A model generated the notes under the pieces. That model was not told where the DNA came from, ran no database searches, and saw only the letters and a list, made by a program, of their open reading frames with translations. A stretch of 64,000 nucleotides of DNA from Burkholderiaceae bacterium. Lineage in GTDB: Bacteria > Pseudomonadota > Gammaproteobacteria > Burkholderiales > Burkholderiaceae_D. The position numbers were made by a program, and so were the translations under genes. Shown here one piece after another: positions 1 to 64,000 of this stretch. The first letter of the stretch is position 1. Every line of letters starts with the position of its first letter. The stretch spans positions 62,001-126,000 of the forward strand of contig SCTK01000011.1 in NCBI GenBank assembly GCA_004298905.1, read 5' to 3'.

Positions 1-304
1 CGCGCCAGAGGATGCGGCCGCTCTTCAGATCGATCTTGTTCAACGTGCCATCCGTGGCGGCGGTGTAGACAACACCATCGCTGATTGCGGGCTGAAACGA
101 AAATTTTCCTGCCGACCCGACCGAAACCGACCACGCCTGCTTGACCGCCAGCGTGGTCTTGATGTCCTTGAGCTCAGCCGGTTTGGGGCCGCTGCTGGAA
201 AACCAGTTGAACGGGTTCATGCTGGAACAGGCCGTCAGCATCAGACCGGCGAGGAACAGCGTCAAGCAGCGAAGTACCGAAGAGACGGAAGCAGTGAGGG
301 CCAT
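1..304 (-). CDS. bamB: Outer membrane assembly lipoprotein BamB (N-terminal part; runs off the window)
   Basis: Only the first 101 codons lie in the window. The start is the ATG at 304. It encodes a lipoprotein signal peptide with lipobox LTAC (lipidated Cys26), then a Ser/Pro-rich linker and the first beta-propeller strands (DGTLNKIDLKSGRILW), the PQQ-like repeat of BamB. BamB is the periplasmic-side lipoprotein of the BAM complex that inserts outer-membrane beta-barrels. The gene follows yfgM by 54 bases, as in many proteobacteria (hisS-yfgM-bamB-der). The identification rests on the signal peptide, first repeat and gene order, because the rest of the propeller is outside the window. Confidence 0.9.
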   Translation of the reverse strand, partial: MALTASVSSVLRCLTLFLAGLMLTACSSMNPFNWFSSSGPKPAELKDIKTTLAVKQAWSVSVGSAGKFSFQPAISDGVVYTAATDGTLNKIDLKSGRILWR

Positions 305-358
305 GGTAAGTGAGCGCAGAGCTTAATGTGTGAAAAACGTTATAGGGGAAAACAGCGC

Positions 359-997
359 TTATTTGGCCGGTGCACCCAGCGCATCGCGCTTCAATTCGAT
401 CACACCGCGCAAACCATCTTCCGGTTTGAGTACCGCCAGCGCTTGCTCATAGGCACTGCGCGCTTCATCGCTCTTGTTCTGTGCAGCCAGCAGGTCGCCC
501 CGCAGATCGGCAAACAAGGCCACGAAAGGTGCGGGCGGATCGATCGCCAGCAGCTTCAGGCCCTCGTCATAGGCTTTTTCATCCAGCAGCAAACCGGCCA
601 GACGCAGACGCGCGATGTCCTGGAATTCTTCCTCTTTCGCGTGGGCCACCAGCCACTGCAATTGCGTCTTGGCGGCAGCATCGTCCTTCGCTTCACTTAA
701 AGCTTTGGCGGCCAGCAGCGCCGCATACTGGGCGTGCAGCGTGGAACCGTATTTCTCGAACATGACGGCGCTGGCTGCCTTGATCTTGCCCACATCCTTG
801 AGCTCGGCCGCTTTTTGCAAGGCTTCGTACATTTGCGCGGCTTCCGCAGCCTGCGTGCGCTGGTACCATTTCCAGCCCATATAGCCGGAGAAGGCAAACA
901 AGGCGATGGTGGCGACGGTAATCACCAGATTGCCGTACTGCTTCCACCAGTCCTTGAGTGCGTCGAGTTGTTCCTGTTCTTCCAGATTGTATGCCAT
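359..997 (-). CDS. yfgM: YfgM family tetratricopeptide membrane protein (ancillary SecYEG translocon subunit)
   Basis: A 212-residue protein with a short cytoplasmic N-terminus (MAYNLEEQEQLDALKDWW), one membrane helix at about residues 24-44 and a periplasmic helical TPR-like domain. This is the topology and length of YfgM, which binds SecYEG and periplasmic chaperones such as PpiD and is linked to outer-membrane protein biogenesis. It sits 28 bases downstream of hisS and 54 bases upstream of bamB, the usual order, so the three are probably co-transcribed. Nothing unusual is seen. Confidence 0.9.
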   Translation of the reverse strand: MAYNLEEQEQLDALKDWWKQYGNLVITVATIALFAFSGYMGWKWYQRTQAAEAAQMYEALQKAAELKDVGKIKAASAVMFEKYGSTLHAQYAALLAAKALSEAKDDAAAKTQLQWLVAHAKEEEFQDIARLRLAGLLLDEKAYDEGLKLLAIDPPAPFVALFADLRGDLLAAQNKSDEARSAYEQALAVLKPEDGLRGVIELKRDALGAPAK

Positions 998-1025
998 GGT
1001 TTTTCTGCTTCAGTAGTAAGTTTGT

Positions 1026-2363
1026 TTATGCTTCGTCGCTATCGTCATCTTCGCTGCCAAGCAATTGCTCGGACAGGTAATCGGGTAAATCCTTGAATGG
1101 CACTTTGACCTGCTGGCCGTCGTGCGACTGTTCGCGCAGCGATTTTACGCTGGCTTTCTGTTGCTTGACTTCGTCTTCGCCGATCACCACGGCAAAAGCC
1201 GCGCCGCTGGCATCGGCTTTCTTGAATTGCGCCTTGAAACCGCCTTCGCCGCAATGCAGAAGCACATCCAGCCCGGCATCGCGCAAGCCTTCCGCCACGC
1301 GGAACGCGGCGGCCTGCGCGCCTGCGCCCTGATGCACGACATAGACATCGGTCTGCGGCTTGTAACCCTCTTCCCCACGGGCCTTGAGCAATTCGAGGAT
1401 GCGCTCCACGCCCATCGCCAAACCCAAGGCCGGCGCAGGCTTGCCACCCATCTGGGCGATCAGCGGGTCGTAGCGGCCACCGCCGCACACCGTCCCCTGC
1501 GCACCTAGTTGATCGGTCACCCATTCAAACACGGTGAGGTTGTAGTAATCCAGCCCGCGCACCAGACGCGGGTTGATTTTGTACGGTACCCCGGCATCAC
1601 GCAGAATTTTCTGGACGCCTTCAAAGTGCGCGCGCGATTCGGCGCCGACCAGATCGAGCAATTTAGGCGCGCCTTCGATCAATGCCTGCATCGCCGGGTT
1701 CTTGCTGTCGAGAATGCGCAGCGGATTGGTCTGTAAGCGGCGCTGACTGTCTTCGTCGAGGGCGTCGTGATGTGCCGTGAAATACTCGACCAGCGCACGC
1801 CGATGCTGGGCGCGCTCTTCGGCGTTGCCCAGGGTATTCAACTGCAATTGAATGTTTTCCAGCCCGAGGTCTTCCCACAGGCGGTTGCACATCAGCAGCA
1901 TCTCACCGTCAATATCCGGCCCGGCAAAGCCCAGTGCCTCGACACCGACTTGATAGAACTGACGGTAGCGTCCGCGCTGCGGCCGCTCGTGTCGAAACAT
2001 CGGGCCGTAATACCACAGGCGCTTGGGGCCTTCGTGCAACAGATTGTGTTCAATCACGGCACGGACCACCGACGCGGTATTTTCCGGGCGCAGCGTCAGT
2101 GATTCGCCGTTGAGTGCATCGTTGAAGGTATACATTTCCTTCTCGACAATATCCGTGACCTCACCGATGCCACGCGTGAACACGCGCGTGTGTTCGAGAA
2201 TCGGCGTGCGAATCTGCTGGTAGCCGTAACAATGCATCCAGGCACGGATGCTGTCCTCGAAAAATTCCCACAACCCGGCCTCGGCGGGCAGCATGTCATT
2301 CATGCCGCGTACGCTGGGGAGCCTGTCTGCCTTGGGTTTGCTGCTGTCGTTTGGTTGAGTCAT
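1026..2363 (-). CDS. hisS: Histidyl-tRNA synthetase
   Basis: A class II aminoacyl-tRNA synthetase of 445 residues that charges tRNA-His. The N-terminus has the typical [11 protein letters not shown]. Motif 2 is [16 protein letters not shown], the histidine-specific segment is LVRGLDYY, and motif 3 lies around [14 protein letters not shown]-terminal HGTP anticodon-binding domain follows from about residue 335. The protein ends in an acidic tail (EDDDSDEA), a small lineage-specific extension. It lies 7 bases after ispG, so translation is probably coupled to it. Length agrees with the family (about 420-450). Confidence 0.98.
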
Positions 2364-2370
2364 TGAATGT

Positions 2371-3684
2371 TCAAGCGGCTATTTTGTTCGCGCCGTATTT
2401 TGTTTTGACGTAATTTTCCACGATCGCCTGGAATTCTTCGGCGATGCGCTCGCCTTTTAGCGTCACCGTGCGTTCGCCATCGACAAACACCGGCGCGACC
2501 GGCGTCTCACCGGTGCCGGGTAGGCTGATGCCGATGTTGGCGTGCTTCGATTCGCCGGGGCCGTTGACGACGCAACCCATCACGGCGACGTTCATGTTTT
2601 CCACACCCGGATACTGGCTGCGCCACACCAGCATTTGCTCGCGCAAATAACTTTGAATCCGGCTCGCCAGTTCCTGAAAAAATGTGCTGGTGGTGCGGCC
2701 GCAACCGGGGCAGGCGATCACCATCGGCGTGAATGCACGCAGCCCCATCGTTTGCAGAATTTCCTGCGCGACCATCACTTCCTTGCTGCGCGGCGCACCG
2801 GGTTCCGGCGTCAGCGACACGCGTATCGTGTCGCCAATGCCTTCCTGCAACAGCACCGCCAGCGCAGCGGTTGAAGCGACCATACCCTTGCTACCCATGC
2901 CCGCCTCGGTCAGACCAAGATGCAGCGGGTAATCGCAACGCGCCGCCAGACCACGATACACAGCAATCAAATCCTGCACGCCACTGACCTTGGCTGACAG
3001 GCAAATCTTGTTGCCCGCCAGGCCCAATTCCTCGGCACGCTGCGCGTTTTCAATCGCCGAACGCACCAGTGCTTCATACATCACCTGCTGCGCCGTCCAC
3101 GGTTCGGCGCGCTGACTATTTTCATCCATCATGCGCGCGAGCAAAGTTTGATCCAGGCTGCCCCAGTTGACGCCAATGCGCACAGGTTTGTCATAACGGC
3201 AAGCAACTTCGATCATTTGCGCAAAGTTGTCGTCGCGCTTGCTGCCCGCACCACTGCCGCTGCCCATGTTGCCGGGATTGATGCGGTATTTTGACAGCGC
3301 TTGCGCGCACTCGGGATATTGCGTCAACAGCTTGTGACCGTTGTAGTGAAAGTCGCCGATCAAGGGGACATGAATGTCCATGCGATCCAGTTGTTCGCGC
3401 AAGGCGGCGACTTGCGCCGCCGCTTCCGGCGAGTTGACGGTGATGCGCACCAGTTCCGATCCAGCCTGCGCCAATTCCTTGACCTGAATCGCCGTGCCAA
3501 TCGGATCAGCGGTATCGGTATTGGTCATTGACTGCACCGCCACCGGAGCGCCGCCACCCATTGCAACCACTTGATCGCGCCAGCGCACCTGCACTTGCCG
3601 CGCACGGCGGCGTGGCAGAGCGCCCGCAGACATCGGCGCAGAATTCAATTGAGCAGGCAGGCAATCCATGAGAGCAGGCTTCAT
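2371..3684 (-). CDS. ispG: 4-hydroxy-3-methylbut-2-en-1-yl diphosphate synthase (IspG/GcpE)
   Basis: A 437-residue [4Fe-4S] enzyme of the MEP pathway that reductively converts methylerythritol cyclodiphosphate to HMBPP for isoprenoid synthesis. The N-terminal TIM-barrel half has the conserved [11 protein letters not shown] stretch. The C-terminal cluster domain carries Cys325 and Cys328 (CPGC) and Cys371 ([10 protein letters not shown]), with the conserved Glu at 378 as fourth ligand candidate. The roughly 30 residues before the core (Arg-rich PRRRARQ) are a short N-terminal extension. It sits between rodZ and hisS, in the standard betaproteobacterial order. Confidence 0.98.
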
Positions 3685-3696
3685 CGGTTCAGCGCA

Positions 3697-4698
3697 TCAC
3701 TCCAGCGTAATGCGCGCAACATCATCACGCGAAGAGAAGGGTTTCAGATCGACCACCTTGCCCTTGTATTCCAGCCGTGTCTGACTCGCATTGCCGATCA
3801 CCAAACTCAACGGCGCCACCCCCGCCACGGTTTTTTCCGTGCCGGATGCATTCAGTTGTGAGAACACCGAGCGGCCATCCTTTTGCGTGACTTCGACCCA
3901 GGAGTCGGCACCGAAGTTGAAATGCACCGTAACCTGTCCGGCGCTGACAGTGCCGGTCTCGGCTTTTAATTGCGGCGCAGGTGCTGCGCTCGGTGCTGTC
4001 GACGCCTCAACAACTTTTTCCACTTTGGCTGGCATAGCGGCCTGTGCGGGTGCGGGTGTCGGCTCCGGAGCAGCGACCGGGACGGGCACCTGAACCGGCG
4101 CCTGAACCGGCGTCAGCACGGGTTTCTGCGCAGCCTCCTCGACCCGATTCAATTCCGCACTCCACTCGCGCAAACGCTGGCCGGTATCCTGCGGCAACAG
4201 CACGAGCAACAACACCAGCGCCACCCCAGCGATCGCCAACCAGCGCCACCAGGAACGATGCGTCGATTGCGGCATGAAACGCGTCGCGCTGCGAAAAGTA
4301 GAGCCCTGGAAAATCTCGCCTGCGGCGGCAGGCCGCGCGCTCATGTCACTGGGCAACAAGGCCACCATGGCTTCTGCATCCAGTTCGAGCAAGCGTGCAT
4401 AGTTGCGCACAAAACCGCTGAGGAAAGGTCCCGCCGGAAAAACCGACCAATCGCCCTCTTCCATTTGCTGAATCTTGCGTGCTGACAATTTCAAGTGATT
4501 GGCGACGAACTCAATGCTGTAGCCGAGCTTCTGCCGCTGCTGCACAAGCCTCTGCGCCAGCGGCAATGCAACGGGCTCCGCAGCGGATATCTCGGCTGCG
4601 TCGGCAACGTCAACTGTGGTTTGCTCCGAAGCAATCTCAGATGCCGTTACAGCAGCTGCGCCTTCCTTCTCCGTGGGCATAGTGCTTTCCTCACTCAT
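3697..4698 (-). CDS. rodZ: Cytoskeletal/cell-shape protein RodZ (HTH, single membrane helix, periplasmic domain)
   Basis: A bitopic protein that links MreB to the cell-wall elongation machinery. The chosen ATG at 4698 gives 333 residues. An in-frame GTG exists at 4710, but the GAGGAG ribosome site abuts that GTG and lies 11 bases before the ATG. Visible parts: a Xre-type helix-turn-helix (LVQQRQKLGYSIEFVANHLK onward), a basic segment and one membrane helix (WWRWLAIAGVALVLLLVLL), a long Pro/Ala/Val-rich periplasmic linker, and a C-terminal DUF4115 domain (SWVEVTQKDGRSVFSQL). The stop of pilW lies 2 bases upstream of the start. Confidence 0.93.
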   Translation of the reverse strand: MSEESTMPTEKEGAAAVTASEIASEQTTVDVADAAEISAAEPVALPLAQRLVQQRQKLGYSIEFVANHLKLSARKIQQMEEGDWSVFPAGPFLSGFVRNYARLLELDAEAMVALLPSDMSARPAAAGEIFQGSTFRSATRFMPQSTHRSWWRWLAIAGVALVLLLVLLPQDTGQRLREWSAELNRVEEAAQKPVLTPVQAPVQVPVPVAAPEPTPAPAQAAMPAKVEKVVEASTAPSAAPAPQLKAETGTVSAGQVTVHFNFGADSWVEVTQKDGRSVFSQLNASGTEKTVAGVAPLSLVIGNASQTRLEYKGKVVDLKPFSSRDDVARITLE

Positions 4699-5512
4699 CG
4701 AACTTTTCACTCCTCAACTTGCTCACTTCGGGCGACTCGGGAAAACGATTCTGCAACTCCGTCGCCAGTGCCCACACGGAAGCGCGATCACCCAGCTTGC
4801 GGTCGATGCGCAGCATCAGCCAGATCGCTTCGGCATTGGGTTGCACACTGTTGATCAAACGTTGCGCGTAAAACTTGGCGCGCTCATAGTCATCTTTTTT
4901 GTAATACAGCAGCCCCAGGTTATACATCGTGACCGGGGCCTTGGGGTCCGCCTGAAACGAGCGCAGCAGATACTCTTCCGCGTGCTTCACATCACCGATA
5001 CGCATGGAACACACCCCGGCATTCTGCAAGGGCAAAGCGGGTGTCGCGTACAGCGGATTGCGAATGGCGGCAAGAAAATAGGGAATCGATTTGGCTTCGC
5101 GCCCGGACTGACACAGGAACCAGCCATAGTTGGTATTGATGTTGGAATCCTGCGGACTCAACTGCAGCGCACGCTCAAAACTTTGTTCGGCCAAACCACG
5201 CTCGTTCAATGCCATATATACCAGCGCCAGCATGCCATGCGCATCGGCAAAATTTGGATCGGCTTGCAGCGAGAGCCGCAGCTCATCCAGGGCCACCTTG
5301 TAGCTTTGCGCGCTGTAGTAGTTGACCGCCAGCTCCAGGCGAATCCGCGCGCGGCGACGCCCATCGGTGTCATCGCTGCGGTTCTTGATATCCACTGAAG
5401 TGTTGTCACCGTCAGTACTGCCGCTCGGTTTCGTCGCGCAGCCACTCAAGGCTGCCAGCAGCGCGAACCCCGCCAACATCAAGACTACCCACCTTGCCCG
5501 TACGATCCTCAT
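4691..5512 (-). CDS. pilW: Type IV pilus biogenesis/stability lipoprotein PilW (PilF)
   Basis: A 273-residue outer-membrane lipoprotein needed for assembly or stability of the PilQ secretin in type IV pili. The signal peptide ends in a lipobox ([10 protein letters not shown], Cys at about residue 25). The mature protein is made of tandem TPR repeats ([20 protein letters not shown], then [16 protein letters not shown] and [20 protein letters not shown]). Its start overlaps the rlmN stop by 4 bases (ATGA), and rodZ begins right after it. rlmN-pilW-rodZ-ispG is a conserved proteobacterial block. No other pilus gene is in the window. Confidence 0.92.
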
Positions 5513-6633
5513 GCGTTCACCCCCACGATGCGCCCGAATTTTGTGCTCTGCTCCAACCGCTGCTGCAAGCGGGTCCGATCCTGCACTTCACCCGCCAGCT
5601 GCCCACAAGCGGCGTCGATGTCATCGCCGCGCGTCTTGCGCACGGTGGTAACGATGCCCGCATCTTGCAACAGCAGTGAAAAAGTTTTTATACGTGCCGC
5701 TGCCGAACGATGCAGGCCTGACTCGGGAAATGGATTGAAGGGAATCAAGTTGAACTTGCACGGCACATCACGCACCAGTGCAATCAATTCACGCGCATGA
5801 TCGTCACTGTCATTGACGCCATCCAGCATCACGTACTCGAAGGTGATGAAATCGCGCGGCGCAAAGGCCAGATAACGTTGACACGCGGCCATCAATTCGC
5901 GCAGCGGATATTTCTTGTTGAGCGGCACCAGCACATCGCGCAAGGCGTCGTTGGGCGCGTGCAGCGAAACCGCCAACGCCACCGGACAATCGGCGCCGAG
6001 CCGATCCATCATCGGCACCACGCCGGAAGTCGACAGCGTCACGCGCCGCCGCGACAAGCCATAAGCGTGATCGTCCAGCATCAAGCGCAGCGCGGAAATT
6101 GTATGGTCGTAGTTGAGCAGCGGCTCGCCCATGCCCATCAGCACGACATTGCTGATCACGCGCTCGTCTTTTTCATTCGCACCCAGTGCGCGATTGGCCC
6201 ACCACAACTGGCCAATGATTTCGCCGACCGACAGATTGCGGTTGAAACCCTGATGGCCGGTGGAACAAAAGCGGCAATTGACGGCGCAGCCCGCCTGGGT
6301 GGAAATGCACAGCGTGCCACGATTGGCTTCGGGAATAAAGACCGACTCGATCGCATTGCCCTGCCCCACATCGAGCAGCCATTTGCGCGTGCCATCGGCC
6401 GAGGTGTGGTCGCTCAACACCGCCGGTGCTTGAATGCAGGCTTCATGTTCAAGTTTTTCGCGCAACGATTTGGCCAGATCGGTCATGGCCTGGAAATCGC
6501 TCGCGCCCGCCTGGTGAATCCAGCGCAGCAACTGGCGCGCACGAAACGCCTTTTCGCCTCGCGCACCGCACCACGCCATCAGTGCAGCGGGGTCAAAATC
6601 CAGCAGGTTGGTCGGTTCGGTGCGCGCGCTCAT
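5509..6633 (-). CDS. rlmN: Dual-specificity RNA methyltransferase RlmN
   Basis: A radical SAM enzyme that methylates C2 of adenosine 2503 in 23S rRNA and A37 in some tRNAs. It has the CxxxCxxC cluster motif (CAVNCRFC) followed by [11 protein letters not shown], the [10 protein letters not shown] segment, and a C-terminal catalytic Cys in [10 protein letters not shown]. The ATG at 6633 was preferred to an in-frame TTG one codon upstream, giving 374 residues, normal for the family. Its last codons overlap the pilW start (ATGA). ndk ends 19 bases upstream. Confidence 0.97.
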
Positions 6634-6651
6634 CAATCACAGTGTCAGCCC

Positions 6652-7077
6652 TTAGCGGCTGTACACATTCATGCCCGGAAAAAAGAAGGCAATTTCCACC
6701 TTGGCGGTTTCAACGGCGTCGGAACCATGTACGGCATTGGCATCGATGCTGTCAGCAAAGTCGGCGCGGATCGTGCCCGGCGCGGCTTTTTTCGGATCGG
6801 TCGCGCCCATCAGGTCGCGGTTCTGCATGATCGCATTCTCACCTTCCAGCGCTTGAATCATCACTGGACCGGACACCATGAAATCCACCAGATCCTTGAA
6901 GAAGGGGCGTTCCTTGTGTACGGCATAAAAAGCTTCGGCTTCACCACGCGACAGATGCGCCATCTTGGCAGCGACCACTTTCAAGCCCGCTTTTTCAAAA
7001 CGGCTGTAAATCTGGCCAATCACATTTTTTGCTACGGCATCCGGCTTGATAATCGACAGGGTGCGTTCAATCGCCAT
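6652..7077 (-). CDS. ndk: Nucleoside diphosphate kinase
   Basis: A 141-residue enzyme that transfers the gamma-phosphate between nucleoside tri- and diphosphates. It starts with the canonical [15 protein letters not shown]. The phosphorylated histidine sits in [12 protein letters not shown] and the nucleotide site includes [14 protein letters not shown]. Length matches bacterial Ndk (about 141). It is the first gene of the leftward block ndk-rlmN-pilW-rodZ-ispG-hisS. The 212 bases upstream separate it from the divergent BI-1 gene and must hold promoters for both. Confidence 0.98.
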
Positions 7078-7218
7078 GTTAAAACTCCAAAAATATCAAA
7101 ATAATCAAAAAACTAGCTGAAACCCGAGACAAGTGCTGGGAATGTTGCGTAACGGCAGATTTTATCACGCCACGGTGCCGGAAACGATGACAACCGTTAT
7201 GCCTGCTGGGTTCGAGGT

Positions 7219-7247
7219 TTGAAACTTTGCCCGGAATTGCGTAGTCT
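7219..7247 (+). promoter_or_regulatory. Possible sigma-70 promoter for the BI-1 family gene
   Basis: TTGAAA at 7219-7224 and TAGTCT at 7242-7247 are separated by 17 bases, upstream of the ATG at 7290. Both boxes are imperfect and this is a visual match only. Confidence 0.35.
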
Positions 7248-7289
7248 CACGCCTGAGCAATCCGCTCGCTTCAAAAGGGAAAACAAGTT

Positions 7290-8006
7290 ATGGACAATTT
7301 GCAAAATTCCGGCACCTACGGCTTTGGCAACTCTGCCGGCACAGGTCTCGATTTGGCAAGTCAGCGCAACCGTGTACTGCGCAATACCTATTGGCTGCTG
7401 GCGCTGGCCTTGATTCCAATGGGTCTGGGCGGCTTGATCGGTACGCAACTTTCCTTCGATTTTCTGCGCAGCAGCCCGATCCTCGGTGTGCTGGGCATGA
7501 TGGCCGTGATTTACGGCTTGATGTTTGCCGTGCAAGCCAACCGCAATAGCGGTGTCGGCGCCGCCCTGCTGCTCGTCTTTACGGGCGCGCTCGGCGTCAT
7601 GCTCGGGCCCTTGCTGCAATTCGCACTGCACTTGAGCAATGGCGGCACACTGATCGCCTACGCTGCTGTCGGCACTGCGGTCATATTCTTCACCATGGCG
7701 GCCATCGGCACCACCACCAAGCGCGATTTGACCGGTCTGGGAAAATTCCTCACCGTCGGCGCTGTGGTGTTGATCGTGGCCATGATCGCCAACATTTTCC
7801 TGCACATGCCAGTGCTGCAGCTGGTGATTGCCAGCCTGTTCATGCTGTTCTCGGCGCTAGTCATTCTGTGGCAGATGAACGCGATTGTCACCGGCGGGGA
7901 AACCAACTACATCAGCGCCACGCTGACGCTGGTGGTGCAAATCTACAACCTGTTTGTCAGTCTGTTGCAGATTCTGATTGCGCTGGCAGGCGGCAGCCGC
8001 GACTGA
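7290..8006 (+). CDS. Bax inhibitor-1 (BI-1/YccA) family membrane protein
   Basis: A 238-residue polytopic membrane protein with about seven hydrophobic helices after a soluble 30-residue N-terminus. It belongs by composition and layout to the BI-1/YccA/YbhL family; bacterial members include FtsH-interacting YccA and pH-sensitive calcium-leak channels. The cue is the conserved start of the core (LASQRNRVLRNTYWLLAL) and seven closely packed helices. The acidic residue pair expected near the last helix is not obvious, so the molecular function is left open. It stands alone between divergent ndk and convergent rlmD, with its own terminator. Confidence 0.8.
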   Translation: MDNLQNSGTYGFGNSAGTGLDLASQRNRVLRNTYWLLALALIPMGLGGLIGTQLSFDFLRSSPILGVLGMMAVIYGLMFAVQANRNSGVGAALLLVFTGALGVMLGPLLQFALHLSNGGTLIAYAAVGTAVIFFTMAAIGTTTKRDLTGLGKFLTVGAVVLIVAMIANIFLHMPVLQLVIASLFMLFSALVILWQMNAIVTGGETNYISATLTLVVQIYNLFVSLLQILIALAGGSRD

Positions 8007-8020
8007 ACGTCAACGCGTAG

Positions 8021-8057
8021 CATAAAAAAACCGCAGCTGTGCTGCGGTTTTTTTATG
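8021..8057. terminator. Bidirectional intrinsic terminator between the BI-1 gene and rlmD
   Basis: A perfect 37-base palindrome: seven A, CCGCAGC, a TGT loop, GCTGCGG, seven T, with CAT/ATG flanks. It has a GC stem with a U-run on both strands. It starts 14 bases after the BI-1 stop, and its right end overlaps the last codons of rlmD, so it can end both convergent transcripts. Confidence 0.92.
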
Positions 8058-9384
8058 CTTGCTCGACACGTTCGAACACCGCCATCGATTCCACATGCGA
8101 GGTGTGCGGGAACATATTGATTACCCCCGCTGCCTGCAAGCGATAACCCGCCTCATGCACCAGCACCGCCGCATCGCGCGCCAGCGTGGCCGGGTTGCAG
8201 GACACATAGACCAGCCGCTGCGGCTTGTGCGAAGCCGGATCGGCAAGCGCCTTGGCCACTGCCGCCGCGCCATCGCGCGGCGGGTCGAGCAGGATGCGGT
8301 CGATGGGCGTCGTGCGATTCAATGCCTGCCAGTCGGCAGCCGTGAAGTCGAACAGATTGCGCGCGGCAAATTCGACATTGCCGATGCGATTATGCGTCGC
8401 ATTGTCGCGCGCCCGCGCCACCAAGGCCTCGCTGCCTTCAATGCCGAGCACCCACGCTGCCTGCCGCGCGAGCGGCAGCGTGAAGTTGCCCAGCCCGCAA
8501 AAAAAATCCACCACACGATCCTGTGGCTGCACTTGCAACAAGGCTAGCGCCCGCGTCACCAGTACTCGGTTGATGGCGGAATTCACTTGCGTGAAATCGG
8601 TCGGACGGAATGGCATGACGACATCGAATTCCGGCAGTGCGTAACTTAGTGCAGGCGCGTCGAGCGGATGAAACGGCACCGCCGAATCCGGCCCCTGCGG
8701 CTGCAACCAGAATTGAATGCCGTGTTGATCGGCAAAGGCGCGCAGCAGGTTTTCATCCGCCGCGCTGGGCGGTGCCAGCACCCGCAACACCAGCACCGTA
8801 ATCTGACTACCGACGGCCAATTCGATTTGCGGCAAGCGCGTGCGGATCGAAAGACCATTCACCAGAACACGCAACAAGGGCAGCAAATCGGCCACCTGAC
8901 GCGGCAAGATGTGGCAGTCGGACATGTCGGCCACAAAGCTGCGTTTGCGTTCGTGAAAGCCGACCAGCGCACCGCCTTTCTTGTCCATGTAAAACACGGC
9001 CAGGCGCGCGCGATAGCGATAGCCCCAGGTCGGCCCATGGATCGGCCGCAAAATGGTTTCGGCCCTGACACGTCCGAGATGCCAGAGATTGTCTTCCAGC
9101 ACACGCTGCTTGATGGCGACCTGCGCGGCAGCGTCCAGATGCTGCATCGAACAGCCACCGCATTTTTCATAGTAGGCACAGCGCGGCGTCACGCGCTGGC
9201 TGCTGGCGTGCAACACTTCGCTCACCACCGCCGTTTCGTATTTTTTCTTGCTGCGCAGACTGCGAAAAGTCACCCGTTCACCAGGTAAGGCGCCTTCCAC
9301 GAATATCACCTTGCCGTCCCGATGTCCGACCCCGCGCGCTTCCATGTCGAGCGCGCGGATTTCCAATTCTTCTAGTTTTTCCAT
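8053..9384 (-). CDS. rlmD: 23S rRNA (uracil-1939-C5)-methyltransferase RlmD
   Basis: A SAM-dependent RNA m5U methyltransferase of 443 residues from the ATG at 9384. An in-frame TTG at 9405 is less likely, and either start overlaps the upstream exonuclease stop. It has an N-terminal TRAM RNA-binding domain ([19 protein letters not shown]), then [4Fe-4S] cysteines in [14 protein letters not shown] with a fourth Cys in SDCHIL. The Rossmann motif is [14 protein letters not shown], and the catalytic region is LLDPPRDGA and [11 protein letters not shown] (nucleophile Cys). The gene ends inside the shared terminator palindrome. It overlaps the exonuclease gene by 13 bases, implying coupling. Confidence 0.95.
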
Positions 9385-10148
9385 GCCGCCAAAAATTCTT
9401 TCCAATGCGTCTGTTCCCAGCCGCTGAGGGTGCTGCGCAGTAAATCCATTTCCACCTGATAGGCGCTGGCCGATAACGCGCCGCGCATGAGTTGAAAGCG
9501 GCAGTACACAAGATACGTGTTCATCACATCGGTTTCACAATAGTCGCGAATGGCGTCCAGTTCGCCGCGCTGGAAACCGGCCCATACCTGACTGCCGTCC
9601 ATGCCCAGCTTGCCGGGAAAACCGCACAGCTTGGCCAGATCGTCGAGCGGCGCATTGGCGCGGCCCTGATACAGCGCCAGCAGATCCATCAAATCAGTAT
9701 GACGCGAGTGATAACGGCTGATGTAATTGTTCCACTTGAAGTCGCGGTCGTCTTCGCCCAGATCCCAGTAGCGCGGCGCCTGCACACCGTTGATCATGCC
9801 GCGATAGTGCAACACCGGCAGATCGAAACCGCCGCCATTCCAGGACACCAGCGTGGGCGTGTATTTGTCGACGATGCGGAAAAAATCGCCAATCGCCTTG
9901 CCTTCATTGCCACCACTGCCGTCCAGTGATTTGACACGCAGCCCGTCATCGTCGCGGAACAGACAGGAAATCACCAACACCCGTTGCACATGATGCGGCA
10001 GAAAATCGTGGCCGGTTTTCTCGCGCCGCGCCGCAAAAGCGCGCTCCGCCACTTCAGCATCGTCGAGACTGTCGGGCCAATCGTGCAAGCGGCGCAGTCC
10101 AGCCGCATCGGGAATGGTTTCGATATCGAAACAGAGAATCGGTGTCAT
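9372..10148 (-). CDS. Predicted 3'-5' exonuclease, DNA polymerase B exonuclease-like family
   Basis: A 258-residue DEDD-type nuclease. Exo I is [10 protein letters not shown] (metal-binding Asp and Glu), Exo II is the stretch around [18 protein letters not shown], and Exo III is [18 protein letters not shown]. This is the layout of the stand-alone PolB-type exonuclease family (Pfam DNA_pol_B_exo2). The family's biological role is not established; proofreading or RNA or DNA trimming are possibilities. The gene overlaps rlmD by 13 bases, and the rpoS stop codon lies 10 bases upstream of its start, so it may share the rpoS transcript. Confidence 0.88.
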
Positions 10149-10158
10149 GCAGATAAAA

Positions 10159-11184
10159 CTAGAGCAGGGCGTCGCGTGCGACCCCGCGTGAAGCCAGGGT
10201 GCGTTTCAGTTTGACCAGCGCTTCCTGTTGAATCTGGCGCACCCGTTCGCGCGTCAGGCCCATTTTGTCGGCCAGTTCTTCGAGCGTGGCAATGTCTTGG
10301 TTGTTCAAGCCGAAGCGCTGTTCCACCACCACGCGCTGCTTGTCGGTCAGACGTTCCAGCCAGCCATTGAGCAGGGCTTCCAGTTCGTGCTGCATGGTAT
10401 TCGATTCCGGCGTCTTGCCGGTTTCATCCGGCAGCAAATCGATGAGCGACATGGTCGGATCGAAATCCAGCGGCGCATCCAGCGACGCGGTATGTTCGTT
10501 CAGGCGCAGAATTTCGGCCACGTCGTCGGTGGTGCGCCCGACCAGGTGTGCAATGTCTTCGATGCTGGCTTCGCGCGCGGAAGGGCCGCCATCTGCAGGA
10601 TGCTGTTCCAGATACCGCTTCGCCCGCAACACCTGATTCAATTCGCGCACCACATGCACCGGCAGGCGCACCGTGCGCGATTGGTTGATGATGGCACGCT
10701 CGATCGATTGCCGGATCCACCAGGTCGCATAAGTGGAAAAACGGAAACCGCGTTCCGGCTCGAATTTCTCGATGGCGTGAATCAGGCCGAGATTGCCTTC
10801 TTCGATCAGGTCGAGCAAATTCACGCCGCGATTCATGTAGTGCTTGGCGATGCTCACCACCAACCGCAGATTGTGTTCGATCATGACCTGGCGCGCGGCA
10901 AAATCGCCCGCCTTGGCTGCGGTGGAATAGTGCAACTCTTCCGCCACAGTCAACAAGGGGCGCGTACCGATTTCCTGCAGATAATGCTGGGTGGTGTCAA
11001 CACTGAATTCTTCCGCCGGCGAGCGCGGCTCGTCGGCCGTATCCGCCACGACCGCAGCAGCGCTCTCACCCTCGGCTAGCGGTTCGGCGAAAGTTTCCGG
11101 TTTGTCCTGATCGACATAGTCTTCGTTGGAATCACGCTGCGGCTCATCGGCAGAATTCAGGGTATCGGGCTCGAGTGGTTGCAT
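10159..11184 (-). CDS. rpoS: RNA polymerase sigma factor RpoS (stationary phase/general stress)
   Basis: A sigma-70 family factor of 341 residues. After a variable acidic N-terminus of about 95 residues come region 1.2 ([16 protein letters not shown]), region 2 ([36 protein letters not shown]), region 3 and region 4 ([20 protein letters not shown] and TRERVRQIQ). The missing 1.1 domain and location directly after nlpD identify it as RpoS and not RpoD. It directs transcription of stationary-phase and stress genes. In enterobacteria the main rpoS promoter lies inside nlpD; the 29-base nlpD-rpoS gap here is compatible with that. Confidence 0.95.
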
Positions 11185-11213
11185 GGCGTCTATTCAATCA
11201 GTCAGCGGTTGAG

Positions 11214-12173
11214 CTACTTGCGCTCCGGTAAATATTTGGCCGGATCGGTGGGCTTGCCTTGATAACGGATTTCAAAATGCAATTTGGGCCGATCGGTGTC
11301 TGAAGCACCGATTTCGGCAATCTTCTGCCCCTGCTTGACGACCTGTTTTTCCTCCACGAGGATTTTATCGTTATGTGCATAGACCGACAGATAACCATCG
11401 CTATGCGATACCACGATCATGTTGCCATAACCGCGCATGCCGTTGCCAACATAAACCACCCGTCCGTCGGCCGCAGCGCGCACTGGATCGCCCCGTTTGC
11501 CCGCGATGGCGAGACCTTTGTGACGGGACTCATCGAACGGTTCGATCACCTTGCCATCGGCCGGCCAGGCCCACGACAAGGCGCCGGGCGCGGCAACAGC
11601 GGGCTTGGTTTCCGGCGGCGCAACCACGGCAGGAGTTTGTGCCTGCGGCTGTACCGGCGTACCTGTCAGCTCGGCATACGTACGGTCGGAGTAGGCGATC
11701 TTCTCACCTTTCGGGCTGGTTTTGCTAGTGGCACTGTTGGGGCCGATCACCACCGGCCGCGTTTCATTCAAGGGGCGCCCCTGCACCGACTCCAATGTTA
11801 CCGGCGTTGTGACCGCTGCCGCATTCCTCGTTTCATTCGCCGCCTCATTCGTGGGAGAAACGCGCAAGACCTGGCCTTCCTTGATGGCGGTCGGATCGGA
11901 CAAATTGTTCCAGGCGGCAACGTCGCGGTAATTCTGTCCATGTTCGAGCGCGATCGAATACAAGGTCTCACCTTTACGCACGGTATGGAAACCAGGGTTG
12001 TCGCCTTGCGGCACACCCGCAGCCTGACGTTCGCCGGGAGCAACGGTTTGCACGCTGGCGGACGGCTGGGCACTCTTCTCAGAACGATCAATCACGGGCG
12101 CGGGCAAATTACTGGCGCAACCAGAAAGGAGAACGATCAGCGCAGAGAGAAAAAATCTTGGGGTGGATTGCAT
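11214..12173 (-). CDS. nlpD: NlpD-like lipoprotein: LysM and M23 peptidase domain, amidase activator
   Basis: A 319-residue envelope lipoprotein. The signal peptide ends in the lipobox LSGCASN (Cys at about residue 19). A LysM peptidoglycan-binding domain (FHTVRKGETLYSIALEHGQ) sits at about residues 62-106, followed by a Pro/Thr-rich linker. The C-terminal LytM/M23 domain holds GLAIAGKRGDPVRAAADGRV and LHFEIRYQGKPTDPAKYLP. NlpD-type proteins activate septal amidases. Some Zn ligands of true M23 enzymes appear replaced (GLAIAG where HxGxD is usual), which fits an activator without catalysis. It sits between pcm and rpoS. Confidence 0.93.
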   Translation of the reverse strand: MQSTPRFFLSALIVLLSGCASNLPAPVIDRSEKSAQPSASVQTVAPGERQAAGVPQGDNPGFHTVRKGETLYSIALEHGQNYRDVAAWNNLSDPTAIKEGQVLRVSPTNEAANETRNAAAVTTPVTLESVQGRPLNETRPVVIGPNSATSKTSPKGEKIAYSDRTYAELTGTPVQPQAQTPAVVAPPETKPAVAAPGALSWAWPADGKVIEPFDESRHKGLAIAGKRGDPVRAAADGRVVYVGNGMRGYGNMIVVSHSDGYLSVYAHNDKILVEEKQVVKQGQKIAEIGASDTDRPKLHFEIRYQGKPTDPAKYLPERK

Positions 12174-12191
12174 TGTTCGTGTGAAAAAAAT

Positions 12192-12887
12192 TTATGACGT
12201 TCCTGCCAACAATGGTACAAATCGTACCGCATCCAGCCGGGTTTGTTGCCACTGCGCGGGCCCGGTGCGTTCGACCAGCAAGAGATATTGATCCGCATCG
12301 CCGACCGGCGCAATCAACTTGCCACCGATCTGCAACTGTTCAAGCAAAACCTGCGGCAATTCCAATCCGGCGGCAGCAACAATGATGGCATCAAATGGCG
12401 CGGCTTGCGGCAAACCCAGCATGCCATCGCCAAATGCCAAACGAATATTTGGAATCCGCAGCGGACGCAAGTTGTTGCGCGCGACCTCGTGCAACGCACG
12501 AATACGCTCAATCGAATACACCTCGGCAAACACCTGACTCAACACGGCCGCCTGATAGCCGCAGCCGGTGCCGATTTCCAATACCTTGCCTTGCATTCCG
12601 GACGCTGCCTGCGCAGCGGGCAGCACCAGCTCGATCATGCGCGCGACCACATAGGGCTGCGAAATGGTTTGACCTTGCGCAATCGGCAGCGCCGTGTCCT
12701 CATAGGCGCGGCTGGCGAAACCCTCATCGACAAACAAATGACGCGGAATGGCCTGCATGGCATGCACCACGCGTGGATGCCGCACCCCCAACTGACGGAT
12801 GCGCTCGACCATGCGCTGACGGGTGCGCTCCGATGCCATGCCCGGCTGAGGCTTGGCGGCCGCCTTGCCAAAAAAACGTGCTGTCAT
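12192..12887 (-). CDS. pcm: Protein-L-isoaspartate O-methyltransferase
   Basis: A SAM-dependent enzyme of 231 residues that methylates isoaspartyl residues to start repair of aged proteins. It has the PCMT core [22 protein letters not shown] motif [17 protein letters not shown] and [14 protein letters not shown]. The first 20 residues are a basic extension. The start overlaps the surE stop (ATGA). surE-pcm-nlpD-rpoS is the classic stress-survival block of gamma- and betaproteobacteria. Confidence 0.95.
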
Positions 12888-13636
12888 TGTGGTTCCGCCT
12901 GCAGCCAGTGCGCCACGCGCGGCATCTGCTCGGCGCGCGTCAGATCGATCTGCAAAGGCGTGAGCGAGACATAACCTTCGGACACGGCATGAAAATCGGT
13001 GCCCACGCCCGCGTCCTTTTCGCCGCCCACCGCGCCGACCCAGAACACTTCTTCACCGCGTGGATTACGTGTGCGCACCACCGGCTCGGCATGATGGCGC
13101 TTACCCAGCCGCGTGCAGCGCATGCCGCGCAGATCTTCATATGGCCGGTTGGGAATGTTGACGTTCAACAGGAAAGGTTCGGGCAAAGGCTGCGCCAATT
13201 GCCGTGCCACCAGTTCACACGCCACACGCACGGCGCTATCGAGATGCGTCATATCGCGGCTTGCCAGCGAAAACGCGAACGATGGCAGACCCAATAGATA
13301 GCCCTCCATCGCCGCCGCCACCGTGCCGGAATAAATCGTGTCGTCGCCCATATTGGCGCCATTATTGATACCCGACACGACGATGTCCGGCAAGTGCTCC
13401 AGCAAACCCGTCACCGCCGTATGCACGCAATCGGTCGGCGTGCCATTGAGATACATGAAGCCGTTGGCGGCCGTGCGCACGGTCAGCGGCCGATCCAGCG
13501 TGAGTGAATTGGAGGCCCCGCTGCGATCGCGCTCCGGCGCCACCACCGTCACCTCACCAAACGCACGCAGAGCCTTGGCCAAGGCCTCGATGCCAGGCGC
13601 GAAATAACCATCGTCATTGGATACAAGAATACGCAT
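12884..13636 (-). CDS. surE: 5'/3'-nucleotidase SurE
   Basis: A 250-residue metal-dependent nucleoside monophosphate phosphatase linked to stationary-phase survival. The active-site pieces are all visible: [14 protein letters not shown] at the start (Asp8, Asp9), [13 protein letters not shown] (Ser/Asn ligands), [11 protein letters not shown], and [19 protein letters not shown]. Length matches the family. It overlaps pcm by 4 bases and is first in the leftward operon; 126 bases separate it from the divergent efflux operon. Confidence 0.97.
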
Positions 13637-13762
13637 GGGCCGATTCTACCGGATTGACCCGAACCGATTTGGCCAATCACTACGCCACAACCGCAGACCG
13701 GGGTAATATCCTGTCAACGCAGTGACATCCGTACACCAAGCCAGCAAAAGAGAGACTGCACG

Positions 13763-14749
13763 ATGAACCACACGCACATATCCCGATGGCGCAGTGCCAT
13801 CCTGCTTGCCTTGGTTGCCTGGCTCGCTGCCTGCAGCCGCAGCAGCGACAATGGTTATCAAGGCTACGTTGAAGGCGAGTATCTGTACCTCGCCGCGCCG
13901 CTGGCCGGTTATCTGGACACCTTGCATACGCCGCGCGGCAGTCGTGTCGTCAGCGGCGCACCTGTCTTTTCAATTGCCGCTGACACGGAGCAGCACGGAC
14001 TGCAAGCAGCCGAAGCACTGGCGCGCGCCGCCGACGAACAATTGCGCAACCTCAGCACCCCGCGGCGCCAAAGCGAAATCGCCACCTTGCAAGCGCAACT
14101 CAGAGTCGCTGAAGCGGCCCTGCACTTATCGGACAGGCAATTGCAGCAGCAGGAATCGCTTGCTGCCAAGGGTTTTATTTCAGCATCGCAACTGGATGCG
14201 GCACGCGCTGCGCGCGCGCGCGATGCCGCGCAAGTGGAAGCAGCGCGCGAGCAACTCGCCACCGCGCGCGCCACACTGGGGCGCGCACCGGAAGTGAATG
14301 CCGCGCAAGCGCAGGCACAGGCAGCGCAAGCCGATGTGGCGCAAAAACGTTGGCAGGTGGAAAAGAAAATTGTCACCGCCCCCAATAACGGCGAAATCGC
14401 CGATACGTTTTACCGCCCCGGTGAATGGGTGCCGGCCGGACAGCCCGTGGCGAGCCTGTTGCCGGATGGTTTACGGCGCATCCGTTTCTTCGTGCCGGAA
14501 ACCGTGGTCGCCCGCATTCAACTGGGGCAAGTGGTGCAAGCGACATGTGATGGCTGCGCGCAACCGATCCGCGCCACCGTGAATTTCATTTCACCCCAAG
14601 CCGAATACACACCGCCCGTAATCTACAGCCGCGGCAGCCGCGAGAAACTGGTGTTCCGCATCGAAGCCGTACCCGCCGCGGAACAGGCCGCTACATTGCA
14701 TCCCGGCCTGCCAGTCGATGTGAAACTGCTGGAACAGAAAGCGCCCTGA
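13763..14749 (+). CDS. HlyD/YhiI-type periplasmic adaptor lipoprotein of an ABC efflux system
   Basis: A 328-residue membrane-fusion protein. The N-terminus is a lipoprotein signal (VAWLAACSRSS, lipid Cys about residue 23). The mature protein starts with a lipoyl-like beta segment (GYQGYVEGEYLYLAAPLAGY), then a long Ala/Gln-rich coiled coil (about residues 85-205) and a second half-lipoyl plus beta-barrel (NGEIADTFYRPGEWVPAGQPV). This is the domain order of HlyD/YhiI adaptors bridging an inner-membrane ABC exporter to an outer-membrane channel. The ATPase starts 1 base after its stop. No TolC gene is present nearby. The substrate is unknown. Confidence 0.9.
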   Translation: MNHTHISRWRSAILLALVAWLAACSRSSDNGYQGYVEGEYLYLAAPLAGYLDTLHTPRGSRVVSGAPVFSIAADTEQHGLQAAEALARAADEQLRNLSTPRRQSEIATLQAQLRVAEAALHLSDRQLQQQESLAAKGFISASQLDAARAARARDAAQVEAAREQLATARATLGRAPEVNAAQAQAQAAQADVAQKRWQVEKKIVTAPNNGEIADTFYRPGEWVPAGQPVASLLPDGLRRIRFFVPETVVARIQLGQVVQATCDGCAQPIRATVNFISPQAEYTPPVIYSRGSREKLVFRIEAVPAAEQAATLHPGLPVDVKLLEQKAP

Positions 14750-14750
14750 G

Positions 14751-15680
14751 ATGGCCGACGATCTGGTCATCGACGTTGCTGGCATCAACAAACATTTCGG
14801 CGCCAAACACGTCGTGAAGGATTTGACGCTGCAAGTGCGGCGCGGGGAAATCTACGGTTTCCTCGGCCCCAACGGCAGCGGCAAAACCACCTCGATCCGC
14901 ATGCTATGCGGCCTGCTCACGCCGGACAATGGGCGCGGCACTTGCCTGGGTCTGGATGTGTTGACGCAGAGCGCGCAAATAAAACGCCAGGTCGGCTACA
15001 TGACGCAACGGTTCTCGCTGTGGGACGATCTGACGATTGCGGAAAATCTGGATTTCGTGGCGCGCATGTTCGGCATCGAAGATCGCCGTGAGGCGGTGAC
15101 GCAAACACTCGACAATCTGGGCCTGAGCGGCCGCCGCGATCAACTGGCGGGCACACTGTCCGGCGGCTGGAAGCAACGCCTCGCCTTGTCGGCCTGCCTG
15201 CTGCACCACCCCAAACTGCTGCTGCTCGATGAACCCACGGCGGGCGTCGATCCGAAAGCGCGGCGCGATTTCTGGGAAGAAATTCATCGCCTCAGCGCCG
15301 CTGGCGTCACGGTGCTGGTGTCGACCCACTACATGGATGAAGCCGAGCGCTGCCACCGCCTCGCCTACATTTCCTACGGCACGCTGCTGGCTTCCGGCAC
15401 TGCGGCCGAAGTCGTAGCGCAGCAAAAACTCCACACCTGGGAAATCAGTGGCGCCGATCTGCACGGTCTGGCGGAACGCCTGCGCCAACTCCCGGGCGCC
15501 GAACTGGTGGCCAGCTTCGGCGCCACCCTGCATGTGAGCGGCAAAGACGAAGCCGTGCTGCAAAAGAGTTTGACGGATTTTCTGCAAGCGACCACGCTGA
15601 CGATGACTGCCGTACCGACCTCGCTGGAAGACGCCTTCATCCACATGATGAAGGACAGCCCCGACCCTTTGCGCCAGTGA
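14751..15680 (+). CDS. ABC transporter ATP-binding protein (ABC-2 type drug/efflux family)
   Basis: A 309-residue ATPase with one complete nucleotide-binding domain. Walker A is GPNGSGKTT (about residues 42-50), signature LSGGWKQRLALSACLL, Walker B LLLLDEPTAGVDPKARRDFW, switch His in STHYMDEAE. The last 90 residues form a regulatory tail typical of the CcmA/YhiH-like ABC-2 group. It is the motor for the adaptor upstream and the permease downstream. The 232-base gap to the permease is filled by a large inverted repeat. Confidence 0.95.
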   Translation: MADDLVIDVAGINKHFGAKHVVKDLTLQVRRGEIYGFLGPNGSGKTTSIRMLCGLLTPDNGRGTCLGLDVLTQSAQIKRQVGYMTQRFSLWDDLTIAENLDFVARMFGIEDRREAVTQTLDNLGLSGRRDQLAGTLSGGWKQRLALSACLLHHPKLLLLDEPTAGVDPKARRDFWEEIHRLSAAGVTVLVSTHYMDEAERCHRLAYISYGTLLASGTAAEVVAQQKLHTWEISGADLHGLAERLRQLPGAELVASFGATLHVSGKDEAVLQKSLTDFLQATTLTMTAVPTSLEDAFIHMMKDSPDPLRQ

Positions 15681-15735
15681 AATCATGAAGGTTCATTCGG
15701 ATTGTCTGTGGACCAAAAAGTCGGTGAGGAAGTTA

Positions 15736-15870
15736 CCCTCGCCCGCATCAGCGGGAGAGGGTGGCCCGAAGGGCCGGGTGAGGGCCAATGGTCGCGGTTC
15801 AAGGGAGGTGCCGATTCAGTCATCGTTTGCCCTCACCCCCGGCCCCTCTCCCGCTGATGCGGGCGAGGGG
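15736..15870. repeat. GC-rich palindromic repeat (REP-like) inside the efflux operon
   Basis: Arm 15736-15761 (CCCTCGCCCGCATCAGCGGG plus GAGAGGG) is the reverse complement of 15845-15869. Inner arms GGGCCGGGTGAGGG (15771-15784) and CCCTCACCCCCGGCCC (15830-15845) also pair. The whole unit can fold into one long hairpin on the mRNA between ATPase and permease. A related single unit is at 44654-44691. Confidence 0.85.
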
Positions 15871-15912
15871 AGAAAACCAAGGAATACCCACACAGAAGCC
15901 TGATGAACCATC

Positions 15913-17046
15913 ATGAACACCTTTTCCGCTTCTTTTTCTTTTTCGCGCTGGCTCGGCATCCTGATCAAGGAATTCATTCAGTTGAAGCGCGACCGGTTGA
16001 CCTTCGGCATGATCGTCGGCATCCCCATCATGCAATTGCTGTTGTTCGGTTTTGCCATCAACTCCGATCCCAAGCATCTGCCCACCGCCGTTGTCGTGGC
16101 CGAGCCCGGCCCCTTCGCGCGCGCCTATGTGGCCGCAATGCAGAACAGCGATTACTTCACCATCGTCGGCAGCGTTGATGCACGCGAAGCCGACCGGCTG
16201 CTCGACCGCAGCGCAGTGCAATTCGTCGTCACCTTTCCGGCCGGTTTTCAGCGCGACCTGGTGCGCGGCAAATCGCCGGTGCTGCTGGTCGAAGCCGATG
16301 CCAGCGATCCCGTTGCAGTGGGCGGTGCAATCTCGGTGTTGAATCATCTCGGCGGCGAAGTGTTTGCCGCTGAACTGCCCGGCGTGCATACACCTGCACC
16401 CGCAACCATCGAACTGCGCGTGCAGCGCCGCTACAACCCGGAAAGCATCACCGCCTACAACATCGTCCCCGGTCTGCTCGGTGTGATTCTGACGATGACG
16501 ATGATCCTGATGACCGGACTGGCAATGACACGCGAACGCGAACGCGGCACCTTTGAAAATCTGCTGTCCACGCCCGCCACGCCGATTGAAGTGATGACCG
16601 GCAAGATCGTTCCCTACATCCTCATCGGTCTGATTCAAGTCTCATTGATTCTGCTCGCGGGCCGCTGGGTCTTCAACGTACCCATGCATGGCAGCATTGC
16701 GCTGCTCTATGTCGTCGTGCTGCTGTTCATCTGCGCCAACCTCACGCTCGGCATCACCTTCAGTTCGATTGCGCGCAATCAACTACAGGCGATGCAGATG
16801 ACCTTCTTTTTCTTTCTGCCCTCGATGCTGCTGTCCGGCTTCATGTTCCCGTTTCGCGGCATGCCCGGCTGGGCGCAAGCCATCGGCAACGTTCTGCCCC
16901 TCACCCACTTCCTCGTCCTCGTGCGCGGCATTCTCCTCAAAGGCATCGGCCCCGCCTTGCTGTGGGATCACGTCTGGCCGATTTTGCTGTTCATGAGTGT
17001 GGTGCTAGCACTGGGTCTGAAGACGTTCAAGCGCACGCTGGATTGA
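15913..17046 (+). CDS. ABC-2 type transporter permease
   Basis: A 377-residue inner-membrane permease. It has one N-terminal helix (about residues 25-45), a large extracytoplasmic domain (about 46-190) and five C-terminal helices containing LLSTPATPIEVMTGKIVPYI and the ABC-2 signature region RGMPGWAQAIGNVLPLTHFL. This is the YhhJ/YbhR architecture that works with a HlyD adaptor. It completes the three-gene efflux set. It may not be strongly coupled to the ATPase gene because of the hairpin repeat between them. The substrate cannot be read from the sequence. Confidence 0.92.
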   Translation: MNTFSASFSFSRWLGILIKEFIQLKRDRLTFGMIVGIPIMQLLLFGFAINSDPKHLPTAVVVAEPGPFARAYVAAMQNSDYFTIVGSVDAREADRLLDRSAVQFVVTFPAGFQRDLVRGKSPVLLVEADASDPVAVGGAISVLNHLGGEVFAAELPGVHTPAPATIELRVQRRYNPESITAYNIVPGLLGVILTMTMILMTGLAMTRERERGTFENLLSTPATPIEVMTGKIVPYILIGLIQVSLILLAGRWVFNVPMHGSIALLYVVVLLFICANLTLGITFSSIARNQLQAMQMTFFFFLPSMLLSGFMFPFRGMPGWAQAIGNVLPLTHFLVLVRGILLKGIGPALLWDHVWPILLFMSVVLALGLKTFKRTLD

Positions 17047-17133
17047 CGATTGATTCTACGATCATCAATGGGGTTGACTCGATTGATTTTTAGTCTCGAG
17101 GGAGGGCTCGCCATGAACCGGAGATTCACTTAA

Positions 17134-17160
17134 GGAATGTGATAATGAAAGACCTGACCC
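17134..17160 (+). repeat. Left imperfect inverted repeat bounding the integron-cassette island
   Basis: The 27 bases beginning GGAATGTGATAATGAAAG match the reverse complement of 18924-18950 at 24 of 27 positions. Just outside, 17068-17084 (AATGGGGTTGACTCGAT) resembles the end of the palindromes at 46088 and 46471. See the finding on the island. Confidence 0.75.
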
Positions 17161-17197
17161 TCGGCATGTGCTCGGCATGTGCAGTGATGCTGCACCA

Positions 17198-17512
17198 CTA
17201 CCTCCTGTCGGCATTTGAATCTTGCCCTTCTGGCGACGATGCGCTGCCTTGCGGCGCGGAAGGCGATTGCTGAATCTGCAAGCGTTCGGGCAATAGCGAT
17301 TGAACCTGTGGAAGGGCTAAGAGAGCAAGGACGACGGCCAGGACAAGCAGCACAAAGGATGGCGCTACGCTCCAGTGAGGCTTCTTCAATCTATCGAGCT
17401 TCAACAGAATGAGCTCGCGCGTCAGTGGCTCGTGGTTAACGCTACCGCGCGACATGCCTTCAAGTTGTTTCTGCAACTTGGCTTCGCGCTCTTGCGGGGT
17501 AGGCTTTGTCAC
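17198..17512 (-). CDS. Cassette-borne small membrane protein of unknown function
   Basis: I recognise no family. The frame gives 104 residues from a GTG at 17512, only 7 bases after the attC end. An alternative ATG at 17455 (85 residues) has a better ribosome site (AAGG, close upstream). The N-terminal half is charged (EREAKLQKQLEGM, TRELILLKLDRLKK), followed by one membrane helix (VAPSFVLLVLAVVLALLAL) and a Ser/Gln/Pro-rich tail. It lies as the third cassette gene in the array, reading the same way as the two before it. No attC follows it, so the cassette looks truncated at its 3' side, near the inverted repeat. Confidence 0.6.
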   Translation of the reverse strand: MTKPTPQEREAKLQKQLEGMSRGSVNHEPLTRELILLKLDRLKKPHWSVAPSFVLLVLAVVLALLALPQVQSLLPERLQIQQSPSAPQGSASSPEGQDSNADRR

Positions 17513-17519
17513 TTGAGAC

Positions 17520-17603
17520 GCCTAACGAAACAAACTAACCGGCGGCCCGCTGCCGGGGCGAAGCCCCGCATGCGGGACGTCCGCGTTGAGCGACGGGTTA
17601 GGC
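17520..17603 (-). other. Integron attC recombination site (attC1)
   Basis: Read on the minus strand, the 84-base site opens with R'' GCCTAAC (17603-17597) and closes with R' GTTAGGC (17526-17520). Inside are an L''-like TCAACGCGGACG, a central stem GGGGC-TTC-GCCCC, and an L'-like GCCGCCGGTTAG. CCCGC and GCGGG also pair. The site lies 58 bases after the stop of the ClpP-like cassette gene and immediately before the next gene, where an attC belongs. Confidence 0.88.
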
Positions 17604-17661
17604 CGCAATCTCTGGAGGCTGAAATGGATCGTCCCTGCACGAAGAGCTAGCCTTGTCCTGT

Positions 17662-18339
17662 CTACCTTTTACTCGGGGGCCTCAGCATATTCCTTACGCA
17701 TTGCAAATAATTCGACGGCTCTGGGCTAATGTCATATCGACTAATTCCCCAGCAATCGGCTTGCTTGCGATCGACCCAAATAACTTGATCGTAAGGGACG
17801 TCTTTGATCAGCGCCATCACGGCCCCATAGGAGGTTCCGTGTGCAAACGCATGATTGGCAATGACCTCATTGCATAGACTCTCGATCTTCTTGGTCTTCG
17901 CGTTGAAGCAACCATGAAAGCCCAGGAGGCCTCCGTCAGCGGCGACATGTTCACGCCCTGCAATGAAGACTATGGCGGCGCACGCCGAGACGCAGGTGCC
18001 GCCCGGCGCAATGTAGGTGTTTACGTATTGAGAATCGATAGCCTTCGAAACTTCGAGGGCGGCCCCAACACTGCCTCCTGGACTGTCAAGAACTAGGGCG
18101 TAGTACCCGGAGGAGTGTTTAGCTTTTGGTGTGAAGGCTGCGAGTAGCCTGGTAGAGTCACCTTCGACGATCTCCCCGCTCGCGCGAATTGCTGGTTGAC
18201 CACTTACAATAACAACGTCAAACGACATCGCCAAGGTCTGCCCGACACTTAAAGTTAGGAGGCCGAGTGCACTCAAAAACCTCGATAGTTTTGGCAGGAG
18301 AGGTTGTGGTCGCGTGGACTTCGGATTCTGTCTTTTCAT
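17662..18339 (-). CDS. Secreted ClpP/crotonase-fold putative serine protease carried on an integron cassette
   Basis: A 225-residue protein with a basic start and Sec signal peptide (about residues 17-38, ending TLA), so probably periplasmic. The core has the ClpP-fold layout: LVLDSPGGSVGAALEVSKAI (oxyanion region, 82-101), a candidate nucleophile Ser118 in TCVSACA, His142 in GFHGCF 24 residues later (ClpP spacing is about 25), and DRKQADCWGI near the expected Asp. This resembles periplasmic ClpP-like proteins of the COG3904 kind, whose substrates are unknown. It is cassette 2: R' of attC2 lies 27 bases upstream and attC1 follows. No clear ribosome site is seen. Confidence 0.75.
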   Translation of the reverse strand: MKRQNPKSTRPQPLLPKLSRFLSALGLLTLSVGQTLAMSFDVVIVSGQPAIRASGEIVEGDSTRLLAAFTPKAKHSSGYYALVLDSPGGSVGAALEVSKAIDSQYVNTYIAPGGTCVSACAAIVFIAGREHVAADGGLLGFHGCFNAKTKKIESLCNEVIANHAFAHGTSYGAVMALIKDVPYDQVIWVDRKQADCWGISRYDISPEPSNYLQCVRNMLRPPSKR

Positions 18340-18366
18340 TTGACGGGAGTGGGCGGGTGCTGTGCG

Positions 18367-18454
18367 GCCTAACGTTTTGGTGAGCGGCGCGGGCCGTGAG
18401 ATATCAGGAAACGCGCCGTTGTCCCGCCGCGTCCGCTCGACCTAAATGTTAGGT
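18367..18454 (-). other. Integron attC recombination site (attC2)
   Basis: On the minus strand this 88-base site starts with R'' ACCTAAC (18454-18448) and ends with R' GTTAGGC (18373-18367). The inner arms GAGCGGACGCGG and CCGCGCCGCTC pair perfectly except for one unpaired A, the extrahelical base that orients attC for integrase. The site begins 6 bases after the stop of the upstream cassette gene. All hallmarks of a functional attC are present by eye. Confidence 0.92.
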
Positions 18455-18460
18455 TTCGTC

Positions 18461-18790
18461 TCATCTTAAAAGCTGGCGAAAAAATTCTTTGATCTCATAG
18501 CGAGAATGGGGGTCCAAAGCGGTAACCGTGCCGCAAACAGCCAAAGTAAATGCATATCCTTTTACGATATGCGGAAGGTGGAGCGGAACGGCAAGGACTT
18601 TATAGTTTGTAGTACTTTGATTTCCCCATCGCATATATTCGGCACTTTGGAACCATACTCGTTTTGATCCAAGCGGAAGAATTGGCAACCACAACAACGT
18701 AATCCACTCCGTCACAACGTAGGATCCATCCGTTTCTGGAAATGCCTTCCCGTAGTACATCGTTCCGGTACCGTTGAACGCGTGCGGCAT
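18461..18790 (-). CDS. Cassette-borne hypothetical protein
   Basis: A 109-residue protein from the ATG at 18790, chosen because GAGGAG lies 5 bases upstream; a longer frame to 18805 is less likely. It has a beta-rich start (FNGTGTMYYGKAF) and a hydrophobic stretch WITLLWLPILPLGSKRVWF, with no signal peptide or catalytic motif I know. The DNA is clearly more AT-rich than the flanking housekeeping genes. It is the first gene of the cassette array: a core site GTTAGGT (18819-18813, minus) lies 22 bases upstream, and attC2 begins 6 bases after the stop. Function unknown. Confidence 0.7.
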   Translation of the reverse strand: MPHAFNGTGTMYYGKAFPETDGSYVVTEWITLLWLPILPLGSKRVWFQSAEYMRWGNQSTTNYKVLAVPLHLPHIVKGYAFTLAVCGTVTALDPHSRYEIKEFFRQLLR

Positions 18791-19100
18791 TTGCACTCCT
18801 CGCATTTTAGAAACCTAACTAGAAGTAGACATCCTATTTGACGCAAAATAACACGTCAAGAAGAGTATAAAAATTTGCGGAAACTTGGGGTCAGAAACTT
18901 GCAGAAACTTGTGCAGAAACTTGGGGTCAAGTCTTTTATGATCACATTCCACCAACAACATTGAGAACACCACACCCCAAAAATTCCAGACCCACTTCGC
19001 AAACTGCGCTGCATTATCTCCCCCGTGTCACGCAAAAGGCAATATGCGGTCGCAACATCGCGCGCCCGCACATAGCTATATGTTCAACAGGGCAGGGGAA
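18791..19100. other. Non-coding stretch between the cassette array and the Ala/Thr-rich gene
   Basis: No convincing gene. It holds the core site GTTAGGT at 18819-18813 (minus), which could be the end of a lost attC or an attI. A cluster of AGAAACTTG-type direct repeats lies at 18878-18931, with AAACTTGGGGTCA twice (18881 and 18917). The right inverted repeat of the island is at 18924-18950. I find no integrase coding here. The short frames present show no motif. Confidence 0.7.
18924..18950 (-). repeat. Right imperfect inverted repeat bounding the integron-cassette island
   Basis: The reverse complement begins GGAATGTGATCATAAAAG and ends GACTTGACCC, matching 17134-17160 with three mismatches in 27. 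It lies just outside the first cassette core site, so the two copies frame the array. Confidence 0.75.
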
Positions 19101-20222
19101 TCAGGCCAGGCCGCGTTCGCCGTGGGTGATCGGCAAGACGCGGGCCAGCGTGCCCACTTCGGGAATCGCAGCGGGTTCGATGCCCGCGATGGACGGATTG
19201 CGCAGCATCTGTTCAACCACGCGATAGGCGGCCACCGCTGCGGCAACCATGGGGTCGGCCGCTTGCGCGCGCAAATCGCCAAGCTGCGGCACGGCATTGG
19301 CGGCTGCGGTGGTGGTCGTATTTGCTGGCACAGCTGCGGGTACGTTGGCCGGTGTGGTGGCAGGTTGAAGCGTTGCCACGGCAGCCGTTGCCGTGGAATT
19401 TCCTGTATCAAGTGCGAGCGCTTGTTCCGCCTGCAACGTTGCTGCCAGCACCGCGTCTGGATTGTCCGACGGGACGGTAGCCGGAGTGACCGCCGTGGCT
19501 GTCGTAGCGGTTGCGGCCGGTGCCGCTGGCGTTGCAGCAATCGTTGAAGCGGTCGTTGAGGCTGCCGCCTCTGCAACCGTCACCGGGGTTGCCGACTCTG
19601 CAGCGGGTTGTACAGTCACTGTTGTTGTGCCCAGCGGGAACACGCCTGTCGCATCCGATGTCACCGCGGTTTGTGTCAATGCTTGAAAACCTTGTCCCAG
19701 CAGAGCGATCGTCCCGGCCGGGTTGGTGTTGAAGGCCGATTGCAGCGTAGTGAAATCGACCGCGATCTGTGGATTGGCGCCGGGTATCACCGACGCTTGG
19801 AATGTGATGCCGGCCTGTTCCAGACTGGTTTGCAACGATGCGCCATCGCTGGTCGTCGCCGAGCCTAGTGCGTCAAGCGGGTTTTGCAGGCCCGCATCGC
19901 TGGCCTGAAAGGTGTTGAATGCGCTCACAAAAAACTGGGTGGCCGTCGCCAAATTATCAAAACTGCTACTGCCGGGAGCGGTATTGCTAACGGCCTGCTG
20001 GGTCTGAAAGGCTGCCGACGCGGACAAGAGCGAACCCAGCGTTGAAATGTCGACAAAACTTGCCGGGCTGTTGCTGGACAATAAATCCAGGCCGGATGTT
20101 TGCCCGAGTGCTTGCACAGCATCGGCCGTGCCCAGAGGAAAGGACGGCGTGATCGCGTCGATTCCGAGCAGGGCTAAAAAACCGCTGGGAGAAATTGCCG
20201 AGGTGGCGGCTACTGTTGCCAT
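19101..20222 (-). CDS. Ala/Thr/Val-rich low-complexity protein of unknown function
   Basis: I do not recognise this gene. The ATG at 20222 has AAGGA 7 bases upstream and gives 373 residues; the frame stays open to 20288. Residues 1-190 look ordered, with alternating hydrophobic and polar segments (SGFLALLGIDAITPSFPLG, IAVDFTTLQSAFNTNPAGTI). This loosely recalls flagellar hook-cap or hook-length proteins, but I would not assign that. Residues about 200-330 are a low-complexity Ala/Thr/Pro/Val run. The end is ordered again (VAAYRVVEQMLRNPSIAGI). No signal peptide is seen. It stands alone between the cassette island and truB. GC and codon use match the host more than the island. Confidence 0.65.
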   Translation of the reverse strand: MATVAATSAISPSGFLALLGIDAITPSFPLGTADAVQALGQTSGLDLLSSNSPASFVDISTLGSLLSASAAFQTQQAVSNTAPGSSSFDNLATATQFFVSAFNTFQASDAGLQNPLDALGSATTSDGASLQTSLEQAGITFQASVIPGANPQIAVDFTTLQSAFNTNPAGTIALLGQGFQALTQTAVTSDATGVFPLGTTTVTVQPAAESATPVTVAEAAASTTASTIAATPAAPAATATTATAVTPATVPSDNPDAVLAATLQAEQALALDTGNSTATAAVATLQPATTPANVPAAVPANTTTTAAANAVPQLGDLRAQAADPMVAAAVAAYRVVEQMLRNPSIAGIEPAAIPEVGTLARVLPITHGERGLA

Positions 20223-20340
20223 CGCAAATCCTTGCTTTATTTTCCGGGCGACGACCAGACACGGATACCACCGGACGCCGTAAAACACACCCCAAGTTTA
20301 GACCCTGGCGCAGAAAATATCAGCCGCGGAAATGCAAAAT

Positions 20341-21252
20341 CTACGCTGCTTCAACGACCAGACGTTCGGGTTGCAGGCGACCGGATTCTTCCAGCAGCGC
20401 ACTGCCGAGCAAGCGGTCGCCGCCATAGACGCGCACGCGGCCGCTGACGTTGGCCGTGACCATGAGACGTTGCCCCTGCCGGAAGCGCGCGGCATACGCA
20501 TCGTCGAGATCGAGGCGCGGCAGGGTTTGCAGTAAATGATCGACAGGATGCAACAGGTGTACACGTTCCGCCGCTGACAATTGCGCCAGCTGTTCGAGCG
20601 TGACGCCCTGCTCCAGCAGCAACGGCCCCACCTGGAGACGGCGCAGCGCGATGAGGTGTGCGCCGCAGCCCAGTGCCGCACCGATATCTTCCGCCAGCAC
20701 GCGCACATAGGTGCCCTTGCTGCAGCAGACCCGGAACTTCAATTGATCGTGTTCCAGCGCCAGCAGCTCCAGGGCGTGAATTTGAATGTCACGCGGTGCA
20801 TGTTCAACCTCGATGCCCTTGCGCGCATATTCGTACAAGGCGATGCCGTCGCGCTTGAGCGCGGAATGCATGGGGGGGATTTGCTGAATGGGCCCACGAA
20901 ATTTCTGCAAGACACTTGCCACTGCGGTGGCATCGATGTTGACCACCGGCAAGCGTTCAAGCACCTCGCCTTCGGTATCGCCCGTGGTGGTGGTCACCCC
21001 CAGCTGTGCGATGGCCTCGTAGGTTTTGTCGGCATCGAGCAGATCGGCGGAAAATTTCGTCGCCTCGCCCAGACAGATCGGCAGCAAGCCGGTGGCAAAG
21101 GGATCGAGCGTGCCGGTGTGGCCGGCCTTTTGTGCGTTGAACAGGCGTCGCACTTTTTGCACGGTGGTGTTGCTGGAAAGACCTTCGGGTTTATCGAGCA
21201 AGAGGACACCGGAGATCGCCTGGCGCGCAGCACGCGGCTGCCGACCGTCCAC
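20341..21252 (-). CDS. truB: tRNA pseudouridine-55 synthase
   Basis: A 303-residue enzyme that makes the T-loop pseudouridine 55 in tRNAs. The conserved motif I is [16 protein letters not shown], and the catalytic Asp lies in [15 protein letters not shown]. The KTYEA and [15 protein letters not shown] segments are also typical, with a PUA-like C-terminus. The start is GTG with AAGGAG 8 bases upstream, inside the last codons of rbfA. It ends the rimP-nusA-infB-rbfA-truB operon. The rpsO gene that often follows is absent here. Confidence 0.96.
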
Positions 21253-21257
21253 CCGCC

Positions 21258-21623
21258 CTACTCCTTGGCGCGTGTCGCGTTGGCCTCGTCGATCAGCCGC
21301 GATAAATCGGCGCCGCGTTCGAGCGAAGTGTCGTGCAGAAAATGCAGCGTGGGTACGGTGTGAATGTGCAGACGCTTGAAGAGATGATTGCGCAACATAC
21401 CGGCCGCGTGATTCAAACCTTCCACAGCAGCTGCGGTATCGCTAGTGAGCGTGGAAAAATAAATCTTTGCGTGCGCATAATCCGGCGTGACTTCAACACT
21501 GGTGAGCGTCACCAGCCCGACGCGCGGATCGCGCAATTCACGCGCAATGATTTCCGACAGATCGCGCTGGATCTGATCGGCAACCCGTAAACCGCGATTG
21601 GGAATGGATTTGGAGTGTTTCAT
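21258..21623 (-). CDS. rbfA: 30S ribosome-binding factor RbfA
   Basis: A 121-residue KH-fold protein that binds the 30S subunit during late 16S rRNA maturation and cold shock. Typical parts are [22 protein letters not shown] and [17 protein letters not shown]. The ATG at 21623 was chosen; the longer frame uses a TTG. Only 5 bases separate it from truB. A palindromic repeat fills the gap to infB upstream. Confidence 0.95.
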
Positions 21624-21635
21624 TTGGCATTTCTC

Positions 21636-21788
21636 CCTCCCCTTCAAGGGGAGGGTTGGGGTGGGGATGGGTTATTGCAGTGCCTCACAGAAACCCATCC
21701 CCCACCTGATCTTAACCAGCGACTTAGCGCCGGTAGTTTGGCGCTTAGTCGAATGGCTATGCACAGCACGCCCCTTGAAGGGGAGGGA
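21636..21788. repeat. GC-rich palindromic repeat between infB and rbfA
   Basis: CTCCCCTTCAAGGGGAGGG with its GTTGGGGTGGGGATGGGTT tail starts at 21636, AACCCATCCCCCACC follows from about 21692, and CCCCTTGAAGGGGAGGG recurs at 21771. The same core is in the repeat at 49892-50005. It would be transcribed within the nusA-infB-rbfA operon. Confidence 0.8.
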
Positions 21789-21795
21789 ATATCAG

Positions 21796-24570
<2,775 letters not shown>

Positions 24571-24619
24571 GCAATCTTCCTCTTAACCTTGAATCGAAAT
24601 TTGAAACGAATTTTCAAAA

Positions 24620-26098
24620 CTATTCAGCGAACCAATGCGCGCGTGCGCGCATGATCAAATCCTTGGCCAGCCCTTCATCGACACCGGTCATCTCAACCAG
24701 TTCGTCCACAGCCAACTCAGCCAGATCATCACGCGTGTGCACATTACCGTCCGCCAGTTTGCCGGCCAGTTCGCTGGTCATGCCTTCCAGATCGAGCAAG
24801 TCGTCGGACGCCGATTCAACTTTTTCCTCGCGCACAATCGCTTCGGTCAGCAAGGCATTGCGGGCGCGATCGCGCAATTCGTTGACCGTATCCTCGTCGA
24901 ATTCCTCGATCTCGGTCATCTCGGTCATCGGCACATAAGCGATCTCTTCCAGACTGGTGAAGCCTTCGCGAATCAGGATGTCGGCGACTTCCTGATCGAC
25001 GTCGAGTTTTTCCATGAAGACGGCGCGAATCTGATCCTGCTCCTGTGCGGATTTCTGCACCGACTCATCCTGAGTCATGATGTTGATCTGCCAACCGGTC
25101 AGCTCGGACGCCAGGCGCACGTTCTGACCGCTGCGGCCAATCGCCACCGCCAATTCGTTTTCATCGACCACGACATCCATGCCGTGCTTGTCTTCATCGA
25201 CGACGATGGACATCACGTTAGCCGGGGCCAGGGCGCCGATCACGAATTGCGCCGGGTCTTCCGACCACAGCACGATATCCACACGCTCGCCCGCCAACTC
25301 TTGCGTCACGCCCTGCACGCGCGAACCGCGCATGCCCACGCACGTGCCGATCGGATCGATACGGCGATCATGCGCCAGCACAGCGATCTTGGCGCGCACG
25401 CCGGGGTCGCGCGAGGCCGATTTGATTTCCAGCAAGCCTTGCTCAATTTCCGGCACTTCGAGACGGAACAGTTCCATGATGAAAGCGGGCGCGGTGCGCG
25501 AGAGCAGCACTTGCGGGCCGCGCAGCGTGCGATCCACCGCCATGATGTAGGCACGGACGCGATCACCGACGCGCAGATTTTCCTTGGGAATCATCTGATC
25601 ACGCTTGAGCAGGGCTTCGACGCGGCCCGCTTCAATAATCAAGCCGGCCTTGTCAGCCCGTTTGACCGTGCCGGTCAGAATCCTGTCGCCACGTTCGAGA
25701 AAATCATTGAGCACTTGATCGCGCTCGGCATCGCGAATTTTCTGCAGAATCACCTGCTTGGCGGCTTGCGCGCCAATGCGGCCGAAGTCGATCGGCTCCA
25801 GTTCTTCTTCGATGTGATCGCCGACGGCGATATCGGGAATCTGTTCCTGTGCTTCGTAGAGCAGAATCTCTGCATCGGGCTGCTGCAATCCGGCTTCGTC
25901 AGGGACCACCAGCCAGCGGCGAAACGCTTCGTGCGCGCCGGTTTCGCGGTCGATGGCGACGCGAATATCGACTTCTTCATTGAAGCGTTTTTTCATCGCC
26001 GATGCGATCGCCGATTCCAGCGCACCGAACACCACTTCCTTGTCCACGCTTTTTTCGCGCGACAGAGAATCGACGAGTAATACGATCTCCCGGCTCAT
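24620..26098 (-). CDS. nusA: Transcription termination/antitermination factor NusA
   Basis: A 492-residue RNA-polymerase-binding factor. Its order is an N-terminal polymerase-binding domain (about 1-130), an S1 domain ([20 protein letters not shown]), KH1 and KH2 ([18 protein letters not shown] and [18 protein letters not shown]), and two C-terminal acidic AR repeats ([20 protein letters not shown] and the last 60 residues). The start overlaps the rimP stop by 4 bases. It acts in pausing, termination and rRNA antitermination, and works with the neighbouring translation genes as in most bacteria. Confidence 0.98.
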
Positions 26099-26610
26099 TG
26101 CTTCTTGCTCCTAAAATCAACCTGCGGCACCAAGCGGGCCGCATCAATATCCGCAAATTCAAAATTCAACACATGGGTCGGCTTGGGTTCCTTGCGCGCC
26201 GGCTTGCCCTTCTTCACCGCAGCCGTCGAACTTTCCAGTCCTTCCTCGCTGTACAGCAATGACATCTGCTGCGCATTTTCAGCCTGCAAGATCCCGGCAA
26301 AATTCTTGCGCCCTTGCACAGCCATGCGCAACTTCAATTGCACCGGATAGCCGGAGAAACGCACAAAATCTTCCGCCTTACGCAACGGCCGATCCAAGCC
26401 CGGCGAAGACACTTCGAGCCGGCCATAATCCACCGCTTCCACTTCAAACAACCGCGTCAACTGATGGCTGACGCGTTCACAATCTTCCACCCGGATGCCG
26501 TCAATGTGATCGATCGTCACGCGCAGCAAGCCATAGGCGCCGCGCTCGACATCGACCAGCATGTAGTCCATGCCCGTGACAGTCGTTTCGATCAATTGAT
26601 GCAAATCCAT
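26095..26610 (-). CDS. rimP: Ribosome maturation factor RimP
   Basis: A 171-residue protein needed for 30S maturation. The ATG at 26610 ([18 protein letters not shown]) matches the family start; the frame is open further upstream but without similarity. Visible are the N-terminal domain ending in [20 protein letters not shown] and an Sm-like C-terminal domain interrupted by a charged insert ([18 protein letters not shown]). First gene of the rimP-nusA-infB-rbfA-truB operon. Confidence 0.94.
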
Positions 26611-26627
26611 ATGCGTTCGTTGACAGC

Positions 26628-26656
26628 AAAAAAAAATGGGCCTTGCCAGCCCATTT
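26628..26656 (-). terminator. Intrinsic terminator after rluB
   Basis: On the minus strand AAATGGGC, a 7-base loop and GCCCATTT are followed by a run of nine T. It lies about 150 bases after the rluB stop and just upstream of rimP, separating the two operons. Confidence 0.85.
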
Positions 26657-26802
26657 CTTGTACGTCCCCTCTCCTTGCAGAGAAAAAGCAGACGTTCAAA
26701 CTTCGTTGTGGCGCGGATTATAGCGCAAAAACACGTCAAATCCAGCGTATTGCGGGCCTGGCGCGCGACTGTTGCACGGGCAACACGCTCGTGCCAGCCA
26801 AA

Positions 26803-28170
26803 TTATTCGCCGAAGGGGCGCTTGCGTCGGCGTGGCGCCGGAGCACGGTTGCCAAAATCGTCCGGGCGCAGCTGGCTGCCTGCGCCGGGAACGCGCGGAC
26901 CGCGTTTTTTTGCGACGCCGGGTTTGCTGCTGCGACCAAACTTGTTGCCGTTCGGCTCGCCATACAGCGCCGAGGTCAGCACTGCGGAATGCGGTTGATG
27001 ATAGTTCCCGCGCGGTTGATGGTGGATGCTGTTGCCATTCACTTCACCGCGATTGCCGTTGGCCGGGCCAGCACCACGTCCGCGTCGGCCGGTTTTTTCA
27101 TCGCTCGCTTTCTTCTGCGGAACGCCGCATTTTTCCAGCAAGGCAGCGACTTCATCTTGCTCCAGCTCGATCCAGCGGCCACGCTTGAGCATGGACGGCA
27201 GGCAGACATTGCCGAAACGGGTGCGAATCAAGCGGCTGACGGTCAGCCCGACCGCTTCAAACATGCGCCGCACTTCGCGGTTGCGGCCTTCGTTGATGAC
27301 CACGCGATACCAGCGATTCACCCCTTCGCCACCGGCTTCTTCCAGCGACGTGAAGCTGGCGGGGCCATCTTCGAGCGGGATTCCTTCGAGCAATTGTTTT
27401 TGCTGTTCCGGCGTCAGTTCGCCCAGCAGGCGCACGGCGTATTCGCGTTCCATGCCGTAACGTGGGTGCATCATACGGTTGGCCAGATCACCCGAGTTGG
27501 TGAAAATCAGCAAGCCTTCGGTATTGAAATCAAGCCGACCAATCGCGACCCAGCGCGCGCCTTTGAGCATGGGGATGCTTTCAAACACGGTGGGCCGGCC
27601 CTCGGGATCGCTTTGCGAAACGATCTCGCCGGTGGGCTTGTGGTACAGCATGACGCGCGGCGGACGTTGTACAACCTTGCGCTGCAACAGTTTTCCATTC
27701 ACCCGCACTTGATCGGTGGCGGCAACGCGCTGGCCGATGTGCGCCGGTTCGCCGTTGACCGAGATGCGGCCAGCAATGATCATCTCTTCCATGTCGCGAC
27801 GCGAACCGACACCGGCATCCGCCAGCACCTTGTGCAACTTGGGCGCTTCTTCGGCGCTATCGAATGTGCGCGCACGAAAACCACCACCCTTGGCTTTCAC
27901 AGGGTTGACGCCTTGCACACGCGGGCCATCGGCTTTCTGCATGAAACCGGGCAAGGCATCGCCTTCATCGGCCGTAATTTCCTGCACACCGGTCTCGGGT
28001 GTGCCCGCTGTGTTCTGCGGGCGCGGGTTGCGACGGCGCGTCAGATGACTGCGCACCCCACGCGGGCGCGGTGGATTGGCAGAAGACTGATTCTGACCCG
28101 GCGCATTTTGCCCAGCCGCCGTCGCGTCATCGCCGGTAAAGTCCGGGATGCCGGCCGGCAGATCGGCCAC
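26803..28170 (-). CDS. rluB: 23S rRNA pseudouridine synthase (RluB/RsuA family)
   Basis: A pseudouridine synthase of the RluB type, which modifies U2605 of 23S rRNA. It has an S4 RNA-binding domain ([21 protein letters not shown]) at about residues 105-160 and the catalytic motif [11 protein letters not shown] with its Asp. Gly/Asn/Arg-rich basic tails flank it; the last 100 residues ([18 protein letters not shown]) are a disordered RNA-binding extension. The GTG at 28170, one base after the scpB stop, gives 455 residues. A TTG inside scpB (28278) is the only longer option. It ends at a terminator near 26640. Confidence 0.9.
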
Positions 28171-28171
28171 G

Positions 28172-28780
28172 TCAGATGGCGTCCGGTCCTGCCGTCGGTT
28201 GGATCTCTGGCGACGTCGTAGCAAAGTTGATGACCTTCTGTTCAAGGGGGGTAATATCGGGCGTGCCGTCTGCGGCAATCAATGTCGGCAATTCTTCCAG
28301 AGCGCGCAAGCCCAGATCGTCGAGAAAATTCTTTGTCGTGGCAAACAAGGCCGGGCGGCCCGGCGCATCGCGATGGCCGATCGCTTCAATCCAGCCACGA
28401 TCTTCCAATGTCTTGATCACCGGGCTGGAAACGGTCACACCACGAATGTCTTCGATATCGCCGCGTGTCACCGGCTGCCGGTAGGCAATGATCGCCAGCG
28501 TTTCCAGCAGGGCGCGCGAATACTTCGGTGGCTTTTCCGGATTCAAACGCTCCAGGAATTGCAGCATGGCGGGGCGACTTTGAAAACGCCAACCGGATGC
28601 CAGTGCCACCAGCTCGATGCCCTTGTCGTTCCAATCGTCGCGGATCTCGTCCAGCAAAGGACGCAGCAGTTCGGCTGGATATTCATTCTGGAACAGCTTG
28701 CGCATTTCATTCAACGGCAAGGGTTCCTGAGCGCATAAAAGCGCGGTTTCCAGCACCAGTTTGACTTCAGCGGTATTCAT
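28172..28780 (-). CDS. scpB: Segregation and condensation protein ScpB
   Basis: A winged-helix partner of ScpA and SMC in chromosome condensation, 202 residues from the ATG at 28780 ([15 protein letters not shown]). Conserved parts are [44 protein letters not shown], cited here only as spanning about residues 66-109, and the IEDIRGV segment after it. scpB-rluB adjacency is very common. The initiator tRNA gene lies 169 bases upstream on the same strand. Confidence 0.93.
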
Positions 28781-28949
28781 GCAATCAATATGGACAGCGT
28801 GACAACTTCTCTGGATATTCGGGACGACACTCCGGACCATTTACCGTATCTGTCCGCAGGATGACGCGGATCAGTGGTTTGCCGGACACTTTCATGAGCA
28901 CACGCATCAACCAGGCAGAATTATTTTTAGTGCTTGATGCGCCAAATTT

Positions 28950-29026
28950 TGGTTGCGGGGACAGGATTTGAACCTGTGACCTTCGGGTTATGAGCCCGAC
29001 GAGCTGCCAGACTGCTCCACCCCGCG
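28950..29026 (-). tRNA. Initiator tRNA-fMet (anticodon CAT)
   Basis: A 77-base cloverleaf on the minus strand. The acceptor starts CGCGGGG and pairs with CCCCGCA-ACCA, leaving the unpaired C1-A72 that marks an initiator tRNA. The anticodon stem GTCGGG/CCCGA shows the three G-C pairs typical of fMet, with loop CTCATAA. The T-arm is CAGGTTCAAATCCTG. The CCA end is encoded. Confidence 0.97.
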
Positions 29027-29098
29027 TCAGCAAGGCCCGAATTATAGGGAGTGCCGCCGCAAATAGCAAATTCACGCCACCGCGATTACACTGGGCGC

Positions 29099-29653
29099 AT
29101 GAAATTCTGTTCCCACTGCGGTCATCCGGTGCAGTTGCGCATTCCTCCCGACGACGCTCGGGAACGCCATTGCTGCAGTCATTGTGGTGCAGTGCATTAT
29201 CAAAATCCCAAGCTGGTGCTGGGCACGATTCCGGTCTGGCAAGACAAGATTTTGCTGTGCCGCCGCGCCATCGAACCACGTCATGGCTACTGGACTTTGC
29301 CGGCCGGATTTATGGAGTGCGGCGAAACCATCGTCGAAGGTGCGCAGCGCGAAACCATTGAAGAAGCCGGTGTGGATATCACGATGGGCGCGCTGTTCTC
29401 AATGATCGATGTGCCGCGCATCGCACAAGTGCATGTGTTTTTTCTGGCGCAACTCAACTCGTTGCACTTCAATCCCGGCAGTGAAACTCTGGAAACGCGT
29501 CTGTGCAGTGAGGCGGAAATTCCGTGGGACGATCTCGCCTTTCAAACGGTACGCCTGACCTTGCAGCGTTTCTTTGCCGACCGGGCGCGCGGCGCGTTCG
29601 GTCTGCATCAGGCGATCATCGCACCCGGCCATCCGGCACACACGACGGCATGA
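29099..29653 (+). CDS. NUDIX hydrolase with N-terminal zinc ribbon
   Basis: A 184-residue pyrophosphohydrolase. The ATG at 29099 starts [11 protein letters not shown], and [13 protein letters not shown] completes a four-Cys zinc ribbon. The Nudix box follows at about residues 75-97: it begins GFMECGETI and ends RETIEEAGV, with all conserved Gly, Arg and Glu residues. This zinc-ribbon plus Nudix layout is seen in ADP-ribose or NADH pyrophosphatase-like proteins; the substrate is not readable. The stop overlaps the aat start (ATGA), so the two are coupled. Confidence 0.92.
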
Positions 29654-30357
29654 TTCCCTGGCTGGACAACGGCACACCCTTGCCGCCGCCCGCGCAGGCG
29701 CTGCGTGAACCCAATGGTTTGCTCGCAGCCAGCACCGATATTTCTGCCACGCGTTTGCTGGAAGCCTACCGGCAAGGCATCTTTCCCTGGTACAGCGCGG
29801 GCCAGCCGGTGCTCTGGTGGAGTCCCGATCCGCGCATGGTGTTGTTTCCCGAGGCCTTTGTCTGCGCGCGCTCGCTGCGCAAAACCTTGAACCGGATCGC
29901 GCGCGATACGCGCTGGCAAATCCGCATCGACAGCGACTTTGGCGGTGTAATGCAAGCCTGTGCAGCCAGCGCACGCAGCGGACAAGACGGCACCTGGATC
30001 ACCGCTGAAATCATTGCCGCCTACACTGGTCTGCATCAGCAAGGCTTGGCGCATTCAGTCGAAACCTGGTGCGAGGATGAACTCGTGGGCGGCTTGTATG
30101 GCGTCAGTCTCGGGCGCATGTTTTTTGGCGAATCGATGTTTTCTCGCGTCACCGATGCCTCAAAAATCGCACTGGCGTATCTGGTTTTTTTTCTGCGCAA
30201 CCAAGGCTGTCGAATGATAGACTGCCAGCAAAACACCGCGCATCTCGCATCACTGGGCGCGCACGAAATTCCGCGCAGCGATTTTTTGCAACAGTTGAAA
30301 AGTTTGATTGCGGAGCCGCAAATTATCTGGCCCGCACAATTGCACCGTACTTTTTAG
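29650..30357 (+). CDS. aat: Leucyl/phenylalanyl-tRNA-protein transferase
   Basis: Adds Leu or Phe from tRNA to the N-terminus of proteins starting with Arg or Lys, marking them for ClpS/ClpAP in the N-end rule pathway. The protein is 235 residues from the ATG at 29650. Typical segments: [33 protein letters not shown] and [19 protein letters not shown]. The start overlaps the NUDIX stop. bpt follows 37 bases on, so both proteobacterial N-end-rule transferases sit together. Confidence 0.97.
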
Positions 30358-30394
30358 CCGTCATGATCTGTGATCCCTTTCCGATAATCACGCC

Positions 30395-31132
30395 ATGAGC
30401 CATCCACAAGAATTGCCGTTTTCGATTTTGCAGTTTTATGCCACGGCGCCCTATCCGTGCAGCTATCTCGACGCGCATCAGGCGCGCTCGCAAGTGGCCA
30501 CACCGGCGCATTTGATCAGCACTGACGTGTACAGCGAGTTGGTGAAAATCGGCTTTCGCCGCAGCGGCGCGTTCACCTATCGCCCGCATTGCGATGGCTG
30601 CCAGGCTTGCGTTCCCGTGCGCGTGCCGGTGCGCGACTTTGCGCCCAACCGCACGCAACGCCGCAGCGCCAAACAGCATCAGACATTGCAACCCCTGGTC
30701 ACGCGCCTGGAATTTGTGCAGGAACATTACGATCTGTATGTCCGCTATCAAAGCGCGCGTCATGCGGGCGGCGGCATGGACCAGGACGACCACGAGCAAT
30801 ACGCGCAATTTCTGCTGACCAGCCGCATCAATACACGGCTGATCGAGTTTCGCGAACCGAACGGCGCATTGCGCATCGTCAGCATCATCGACATGCTCAA
30901 CGATGGTTTGTCGTCGGTCTACACGTTTTACGATCCCGACCAAACGCGCGCGAGTTACGGTACCTATAGCGTGTTGTGGCAGATCGAACAATGCTTGCAA
31001 CTGGGCCTGCCCTACCTTTACCTCGGCTACTGGATTGCACAGAGCCAGAAGATGGCGTACAAAGCGCGCTTTCGTCCACTTGAAGGGTTGCAAGCGGGCC
31101 AATGGAAGCCCTTGCAATCTCCCACTGAATAA
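30395..31132 (+). CDS. bpt: Aspartate/glutamate leucyltransferase (Bpt, ATE family)
   Basis: A 245-residue transferase that adds Leu to proteins with N-terminal Asp or Glu. The N-terminal half has the four-Cys signature: Cys in PYPCSYL and the CDGCQAC cluster. The C-terminal GNAT-like half includes FRRSAKQH-type basic residues, [16 protein letters not shown] and [21 protein letters not shown]. With aat upstream it forms the usual betaproteobacterial aat-bpt-pyrD run. Confidence 0.96.
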
Positions 31133-31143
31133 TCGCTTCGCAC

Positions 31144-32154
31144 ATGGATTTATATTCTCTCGCCCGCCCGCTGCTGTTTACACTCGATCCGGAAATTGCG
31201 CACCGCTTTACACTCTTCACGCTTGATCGGCTGGCCGCGCTGAACCTGTTGCCCAGTCAACCTGCGCTGGCACAACCCCGCCAATTGCTTGGTCTCACCT
31301 TTCCCAATGCGGTGGGTCTGGCTGCGGGGCTGGACAAGGATGGCGCGCATATCGATGGCTTGGCCAGTCTGGGCTTTGGTTTTATCGAAGTGGGTACCGT
31401 CACGCCACGCCCGCAAGCGGGCAATCCGCCGCCACGGCTGTTCCGGCTGCCGCAAGCGCATGCCTTGATCAATCGCATGGGGTTCAACAATCAGGGTGTG
31501 GATGCTTTTCTTGCCAACATCCAGAAAGCCCGTTATCGCGGCATCCTGGGGCTGAACATCGGCAAGAATGCCGATACGCCAATCGAACGTGCGGCAGACG
31601 ATTATCTGTTTTGTCTGCGCGCGGTCTATCCCCACGCCAGCTACGTCACGATCAATATTTCTTCGCCCAACACCAAAAATTTGCGCCAATTGCAAAGTGG
31701 CGACGATCTGACGCAATTGCTCGATCAATTGAAAACGGCGCAAGGGTCACTGCACCAGCAACACGGCCGCTATGTGCCCTTGCTGTTGAAAATTGCGCCC
31801 GATCTTGAGGACGAACAAATCGAATGGATTGCCCAGCGTTTGCTGGAATGCGGCATGGATGGCGTGATCGCCACCAACACCACACTTGCACGCAGCGCTG
31901 TGCAGGGTTTGTCGCATGCCGACGAAACTGGCGGCCTGAGCGGCGCACCAGTGTGCGATCTCTCGACAGCCGTGATCGCGCAATTGCATGCGCTGCTCAA
32001 AAACCGCCTGCCCATCATCGGCGTGGGCGGCATTCTGAGCGGGGACGACGCTGTGACCAAGATCGCAGCGGGTGCCAGCCTGATCCAACTCTATTCCGGT
32101 CTGATATACCGCGGTCCGGCGCTGGTCCGGGAATGCGTGCGGGCCATAGGCTAA
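31144..32154 (+). CDS. pyrD: Dihydroorotate dehydrogenase (quinone), class 2
   Basis: A 336-residue membrane-associated FMN enzyme that oxidises dihydroorotate to orotate in pyrimidine synthesis, passing electrons to quinone. The N-terminal 45 residues form the amphipathic membrane-binding segment that defines class 2. The core holds [12 protein letters not shown], the catalytic Ser in [12 protein letters not shown], and [11 protein letters not shown] with [13 protein letters not shown] at the phosphate site. It starts 11 bases after bpt. Confidence 0.98.
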
Positions 32155-32221
32155 GCGCGCACCGCCGACGTCATTTCATCTGGTGGGATACAATTTCATC
32201 CCAGTCCATTACATTGTCCCG

Positions 32222-32995
32222 ATGAAAAAGAATCACGACACCATCGCCATTCAGGTGATCGAGCGCATGATGTCCCTGCTCGACACCCTCGCTGCACGTT
32301 CAGAACCGGTCAGCTTGAAAACGCTGTCGGAGCTCACCGGACTGCATCCTTCGACGGCCCACCGCATTCTCAATGACCTGGTGACGACGCGCATCGTCGA
32401 GCGCAGCCAGCCGGGAACGTATCGCCTCGGCATGCGTTTGCTGGAGCTGGGCAATCTGGTCAAGGCGCGGCTCGACGTGCGCGAAGCGGCGCTGGAGCCG
32501 ATGCGTGCGCTTCATCGCAGCACCGGGCAAACCATAAATCTCTCAGTACGCCAGGGCGATGAAATCATTTACATCGAACGTGCGTTTTCAGAACGTTCCG
32601 GCATGCAGGTGGTACGCGCCATTGGTGGCCGTGCTCCGCTACACCTGACCTCGACCGGAAAATTGTTTCTCTCCGCCGACGAAGCCAAACAGGTGCGCGC
32701 CTATGCCATGCGCACCGGGCTGGCCGGGCATACGCAGAACAGCATTACCGATTTACAGAAACTGGAGCGCGAATTGAATCAGGTGCGCGACAATGGCTAT
32801 GCGCGCGACAATGAAGAACTGGAACTGGGCGTGAGTTGCATCGCAGCGGGCATTCGCGATGACAGCGGAAAAATCATTGCCGGCCTGTCGCTCAGTACAC
32901 CGACGGATCGGCTGCAGGAAGGTTGGTTAAAGGAATTGCTGAAAGTGGCGTTGGAAATTTCGACAACGATCGGCTACGTGCCGGACGCGAGTTGA
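32222..32995 (+). CDS. IclR family transcriptional regulator
   Basis: A 257-residue DNA-binding regulator, read from the ATG at 32222. It has an N-terminal winged HTH (VSLKTLSELTGLHPSTAHRIL, about residues 25-45) and a C-terminal IclR effector domain (INLSVRQGDEIIYIERA, PLHLTSTGKLFL, ELGVSCIAAGIRDDSGKII). The ligand and targets are unknown; no catabolic operon is adjacent. The last 22 bases overlap the 3' end of pbpG on the other strand. The region between pyrD and the start is only 67 bases. Confidence 0.92.
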   Translation: MKKNHDTIAIQVIERMMSLLDTLAARSEPVSLKTLSELTGLHPSTAHRILNDLVTTRIVERSQPGTYRLGMRLLELGNLVKARLDVREAALEPMRALHRSTGQTINLSVRQGDEIIYIERAFSERSGMQVVRAIGGRAPLHLTSTGKLFLSADEAKQVRAYAMRTGLAGHTQNSITDLQKLERELNQVRDNGYARDNEELELGVSCIAAGIRDDSGKIIAGLSLSTPTDRLQEGWLKELLKVALEISTTIGYVPDAS

Positions 32996-33954
32996 GCGCT
33001 CGGTTCCAATTTCGACTGACTGATTTTTTGCGGCAGTGATTTTTCCAGCCATTGGCGAATCCGGTTAGCGTCGCCCAGACGGCTGTACTTGCCGATGGAA
33101 TCGAGCAATACGATCACCACCTTGCGCCCGAGGATGGTTGCCTGCATCACCAGACAACTTCCCGCCTCGTTGATAAAGCCGGTTTTAGACAAACCGATAT
33201 CCCACGACGCGCTTCTCACCAGCCGGTTGGTGTTGTTGAACATTTGACGCCGGCCATTGATCCTCACTTCGTATTGATCACAGGTCGTGAACTCGCGGAT
33301 TTCGCGCCGCAAGGAAGCCACCCGCACCAGGCGTACCAGATCGCCGGCGCTGGATACGTTCGAACTGTGCAAACCAGACGAATCGACAAAATGGGAATTC
33401 AACATGCCCAACTCGGCTGCCTTGGCATTCATTGCCGCCACAAAAGCTTCGATTCCCCCTGGGTAGTTGTGTCCCAAGGCGCTGGCGGCACGGTTCTCCG
33501 AAGCCATCAAGGCCAGATGCATCAGGTCGCCCCGGCTTAATTCGGTCCCCACACGCAAACGCGAACGCGTATATTTTTCCGTATCTACATCGTCATCACT
33601 GACACGCAACATCTCATCCAGCGGTAACTGCGCGTCCAGCACAACGAGCGCCGTCATCAACTTGGTGATCGAAGCAATCGGCAACACTGCATGCGTATTC
33701 TTGGCAAACAAAATATCGGCCGTGGATTCGTCCTCAACGAGTGCGACGCTGGAACGCAACGAAAGCGGATCATCCACGCTATGCAAACCGGCCAGCTGTC
33801 CATAGGAAGCACGCGCTCCGCTATGCGACACTCTGACCACGCTTTTTTTGGTGGACGTTGAAGCACGCGCCTGGCCGACAATGCAAATCGTGCCAGCGAG
33901 TAAAAAGACCCAGGGCAATACTGTCCAATGAAATTGCTTGCGTACGTTCTTCAC
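32974..33954 (-). CDS. pbpG: D-alanyl-D-alanine endopeptidase (PBP7 type)
   Basis: A 326-residue secreted S11 peptidase that cleaves peptidoglycan cross-links. The signal peptide occupies about residues 1-32 (LPWVFLLAGTICIVGQARA). All three penicillin-binding motifs are present: SxxK as SITK, SxN as SEN in MASENRAAS, and KTG in LSKTGFINEAG. It is convergent with the IclR gene and overlaps it by 22 bases. PbpG-type enzymes are usually accessory and often tied to stationary phase. Confidence 0.95.
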   Translation of the reverse strand: MKNVRKQFHWTVLPWVFLLAGTICIVGQARASTSTKKSVVRVSHSGARASYGQLAGLHSVDDPLSLRSSVALVEDESTADILFAKNTHAVLPIASITKLMTALVVLDAQLPLDEMLRVSDDDVDTEKYTRSRLRVGTELSRGDLMHLALMASENRAASALGHNYPGGIEAFVAAMNAKAAELGMLNSHFVDSSGLHSSNVSSAGDLVRLVRVASLRREIREFTTCDQYEVRINGRRQMFNNTNRLVRSASWDIGLSKTGFINEAGSCLVMQATILGRKVVIVLLDSIGKYSRLGDANRIRQWLEKSLPQKISQSKLEPSAQLASGT

Positions 33955-34300
33955 TTCACTTCTTCACATATCCATGTACCAACAAGAGTCTGCGCGCTAC
34001 CCAGCCGTTCTACACACTGCTCGCGATTCTCTCATGGAATCAGCACTTTGCAAGATTCCGCGACAACAAACCAACAAGAATATTCCGGCGCGCTAACAAC
34101 GGCTCAGCGAAGCACAAAACCCCCTCCGCACAATCCGCCCGATTACGGGTAATTACGTCTTAAAACAGAGAAAATGAAACCCAAAAATCGCAGCGCAACA
34201 GAAAAGACTTGATTTAATTAGACTTATTGGTTTGATAGCGTAATGTAAATTGTTAATAATCAATGACATACATGTTGTTTTTAAAACGAATAAATATTAT

Positions 34301-34315
34301 TTGTGCGATGCACAA
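34301..34315. promoter_or_regulatory. Candidate operator upstream of the phasin promoter
   Basis: Perfect palindrome TTGTGC-GAT-GCACAA, ending 5 bases before the -35 box. A second TTGC-centred palindrome lies downstream of the -10. PhaR-type repressors of phasin genes bind TGC-rich inverted sites, so this is a plausible PhaR operator; the match is by eye. Confidence 0.5.
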
Positions 34316-34320
34316 AACGC

Positions 34321-34348
34321 TTGACACAAATGAAAAAAAGCATAAAAT
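34321..34348 (+). promoter_or_regulatory. Sigma-70 promoter of the phasin gene
   Basis: A perfect TTGACA (34321-34326) and TAAAAT (34343-34348) with 16-base spacing. The predicted start near 34355 gives a leader of about 75 bases to the ATG at 34431. Confidence 0.7.
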
Positions 34349-34358
34349 GTGGCTCATG

Positions 34359-34369
34359 TTGCAGCGCAA
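34359..34369. promoter_or_regulatory. Second candidate operator, just downstream of the phasin transcription start
   Basis: Palindrome TTGC-AGC-GCAA within ATGTTGCAGCGCAATAT. Its place just after the predicted start would let a bound protein block transcription. A related TTGCTGCAA is at 34392-34400. Confidence 0.4.
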
Positions 34370-34430
34370 TATCAGTTCCGAATCATGTGTCTTGCTGCAA
34401 TTTTTCAACCTCACACACAGGAGAAATATG

Positions 34431-34991
34431 ATGTTTGCAACCCCTGAACAAATCAGCGCTGCTCAAAAAGCCGGTGTTGAAAGCATTCTTGCCTTCAGCG
34501 CCAAAGCCTTCGAAGGCGTGGAAAAACTGGTCGATCTGAACCTGAGCGTTGCCAAGGCAAATTTTGAAGAAACCGCCAGCACGCTGCAATCGCTGCTGAA
34601 CGTCAAAGATGTGCAAGAGCTGGTTTCGTTCCAAGGTTCGCTGGCTCAGCCCACCGCGGAAAAAGCCCTGTCCTACTCGCGTTCGGTGTATGACATTGCG
34701 ACCAGCACCCAAACCGAAATTCAGAAACTGGCTGAAGCGCAACTGGCTGAAACCAACAAGTCCTTTACCTCGCTGGTGGACAGCGTAACCAAAAATGCTC
34801 CGGCTGGTTCTGAAACCGCGGTCGCCATGGTCAAGTCGGCAATCTCTGCCGCCAACAGCGCCTACGACAGCATGACCAAGGTTGCCAAGCAAGTAGCTGA
34901 AATGACCGAAGCCAATGTGTCCGCTGCTGCCAACGCCGGTGTCAAAGCCGCTGCCGCCGCCACGCCGCGTACCGCCAAGAAAGCCGCTTAA
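34431..34991 (+). CDS. phaP: Phasin (polyhydroxyalkanoate granule-associated protein)
   Basis: A 186-residue amphipathic helical protein of the Phasin_2 family, which coats PHA granules and controls their size. The ATG at 34431 (MFATPEQISAAQKAGVESIL) has AGGAG 7 bases upstream and matches the family start. The next frame codon pair allows one extra Met at 34428. The core region is LNLSVAKANFEETASTLQSL; the C-terminus is Ala/Lys-rich (AAAATPRTAKKAA). It is a single-gene unit with a strong promoter and terminator. No PHA synthase gene is in the window, so PHA production is inferred from this gene alone. Confidence 0.93.
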   Translation: MFATPEQISAAQKAGVESILAFSAKAFEGVEKLVDLNLSVAKANFEETASTLQSLLNVKDVQELVSFQGSLAQPTAEKALSYSRSVYDIATSTQTEIQKLAEAQLAETNKSFTSLVDSVTKNAPAGSETAVAMVKSAISAANSAYDSMTKVAKQVAEMTEANVSAAANAGVKAAAAATPRTAKKAA

Positions 34992-35017
34992 TCTGCTTCT
35001 TGTGGTGATTGTTGGCG

Positions 35018-35050
35018 AGCCCGCCCGGGTCATACCGGGCGGGCTTTTTA
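35018..35050 (+). terminator. Intrinsic terminator of the phasin gene
   Basis: AGCCCGCCCGG and CCGGGCGGGCT form a strong stem with a short loop, followed by TTTTTA. It starts 27 bases after the phasin stop and also reaches the end of the convergent gene at 35048. Confidence 0.92.
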
Positions 35051-35854
35051 TTTCGGATTTTCCTGAATCGACTCTTCCTGAACCTCACATTGCAAGGCAA
35101 TCACGCCTTGCATCAGCCGCGCATAGGCTGAGGGTACCAACTCGGCCGGGCCTTTTACCCCGACTTCAATTTGCGAACGCCGTTCGTGCGTGCGCAACAT
35201 CGGCAGGCTGAACGTCTTGACTGGTGCACAGTCACGTTCAATCTCTTCCAGCAAGGGTGTCAGCAGGGACTCCGCCGTATCGAACACGCGCAACGACATT
35301 TCTCGCCAAGGTTGCTGATGAAACAGCTGCGCATAATGTGTATCGAGCACCCACGCCAGCATCGGCGCGGCCATCTCTGGAAAGCCGGGCACGAAATGAT
35401 GCCGATGGATTGAGAAGCCGGGAATCCCGTTGACCGGGTTGGGAATCAAGGCGCACCCAGCGGGGAAACGCCCCATGTTCAAACGTTGCTGATTTTCCGG
35501 CGTGTTCATATCGGCGCTGCCATAACCTTGCGCCGCGAGCGCAGCGCAACGTTCGGTAATCAAGGCTGCCGCTTCAGGATGCAGTTCAAGTGGCACATCG
35601 AGCGCCGCTGCGGCCGCCTGCCGCGTATGATCATCGGGCGTGGCGCCAATGCCGCCACAGCAAAACACGATCTCGTCACTGGCCAAGGTGCGCTTGAGCA
35701 GCGCCGTTAAACGCGAGCGATCGTCGCCGGCAAATTCTGCCCAGGCCAGCGACAGCCCGCGTTGATTCAACATCTCGACGACATGGGGGAAATGTTTGTC
35801 GCTGCGCCGCCCGGACAGGATTTCATCGCCCACGACGATCAGACCGAAGGCCAT
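35048..35854 (-). CDS. MoaB/CinA-like molybdopterin-binding domain protein
   Basis: A 268-residue protein from the ATG at 35854 (MAFGLIVVGDEILSG). The N-terminal MoCF_biosynth domain has GDEILSGRRSDKHF and FCCGGIGATPDDHTR, as in CinA and competence/damage-inducible A proteins. The C-terminal amidohydrolase half of full CinA is missing; instead there is a shorter domain (SLRVFDTAESLLTPLLEEIE). Stand-alone domains of this kind are of unknown function. Its start lies 1 base after the EI24 gene stop, so it is last in the leftward five-gene operon. Confidence 0.85.
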   Translation of the reverse strand: MAFGLIVVGDEILSGRRSDKHFPHVVEMLNQRGLSLAWAEFAGDDRSRLTALLKRTLASDEIVFCCGGIGATPDDHTRQAAAAALDVPLELHPEAAALITERCAALAAQGYGSADMNTPENQQRLNMGRFPAGCALIPNPVNGIPGFSIHRHHFVPGFPEMAAPMLAWVLDTHYAQLFHQQPWREMSLRVFDTAESLLTPLLEEIERDCAPVKTFSLPMLRTHERRSQIEVGVKGPAELVPSAYARLMQGVIALQCEVQEESIQENPK

Positions 35855-35855
35855 G

Positions 35856-36611
35856 TCAGTGAATGACCTTCTCGCCCTGGGCACGCGCACTGCGCAAGCC
35901 GCGCAGAGCATGCAGTTGATAATGTGCAAACGCCAGCGCGCTGAAGACCGGGGCGACCAGCCACATCAGGGGAATCGAGCAAAACAGCGTGACAAAGATT
36001 GCCAGCATCCACAAGCGGCCAGCGTGACGCTCCAGGATAAGCCTGCGCTCTTCATCGCTGGCATGTTCGGCCAATGCGTCGAACGACATGATGCGCAAGT
36101 TCAAATAAGCCAGCCAGAAGAACGGCAGCACCAGCGACAAAGGGGGAATCAGCCACAGCGGCAACGTCACCAGCCAACCCAACAGGAAAATGGCAGTGGC
36201 ACTCAAGGTACTGCCGATGCTGGCACTCAAACGTCCCGTGCCCAATCGCGTCAACGCTTCATGCTCGCGCCGGTCGATATGATTCAGAATCGTGGGCATG
36301 GCCAGTCCGCCCACCAGCAGGATCGCCGTCACCAGCACCAGTGGCAGCAAGACCAGCGCAATCAGCAGCGGCACCAGAAAGTGCGACCAACTCTCCAGAC
36401 CCAGGCCCGTCAGCGTATGGTTCAACCAATCGAGCCAGGACCAGGCCAGCAGCCATTCACGCAAGAATGTGGAGATGGGATCCCAATACCACCAGAGCAG
36501 ACCACCCCACAGCAGCAACGCGCCGAAGAACGGCAGCAATGCCAGCATCAACATGGACGGATGCAACTGATCCCGGAAGGCGCGCAGAAAAGCGCGAATG
36601 ACGTCGTTCAT
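35856..36611 (-). CDS. EI24 domain (CysZ-like) integral membrane protein
   Basis: A 251-residue membrane protein with about five to six helices: a hydrophobic hairpin at about residues 19-45, helices around 80-105 and 130-165, and a last pair near 200-235. The charged loop HIDRREHEALTRLG between helices and overall layout fit the EI24/CysZ family, in which CysZ takes up sulfate. No sulfur gene is nearby, so sulfate uptake is not claimed. It starts 6 bases after the sterol desaturase-like gene ends. Confidence 0.8.
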   Translation of the reverse strand: MNDVIRAFLRAFRDQLHPSMLMLALLPFFGALLLWGGLLWWYWDPISTFLREWLLAWSWLDWLNHTLTGLGLESWSHFLVPLLIALVLLPLVLVTAILLVGGLAMPTILNHIDRREHEALTRLGTGRLSASIGSTLSATAIFLLGWLVTLPLWLIPPLSLVLPFFWLAYLNLRIMSFDALAEHASDEERRLILERHAGRLWMLAIFVTLFCSIPLMWLVAPVFSALAFAHYQLHALRGLRSARAQGEKVIH

Positions 36612-36617
36612 TGAACA

Positions 36618-37562
36618 CTATCCGTAGCGAAACAATCTCTTGAGTCCGAGCCACTGCTGTGCCCAAAAACCTTGACCATAATCGCGTCCATTCAACTGAT
36701 CGCGAATCCCGGTCGCAAGATAGGCGTGATGAAAATCCGCCGTGCGAAACAGCATATCCCAGATTGGAAACAGCACGGCAAAGTTGCAGCCGCGCGCCAC
36801 GCCTTCATGGCCAAAACCGATGGCGTGGTGCAGCCGATGGAAGCGTGGCGACACCATGATTTTTTCACCCCAGCGGCCAAAGCTGCACCGCAGATTGGCG
36901 TGTTGCAGGCTCTGCTGCACGCGAGTGAAAATCACCAGCAGCACAAACTGGCCCGGCGCCACGCCGATGAACAGCGCCACCGTTGCTGCAATCACATCGC
37001 GCAGCAAGTCGTCAAGCAAATGATTGCGGTCGTCCGTCCATAAAGTCATTTGCCGCTGGCTGTGATGCAAAGCGTGCAATGCCCACCACCAGCCGAAGCG
37101 ATGTTGGGCGCGGTGCACCCAGTAATCGACAAAATCAAGCACCAGCAAATACAGCATGAAACTGATCAACGGGATGTCCGTGACGCCGGGCCAGAGTTGT
37201 TCCAGATTGAAAGGCGTGATGCCGTTGAAGTGCAGCCACGCCGCCAGTTCATCTCTCTGCGCAGACAGCAGCGCAAAGGTGATCAGGCCAAACGCACCCA
37301 GCCGATGCAAGGCGGTGTAAATGATATCGGTGCGCACCGCTCGCCGGTCGGTCAACGGCTCCAGTGGCCAGCGCCGCTCGATCGTGCGCAACACCAGGGC
37401 AAGAAAAGAAATTTCAATCGCCCCCAGCAGCGTCCACTCCAGACCATCGAAGGCATCCTCCGCCAGCGCCATGTTGCCGGTAGCAAACAACAGCGGTTGC
37501 ACCAGTTGCTCAAACAACCAGACGTGGACGGTGTTAAACCAAGGGAACCAGGTGGACATCAT
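36618..37562 (-). CDS. Sterol desaturase/fatty acid hydroxylase family membrane protein
   Basis: A 314-residue diiron membrane oxygenase. Three His clusters are clear: HRAQH, HALHH and, near residue 233, HRLHH, plus further His residues in RNH and FGHEG. Four or more hydrophobic helices surround them. Family members hydroxylate or desaturate sterols, fatty acids or carotenoids; here a lipid substrate is likely but unknown. The start overlaps the deacetylase stop (ATGA), and EI24 follows after 6 bases. Confidence 0.88.
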   Translation of the reverse strand: MMSTWFPWFNTVHVWLFEQLVQPLLFATGNMALAEDAFDGLEWTLLGAIEISFLALVLRTIERRWPLEPLTDRRAVRTDIIYTALHRLGAFGLITFALLSAQRDELAAWLHFNGITPFNLEQLWPGVTDIPLISFMLYLLVLDFVDYWVHRAQHRFGWWWALHALHHSQRQMTLWTDDRNHLLDDLLRDVIAATVALFIGVAPGQFVLLVIFTRVQQSLQHANLRCSFGRWGEKIMVSPRFHRLHHAIGFGHEGVARGCNFAVLFPIWDMLFRTADFHHAYLATGIRDQLNGRDYGQGFWAQQWLGLKRLFRYG

Positions 37563-38395
37563 TTGAAAGCGGGATGCTCACGCAAAGTCGCAAAACAGAA
37601 ACCGCGCTGCTTCAGCGCAGCGATCAACGGTTCCAGCATCGGCGCAAACGGATCCTTGCGCGACCAGATGCCCAGATGCGCGAGCAGAATATCGCCAGTG
37701 CGAATGTCACGCAGTGCCTTGTCCAGCAACATCTGATTGGAAAATTTTTCCGAGGGCAACTCATCACCGAGAAACCCGGCGGGCGACCAGCCTGCATGCT
37801 GATAGCCACAGGACTGCGCCGCTGCCAGCGCATTGGGCGTCGTATGCCCACCCGGCGCACGCCAATAGCCATCGAGTTCCTGCCCGGTCATCTCGGCGAA
37901 GCGGCGGTTCACGTGATCAAGTTCCGCGCAAACGGCCGCCGTATCCAGCACCAGTGTCTTGCCCGCTTGCGCCCCGAACAGCGGGCGATAGTGCACCCGC
38001 CCCTGAGGGAGGTCGTTGCTGAACACGCCGTGGTTCCAGGTATGGCTGCCAAACGCATGGCCCTCAGCCGCACGCGCCTTCCAATACGCCGCCCAGTGCG
38101 CATCCAGCGCGTAATCGCCCTGCGTGGTTTTTTCATTGGCCAGAAAGAAGGTGGCCTTGATCTGCTGGCGTTTGAGTATCTCCGCGATCAACTCCGCATG
38201 CCGCATGTTGCCGGTATCAAGCGTCAGATAGACCGTGCCCGTACAGGCGCTGGCGCTCAAAGGCACAAAGAAGATAAGGCACAAGCAACCGCAGAGACGC
38301 AGAGAGCGCAGAGAAAATCTCAAGCGCCTTGATTGCTTCCAGGGTTTCTCTGCGCGCTCTGCGTCTCTGCGGTTAAGTCGTTTCAATATTCTCAT
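37559..38395 (-). CDS. Secreted polysaccharide deacetylase-like protein (NodB fold, altered motif 1)
   Basis: A 278-residue exported protein; the ATG at 38395 overlaps the stop of the beta-propeller gene (ATGA). NodB motifs: motif 1 is TLDTGN instead of TFDDGP, so the second Asp, normally a metal ligand, is Thr. Motif 2 HTWNH is intact, motif 3 is WRAPGG, and ILLAHLGIW matches the last motif. Because motif 2 and others are intact, this may be a variant subfamily and not a dead enzyme. The first 40 residues, basic and Arg-rich then hydrophobic (LCGCLCLIFFVPLSASA), serve as signal peptide and are largely encoded by an inverted repeat (38287-38374). Confidence 0.85.
   Translation of the reverse strand: MRILKRLNRRDAERAEKPWKQSRRLRFSLRSLRLCGCLCLIFFVPLSASACTGTVYLTLDTGNMRHAELIAEILKRQQIKATFFLANEKTTQGDYALDAHWAAYWKARAAEGHAFGSHTWNHGVFSNDLPQGRVHYRPLFGAQAGKTLVLDTAAVCAELDHVNRRFAEMTGQELDGYWRAPGGHTTPNALAAAQSCGYQHAGWSPAGFLGDELPSEKFSNQMLLDKALRDIRTGDILLAHLGIWSRKDPFAPMLEPLIAALKQRGFCFATLREHPAFK
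38287..38374. repeat. Inverted repeat of the CCGCAGAGACGCAGAG type, inside coding sequence
   Basis: Arm 38287-38316 (AACCGCAGAGACGCAGAGAG onward) and arm 38345-38374 are reverse complements with one mismatch in 30, around a 28-base spacer. It lies wholly within the 5' end of the deacetylase-like gene and is translated as an Arg/Leu-rich stretch. Confidence 0.9.
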
Positions 38396-39360
38396 TGCCA
38401 TGGCGCCCGATCCTGAAAATACAGCCCATGCGGCGAACGCCCCACCGGAATGCGCTGAATGACTTTGCGTGTTTCCAGATCAACCACGCACAACAGGCGC
38501 GCCCAGCGCGCCGTCAGCCACAGCGTCTTGCCGTCGGCCGATAGTTCCATGTCATCCGGCCCGCTCGGCACCTTGATCTCGTACAACACTTTGCGCTCCA
38601 GCGTATCCAGATAGGAAATCGTGTTGGACACACGATTGGAGACAAAGACATGGCGGCCATCGCCCACCGGGCGGAAGTTGTGCGCGCCCTTGCCCGTCAC
38701 CACCCGCGCCACGGATTTTGCGCTCTGCCAATCGATGAAGTCGACAAAATCCTCGCCCGTCATGCCCAGCATCAGATACTTGCCATCACCGGTGATTTGA
38801 ATACCGGCCGGCAGACGTGCCGTCTTGATCTTCCATTTCTCGGTTTGGGTTTCCAGATCGATAGCGACGAGCTCATCCGAATTCTGCAGCGTGACAAACA
38901 CCAGCTTGCTGTCCGGCGAAAAAGCAATATGGCTGGGCACATGTGGCGCTGCCAGCGTTTTCAAGTGCGTGAAGTTTTCACCATCCCAACGGTAAATGTC
39001 GATGCGGTCGAGCCGGTTACCCGCCGTAACAAACCATTGCCGGTCGGGCGAAAAAGCCAGTTGATAAGGATCGATGATGTTACCGACACGGCGCTGAAAC
39101 TGGCCGTTGCTGGGATCGAGAAAAATCAGCTGATTGCCGGCCGAGTTAGCCACGATCAGCGACTTGCCATCCGGTGTCTGAATCAGATGATGCGGTTCCT
39201 TGCCGGTCGGAATTACGTTCAGCACGTTGAATGTCTGCTGATCGATCAGTGCAATCGTCGCATCGTCCGAATTCAGCACCACCACCGTCTTCGCCTGCGC
39301 TGCTGCCGTCATCACCATCGTCACCAGCAACCACACCCAACCACTCTTACGCCAGCCCAT
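38392..39360 (-). CDS. Secreted YncE-like beta-propeller protein
   Basis: A 322-residue protein with a signal peptide (GWVWLLVTMVMTAAAQA) and about seven YVTN-type beta-propeller repeats, such as KSLIVANSAGNQLIFLD, KLVFVTLQNSDELVAIDLET, RHVFVSNRVSNTISYLDTLE and KTLWLTARWARLLCVVDLET. The ATG at 39360 has GGAA 7 bases upstream; ATGs at 39372 and 39375 are alternatives. Such propellers bind proteins or DNA or act as scaffolds; no catalytic residue is evident. It leads the five-gene operon and follows hrpA by 44 bases. Confidence 0.88.
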   Translation of the reverse strand: MGWRKSGWVWLLVTMVMTAAAQAKTVVVLNSDDATIALIDQQTFNVLNVIPTGKEPHHLIQTPDGKSLIVANSAGNQLIFLDPSNGQFQRRVGNIIDPYQLAFSPDRQWFVTAGNRLDRIDIYRWDGENFTHLKTLAAPHVPSHIAFSPDSKLVFVTLQNSDELVAIDLETQTEKWKIKTARLPAGIQITGDGKYLMLGMTGEDFVDFIDWQSAKSVARVVTGKGAHNFRPVGDGRHVFVSNRVSNTISYLDTLERKVLYEIKVPSGPDDMELSADGKTLWLTARWARLLCVVDLETRKVIQRIPVGRSPHGLYFQDRAPWQ

Positions 39361-39404
39361 ACAGGTTTCCATCATTCAAGATTGTGCCGCCAGGCAAAGT
39401 CACG

Positions 39405-42400
39405 TCAGCACTGCATCGACGTCCAAAGCTTGTGCAAACGTTTAATCGATACCGGCATCGGCGTGCGCAACTCCTGCGCAAACAACGATACCCGCAACTC
39501 TTCCAGCAACCAGCGAAACTCGTCCAGCTGACTGTCCGGCTGACCTTTGCGGCCGGCCACGGTGCGTTGGTACTGTTGCAGCAAAGGCCGCAATTCTCCC
39601 ATGCGCTGCGCATCCCGTGTGGGGTCACTGCGCAGTTTATCGGCACGCAGCGACAGTGCCTTGAGGTAACGCGCGAGGTGGCCATACTGGTTGACCGGCG
39701 TGCGTAAAATAAATTCCTTCGGCAACAAGGCCTCAAGCTGCTGCGCGATGTCGGCACGCGCCTCGGCAAAGGATTTGATCTGCGGCAGCTTCTTTTGCAA
39801 GGCGACATATTCCTGCAGGATCGCCAGCGTTTGCCGCGCCAGTTCCTGCGCCAGCAGACCCAGCCGCCCTTTGGCTTGCTGCACCCGTTCGCCGAACGCT
39901 GCAGCCGTGGCCGGCCACGGCTCGCTCAGACACGCGCGCTCAAGTGCCGCGTCGAGCAATTGCTGGCGCAATTCTTCCAGACTGCCCAGAGAGAGATACA
40001 ACATGCCCATGGTTTGCAGGTCGGCGAGATTTTTTTCCAGAAACTTCAACTGTTCCTTCAATTGCAACGCAAACAGGCGGCGCAAGCCGAGACGATGCGC
40101 CTGCCGCGCCTTGTGCTCTTCATCGAAGAGATCGATGTCGCAATGCGACCCACGATCGACTAGCGCGGGGTAGCCGATCAAGGTCTGCCCGCCGCGTTGA
40201 ATCTCAGCGATGTCCGGCAAGGCATCAAAGGTCCAGCCCGTCAGTCCTTGCTGCAAAGCCAGACCGGCCGGTGTGGCATCGGTATCCGGCTGAGGCTGGA
40301 CCTCCAATGCGGTTTCCGCCACGCGCTGAAATGCCTGCTGCGCCTTGCCGCCCAGTTCGGCACGCAGTGCGGCCAGATTGCGGCCCATACCCAACTGGCG
40401 GCCTTGTTCATCCACCACTTTGAAATTCATGAACAGATGCTGCGGCAACGTTTCCAGCTTGAAGTCGGCGGGCTGCACGACCAGGGTGATTTGCTCGCGG
40501 ATGTCGGCAATCAAGGCATCGGTCAAGGATTGATTCGACTCTGCCGTCCGGCGCTCGACGAAACCCGCGGCGTAATTCGGCAGTGGCACACAATGCCGCC
40601 GTAATTTCTGCGGCAGCGATTTCAGCAGCAGATGCGCCTTCTCCTTCAGCATGCCCGGCACCAGCCATTCGCAACGCAACGGGTCGATCTGATTGAGCGC
40701 CGCCAGCGGCACCGCCATCGTCACACCATCACGCGGCACGCCGGGTTCGAAGTGATAACTCAGTGCCAGCGTCAAACCGCGCATCACCATCGTCTTGGGA
40801 AACACATCGGTCGTCACACCGGCGGCTTCGTGGCGCATCAACTCGTCGCGATTCAGATAAAGCAGCTTGGGGTTGTCGGCTTCGGCTAACTTGCGCCAAG
40901 CCTCGAAGCTGCTGCCGCTGTGCACTTCCTGTGGAATGCGCTGATCGTAGAACGCCTCAATCAGCGCTTCATCCACCAGCACATCGGGGCGGCGCGTCTT
41001 GTGTTCCAGCTGTTCGATGTCCGCCACCAGCTTGCGGTTGTGCTGGAAGAACGGCGCCTGGCTGTCGTACTGCATATTGACCAGCGCTTCGCGGATGAAC
41101 AGCGTGCGCGCCTCCGTCGGATTGATGCGACCAAAATCAATGCGGCGCTGTGCATAGACGGTGAGCCCGTACAGCGTCGCGCGTTCCATCGCGGTCACTT
41201 GCGCTGCTTTTCTTTCCCAGTGCGGATCGGAATACGATTTCTTCAGCAGATGTCCGGCCAGACGTTCGATCCAGACCGGCTCGATGCGCGCGGCGCAGCG
41301 TGCGAATAGGCGGCTGGTGTCGACCAGCTCAGCCGCCATGATCCACTTACCTTTTGCCTGCGCACTCTGCGCCGATTTCTTCGCTAGCGCCGAGCCGGGC
41401 CAGACCATCAGCTTGATACCGCGTGCCCCGAGGTATTGCGGATCGTCGTCCATCTTGCAGGCGACGTTGCCGAGCAAACCGCTCAGCAGCGCGCAGTGAA
41501 TCTGTTCATAGGTGGCGGGCGTCGCATTCAATTTCCAGCCCTGCTCCGCCACCGTGGTGTGCAACTGGCTGTGCACATCGCGCCACTCGCGCAGACGCAA
41601 TTGCGAGACAAAATTCTCGCGGCAATGCTGCATCAACTGGCGATTCGATTTCTTATGCTCGACTGCTTCCTCGAACCATTTCCATAGTTTCAGATACGAC
41701 AGGAAATCTGATTTGTCGTCGGCAAATTTCTTGTGCGCATTGTCCGCCGCATCCTGCGCTTCCAGCGGACGGTCGCGCGGATCCTGTACTTCCAGCGCGC
41801 TGGCGATGATCAGCACTTCGTGCAGGCAATGTTGCTCTTGCGCGGCCAGCACCATGCGCGCGATGCGCGGGTCGAGTGGCAACTTCGCCAGTGCGCGGCC
41901 AATGTCCGTCAGCGTGTTGTCGTCATCCAGCGCGCCCAGTTCCTGCAATAGTTGATAACCGTCAGCGATGGCTTTGCCGCTGGGCGGCTCGATAAAGGGG
42001 AAGGCCTCGATATCAGTCAAGCGCAGCGCTTTCATGCGCAGAATCACCGCCGCCAACGAGGAACGCTGGATTTCCGGATCGGTGAATTTTGCGCGCGCAT
42101 TGAAATCGGCTTCGTCGTACAGACGAATGCACACGCCCGCCGCCACGCGCCCGCAACGCCCGGCACGTTGATTGGCCGCCGCCTGCGCGATCGGCTCGAT
42201 CTGCAACTGCTCCACCTTGTTGCGATAGCTGTAGCGTTTGACGCGGGCCAAGCCGCTATCGACGACGTAGCGGATGCCCGGCACAGTGAGCGAAGTTTCC
42301 GCCACGTTGGTCGCCAGCACGATACGGCGCGTGTTGGTGGGATGGAAGATGCGTTCCTGTTCCTGCGCCGACAGGCGCGCAAACAGCGGCAGGATCTCGA

Positions 42401-43193
42401 CATGCGGCGGGTGATGTTTGCGCAGCGCTTCGGCCGCTTCGCGAATTTCGCGCTCGCCGGGCAGGAACACCAGCACGTCTCCAGAACCCAGACGGCTCAA
42501 CTCGGCCACTGCATCAACGATGCCGTCGTAAAGATCGCGCTCCTTGTCCTTCTCGTTTTCCTGAATCGGCCGATAGCGCACCTCCACCGGATACAGCCGT
42601 CCCGAAACGTTGACCACCGGGGCTGGCTTCTCTTCGCTGCCGAAGTGCTTCGCAAAGCGATCCGCATCGATGGTCGCCGAGGTAATGATGATTTTCAGAT
42701 CGGGCCGCTGCGGCAGAATCTCTTTGAGATAGCCGAGCAGAAAATCGATATTCAGGCTGCGTTCGTGCGCTTCGTCGATGATGATCGTGTCATACAAACG
42801 CAGCAAGGGATCGCCCTGCGTCTCCGCCAGCAAAATGCCGTCGGTCATCAGCTTGACCCAGGCACCCTTTTCCAGCTTGTCGTTAAAGCGCACCTTGTAG
42901 CCGATCACCTCACCCAGTGGCGTGTTCAGTTCTTGTGCGATGCGCCGCGCGGTGGCTGTCGCAGCCAGACGGCGCGGTTGTGTGTGGCCGATCAATCCGG
43001 TTTTTCCGCGCCCCAGCGCCAGACAGATTTTCGGCAGCTGCGTGGTTTTGCCCGAGCCGGTCTCGCCGCACACGATCACTACCGGGTGCGCAGCAATCGC
43101 CTGAGCAATTTCGTCGGCCCGTTCGGCCACTGGCAGTTCGGCGGGATAGGAGATGACTGGAAGAGGATGCCGCGCGGGCGGAGTTGCAAGCAC
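39405..43193 (-). CDS. hrpA: ATP-dependent RNA helicase HrpA (DEAH box)
   Basis: A 1262-residue helicase. Motif I is GETGSGKTTQLPK, Ia TQPRRLAA, II DEAH, III SATIDADRF, V near TNVAETSLTVPG, VI QRAGRCGR. Then come the HA2/ratchet region, an OB fold and the large C-terminal DUF3418 domain of HrpA proteins. HrpA processes fimbrial mRNA in E. coli and rescues stalled ribosomes. The start is a GTG (43193) without a strong ribosome site; no better codon is near. Length is slightly under E. coli HrpA (about 1300). Confidence 0.95.
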   Translation of the reverse strand: MLATPPARHPLPVISYPAELPVAERADEIAQAIAAHPVVIVCGETGSGKTTQLPKICLALGRGKTGLIGHTQPRRLAATATARRIAQELNTPLGEVIGYKVRFNDKLEKGAWVKLMTDGILLAETQGDPLLRLYDTIIIDEAHERSLNIDFLLGYLKEILPQRPDLKIIITSATIDADRFAKHFGSEEKPAPVVNVSGRLYPVEVRYRPIQENEKDKERDLYDGIVDAVAELSRLGSGDVLVFLPGEREIREAAEALRKHHPPHVEILPLFARLSAQEQERIFHPTNTRRIVLATNVAETSLTVPGIRYVVDSGLARVKRYSYRNKVEQLQIEPIAQAAANQRAGRCGRVAAGVCIRLYDEADFNARAKFTDPEIQRSSLAAVILRMKALRLTDIEAFPFIEPPSGKAIADGYQLLQELGALDDDNTLTDIGRALAKLPLDPRIARMVLAAQEQHCLHEVLIIASALEVQDPRDRPLEAQDAADNAHKKFADDKSDFLSYLKLWKWFEEAVEHKKSNRQLMQHCRENFVSQLRLREWRDVHSQLHTTVAEQGWKLNATPATYEQIHCALLSGLLGNVACKMDDDPQYLGARGIKLMVWPGSALAKKSAQSAQAKGKWIMAAELVDTSRLFARCAARIEPVWIERLAGHLLKKSYSDPHWERKAAQVTAMERATLYGLTVYAQRRIDFGRINPTEARTLFIREALVNMQYDSQAPFFQHNRKLVADIEQLEHKTRRPDVLVDEALIEAFYDQRIPQEVHSGSSFEAWRKLAEADNPKLLYLNRDELMRHEAAGVTTDVFPKTMVMRGLTLALSYHFEPGVPRDGVTMAVPLAALNQIDPLRCEWLVPGMLKEKAHLLLKSLPQKLRRHCVPLPNYAAGFVERRTAESNQSLTDALIADIREQITLVVQPADFKLETLPQHLFMNFKVVDEQGRQLGMGRNLAALRAELGGKAQQAFQRVAETALEVQPQPDTDATPAGLALQQGLTGWTFDALPDIAEIQRGGQTLIGYPALVDRGSHCDIDLFDEEHKARQAHRLGLRRLFALQLKEQLKFLEKNLADLQTMGMLYLSLGSLEELRQQLLDAALERACLSEPWPATAAAFGERVQQAKGRLGLLAQELARQTLAILQEYVALQKKLPQIKSFAEARADIAQQLEALLPKEFILRTPVNQYGHLARYLKALSLRADKLRSDPTRDAQRMGELRPLLQQYQRTVAGRKGQPDSQLDEFRWLLEELRVSLFAQELRTPMPVSIKRLHKLWTSMQC

Positions 43194-43260
43194 TGTGGGG
43201 ATATGCGCAAAAAGCCGAAAAAGTGAATCAAGCGAACGTCAATAATGACGGCGCGCCAAT

Positions 43261-43266
43261 TATAAT
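43261..43266 (+). promoter_or_regulatory. Likely -10 box of the argA promoter (possible leaderless start)
   Basis: A perfect TATAAT lies 6 bases before the argA ATG at 43273, so transcription would start at or very near the ATG. No good -35 box is seen at 17-base spacing (GTCAAT). Confidence 0.5.
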
Positions 43267-43272
43267 GCGGCC

Positions 43273-44652
43273 ATGAGCGCAATCCCGACCCCCTCCGCAC
43301 CGAACCCGCAGGCTGACGAAGCGTCCGCCGCAAACAGCCCGGCTGTCGACAGCATCCAGTTCGTCAACTGGTTCCGCACCGTCGCGCCCTACATGCACGC
43401 CTTCCACGGCAAAACCTTTGTGATCGGTTTTTGCGGCGAATTGGTGCAGGCGGGCAAACTCGCCGAACTGGTGTACGACATAGCCCTGCTGCACGCGATG
43501 GATATCCGCATCGTCGTCGTCCACGGCTCGCGCCCGCAAATCAACGAGCAGCTCAAACTGCGCGGCATCCAGGCGCAATACGTGCAAGGCATGCGCATCA
43601 CCGACCCCGGCACGCTCGAATGCGCCAAGGAAGCCGCGGGCGAATTGCGTTTCGATATCGAATCGGAATTTTCGATGGGGCTGCCCAACACGCCGATGGC
43701 GCACGCCGACATTCACGTCGTGTCTGGCAACTTCATCACCGCTCGCCCGGTCGGCATTGTCGGCGGCGTCGATTTCCGCCACACCGGCGTCGTGCGCAAG
43801 GTCGCCGTCAACAAAATTCACAGCGCGCTGCAGGAAGACAACATCGTCCTGCTGTCGCCGTTCGGTTTTTCGCCCACCGGCGAAGGCTTCAACCTGGCCA
43901 TGGAAGATGTCGCCACCAGTACCGCCATTGCCCTGCAGGCGGAAAAGCTGATCTTCATCACCGAGCTGCCACGGCTCTTGGATGCGGACGGCGAAGTCAT
44001 CACCGAATTGACCGCCGACGACGCCGATCAAATCGTCAAGGCCAACACCATCAACACGGCCGACGGTTTCTATTTGAACTACGCCATCAAAGCCTGCCGC
44101 AACGGCGTCAACCGCGCGCACCTGATTCCCTTCTCCGAAGAAGGCAGCCTGCTGGTCGAACTGTTCACCCACGAAGGCACCGGCACCATGCTGGTCAACG
44201 AAGAGCTGGAAGCGCTGCGCGAAGCCACGGTGGATGACGTCGGCAGCATCGTCGATCTGATCGCTCCGCTCGAAGCAGGCGGCATCCTCGTCGCACGCGG
44301 CCACGACGTGATCGAACGCGAAATCGAAACCTTCTCGCTGCTGGAACACGACAGCGTCGTCTTCGGCTGCGCCTCCCTGCGCGCCTGGCCTGAAGTGAAA
44401 ACCGGCGAAATGGCCTGCCTCGTGGTCGAGCACAGCCGCCAGGGCACGGGCTACGGCGACCAATTACTCAAACGCATCGAACAGCGCGCCAAGGCCGGCG
44501 GCCTGAAAAAAATCTTCGTCCTCACCACCCGCAGCATGCACTGGTTCCAGCGCAGAGGCTTTCGGATCGGTGACATCAACGACCTGCCGCCCGCCCGGCA
44601 AAAATCCTACAACACGCAACGCAAGTCACAGATACTCATCAAAGACATATAA
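43273..44652 (+). CDS. argA: Amino-acid N-acetyltransferase (N-acetylglutamate synthase)
   Basis: The first enzyme of arginine synthesis, acetylating glutamate with acetyl-CoA; 459 residues. The N-terminal amino-acid-kinase-like domain (about 45-300) contains VIGFCGELVQAGKL, VVHGSRPQINEQL and DFRHTGVVRKV; in ArgA it binds arginine for feedback inhibition. The C-terminal GNAT domain (about 310-450) has CLVVEHSRQGTGYGDQLLKRIE (22 residues, with the RQGTGYG acetyl-CoA loop as key part). The first 20 residues are an Ala/Pro extension. A palindromic repeat follows the stop. Confidence 0.96.
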   Translation: MSAIPTPSAPNPQADEASAANSPAVDSIQFVNWFRTVAPYMHAFHGKTFVIGFCGELVQAGKLAELVYDIALLHAMDIRIVVVHGSRPQINEQLKLRGIQAQYVQGMRITDPGTLECAKEAAGELRFDIESEFSMGLPNTPMAHADIHVVSGNFITARPVGIVGGVDFRHTGVVRKVAVNKIHSALQEDNIVLLSPFGFSPTGEGFNLAMEDVATSTAIALQAEKLIFITELPRLLDADGEVITELTADDADQIVKANTINTADGFYLNYAIKACRNGVNRAHLIPFSEEGSLLVELFTHEGTGTMLVNEELEALREATVDDVGSIVDLIAPLEAGGILVARGHDVIEREIETFSLLEHDSVVFGCASLRAWPEVKTGEMACLVVEHSRQGTGYGDQLLKRIEQRAKAGGLKKIFVLTTRSMHWFQRRGFRIGDINDLPPARQKSYNTQRKSQILIKDI

Positions 44653-44653
44653 G

Positions 44654-44691
44654 CCCCTCGCCCGCAGGCGGGAGAGGGGTTGGGGTGAGGG
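44654..44691. repeat. GC-rich palindromic repeat between argA and yggX
   Basis: CCCCTCGCCCGC-AG-GCGGGAGAGGGG with the tail TTGGGGTGAGGG. Same family as 15736-15870. It begins 2 bases after the argA stop and could act as a 3' stabiliser or weak terminator. Confidence 0.85.
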
Positions 44692-44732
44692 CCTCAACCA
44701 GCATTCAGTAAACAATCAACGGAGCAACCGCA

Positions 44733-45005
44733 ATGGCAAGAATGGTCAACTGCATCAAACTCGGACGCGAAGCCGAAGGCCTCGACTTCCCCCCCTACCC
44801 CGGCGAACTCGGCAAACGCATTTTCGAAAGCGTCTCCAAAGAAGCCTGGCAGCAATGGATGAAACACCAAACCATGCTCGTCAACGAAAACCGCCTCAAC
44901 CTCGCGGATGCCAAAGCGCGTCAGTACCTGATCAAGCAGGCAGAGAAACATTTCTTTGGGGAAGGTGCGGATGCGGCTTCGGGGTATGTGCCGCCGAGTA
45001 ATTAA
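44733..45005 (+). CDS. yggX: Probable Fe(2+)-trafficking protein YggX
   Basis: A 90-residue cytosolic protein that protects iron-sulfur clusters from oxidation. It begins [19 protein letters not shown] with the conserved Cys7, followed by [20 protein letters not shown] and [19 protein letters not shown]. Length is the family norm. It has a ribosome site (GGAG) 8 bases upstream and lies between argA and an AT-rich orphan gene. Confidence 0.97.
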
Positions 45006-45022
45006 TCGATAGTTCGCTCCCT

Positions 45023-45463
45023 ATGTTTCGCTATCTAAAATACAGGCTAGAGCTGTTTAAGCTAAGAAAAATCCTGTCCAAAGAGGAAAATGAACTAGAG
45101 CACGCACTGGAGAATGCTAAACGAGCCGGATATGATGATGGAACTCTCTCGTTCCTAGAACAACAAAATGAGGAAACTGAGAACTGGATCCGATTCCACC
45201 AAACACAGTATCTAAGCTCAATTTGTGATGCTCTTATCATCCCAATGCCTGAAAATACTGAGTCCGGCGAATATTACTTTGAGTTCAATTTTGATGACCT
45301 TGAAGGTGATCGAAGAATTCTAACCAAGCGTGGCATGCACGTTGCTCGGACCCGAATCCGAGAAGAGAAGAAAATTCGTCGAGAAGCTTTCGGCTTCTGG
45401 GTATCAATGATCATTGGGGTAATCGGTGCTTTTATCGGTTTGATTTCCACTTTGAAGAAATAA
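45023..45463 (+). CDS. Hypothetical protein with charged helical domain and C-terminal membrane helix
   Basis: I recognise no family. The 146-residue protein has a Lys/Glu-rich predicted coiled coil (about residues 10-60), a small beta-like region (GEYYFEFNFDDLEGDRRIL), a basic segment (RTRIREEKKIRREAF) and one C-terminal membrane helix (FWVSMIIGVIGAFIGLIS), so it may be tail-anchored. Its AT content and codon use (TTA, AAA, ATA-rich) differ sharply from yggX before and DUF421 after, suggesting recent acquisition. It starts 17 bases after yggX. A hairpin lies after its stop. Confidence 0.7.
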   Translation: MFRYLKYRLELFKLRKILSKEENELEHALENAKRAGYDDGTLSFLEQQNEETENWIRFHQTQYLSSICDALIIPMPENTESGEYYFEFNFDDLEGDRRILTKRGMHVARTRIREEKKIRREAFGFWVSMIIGVIGAFIGLISTLKK

Positions 45464-45484
45464 ACCAAGAGCAAGCGAGGTAGA

Positions 45485-45504
45485 GTGGGCAACTTCTTGC
45501 CCAC
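45485..45504. terminator. Hairpin after the AT-rich orphan gene (possible weak terminator)
   Basis: GTGGGCAA-CTTC-TTGCCCAC is a perfect 8-base stem with a tetraloop, 21 bases after the stop. Only four T follow, after GCGGC, so termination would be weak. Confidence 0.45.
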
Positions 45505-45583
45505 GCGGCTTTTGAGGCGGTAAGTTAAACCGCACTAACCAACAATACAATTCTGATAAAACCAATCAAAGGAAAACGATCCT

Positions 45584-46069
45584 ATGTTTAACCTGACCGT
45601 CAACTGGTGGGAACTGATCCTGCGCGCACTGCTCACCTACGGTTTCATGATCGTGCTGTTGCGCATCACGGGGAAACGTCAGGTGGGACAACTGGCGCCG
45701 TTTGATCTGGTGCTGCTGCTCATCCTCAGCAATGCAGTGCAGAACTCGATTAACGGTGGCGACAATTCATTGATTGGCGGCTTCATCTCGGCGCTTGCGC
45801 TGGTCGCTGCCAACTATACGCTCAGCTTCCTCACCTATCGCAGCAAACGCATCGCGGCATTGATCGAGGGCCGCCCCCAGGTATTGGTTCACAACGGCCA
45901 TCTGTACACCGAAGTGATGCGCAAGGAAAAACTGACGCAACATGAACTGGATGCCGCTCTACGTGCCGCTGGTGTTTCATGCATCGACCATGTTCACTTT
46001 GCGATACTGGAAAATAATGGGCAGATCAGTGTGCAGGGGCGGCCTGCCAACGGGGAAGTGGCTGCTTAA
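45584..46069 (+). CDS. DUF421 (YetF-like) membrane protein
   Basis: A 161-residue protein with three N-terminal membrane helices (ILRALLTYGFMIVLLRITG, FDLVLLLILSNAVQNSI, GGFISALALVAANYTLSFL) followed by a soluble beta-rich domain (IEGRPQVLVHNGHLYTEVMRKEKLTQ). The GKRQVGQLAPFDLVLL motif is characteristic of the DUF421/YetF family, whose function is not settled. A ribosome site (AAAGGAAAA) lies upstream. It is followed by a long non-coding repeat region. Confidence 0.88.
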   Translation: MFNLTVNWWELILRALLTYGFMIVLLRITGKRQVGQLAPFDLVLLLILSNAVQNSINGGDNSLIGGFISALALVAANYTLSFLTYRSKRIAALIEGRPQVLVHNGHLYTEVMRKEKLTQHELDAALRAAGVSCIDHVHFAILENNGQISVQGRPANGEVAA

Positions 46070-46087
46070 CCGAACTCCGTAGCCCGT

Positions 46088-46172
46088 GAAAATGGGGTCA
46101 GACTCGATATTTTCTGTGACATTGCACTTCGAAATATCACCCCGAAGAAAAATCGAATCTGACCCCATTTTC
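46088..46172. repeat. Palindromic element, copy 1 (GGGGTCAGACTCGAT family)
   Basis: GAAAATGGGGTCAGACTCGA opens it and a reverse-complement arm ATCGAATCTGACCCCATTTTC closes at 46172 (given here as the last 21 bases, core TCTGACCCCATTTTC). About 85 bases in total. Nearly identical to 46471-46557. Confidence 0.9.
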
Positions 46173-46250
46173 TCTCCATTTTCGCTACGCTGAGGAACCC
46201 ACCCCTGCGAACATCGTCGCATAACGATTTTCAATTCCGCTTGGGCGCTG

Positions 46251-46350
46251 CCGTCAAAATTCAATTCAAAACGGATCAGAAACGAAAGCTGTCTGAGCCC
46301 TCGCAGAGGGCGAGTTCTTTCGTTTCCCGTTTTGGATTGGATTTTGACGG
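46251..46350. repeat. Imperfect 100-base inverted repeat
   Basis: CCGTCAAAATTCAATTCAAA followed by ACGGATCAGAAACGAAAG pairs with CTTTCGTTTCCCGTTTTGG and ATTGGATTTTGACGG, around a smaller hairpin GAGCCCTCGCAGAGGGC. Confidence 0.85.
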
Positions 46351-46470
46351 GAACCCCGAAGGGGCAGCGTCCTTGCGGTCGCCTTTCTTTTGGTTACTTT
46401 TCTTTGGCGAAGCAAAGAAAAGTGACTTGCTGCCGGGCAACCCCCGGCAACCTTTGCACTTCGTGGTCCG

Positions 46471-46557
46471 CGAAAACGGGGTCAGACTCGATATTTTCTG
46501 CGCCTTCGAACTTCGCAATAGCACCTCGGAGAAAAATCGAATCTGACCCCGTTTTCG
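46471..46557. repeat. Palindromic element, copy 2 (GGGGTCAGACTCGAT family)
   Basis: CGAAAACGGGGTCAGACTCG at the left and TCTGACCCCGTTTTCG at the right are perfect complements over 16 bases. The loop holds TTCGAACTTCGCAATAGCAC where copy 1 has a diverged version. The ATGGGG of copy 1 is ACGGGG here, with the matching change in the other arm. Confidence 0.9.
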
Positions 46558-46578
46558 CTACGCCGAATTTCACAGCAA

Positions 46579-46607
46579 TAAAAAAGCCCGCAGCTGCGGG
46601 CTTTTTT
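46579..46607 (-). terminator. Intrinsic terminator of phoU
   Basis: AAAAAAGCCCGCAG-CTGCGGGCTTTTTT, symmetrical, with U-runs on both strands, 18 bases after the phoU stop. Confidence 0.9.
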
Positions 46608-46624
46608 GTTTGGGACATAAGGTC

Positions 46625-47326
46625 TCAACGTGCGGCTAAATCCTTTTGTACATCGTCGATGTCCTTGTGCCGCACATCCAGTCCGCGCACGAGATACACG
46701 ACGTGTTCGGACATATTCTTGCAGTGGTCGCCGATGCGTTCGATGGCTTTGGCGCCGAACAGGAGTTCGATTGAACGGGAGATGGTGCGGGGGTCTTCCA
46801 TCATGTAGGTGATGAGCTGGCGCAGGACAGCGCGGAATTCATCGTCGACGGCGGCGTCTTCGCGCACCACGTCCATCGCGGCTTTCACATCCATGCGGGC
46901 GAAGGCATCCAGCACCTTATGCAGCATGTTGACGGTGACTTCGGCCATGTGGGCGAGTTCGACGCGCGGCAGATTCTGGCATTCGGCTTCGTGAATCAGT
47001 TGCGCCATGCGGCAGATTTTTTCGGCTTCGTCGCCGACGCGCTCAAGGTCGCGCACCATCTTGATGGCGGTGAGCACCATGCGCAAATCGCCGGCGGTCG
47101 GCTGACGGCGCGCGATGATGTGGTTGCAGATGTCATCCACTTCGATCTCAAGGTCGTTGACCTTGTTTTCATTCTGAATGACCTCGCGAATCAGCAGGTT
47201 GTCACCGGTGTGCAGCGCCTGCATGGCGTGACGGATTTGCTCTTCCACCAGCCCGCCCATTTGCAATACGCGCGAGCGAATGGTTTCGAGTTCCTGATCA
47301 AACTGCTTTGAAATATGTTCCGGCAT
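46625..47326 (-). CDS. phoU: Phosphate transport system regulator PhoU
   Basis: A 233-residue all-helical protein made of two PhoU repeats, each with an E/DxxxD metal motif (VNDLEIEVDDICNHII in the first; AAVDDEFRAVLRQLI in the second). It links the Pst transporter to the PhoR/PhoB system and represses the Pho regulon at high phosphate. The ATG at 47326 was chosen over a GTG at 47338. No pst genes are in the window; the gene stands alone between rpiA and the repeat region. Confidence 0.96.
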   Translation of the reverse strand: MPEHISKQFDQELETIRSRVLQMGGLVEEQIRHAMQALHTGDNLLIREVIQNENKVNDLEIEVDDICNHIIARRQPTAGDLRMVLTAIKMVRDLERVGDEAEKICRMAQLIHEAECQNLPRVELAHMAEVTVNMLHKVLDAFARMDVKAAMDVVREDAAVDDEFRAVLRQLITYMMEDPRTISRSIELLFGAKAIERIGDHCKNMSEHVVYLVRGLDVRHKDIDDVQKDLAAR

Positions 47327-47381
47327 AGCAAGGCCCACCCTTAGGAAACGATCAATCTATTCTGCCATTGTGACAGAAGCA

Positions 47382-48041
47382 TTACAACGCAATTGTTTCG
47401 ACGCCATCCGGGCGGCCGAGCAACAATACATTGGCGCCACGCCGGGCAAACAATCCATTGCATACGACGCCGGTGATCTGGTTGATATCCGACTCCAGTT
47501 TGACCGGGTCGAGAATCGACAGACCGTGTACATCCAGAATCATGTTGCCATTGTCGGTGGTGCAACCCATGCGCAAATCAGGCTCGCCGCCGAGCTTGAC
47601 CAGTTCGCGCGCAACATAGGCACGCGCCATCGGAATCACTTCAACCGGCAGAGGAAATTTGCCCAGCACCGGCACCAGCTTGCTTTGATCGGCAATGCAA
47701 ATGAACTTGCGTGCGACGGCAGCGACAATTTTTTCGCGCGTCAATGCGCCGCCGCCACCCTTGATCATGGCCAGATGCTGCGTGATTTCATCGGCGCCAT
47801 CGACGTAGACCGGCAAGTCATTGACCTGGTTCAAATCGAATACTTCAATGCCGTGACCACGCAGACGCGCCGCACTGCGCTCGGAGCTGGCGACCGCGCC
47901 CTTGATGTCGTACTTCATCGCCGCCAAGGCGTCGATGAAGAGATCGGCGGTGGAACCGGTGCCGACGCCGACGATGGCATCGGGCACCACGTATTTCAGC
48001 GCGGCTTGCGCCACGGCCTGTTTCATTTCCTGCTGATTCAT
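47382..48041 (-). CDS. rpiA: Ribose-5-phosphate isomerase A
   Basis: A 219-residue enzyme of the pentose phosphate pathway that interconverts ribose-5-P and ribulose-5-P. The signature segments are [16 protein letters not shown] (phosphate loop), DGADEIT (catalytic Asp), and [14 protein letters not shown] (catalytic Glu and Lys). The ATG at 48041 was preferred to a TTG at 48053. It lies between lpdA and phoU. Confidence 0.97.
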
Positions 48042-48105
48042 GCGGCCACCCAATATTGATTTCCTCGATTATAAGGGCGGCCGGGCCGGAGATTATTTTT
48101 TCCGC

Positions 48106-49872
48106 TTATTTCTTCCGCTGAGGCGGCAGGTCGGTACACGCACCTTCAAACACTTCGGCCGCCAGACCCACCGATTCGCACAACGTCGGATGCGGGTGAA
48201 TGGTCTTGCCGATGTCGGTGGGATCTGCGCCCATTTCGACGGCCAGACACAGCTCACCGATCAGATCGCCGGCATGCGTGCCGACGATGCCACCGCCGAC
48301 GATACGATGGGTTTCCTCATCGAACAGCAGCTTGGTGAAACCTTCGTCGCGGCCATTGGCAATCGCGCGGCCGGAAGCGGCCCAAGGGAAGACGGCCTTG
48401 CCGATCTTGATGCCCTGCTTCTTCGCTTCGTCTTCGGTCAGTCCCACCCACGCCACTTCGGGGTCGGTATAGGCGACTGAGGGAATCACGCGTGCATCGA
48501 AATACGACTTCTCTCCGGCAGCTGCTTCGGCGGCCACATGCGCTTCGTGCACAGCCTTGTGCGCCAGCATGGGTTGGCCGACCAGATCGCCGATGGCAAA
48601 GATGTGCGGGACGTTGGTGCGCATTTGCTTGTCGACCGGAATGAAACCGCGTTCGTCCACGGCCACGCCCGCTTTATCGGCGCCGATTTTCTTGCCGTTG
48701 GGCGAGCGGCCCACCGACACCAGCACGGCGTCGTATTTCTGCGGGCCTTGCGGTGCATTCTCACCCTCGAAGGTGACGTAGATGCCGTCTTTCTTGGCTT
48801 CCATGCCGACCGTCTTGGTCTTGAGCATGATGCGGTCGAAACGTTTTTCATTCATCTTCAACCAAACCTTGACCAGATCGCGGTCGGCCCCCTGCATCAA
48901 GCCGTCCAGCATCTCGACCACATCGAGACGCGTACCGAGCGTGGAATACACCGTGCCCATTTCCAGGCCGATGATGCCGCCGCCGAGTACCAGCATTTTC
49001 TTGGGAATTTCCCGCAGTTCCAGTGCGCCGGTCGAATCGAAGATGCGCGGATCGTCGGGGATGAACGGCAGACGCACGACTGACGAACCGGCAGCAATGA
49101 TGGCTTGCTTGAAGCGCAGCACTTTCTTCTCGCCCGTCTTGTCCTGACCATCGCCGCTGGTGAGTTCGACTTCGACATGATGCGGGTCAATGAAGCTACC
49201 GTAACCGCGCACCGTCGTGACCTTGCGCGCCTTGGCCATGCCGGCCAGACCGCCGGTGAGTTTGCCGATCACTTCTTCCTTGAAACCGCGCAATTTGTCG
49301 AGATCGATTTTTGCTTCACCAAAACTGATGCCGTGAGCGGCGAGCGATTTCACTTCATCCATCACAGCCGCGGTGTGCAGCAATGCCTTGGAGGGAATGC
49401 AGCCGACATTCAGGCAGACGCCGCCGAGGGTAGCGTAGCGTTCGACCAGTGCAACTTTCAAACCGAGATCGGCGGCGCGGAAGGCGGCGGAATAACCGCC
49501 GGGGCCGGCGCCGAGCACCAGCACATCGTATTCTTCATCGGCACTGCCACCGAAGCTGGCGGCAGCGGGTGCGGGTACCGCAGCTTTTGCGGGCGCCGCA
49601 GGGATCGGTACAGCGGCGGGCGCTGCGCTGACTGCGGCGTCGCCCGCCTCCAGCATCAACAGCAGCGTGCCTTGGTTGATCTTGTCGCCCAGCTTGACCT
49701 TGAGTTCCTTGACCACGCCGCCATCGCTGCTGGGAATTTCCATGCTGGCTTTGTCGGATTCGACAGTGATCAGTGATTGTTCTGCCTTGATGGTGTCACC
49801 CACCTTGACCAGAATTTCGATGACTTCAACATCCTTGAAGTCGCCGATGTCAGGGACTTTGATTTCGATCAC
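48106..49872 (-). CDS. lpdA: Dihydrolipoyl dehydrogenase (E3) with N-terminal lipoyl domain
   Basis: A 588-residue E3 of the pyruvate dehydrogenase complex. The GTG at 49872 is preceded by AGAGGAG, 9 bases away. Residues 1-80 are a lipoyl domain ([12 protein letters not shown], lipoyl Lys), joined by an Ala/Pro linker to the flavoenzyme. This has FAD motif [10 protein letters not shown], redox Cys pair in [20 protein letters not shown] motif [10 protein letters not shown], and the His-Glu pair in [10 protein letters not shown] lipoyl-fused E3 is typical of betaproteobacteria and Neisseria. It follows the BPH gene in the pdh cluster, with a palindromic repeat between. Confidence 0.97.
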
Positions 49873-49891
49873 TTTATGATTCTCCTCTGAT

Positions 49892-50005
49892 CTCACCTTC
49901 CCCTTCAGGGGGAAGGTCGGGATGGGGGTGGGTTTCCCACGCCCCGCTTCGCTTTTCTTAAACCCATCCCCACCCTAACCCTCCCCTTGAAAGGGAGGGG
50001 ATGGG
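49892..50005. repeat. GC-rich palindromic repeat pair between BPH and lpdA
   Basis: CTTCCCCTTCAGGGGGAAGG with a GGGATGGGGGTGGGTTT tail at the left faces AAACCCATCCCCACCCTAAC plus CCTCCCCTTGAAAGGGAGGGG at the right. The two units are mirror images. Same family as 21636-21788. Confidence 0.85.
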
Positions 50006-50009
50006 AATG

Positions 50010-50582
50010 TCACTTCGTTGCTACTTTAATCACTTCCACCCGGAAAGGGCCCGCCGAATTCTTGTCGAACTCGGCGCCCGCTTCCACGCCCATTTGTGCA
50101 ATTTTGCGCGCCGTCATGCCACTCTTTTCATAGACCGCATGCATGGCCCCGAGCGAAAATGCCTTGCCGGAACCGATGGCCCAGAAGCGCTCGAAGCTGA
50201 ACACTTCGCGATACGAATAGACGCCGAAGATGCCGCCCGGATTGGCGATCAGGGCCGTGATCTGCGACGATTCATACGGATCGTCTTCATCTTCCTTGGT
50301 GTTGAGAAAATATTTTTCCTTCAGAATCTGGTGCGCACGGACAAAGGTTTCAAACACTTGATCGCGCGTGCCAAGCACGCAATTATCCATCGTGTTGAGC
50401 ACACTGCGCATCACCGGAAAATGCGCCGTGCTGCCGCACAGACCGACCCAGGACTCGCCCACCTTGACCAGTTTGTCGTTGCACTCATAGGCATGCGACA
50501 AACGCGTATCGCCAAACGTCACCAGCGAATCGGCAGCAATCGCGATCTGGTTGTCCTTCTTCACCACTACTATCGTCGTCAT
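50010..50582 (-). CDS. Beta-proteobacterial proteasome homologue (BPH), Ntn-type threonine peptidase
   Basis: A 190-residue proteasome beta-like protein. The ATG at 50582 puts Thr directly after Met (MTTIVVVKKD), so removal of Met exposes the N-terminal Thr1 nucleophile. Counting from Thr1, Asp17 lies in IAIAADS; the Lys33 counterpart is probably Lys36 in NDKLVKVG; GSGKAFSLGAM matches the Ser129 loop, and DKNS the Asp166/Ser169 pair. It differs from HslV (no hslU nearby) and fits BPH, a family known from betaproteobacteria that forms double rings. It lies between aceF and lpdA. Substrates and partners are unknown. Confidence 0.88.
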   Translation of the reverse strand: MTTIVVVKKDNQIAIAADSLVTFGDTRLSHAYECNDKLVKVGESWVGLCGSTAHFPVMRSVLNTMDNCVLGTRDQVFETFVRAHQILKEKYFLNTKEDEDDPYESSQITALIANPGGIFGVYSYREVFSFERFWAIGSGKAFSLGAMHAVYEKSGMTARKIAQMGVEAGAEFDKNSAGPFRVEVIKVATK

Positions 50583-50643
50583 GTTCACCCCTCCGGCAGG
50601 AGTTGATGTTGACAGCACACAGCCGATACTTGACCGCAGGCTG

Positions 50644-51951
50644 TTACAGCATCGCGCGACGGAAATCAGTCAGCAGACTACCGAAGTAAGCGTTGAATCT
50701 TGCGGCAGCCGCACCATCGATCACGCGATGATCCCAGGACAGGGATAACGGCAAAATCAGGCGCGGGGCAAACTCTTTTCCGTTCCACACCGGCTTGGTG
50801 GTGGATTTGCATACACCCATGATCGCCACTTCAGGCGCGTTGATGATCGGCGTGAAATAAGTGCCGCCAATGCCGCCCAGCGAGGAGATCGTGAAGGTGC
50901 CGCCGGTCATTTCGGCCGGGCCGAGTTTGCCGTCGCGCGCCTTCTTGGCCAGATCGGACATTTCCTGCGCGATCTCGAACACGCCTTTCTTGTCGGCATC
51001 CTTGATCACCGGGACGACCAGGCCGTTCGGCGTGTCGGCGGCAAAACCGATGTGGTAATACTTCTTGACCACCAGGCTGTCGCCATCGAGCGAGCTGTTG
51101 AAGGTGGGGAATTTTTGCAGCGCGGCCACCGCGGCCTTGATCATGAAGGCCAGCATCGTCAGCTTGATGCCGGACTTTTCATTTTCCTTGTTCATCTGCA
51201 CGCGGAAAGCTTCGAGGTCGGTGATGTCGCATTCGTCGTGATTGGTGACGTGCGGAATCATGACCCAGTTGCGGTGCAGATTGGCGCCGGAGATTTTCTT
51301 GATGCGCGACAGCGGTTGCGTTTCGACCGGACCGAACTTGGCGAAATCGACTTTCGGCCACGCCAGCAGACCCAATGCTGAACCGTCGCCACTGCCTGCT
51401 GCTGCGCCACCGGATTCAGCCTGCGCTACCGCGCCTTTGACGTAGTTGCGTACGTCGTCTTGCGTGATGCGTTGTTTGGGGCCGGTACCGCGTACCTTGG
51501 CGAGATCGACACCCAGTTCGCGCGCGAACTTGCGTACCGAGGGCGATGCATGCGACTTGCCGGCAGCGCTGTTGTCGCCCGCCGGTACCATACTCGGCGC
51601 GGCGGGTGCGGGGGCTGCCGGTGCAGGTGCTGCCGCAGGGGCGGCCGCTACCGGTGCGGGAGCGGGTGCAGGGGCCGGAGCCGCTGTGGCAACCGGTGCC
51701 GCTGCGCCAGCCGCTTCTTCCAGCATCAGAATCAGCGAACCTTGATTCACTTTGCCGCCCAGCTTGACCTTCATTTCTTTCACCACACCACTGTGGGTGC
51801 TAGGAATTTCCATGCTGGCCTTGTCCGATTCGACGGTCAGCAAGGATTGATCGGCCTTGATGGTATCGCCCGGCTTGACGAGCAATTCGATAACTTCGAC
51901 ATCCTTGAAGTCACCGATATCCGGTACCTTCACTTCGACTAACTGGCTCAT
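50644..51951 (-). CDS. aceF: Dihydrolipoyllysine-residue acetyltransferase (E2 of pyruvate dehydrogenase)
   Basis: A 435-residue E2. It has one N-terminal lipoyl domain ([12 protein letters not shown], lipoyl Lys about residue 45), an Ala/Pro-rich swinging linker (about 85-130), a peripheral-subunit-binding domain ([16 protein letters not shown]) and the catalytic core ending in [15 protein letters not shown] with the active His and Asp. E. coli AceF has three lipoyl domains; one here is normal for this lineage because E3 carries another. It lies 37 bases after aceE and 61 before BPH. Confidence 0.97.
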
Positions 51952-51988
51952 GTTTTTTCTCTCTCCGTTCGATCAGTGAAGATCGCCC

Positions 51989-54685
51989 TCAGGCGTATTG
52001 CGGATTGGATTTTTCCGGGTTGATACCGTATTTCTTGATGGCCTCGGCCACCTTGGCCAGCGGAATTTTGCCATCATCAGCCAGCGATTTGAGCGTGGCC
52101 AGCACAACGAAATAACGGTTGACCTCGAAGTGTTCGCGCAACTTGTGACGGAAATCGGAACGGCCGAAACCGTCGGTGCCCAGCACGCGGTAGTCGCGTC
52201 CCTTCGGCATGAAGTCGCGGATACCGTCGGCAAACAGTTTCATGTAATCGGTCGACACCACGATCGGGCCCGCAGTCTTGCTCAATTGCTGCGTGACATA
52301 CGGCACTTTCTGCGGCTCGGTCGGGTGCAGCAGATTCCAGCGTTCGCAATCCAGGCCTTCGCGGCGCAGTTCGGTAAAGCTCGGGCAGCTCCACACATCG
52401 GCGGAAATCTCCCAATCCTGTTCCAGCAAGGCAGCGCCTGCGATCACTTCGCGCAGGATGGTGCCGGAGCCGAGCAGTTGCGCGCGCGTCTTGTGCTTGC
52501 CGCCTTCCTGCAACAGATACATGCCTTTCAGAATGCCCTCTTCCTGACCCGGCTTGAGGCCTGGCTGCGGATAGTTTTCATTCATGATGGTGATGTAGTA
52601 GTAGACGTCTTCCTGCAGTTCGACCATGCGCTTCAGGCCGTGCTGCATGATGACGCCGACTTCGTGCGCGAAGGTTGGATCATAGGAAACGCAGTTCGGC
52701 ACCGAGGCGGCGATCAGATGGCTATGACCATCTTCATGCTGCAGGCCTTCACCGTTCAGGGTCGTGCGCCCGGCAGTGCCGCCGAGCAGGAAGCCGCGTG
52801 CGCGCATGTCGCCCGCCGCCCAGCATTGATCGCCGACGCGCTGGAAGCCGAACATCGAGTAATAGACATAGAACGGAATCATGATGCGGTTGTTCGACGA
52901 ATACGACGTCGCCGCCGCGATCCAGCTCGACATGCCGCCCGCTTCATTGATGCCTTCCTGCAGGATCTGACCGGCCTTGTCTTCGCGGTAATACATCACC
53001 TGATCCTTGTCGACCGGCGTGTATTGCTGACCCAGCGGGTTGTAGATACCGATCTGACGGAACAGACCTTCCATGCCGAAGGTACGTGCCTCGTCAACCA
53101 GAATCGGCACCACGCGCGGGCCGAGTTCCTTGTCGCGCAGCAACTGCGTGAGGAAACGCACGTAGGCTTGCGTGGTAGAAATCTCGCGGCCTTCGGCGGT
53201 CGGTTCGAGCACAGACTTGAAGGTTTCCAGCGGCGGCACGGTGAACTGCTCGTCGGCCTTCATGCGCCGTTGCGGCAGATAACCGCCCAGCGCCTTGCGC
53301 CGCTCGTGCATGTATTTCATTTCCGGCGCATCTTCGCTCGGTTTGTAATACGGGATCTCGTGCAGCTTGTCGTCGGGAATGGGGATATTGAAACGGTCGC
53401 GGATTTCGCGAATGGTTTCGTCTTCCAGTTTCTTGGTCTGGTGCGCGGTGTTCTTGCCTTCGCCCGCCTTGCCCATGCCAAAGCCCTTGACGGTCTTGGC
53501 CAGGATCACGGTCGGATGACCGACATGCGAACTGGCTTCGGCAAACGCGGCAAACACCTTGTGCGGATCGTGACCGCCACGATTCAGGCGCCAGATGTCG
53601 TCGTCCGACATGCGTGACACCATTTCGCGCAACTCGGGATATTTGCCAAAGAAATGTTCGCGCACATAGGCGCCGTCGTTGGCCTTGTAGGCTTGATACT
53701 CGCCGTCGACGGTTTCGTTCATCAGCTTGAGCAACAGACCATTTTTGTCTTTGGCTAGCAGCGCATCCCAGTAACTGCCCCAGATCAGCTTGACGACGTT
53801 CCAGCCAGCGCCACGGAATTCGCCTTCGAGTTCCTGAATGATCTTGCCGTTGCCGCGCACCGGGCCATCGAGGCGTTGCAGGTTGCAGTTGACAACGAAC
53901 ACGAGGTTGTCGAGCTTCTCGCGCGCTGCCAGCGAAATCGCACCCAGCGATTCCGGCTCGTCCATCTCGCCGTCGCCGCAGAACACCCAGACCTTGCGGT
54001 TGCTCGTATCGGCAATGCCGCGTGCGTGCAGATATTTGAGGAAGCGCGCTTGATAGATCGCCATGTGCGGGCCCAGGCCCATCGACACGGTGGGGAATTG
54101 CCAGAAATTCGGCATCAGCTTCGGATGCGGGTAGGACGACAGGCCCTTGCCATCGACTTCCTGACGGAAATGGTCGAGATGCTCTTCGGTCAGTCGGCCT
54201 TCGACGAAAGCGCGGCCATAGATGCCGGGCGAGGAATGGCCTTGGTAATAGATCAGGTCGCCGCCATGGCCTTCATGCGGCGCATGCCAGAAATGGTTCA
54301 TGCCGCAGCCGATCATGGTCGCCAGCGAGGCAAAGGAAGAAATATGGCCGCCCAGATCGCCGCCATCGGCCGGATTCAAACGGTTGGCACGCACCACCAT
54401 CGCCATCGCGTTCCAGCGCACATAGCTGCGAATGCGTTCTTCGTATTCCAGATTGCCCGGCGTGGCCCCTTGGTTACCGGGCGGAATCGTGTTGACGTAA
54501 GCGGTGTAGGGCGTGTACGGGATATGCGAACCGGAACGGCGCGCCTTGTCGATCAATTGTTCCAGCAGGTAATGGGCGCGATCCGGGCCTTCACGATCAA
54601 TCACCGCATCGAGCGCATCCAGCCACTCCTGGGTTTCAGTCGAATCAATATCGCCGGCGGCGGAATTATCGGGCAACGCTGACAT
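51989..54685 (-). CDS. aceE: Pyruvate dehydrogenase E1 component (homodimeric type)
   Basis: An 898-residue thiamine diphosphate enzyme that decarboxylates pyruvate and acetylates E2. The ThDP-binding motif is GDGEMDEPESLG ending in NCN (VFVVNCNLQRLDG). Other conserved segments are GHSSPGIYGRAFVEG, VKGFGMGKAGEGKN, and the transketolase-like C-terminal half (TNGFGRSDFR-type: GTDGFGRSDFRHKLREHFEV). Length is close to E. coli AceE (887). It leads the aceE-aceF-BPH-lpdA cluster; a 259-base gap to divergent folD holds its promoter. Confidence 0.98.
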   Translation of the reverse strand: MSALPDNSAAGDIDSTETQEWLDALDAVIDREGPDRAHYLLEQLIDKARRSGSHIPYTPYTAYVNTIPPGNQGATPGNLEYEERIRSYVRWNAMAMVVRANRLNPADGGDLGGHISSFASLATMIGCGMNHFWHAPHEGHGGDLIYYQGHSSPGIYGRAFVEGRLTEEHLDHFRQEVDGKGLSSYPHPKLMPNFWQFPTVSMGLGPHMAIYQARFLKYLHARGIADTSNRKVWVFCGDGEMDEPESLGAISLAAREKLDNLVFVVNCNLQRLDGPVRGNGKIIQELEGEFRGAGWNVVKLIWGSYWDALLAKDKNGLLLKLMNETVDGEYQAYKANDGAYVREHFFGKYPELREMVSRMSDDDIWRLNRGGHDPHKVFAAFAEASSHVGHPTVILAKTVKGFGMGKAGEGKNTAHQTKKLEDETIREIRDRFNIPIPDDKLHEIPYYKPSEDAPEMKYMHERRKALGGYLPQRRMKADEQFTVPPLETFKSVLEPTAEGREISTTQAYVRFLTQLLRDKELGPRVVPILVDEARTFGMEGLFRQIGIYNPLGQQYTPVDKDQVMYYREDKAGQILQEGINEAGGMSSWIAAATSYSSNNRIMIPFYVYYSMFGFQRVGDQCWAAGDMRARGFLLGGTAGRTTLNGEGLQHEDGHSHLIAASVPNCVSYDPTFAHEVGVIMQHGLKRMVELQEDVYYYITIMNENYPQPGLKPGQEEGILKGMYLLQEGGKHKTRAQLLGSGTILREVIAGAALLEQDWEISADVWSCPSFTELRREGLDCERWNLLHPTEPQKVPYVTQQLSKTAGPIVVSTDYMKLFADGIRDFMPKGRDYRVLGTDGFGRSDFRHKLREHFEVNRYFVVLATLKSLADDGKIPLAKVAEAIKKYGINPEKSNPQYA

Positions 54686-54944
54686 GTCTTGTCTCCTTTG
54701 TTGTAGCGAGTGTTATCGGAATGGCTCACGCCAGCAACACCCCTCGGCCCCATCTTTTGATGGTTCACGGTCGGGATTCTATGGAAGGAAATTAGGCATG
54801 GCAAGTTTTTTTTCAAATAGCGGTTTAATTTCTCATATTATGAAATTAACTGCTTTCACTGGGCCTTGGCTTTACCCATCCAGGCAACAAAAACTCACAT
54901 GCTAGAATCCAGCTCATCATACAGCCCTCCCCTCTGAAACCCGC

Positions 54945-55793
54945 ATGAGCGCTCAAATTCTCGATGGCAACGCCCTTTCCAAAACCATCCGCGCAGAAGT
55001 CGCACAGCGTGCGCAGGCACTGACGGCACGGGGGGTTAAACCCGGGCTGGTGGTGATTTTGGTGGGTGAGAATCCGGCCTCGCAGGTATATGTGCGCAAC
55101 AAGGTCAAGGCCTGTCTGGACTGCGGCATGCATTCGGTGCTGGAGCAGTATGAAGCCACTTTAAGTGAAGCGGCGCTGCTGGGGCACATCGCGCGGTTGA
55201 ATGCCGATCCAGCCATTCACGGCATTCTGGTGCAACTCCCCTTACCCAAGCACATCGATGAACACAAGGTGATCGAGGCGATTGCCCCGGAAAAAGATGT
55301 CGATGGTTTCCATGTTTCCAACGCTGGCTTGCTGATGACCGGCAATCCGCTGTTCCGTCCCTGCACGCCCTACGGCGTAATGAAAATGCTGGCGGCGGCG
55401 CAAGTGCCGATCAAGGGCAACCATGCGGTGATCGTCGGACGTTCCAATATCGTCGGCAAACCGATGGCGATGTTGCTGTTGCAAGAGAGCGCCACCGTCA
55501 CCATCTGCCACAGCGCCACCCGGGATTTGAAGGCGATGACATTGCAAGCCGATATTCTGGTCGCCGCCGTCGGCCGCCCACGCATGATCACCGGCGACAT
55601 GGTCAAGCCCGGCGCGGTCGTGGTCGATGTCGGCATCAACAGGCTGCCCGACGGCAAGCTGTGCGGCGATGTCGATTTTGCGAGCGCCAGCGAAGTGGCG
55701 TCCTGGATTACACCGGTTCCCGGCGGCGTGGGACCGATGACGATTACCATGCTGCTGGTCAATACCATCGAAGCGGCCGAACGCACGTTGTAG
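54945..55793 (+). CDS. folD: Bifunctional methylenetetrahydrofolate dehydrogenase/cyclohydrolase FolD
   Basis: A 282-residue enzyme that converts methylene-THF to formyl-THF in one-carbon metabolism. Family signatures: [20 protein letters not shown] (catalytic Lys), [10 protein letters not shown], the NADP motif [14 protein letters not shown], and [11 protein letters not shown] near the end. The start is ATG at 54945. Divergent from aceE; oligopeptidase A follows 94 bases later. Confidence 0.98.
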
Positions 55794-55887
55794 AAATCTG
55801 TCTCACCGCCGAGGACAGGGGGAACGCAGAAAATCGCCTATCCTGATTCAGGTCTTCTCCGTCGTTAAAAACTCTTTTCCAGCATCC

Positions 55888-57939
55888 ATGAACAATCCTC
55901 TGCTCGACTTCACCGACCTGCCGCGCTTCGCCGAGATCAAGCCGGAGCACGTCACCCCGGCCATTGATTATCTATTGCAAGCTGCGCGAGCACGAATCGC
56001 GCAGGTGACACAGTCGGATGTGTCCACTGATTGGGAACATCTGATCGAACCGCTGGACGATGCGACCGAACAGTTGTCGCGTGCCTGGGGCGCCGTGGGT
56101 CATATGAACGCCGTGGTGGATACGCCGGAATTGCGTGCTGCCTATAACGAGAACCAACCGAAGCTGACCGAGTTCTGGACCGAGCTGTCGCAGAATCCGG
56201 CACTCTATGAAAAGTACAAGGCGCTACATCAATCCGCGTCGTTCGCTGCGCTCTCCCCCGCACGCCAGAAAATCATAGACAACGCCCTGCGCGATTTCCG
56301 CCTCGGCGGAGCCGAATTGCCACCCGAGCAGAAAAAACGCTTCGCCGAAATTCAGGAACGCCACGCCGCGCTGAGCACCAAGTTTGCCGAAAACGTGCTT
56401 GACGTCACCAACGACTATGCCTTGGTGGTGGAAGATGAAGCACAGCTGCAAGGTTTGCCTGAAGACGTGATCGCCGCCGCCCGAGAAACCGCCATCAAGG
56501 ATGGCAAGCCTGGCTGGAAATTCACGCTGCATTTCCCGTCGTATTTCCCGGTGCTGCAATTTGCTGATCACCGCGAGTTGCGTCAGGAACTCTATTACGC
56601 CAATGCCACGCGCGCCTCCGAGCTTGGCCCGCCGCAATGGGACAACACAGCGCTAATGACCGAGTTGTTGCAGTTGCGCGCCGAAGAAGCGCACCTGCTC
56701 GGCTACAAGAATTTCGCCGAACTCTCGCTGGTGCCGAAGATGGCGCCCTCGCCGGAAAACGTCATGACCTTCCTCGAAGACATGGCGCAGCGCGCCCGCG
56801 CCTATGGTGAACGCGATCTGGCCGAACTGCGCGAGTTTGCCGCGCAGGAGCTGAGCATCACGCACCTGGAAGCCTGGGATGTGGCTTACGCCTCGGAGAA
56901 ATTGCGCGAACGCCGCTATGCGTTTTCCGAACAGGAAGTCAAACAATATTTCCCCGAACCCAAGGTGCTGGAAGGTTTGTTTCGCGTCATCGAAACGCTG
57001 TTCTCGGTGCGCGTGAAACCGGACCAGGCACCGACCTGGCATCCCGACGCGCGTTTCTTCCGCATCGAACATCCCGATGGCGCGCTGATTGGCCAGTTCT
57101 ATATCGACCTGTATGCGCGCAATGGCAAACGCGGCGGCGCCTGGATGGACGACGCACGCGGACGCCGTGTTGCACACGGCAAGACACAAACTCCGGTGGC
57201 CTATCTGACCTGCAATTTTTCGCCGCCCGTCGCTACCAATGGAAATGCGCGCCCTGCCTTCTTCACCCACGATGAAGTCATCACCCTGTTCCACGAGTTC
57301 GGCCATGGCCTGCATCACATGCTCACGCGCATTGGCGACCTCGGTGTGGCAGGCATCAATGGCGTCGAGTGGGATGCTGTCGAACTGCCCAGCCAGTTCA
57401 TGGAAAATTTCTGCTGGGAATGGGATGTGCTGCGGCACATGACCGCCCATGCCGATACCGGCGCGCCGCTGCCGCGCGCCTTGTACGACAAGATGATCGC
57501 CGCCAAGAATTTTCAGAGTGGCTGGCAAACGCTGCGCCAGGTGGCTTTTTCGCTGTTCGACATGCATCTGCATGTCGACTTCCAGCCTGGCGGCGAGACC
57601 AGCGTGGCCGATCTCGCGCGCACGACCTTCGATCGCATCAATGTCTTCCCCAGTCCGCCTTTCTCGCGCACGCCGCATGCGTTCACGCATGTGTTCGCCG
57701 GCGGTTATGCAGCTGGGTATTACAGTTACAAATGGGCTGAGGTGCTATCGGCTGATGCCTATAGCCTGTTCGAGGAAACCGGTGTGCTCAATCCAGAAAC
57801 CGGCCAGCGCTTTCTGCAGGAAATCCTGCAAGTCGGCGGTTCGCGCCCGGCGCTGGAATCGTTCCGCGCATTTCGCGGCCGCGATCCCAGTATTGACGCG
57901 CTGCTGCGTCATCAGGGTATGATTGAAACCACTTCTTAA
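55888..57939 (+). CDS. prlC: Oligopeptidase A (M3 family zinc metallopeptidase)
   Basis: A 683-residue cytosolic oligopeptidase that degrades short peptides and cleaved signal peptides. The zinc site HEFGHGLHH is at about residue 470, with the third ligand Glu in WDAVELPSQFMENF. The C-terminal substrate loop is FAGGYAAGYYSYKWAEVLSAD. Length and start (NNPLLDFTDLPRFAEIKPEHV, Met before) match OpdA/PrlC. Next gene 26 bases downstream. Confidence 0.97.
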   Translation: MNNPLLDFTDLPRFAEIKPEHVTPAIDYLLQAARARIAQVTQSDVSTDWEHLIEPLDDATEQLSRAWGAVGHMNAVVDTPELRAAYNENQPKLTEFWTELSQNPALYEKYKALHQSASFAALSPARQKIIDNALRDFRLGGAELPPEQKKRFAEIQERHAALSTKFAENVLDVTNDYALVVEDEAQLQGLPEDVIAAARETAIKDGKPGWKFTLHFPSYFPVLQFADHRELRQELYYANATRASELGPPQWDNTALMTELLQLRAEEAHLLGYKNFAELSLVPKMAPSPENVMTFLEDMAQRARAYGERDLAELREFAAQELSITHLEAWDVAYASEKLRERRYAFSEQEVKQYFPEPKVLEGLFRVIETLFSVRVKPDQAPTWHPDARFFRIEHPDGALIGQFYIDLYARNGKRGGAWMDDARGRRVAHGKTQTPVAYLTCNFSPPVATNGNARPAFFTHDEVITLFHEFGHGLHHMLTRIGDLGVAGINGVEWDAVELPSQFMENFCWEWDVLRHMTAHADTGAPLPRALYDKMIAAKNFQSGWQTLRQVAFSLFDMHLHVDFQPGGETSVADLARTTFDRINVFPSPPFSRTPHAFTHVFAGGYAAGYYSYKWAEVLSADAYSLFEETGVLNPETGQRFLQEILQVGGSRPALESFRAFRGRDPSIDALLRHQGMIETTS

Positions 57940-57965
57940 ACATGGCTTAAACACGGGGTTCCTCC

Positions 57966-58589
57966 ATGACTCGCATTTCCGCTCAAGTGATGTTGCTGTC
58001 GATATTGCTGACTTGCCTGCCAGTGCAAGCGCAATACAAATGGATCGGCCCGGACGGCCGGACCGTCTATTCTGACAAGCCGCCCGCTGGCGATGCCAAG
58101 GAAAATCTGCCGGCCCCTACTGCTGGCGCCAGCAACGCCAGCAGTCCCAACCTGCCCTATGCGCTCGCACGCGCGGCACAGAATTTTCCCGTCACCCTTT
58201 ACACGATCAGGGACTGCTCCCCCTGTGATCAGGGGCGCAATTTTCTGAAAACCCGTGGTGTGCCCTACAGCGAAAAAACCATCGATTCACGCGCCGATAC
58301 CGACGCGATGAAAAAAATCAGCAGCGAAAACAACTTCCCGGTTCTGAGTGTGGGCAGCCAAAAGCAGACGGGTTTTGAAGCTGGCCAGTGGGGCCAGATG
58401 CTCGACCTGGCGGGCTACCCGAAAGACAATCAACTCCCGCGTACCTACAGCAATCCACCCGCCACCCCATTGGTAGGCGAATCCAAGGCCACACCACAGC
58501 CGGGCAGTCGCGCCGCCTCGGGTGGCCAGTCCATCACGGACAATCCCGTGCCCAAGCCCGATAATGCTCCGCCTGGTTTCCGCTTCTGA
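57966..58589 (+). CDS. Exported DUF4124/glutaredoxin-like protein
   Basis: A 207-residue protein with a signal peptide (VMLLSILLTCLPVQA) so probably periplasmic. First comes a DUF4124 segment (YKWIGPDGRTVYSDKPP), then a glutaredoxin-like domain (VTLYTIRDCSPCDQGRNFLK, with CSPC redox pair; FPVLSVG as the cis-Pro loop) and a Pro/Ser-rich tail. This combination is common in betaproteobacteria; it may reduce or shuffle envelope disulfides, but no partner is evident. It lies 12 bases before the exonuclease III gene. Confidence 0.85.
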   Translation: MTRISAQVMLLSILLTCLPVQAQYKWIGPDGRTVYSDKPPAGDAKENLPAPTAGASNASSPNLPYALARAAQNFPVTLYTIRDCSPCDQGRNFLKTRGVPYSEKTIDSRADTDAMKKISSENNFPVLSVGSQKQTGFEAGQWGQMLDLAGYPKDNQLPRTYSNPPATPLVGESKATPQPGSRAASGGQSITDNPVPKPDNAPPGFRF

Positions 58590-58601
58590 TTTCCACCTCT
58601 G

Positions 58602-59384
58602 ATGCAACTCGCCACCTGGAACGTCAACTCGCTGAAGGTACGGCTGCCGCAAGTATTGCAGTGGCTGCAGAGCAACCCGGTCGATGTGCTGTGTCTGCAA
58701 GAACTAAAGCTGACGGATGACAAATTCCCCATCACAACTTTGGAAGCAGCGGGGTATCGTTCCTTTTTTGCGGGACAGAAAACCTATAACGGTGTGGCGA
58801 TTCTGGTGCGCGAGGGGAATGCCATCGACACCGCTTCGCTGGTCGCCAACAATCCTCTGTTTGCCGACGAACAAAAGCGCCTGCTGGCATTGACCGTCAA
58901 CGGTGTGCGCGTGATCTGCGGCTACTTTCCCAACGGGCAAGCCGTTGGTTCGGAAAAATATCAGTACAAACTGGCCTGGCTCGACGCCCTGCACAACTGG
59001 ATCGCGCTGGAAATGCAGCAGCATGCGCAACTGGCGCTGCTGGGCGATTACAACATTGCACCGGAAGATCGCGATGTGCACGACCCGGCCGCCTGGGAAG
59101 GCATGGTGCATGTCTCGCCGCCGGAGCGCGAACGTTTTTTCAAGCTGGCGCAACTCGGTCTGGTCGATGTGTTCCGCCAATTCGAGCAGCCGGAGAAAAG
59201 TTATTCCTGGTGGGACTACCGCATGATGGGCTTTCGCCGCAATCATGGCCTGCGCATCGATCTGATTCTGCTCACGCCACCGCTGGCGCAACGCTGCACC
59301 GCCTGCACCGTCGACAAAACGCCGCGCGCATGGGAACAGCCTTCGGATCATGCGCCGGTCGTGGCCACCCTCAATCTGCTGTAA
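58602..59384 (+). CDS. xth: Exodeoxyribonuclease III
   Basis: A 260-residue AP endonuclease/3'-5' exonuclease of the base-excision repair pathway. Catalytic parts are visible: WNVNSLKVRLPQV (Asn), LCLQELKLTDDKFP (metal Glu), LGDYNIAPEDRDV (Asp, Asn), RIDLILLTPPLA (Asp) and SDHAPVVATL (Asp-His). The LGDYN loop replaces the more usual GDFN. Length is normal. A 116-base gap with no visible feature precedes the next gene. Confidence 0.95.
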   Translation: MQLATWNVNSLKVRLPQVLQWLQSNPVDVLCLQELKLTDDKFPITTLEAAGYRSFFAGQKTYNGVAILVREGNAIDTASLVANNPLFADEQKRLLALTVNGVRVICGYFPNGQAVGSEKYQYKLAWLDALHNWIALEMQQHAQLALLGDYNIAPEDRDVHDPAAWEGMVHVSPPERERFFKLAQLGLVDVFRQFEQPEKSYSWWDYRMMGFRRNHGLRIDLILLTPPLAQRCTACTVDKTPRAWEQPSDHAPVVATLNLL

Positions 59385-59500
59385 GCGGTGGACAGAAAAA
59401 TTGAGCTGAATAATTAAGCTAAATAAGCAGCGGTATTCGGTGTTCACCGGCAACTCTTCTCGCGGCATAATCGCGGCAACTCCATCACCACAAGCCGTCC

Positions 59501-60247
59501 GTGCACCTTCTCAAAGCCATCCTGTCCCAAGCCATTGCGCTGCTGCTTGTCATGCTGTTGAGTCAGCGCGGGATCCTGCCTTTCACGCCGCCCAAGGATC
59601 TCCTGGTACTGGCGACGCTGCAAGGCGTCACCGCAGCACTGTTAGCCACGCTGATGGGTAGCGCAGCCTGGTGGCGCCTGATTCACCTGACGTTTGCACC
59701 GATGTTAGTGATGATGTTGTCATTGCAACTGCCGAGCTGGATCTACCTGCTCGCGTTTATTGTGTTGGTGCTGGTGTTCTGGAACAGCTTGCGCGGGCAA
59801 GTGCCGTTGTTTCTGTCCAACCGTCAGACGGTTCAGTATCTGGCCGACTGGCTGCGCAGGGACGCGCCGCTGAAAGTGCTCGACCTCGGCAGCGGCACCG
59901 GCAGTTTCTCACGCACGCTGGCGCAACTGCGCCCGGACTGGCACATCGTCGGCATCGAAGACGCGCCCGCGCCCTACTGGCTGTCGCGCCAACTGGGGCG
60001 GCACTGCAAAAATCTCGATTTACAGAATGGCGATTTCTGGCAACACGATCTGCGCCCCTACGATGTGGTCTACGCTTTCCTCTCCCCCGTGCCCATGCCC
60101 GCGCTGTGGGGCAAGGCGTGCAGCGAAATGCGCAGCGGCACGCTGCTGGTCAGCAACAGCTTCCCCATCCCCGCCGAACGAGCAGAAACCATTCTGGAGG
60201 TGGGTGACCGGCGCAATACCCAGCTTTATTGTTACCTGATTCCATAG
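59501..60247 (+). CDS. Membrane-anchored class I SAM-dependent methyltransferase
   Basis: A 248-residue protein. The first 105 residues contain three to four membrane helices (ILSQAIALLLVMLLSQRGIL, LVLATLQGVTAALLATLMG, LTFAPMLVMMLSLQLPSWIY). A methyltransferase domain follows with motif I VLDLGSGTGSFSRTLAQL, and VVYAFLSPVPMPALW in the motif IV position. The target may be a membrane or quinone-like substrate, but nothing shows which. The start is a GTG at 59501. It is upstream of the biotin operon with a 167-base gap. Confidence 0.82.
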   Translation: MHLLKAILSQAIALLLVMLLSQRGILPFTPPKDLLVLATLQGVTAALLATLMGSAAWWRLIHLTFAPMLVMMLSLQLPSWIYLLAFIVLVLVFWNSLRGQVPLFLSNRQTVQYLADWLRRDAPLKVLDLGSGTGSFSRTLAQLRPDWHIVGIEDAPAPYWLSRQLGRHCKNLDLQNGDFWQHDLRPYDVVYAFLSPVPMPALWGKACSEMRSGTLLVSNSFPIPAERAETILEVGDRRNTQLYCYLIP

Positions 60248-60414
60248 CCGAACCGATCATAATTTCTGCGCGCAAAACACCCTCATCATCTGGCTTTTCC
60301 GGTCATTCTCTTGGGGCCAAGCGGGGCCGCATTGACGCGCCCGGGAATTTCTGAAAACTGGACAAACCTCATAAAATTCAATCACTTGAAACCACTACAG
60401 TGCCGCCTTCATTC

Positions 60415-61542
60415 ATGGCCGACCTTCTGCAAGCCTACCGCCAAGCCTGTGCACAGCGTGCCCGTCAGGATCGCTTGCGCCGTTTGCCGGGGCGCGATGC
60501 TGGGTTACGCGCGGATTTTTCCCACAACGATTACCTCAGTCTAAGCCAGCACCCGCAGGTGATACACGCCGCGCAAGAAGCCGCCGCGCGCTGGGGTGCA
60601 GGCGCCACCGGATCGCGTCTGCTGTCGGGCGACTATGGCTTGCTGGCCGATTTTGAAACCGAGATCGCGCGCAGCAAGGGCAGCGAAGCTGCGCTGATTT
60701 ACGTCTCCGGTTATCAAGCCAATGCCACCGCGCTGTCGGCCCTTCTTGACGCCAAGATACTCGGCGCGGCACCGCAAGTCTTTGCCGACCGCCTCAACCA
60801 CGCCAGCCTGCATCACGCCTGCCAGCTCGCCGGCGTGCGGCAGCAACGCTACCGTCATTGCGATCTGGACCATCTGGAAACCTTGCTGCTACAGAGCGAT
60901 GCCAACGCGCCGAAATTCATTGTCAGCGAAACCGTGTTCGGTATGGATGGCGACCGCGTTGATGTCACCGCCCTCGCCGCGCTGGCGCAGCGCTACGATG
61001 CCCTGCTGTATCTGGACGATGCGCACGCCACCGGCATCTTCGGCCCGCAGGGTTACGGCCTCGGCAACGCGCATCCCAACACGGTGGTGATGGGCACGTT
61101 CAGCAAAGCCATTGGCGCATCGGGCGCGTATCTGGCCTGCAGCCAGACGATTGCCGACTATCTCGTCAACCACAGCACCGGTTTCATCTACTCCACCACA
61201 CCCGCACCCGCCGCCATCGCCGCCGCGCGTGCCGCCTGGCAGCTGCTGCCGACGCTCAACGAAACGCGCGCGCAATTGCTGCGCACCGCTGCTGACGTGC
61301 GCGCACGTTTGCAGGCCGCAGGCTACGACACCGGCGCGTCGGATACGCACATCCTGCCGGTCATTCTCGGTGACGACGGGAAAACGCTGGCCCTGCGCGA
61401 CGCCCTGCTCGCGCGCGGCATCAAAGTCTCTGCGATTCGCCCGCCCACCGTGCCGCCGAATGGCGCGCGCCTGCGCATTGCGCTGGCGGCCTCGCACACG
61501 CAAGCGCAGATCGATGCGCTGCTGGAAGGATTCGGCGCATGA
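60415..61542 (+). CDS. bioF: 8-amino-7-oxononanoate synthase
   Basis: A 375-residue PLP enzyme that condenses pimeloyl-ACP with alanine in biotin synthesis. The substrate motif is DFSHNDYLSLSQHPQV; GAGATGSRLLSGDYGLLADFE and the PLP Lys in GTFSKAIGASGAY identify it. The ATG at 60415 was preferred to a GTG at 60400. Its stop overlaps the next gene start (ATGA). First gene of the bio operon here; no clear BirA operator is visible upstream. Confidence 0.95.
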   Translation: MADLLQAYRQACAQRARQDRLRRLPGRDAGLRADFSHNDYLSLSQHPQVIHAAQEAAARWGAGATGSRLLSGDYGLLADFETEIARSKGSEAALIYVSGYQANATALSALLDAKILGAAPQVFADRLNHASLHHACQLAGVRQQRYRHCDLDHLETLLLQSDANAPKFIVSETVFGMDGDRVDVTALAALAQRYDALLYLDDAHATGIFGPQGYGLGNAHPNTVVMGTFSKAIGASGAYLACSQTIADYLVNHSTGFIYSTTPAPAAIAAARAAWQLLPTLNETRAQLLRTAADVRARLQAAGYDTGASDTHILPVILGDDGKTLALRDALLARGIKVSAIRPPTVPPNGARLRIALAASHTQAQIDALLEGFGA

Positions 61543-62210
61543 GCACACCCGCATCACTCGGTTTTGTCTTCTGCGCCGGTTGGGCCCTACCGCGCGATTT
61601 TCTGGCACCGCTGCAAGCTGCGCTGGCCGAGCATTTTCCCGCTGCGCCCATGCGCACTATCGACCTGAATTATTTCAAGGCAGCGCCCTTGCTTGCCACT
61701 GCGCCGGCACAACACTGGATCGGCATCGGCCATTCCTGGGGCTTCGTGCAATTACTGCGCAGCGCCCAGCCTTGGCGCGGTCTGGTCAGCATCAATGGCT
61801 TTACGCACTTTTGCGCCACGCCACAGGCACCGGGCGTCGCACGTGAAATGTTCCAGCAATTGCAGGACGGCATGGTCCACGACCCCGCCGCGACCGTGCG
61901 GCGTTTTTACCGCCTCTGCGGTTTGCCATCGACGCTGCGCCCGGCAGAGGATCTACCTTTCGCAGCCTTGCAACGCGAGTTGACCGAGCTGGGGCAATGC
62001 GATGAAGTCTGTCCCAATACGCTGCTCGCACTGGCAGCGGAAAACGATGCCGTGGTGCCAGCTGCACTGACACGCTATTGCTTCGACGGTCATCCGCAAC
62101 ACTGGCACCCGGACGCCGGGCATGCGCTGGGCTGGCACGCGCCGCAATGGTGTGCGGAAAAAATTGCTGCCTGGGTGAACAGCCTGCCGCCGCAGGAGCA
62201 TGCGACATGA
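61539..62210 (+). CDS. Alpha/beta hydrolase in the biotin operon, probable pimeloyl-ACP methyl ester esterase (BioH/BioG role)
   Basis: A 223-residue alpha/beta hydrolase. The nucleophile elbow is GHSWG (GIGHSWGFVQLL), the acid is probably the Asp in ENDAVVP, and the His is in DAGHALG. The N-terminal FCAGWALPRDFL resembles the oxyanion region of BioH/BioG. Its place between bioF and bioC, with ATGA overlaps on both sides, points to the step that removes the methyl ester from pimeloyl-ACP methyl ester after BioC. I cannot tell which esterase family (BioH, BioG or another) without a search. Confidence 0.75.
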   Translation: MSTPASLGFVFCAGWALPRDFLAPLQAALAEHFPAAPMRTIDLNYFKAAPLLATAPAQHWIGIGHSWGFVQLLRSAQPWRGLVSINGFTHFCATPQAPGVAREMFQQLQDGMVHDPAATVRRFYRLCGLPSTLRPAEDLPFAALQRELTELGQCDEVCPNTLLALAAENDAVVPAALTRYCFDGHPQHWHPDAGHALGWHAPQWCAEKIAAWVNSLPPQEHAT

Positions 62211-62950
62211 AGCAACCCGCCTCCATCGCCCAGCGCTTCGACGATGCCGCGCTCACCTACGATCAAGCGGCCATCGTACAACTGCGCGTCGCGGAAAAAC
62301 TCTTTGCCTTGCTGCAAGAACTGCCGCCGCCGCAACACATCATCGAAGTCGGTTGCGGCACCGGTTTCCTCACACAATCGCTGTGCAAACAATTTCCGGA
62401 TGTGCCGCTGCTCGCGCTCGACATCGCACCGACCATGATCGCGCTGTGTCAAAACCGTTTGCAGAAATATCCCAACCTCCATTGCAAGGTCGAAGATGCG
62501 CAGACCCTGCAACTGCCCAGCGCGGTCGATTGGCTGGTCAGCAGCCTGAGCCTGCAATGGTTCGACCAGTGGCCGGACTGCCTGCAACGCTGGGCGCAAC
62601 AGGCGCGCACCATTGCCTTCAGCGTGCCACTGGAAGGCAGTTTCAGCCAGTGGCGCGACGCCCATCAACGCACCGGCCAGCGCGACGGGCTGCACCCATT
62701 GCCGGATGAAGCCACGCTGCAAAAATGCTGTGCCAGCCTCGGCACCTTTCGTCATTTTTCCATCGCGACCGAAACCCTGCATCACCTGAATGCGCTCGAT
62801 TTCGCCCGCACCCTGCGCGCCATCGGCGCCAGCCAGCCGCACCGCCAACACAGCCCCGCCTCGCTGCGCCGCATCCTGCGCGCCCTGCCCAATGGCGTCG
62901 ATGCCGAATACCGCATCGCCTACGTCATCGTGGAAACGGGGGCGGCATGA
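62207..62950 (+). CDS. bioC: Malonyl-ACP O-methyltransferase BioC
   Basis: A 247-residue SAM methyltransferase that caps malonyl-ACP so fatty acid synthesis can build pimeloyl-ACP. It starts MKQPASIAQRFDDAALTYDQAA, the BioC-typical opening (RFDxAAxTYD); the first SAM motif is IIEVGCGTGFLTQSL, and LVSSLSLQWFDQWPDCL is a second BioC mark. The ATG at 62207 overlaps the esterase stop; the stop overlaps bioD (ATGA). Confidence 0.93.
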   Translation: MKQPASIAQRFDDAALTYDQAAIVQLRVAEKLFALLQELPPPQHIIEVGCGTGFLTQSLCKQFPDVPLLALDIAPTMIALCQNRLQKYPNLHCKVEDAQTLQLPSAVDWLVSSLSLQWFDQWPDCLQRWAQQARTIAFSVPLEGSFSQWRDAHQRTGQRDGLHPLPDEATLQKCCASLGTFRHFSIATETLHHLNALDFARTLRAIGASQPHRQHSPASLRRILRALPNGVDAEYRIAYVIVETGAA

Positions 62951-63555
62951 ACATCTTCGTCACCGGCACCGATACCGATGTGGGCAAGACCCTCGTGTGC
63001 AGCTGGCTGTGCCTGCATACGCAAGCCGATTACTGGAAACCGATTCAGTGCGGTACCACGCCCGCCACCGACAGCGACACGGTGGCGCAACTGAGCGGTG
63101 TCAAGACCTGGCCCGAAACGTATCGCTTACAACTGGCGGCCTCGCCGCATCTCGCGGCTGCACAAGAAGACGTGACGATCAGCACCGCCGACTGCCGACT
63201 GCCGACTGCCGACCGCCTCATCATCGAAGGCGCGGGCGGCGTGCTGGTGCCATTGAATGAACGCGAAACCGTGCTCGATCTGATCGCCCACCTGGAAGCG
63301 CCGGTGCTGCTGGTTGCGCGCTCCACGCTGGGTACCATCAATCACACCTGTCTCTCGCTGCACGCCTTGCGTGCGCGCAACATTCCCATCCTCGGCGTCA
63401 TCATGTGCGGCCCGCAGCATGCCGATAACAAGGCAGCCATCGAACACTATGGCCAGACCAAGGTGCTGGCTGAATTCCACCTGCTAAATGAAGTCACCCG
63501 CGCGGCCTTGCAAAGCATTCCCCTGCCGAAAACCTTGCGGCAGCTACTGTCATGA
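62947..63555 (+). CDS. bioD: Dethiobiotin synthetase
   Basis: A 202-residue ATP-dependent carboxylase that closes the ureido ring of dethiobiotin. The P-loop is TGTDTDVGKT at residues 6-15, followed by KPIQCGT and EGAGGVLVPL. Between them codons 80-90 contain nearly four tandem copies of the heptamer GCCGACT (63187-63213), read as TADCRLPTAD. The region is a loop before EGAGG, and length is a little under E. coli BioD (225). Overlaps bioC and bioA by ATGA. Confidence 0.95.
   Translation: MNIFVTGTDTDVGKTLVCSWLCLHTQADYWKPIQCGTTPATDSDTVAQLSGVKTWPETYRLQLAASPHLAAAQEDVTISTADCRLPTADRLIIEGAGGVLVPLNERETVLDLIAHLEAPVLLVARSTLGTINHTCLSLHALRARNIPILGVIMCGPQHADNKAAIEHYGQTKVLAEFHLLNEVTRAALQSIPLPKTLRQLLS
63187..63213 (+). 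repeat. Tandem heptamer GCCGACT (about 3.9 copies) inside bioD
   Basis: Three perfect copies (63187-63207) plus GCCGAC. A unit length of 7 is not a multiple of 3, so gain or loss of one copy would shift the bioD frame. Confidence 0.9.
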
Positions 63556-64000
63556 ATCCTGTCAAGAGCGTCGCCGAACTCGATCACGCCCACGTCTGGC
63601 ACCCCTTCACGCAAGCGCACACCGCGCCTGCGCCGCTGCCCATCGTGCGCGGCGCGGGGGCGTATCTCTACGATGAACAGGGCAAGGCGTATTGCGATCT
63701 GATTTCGAGCTGGTGGGTGAATCTGCACGGCCATGCCCATCCAGCGATTGCCGAAGCGATCGCAGCACAAGCACGCACGCTGGAGCATGTACTGTTCGCC
63801 GGTTTCACCCATGCGCCTGCTGCCGAACTGGCGCAGGCATTGACGGCCGCGCTGCCCGCCCCGTTGGAGCGTGTGTTCTTCTCGGACAATGGTTCGACCG
63901 CCACCGAGATCGCATTGAAGATGAGTTATCAGTATTGGTACAACCGCAGCGAGAAGCAGCGCACGCTGTTCCTCGCCTTCGACGGCGCGTATCACGGCGA
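63552..64000 (+). CDS. bioA: Adenosylmethionine-8-amino-7-oxononanoate aminotransferase (N-terminal part; runs off the window)
   Basis: The first 149 codons of BioA, starting at an ATG that overlaps the bioD stop. Recognisable parts: HVWHPFTQAHTAP, the DAPA-specific SSWWVNLHGHAHP (Trp pair), and FFSDNGSTATEIALKMSYQY before the cofactor domain. BioA transfers the amino group of SAM to KAPA, using PLP. The PLP lysine is beyond the window end. Confident by motif and operon position. Confidence 0.95.
   Translation, partial: MNPVKSVAELDHAHVWHPFTQAHTAPAPLPIVRGAGAYLYDEQGKAYCDLISSWWVNLHGHAHPAIAEAIAAQARTLEHVLFAGFTHAPAAELAQALTAALPAPLERVFFSDNGSTATEIALKMSYQYWYNRSEKQRTLFLAFDGAYHG

Follow-up and report, generated by a model that had tools for sequence, protein, structure and literature searches.

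A probable integron remnant lacking its integrase and headed by a putative orphan attI in a Burkholderiaceae genome

A stretch of 64,000 nucleotides from a Burkholderiaceae draft genome (hereafter the window) carries three small minus-strand genes together with two attC-like sites, and the question is what kind of locus this is and by which route the cassettes came there. The first-pass annotation had described an integrase-less cluster of cassettes (CALIN) in a housekeeping region, and on re-reading its coordinates, its R''/R' boxes and its gene order on the minus strand are all borne out. In integrons, the integrase IntI cuts the folded bottom strand of attC and joins the cassette to attI between the G and the TT of the core; the newest cassette adjoins attI. 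The features discussed below are the following, the genes being taken from the list of open reading frames and R1 being an attC covariance model, whose E-values are rough because its calibration was shortened.

17198..17512, minus strand: ORF1, third gene, 104 aa, GTG start
17520-17603, minus strand: attC1, R1 37.1 bits, E 3.2e-7 (rough), slightly degraded
17662..18339, minus strand: ORF2, cassette gene 2, 225 aa
18367-18454, minus strand: attC2, R1 44.4 bits, E 4.7e-9 (rough)
18461..18805, minus strand: ORF3, cassette gene 1, 114 aa
18813..18870, minus strand: putative orphan attI, found with a weight matrix, its extent past about 30 bp set by eye; R box GTTAGGT at 18813-18819, L-box region at 18820-18842, upstream arms TTGACGTG / GCGTCAAAT
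18831..18859, minus strand: promoter-like pair TTGACG-17-TAGGAT inside the putative attI, reading into ORF3; candidate Pc

Read along the minus strand the order is attI - ORF3 - attC2 - ORF2 - attC1 - ORF1. We consider, with a probability of about 0.74, that this locus is the remnant of an integron, made of an attI, two complete cassettes (ORF3-attC2 and ORF2-attC1) and a third gene, from which intI has gone.

Cassettes and attC sites

The training set of R1 comprised 27 attC sites at 10 intI-adjacent loci of other genomes, excluded the window sequence, and drew 13 of the 27 from a single locus (L036). The source was a set of 20 fetched intI loci, half of which gave attC with a script applying the R''/L''/L'/R' rule; in the training sites 94% of cells form the named pairs, the sites having been chosen partly for pairing. 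Both window sites, about 760 bp apart on the same strand, score significantly with this model from other genomes and are confirmed as real attC. Over the entire 64 kb and up to E=10 the sole other match was a weaker reverse reading of attC2 (22.2 bits), and without filters the next best place between 12000 and 24000 reached 11.7 bits. An Rfam scan of the window returned no attI or attC family and one tRNA.

Concerning the structure of the sites, attC2 satisfies the simple rule with a single base unpaired within the L arms, in line with the paired arms and single extrahelical base first described for it, whereas attC1 carries an extra G in L'' and fails the rule; we therefore regard attC1 as slightly degraded. 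Folding of the bottom strands as DNA, the check that had been proposed, gave z values of -5.7 for attC2 and -3.0 for attC1, the cassette top strands giving -4.7 and -1.9, respectively. The simple rule alone is weak evidence, one site being observed in the window versus 5 in 60 dinucleotide shuffles. This rate, one false site in roughly 12 shuffled windows, is what can be said for reading the locus as no integron at all but as palindromic intergenic repeats between three native genes, a very improbable explanation in view of the model scores, the matching polarity of the two sites and the genes, the attI at the head, and the absence of the genes from nearly all the relatives sampled.

The rarity of the three genes is uneven. 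ORF1 has no relative in 239 other genomes of the family or in the plasmid collection; ORF3 has relatives in two of the 239 and no match in the plasmid collection; ORF2 gives weak matches, and nothing stronger, in ten of them, together with relatives 32-37% identical on plasmids of the soil bacteria Paraburkholderia, Cupriavidus and Sinorhizobium (80 plasmid records searched). The three genes are thus not a fixed syntenic block in relatives, which the first-pass annotation had named as a finding that would speak against it. Among 15 loci holding relatives of the cassette genes, an attC-like site was found at one (L072), where it lies directly upstream of a partial ORF3 relative (23.4 bits).

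Both ORF3 and ORF2 have the make-up of a cassette, a gene plus attC in one polarity with an R box at the gene start. The likelier start of ORF3, judged by eye, is the ATG at 18790, preceded by GAGGAG; Pfam and NCBIfam searches gave no match for this gene. A family search gave below-threshold matches of ORF2 to NfeD1b_N, CLP_protease and SppA, and from its motif and a signal reading we take it to encode a putative ClpP/SppA-like protein, probably exported. ORF1, with one likely membrane helix by eye, lacks the attC of a full cassette: of the 21 matches of R1 without filters over 12000-24000, none falls between it and the permease gene (17047-17197). It is either a cassette whose attC is lost or a native gene that took in the array.

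The first-pass annotation had supposed that the cassettes were brought in together. Over 52 arm positions the likeness of the two window sites to each other is 46%, and that to seven other attC sites of the same genome 37-60%; because of this low likeness the cassettes look separately captured.

The junction at the head of the array

A further core site, GTTAGGT (18819-18813), had been noticed before ORF3. This site is real, but it does not appear to be a bare core, and by its sequence we identify it as the putative R box of an attI heading the array. GATGTCTACTTCTA precedes the core, and in intI-upstream regions of relatives the junction with the first cassette is arranged similarly, for instance as GGCGCCTACTTCTC-GTTAGGC (L009) and, in a second case, GACGTCTACTTTAG-GTTGGGC (L013).

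A weight matrix was derived from 17 intI-adjacent attI sites of other genomes, picked by eye and some of them after a look-up with the window site. It gives 25.6 bits at 18813-18842 on the minus strand, the best score on both strands of the 64 kb, the next being 11.7. When each of the 17 sites was left out in turn, scores ranged from 5.8 to 30.7 bits, and four (5.8-10.2) fell under the runner-up of the window; as these four lie at background level, the matrix does not describe all attI. We also used a control that involves no picking, in which all 73 GTTRRRY sites of the window were compared as 30-mers with the full length of 30 intI-upstream regions. Among the 73, the site at 18813 has the highest value, a mean of 19.8 identities out of 30 over its top five regions, while the remaining 72 average 16.8 (sd 0.45) with a highest value of 17.8; the margin is clear and depends on five regions with 18-22 identities out of 30. 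The best match of the window site starts 127-154 bp from the intI match in 11 of the 30 regions and ends there in register on a GTT core, the core itself lying at a distance of about 150-177 bp; a twelfth region matches in register with its start at 179. Of the parts of a complete integron, the attI site is therefore probably present, at 18813..18870.

This bears on the origin of the array, for which the first-pass annotation had left two routes, loss of intI or off-target insertion. In the latter, an IntI acting in trans would have placed the cassettes at a chance site of the attG type (reportedly the sites treated by Loot et al. 2024), in a place that was never an integron. The process is known, as the available text of two papers describes (PMC12901181, PMC12444791), no intI remnant lies beside the window array, and the window attC sites are unlike the resident attC type of the genome. 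No place in the window, however, matches attI better than the 5' junction, which also outscores the 72 remaining GTTRRRY sites against intI-upstream regions, while attG is described in the same available text as neither attI nor attC. Because the array is headed by a putative attI, we consider off-target insertion improbable and favour the head of an integron that has lost intI, the first of the two routes.

The pair TTGACG-17-TAGGAT scores 9/12 in a promoter consensus scan, which found three such sites in the region versus 1.4 expected (sd 1.1); as pairs of this kind occur near chance frequency, it is no evidence by itself. Conservation of a promoter was considered as further support and rejected, since consensus scores at the window head and at 11 other heads of the genome (see below) are not above those of shuffled sequence; a TTG-17 spacing is common to several heads by eye.

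Just upstream of the attI, at window positions 18882 and 18918, stand two copies of AACTTGGGGTCA, which we take to resemble the repeats found beside REP-associated transposases. Farther on, window positions 19101-20288 encode an alanine-rich protein of 395 aa adjoining truB, with no match in an NCBIfam search; this neighbour gene has one weak relative in 79 other genomes, which provided no usable empty site.

The missing integrase and other heads of the genome

The source genome is a draft of 2,479,956 bases in 26 contigs, 100% complete by tool estimate. The earlier statement that the window has no integrase can be extended to this assembly: none of the six candidates, all of them scored, exceeds the TIGR02249 cut-off, and the two related recombinases of the genome are XerD (365.8 bits, cut-off 329.6) and XerC (341.2 bits, cut-off 335.15) by NCBIfam. 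Of 245 genomes of the family, 30 do have an intI above the cut-off in the same TIGR02249 search. Among open segments of at least 30 aa, no intI remnant was found beside the window attI or at 15 loci of the same genome and, since its heads have no such remnant, loss of intI at the window is inferred from relatives. With 26 contigs, and with three of the other heads no more than about 2 kb from a contig start, the assembly may have an intI in one of its gaps. Two arrays and one head run into contig starts (L087, C3:1-2000; L088, C25:1-1160; L104, C22:1-660), as would be expected if repeated attC and attI sequences broke the assembly.

A search of the genome for more attC had been suggested, and R1 gave at least nine places at E 2.5e-5 or better among the best 150 of 1343 candidates, seven of them outside the window. 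Five of the non-window sites, at four head loci, are of one type, 83-92% alike in their arms and unlike the attC of the window. At several attC places a conserved element ending GATGTCGTATACATCACG-TTAGGC lies upstream of the first gene; its 22-base end occurs at seven places in the genome with three mismatches or fewer, a reversed control pattern at none. We built a sequence model of this attI-like element, R2, from eight copies of the genome and five copies from named genomes, and its strict filters, together with a limit of 19 scored candidates per genome for the source genome and the family relatives and of 11 for the sample of the order, make all copy numbers lower bounds. R2 finds at least 11 copies in the genome at E<1e-6 (the eight of the training set and three new ones), plus one weak copy. 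With the matrix from intI-adjacent attI of other genomes, eight of the 11 score 19.6-31.0 bits, while three do not stand out, one having 11.9 bits and two being outside the listed matches. By sequence and place, this element appears to be an attI.

An attC follows on the same strand after five of the 11 heads (C3, C25, C5, C21 at 172 kb and C21 at 221 kb); for the head on C22 the contig starts 578 bp downstream; the remaining five have no R1 match downstream up to E=10, even if the C23 head shows a decayed attC half by eye. At C21, 38 kb, an attI-like element (L140:5428-5499) is followed by no attC match and no obvious cassette gene and is possibly an empty head. The genome also holds a single attC-like site of 35.9 bits (L089:6473-6563, C25 at 106 kb), with no attI-like element found by the matrix over the fetched 12 kb, possibly a solitary or off-target cassette, and two weaker attC-like sites of 25 bits (L093:5594-5704 and L094:5733-5799).

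R2 has no match at the window head even without filters, and we therefore rejected the view that this head shares its type with the others. Speaking of it as one of 12 heads is consequently an analogy: the genome seems to hold about 12 integrase-less heads, namely 11 of another attI type and that of the window. What the first-pass annotation saw as stranded cassettes is one case among several.

As to the nature of the attI-like elements, a role as single-stranded hairpins or riboregulators was discarded because the DNA folding of three of them (z -0.1 to -1.3) is within the range of shuffles, and an Rfam scan over six loci with such heads gave no attI or attC family and one sub-threshold match. 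We read the elements as putative repeated protein-binding arms. By eye the head unit would be promoter-leader-attI, about 150-230 bp long. A conserved block 117-142 bp before the core resembles, by eye, the intI start of a Methylobacter MAG (MPTNTTS vs MPANTTP, head C3), and of ten heads searched seven match a loose pattern for it, the mismatches numbering from 0 to 9 out of 23; that the block is a reversed intI start is a lead, not evidence. Travel of the heads with common cassettes was not upheld by blastn, by which the regions downstream of the 11 heads and of the window have attI and attC sequence in common and no gene.

This last pattern, 11 copies sharing attI and attC sequence and no gene, is compatible with a decentralised integron, in which a single IntI, encoded on a plasmid, in a gap or in sister strains, would act in trans on the scattered attI as functional capture sites, each with one or a few cassettes. 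The close likeness of the five attC sites at four head loci points the same way, as does a Methylobacter genome described below, whose intact intI is distant from three elements on the same scaffold. The absence of IntI from this assembly, the five heads without an attC match and the intI fragments beside similar heads, indicating decay, all tell against it, and we judge a decentralised system to have a low probability, much as off-target insertion. Somewhat less unlikely, though still doubtful, is that the lineage, in place of a single platform with a long array, spread many short heads through the chromosome, each of which fixes one or a few captured genes as a small unit of its own, with IntI later lost or acting in trans. 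For the heads of this genome as a whole, several integrons whose integrases decayed are the most likely account.

Similar heads in relatives and comparison with known systems

Heads similar to the 11 were found in Methylobacter, Methylomonas, a Nitrosomonadaceae MAG and ten other relatives, and more weakly in an eleventh. In 399 genomes of the order, R2 detects at least eight besides the source genome at E 0.001 or better, all belonging to genus g58, with at least five copies in the richest of them (G309). At the loci of g58 an attC at E 0.1 or better was found in 10 of 16, each downstream and on the same strand. In the set of 239 relatives from the family, at least one clear copy is present in G052 and in G012, and at least three weaker copies in G099; matches of 14 further genomes at E 0.0025-0.1 we treat as chance. 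In G099, two of the weak copies flank a truncated intI (L146/L147) and the third is 388 kb away, an arrangement in which heads are perhaps multiplying together with intI.

Seven loci of relatives (L144, L145, L146, L151, L154, L161 and L165) have intI fragments directly beside the element and in opposite orientation. Because the heads of relatives keep a broken intI in this canonical divergent position, integrase loss from once-complete integrons is favoured.

Going farther, a 21-base pattern (20 positions specified) occurs in Methylobacter marinus A45 (two stretches), Methylomonas lenta, a Methylobacter MAG and the Nitrosomonadaceae MAG; R1 places attC downstream of the element in four of these five stretches, and in the fifth (L107) the attC sites follow a second copy of it. 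On one scaffold of Methylobacter marinus an intact intI lies at 2.94 Mb and three elements at 4.56 and 4.66 Mb, so that at least 1.6 Mb separate them, and its own attI is of another type by eye. In the Methylobacter MAG, intI is likewise intact, and its contig ends in a sequence that by eye resembles the first arm of the element and at which R2 has no match; in Methylomonas lenta and the Nitrosomonadaceae MAG no match exceeds the intI cut-off. In Methylomonas lenta (L108:133-648) a head of the same type is followed by a gene resembling SMR efflux genes by eye and then by an attC of 31.7 bits.

For the window locus, the favoured reading of a remnant implies the following course. An IntI that the locus no longer encodes would have cut the attC of each cassette and joined it to GTTAGGT between G and TT, and ORF3 would be the last one captured because the newest cassette adjoins attI. 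The intI would then have been lost and the array frozen, after which decay of attC would have begun, visible as the extra base of attC1 and as the site missing after ORF1. The candidate promoter inside the attI may still express ORF3.

Calling the locus a CALIN is correct by the operational definition, two or more attC and no integrase, but incomplete, since CALINs are defined regardless of attI and this array is headed by a putative one. According to the available text of PMC12444791, CALINs away from the main integron occur in roughly 50% of Xanthomonas genomes, and the larger species sets taken together have them at seven distinct loci. As IntegronFinder, by the available text of its paper, detects no attI outside class 1 (PMC9024848), attI heads like these would go unreported by it. 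Complete chromosomal integrons, such as those of G001 (L036) and of Methylobacter marinus A45 (L123), likewise have an attI upstream of the first cassette and cassettes with attC in one polarity; they possess intI, whereas the window locus is without it and has two or three cassettes only.

In a survey of pseudo-integrons (BMC Genomics 2008, PMC2426708), pseudogenes made up almost one third of the intI genes, 20% of the bacteria surveyed carried more than one integrase gene, and many pseudo-integrons were proposed to stem from duplication within the genome, as far as its available text goes; because that survey searched for intI, it would have missed heads without it. Pseudo-integrons keep a broken intI, whereas none was seen at any of the 12 heads here. 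Insertions at attG resemble our case in that cassettes occupy scattered genomic places, and differ in that attG is given as neither attI nor attC, while the sites here match attI. Cassettes of the delta-attI type, as outlined in the available text of PMC12901181, likewise show attI sequence away from intI, but there a fragment of attI replaces attC after the gene; here the attI stands before the first gene, ORF3 and ORF2 end in attC, and the matrix scan shows no second attI in the window. In titles and abstract openings of the literature we found no description of scattered, duplicated or integrase-less attI, which is not proof of absence.

Here an attI can be recognised without intI, and for the window locus this tilts the balance between the readings. 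The approximately 12 heads without integrase, together with relatives that keep a broken intI, would form a graded series of multiplication, integrase loss and cassette fixation. Should the heads still function in trans, a genome would not be limited to one place of cassette capture; and if the lineage did spread many short heads, the occurrence of such heads in Methylobacter, Methylomonas and Nitrosomonadaceae would make head multiplication a recurrent route by which mobile cassettes become settled genes.
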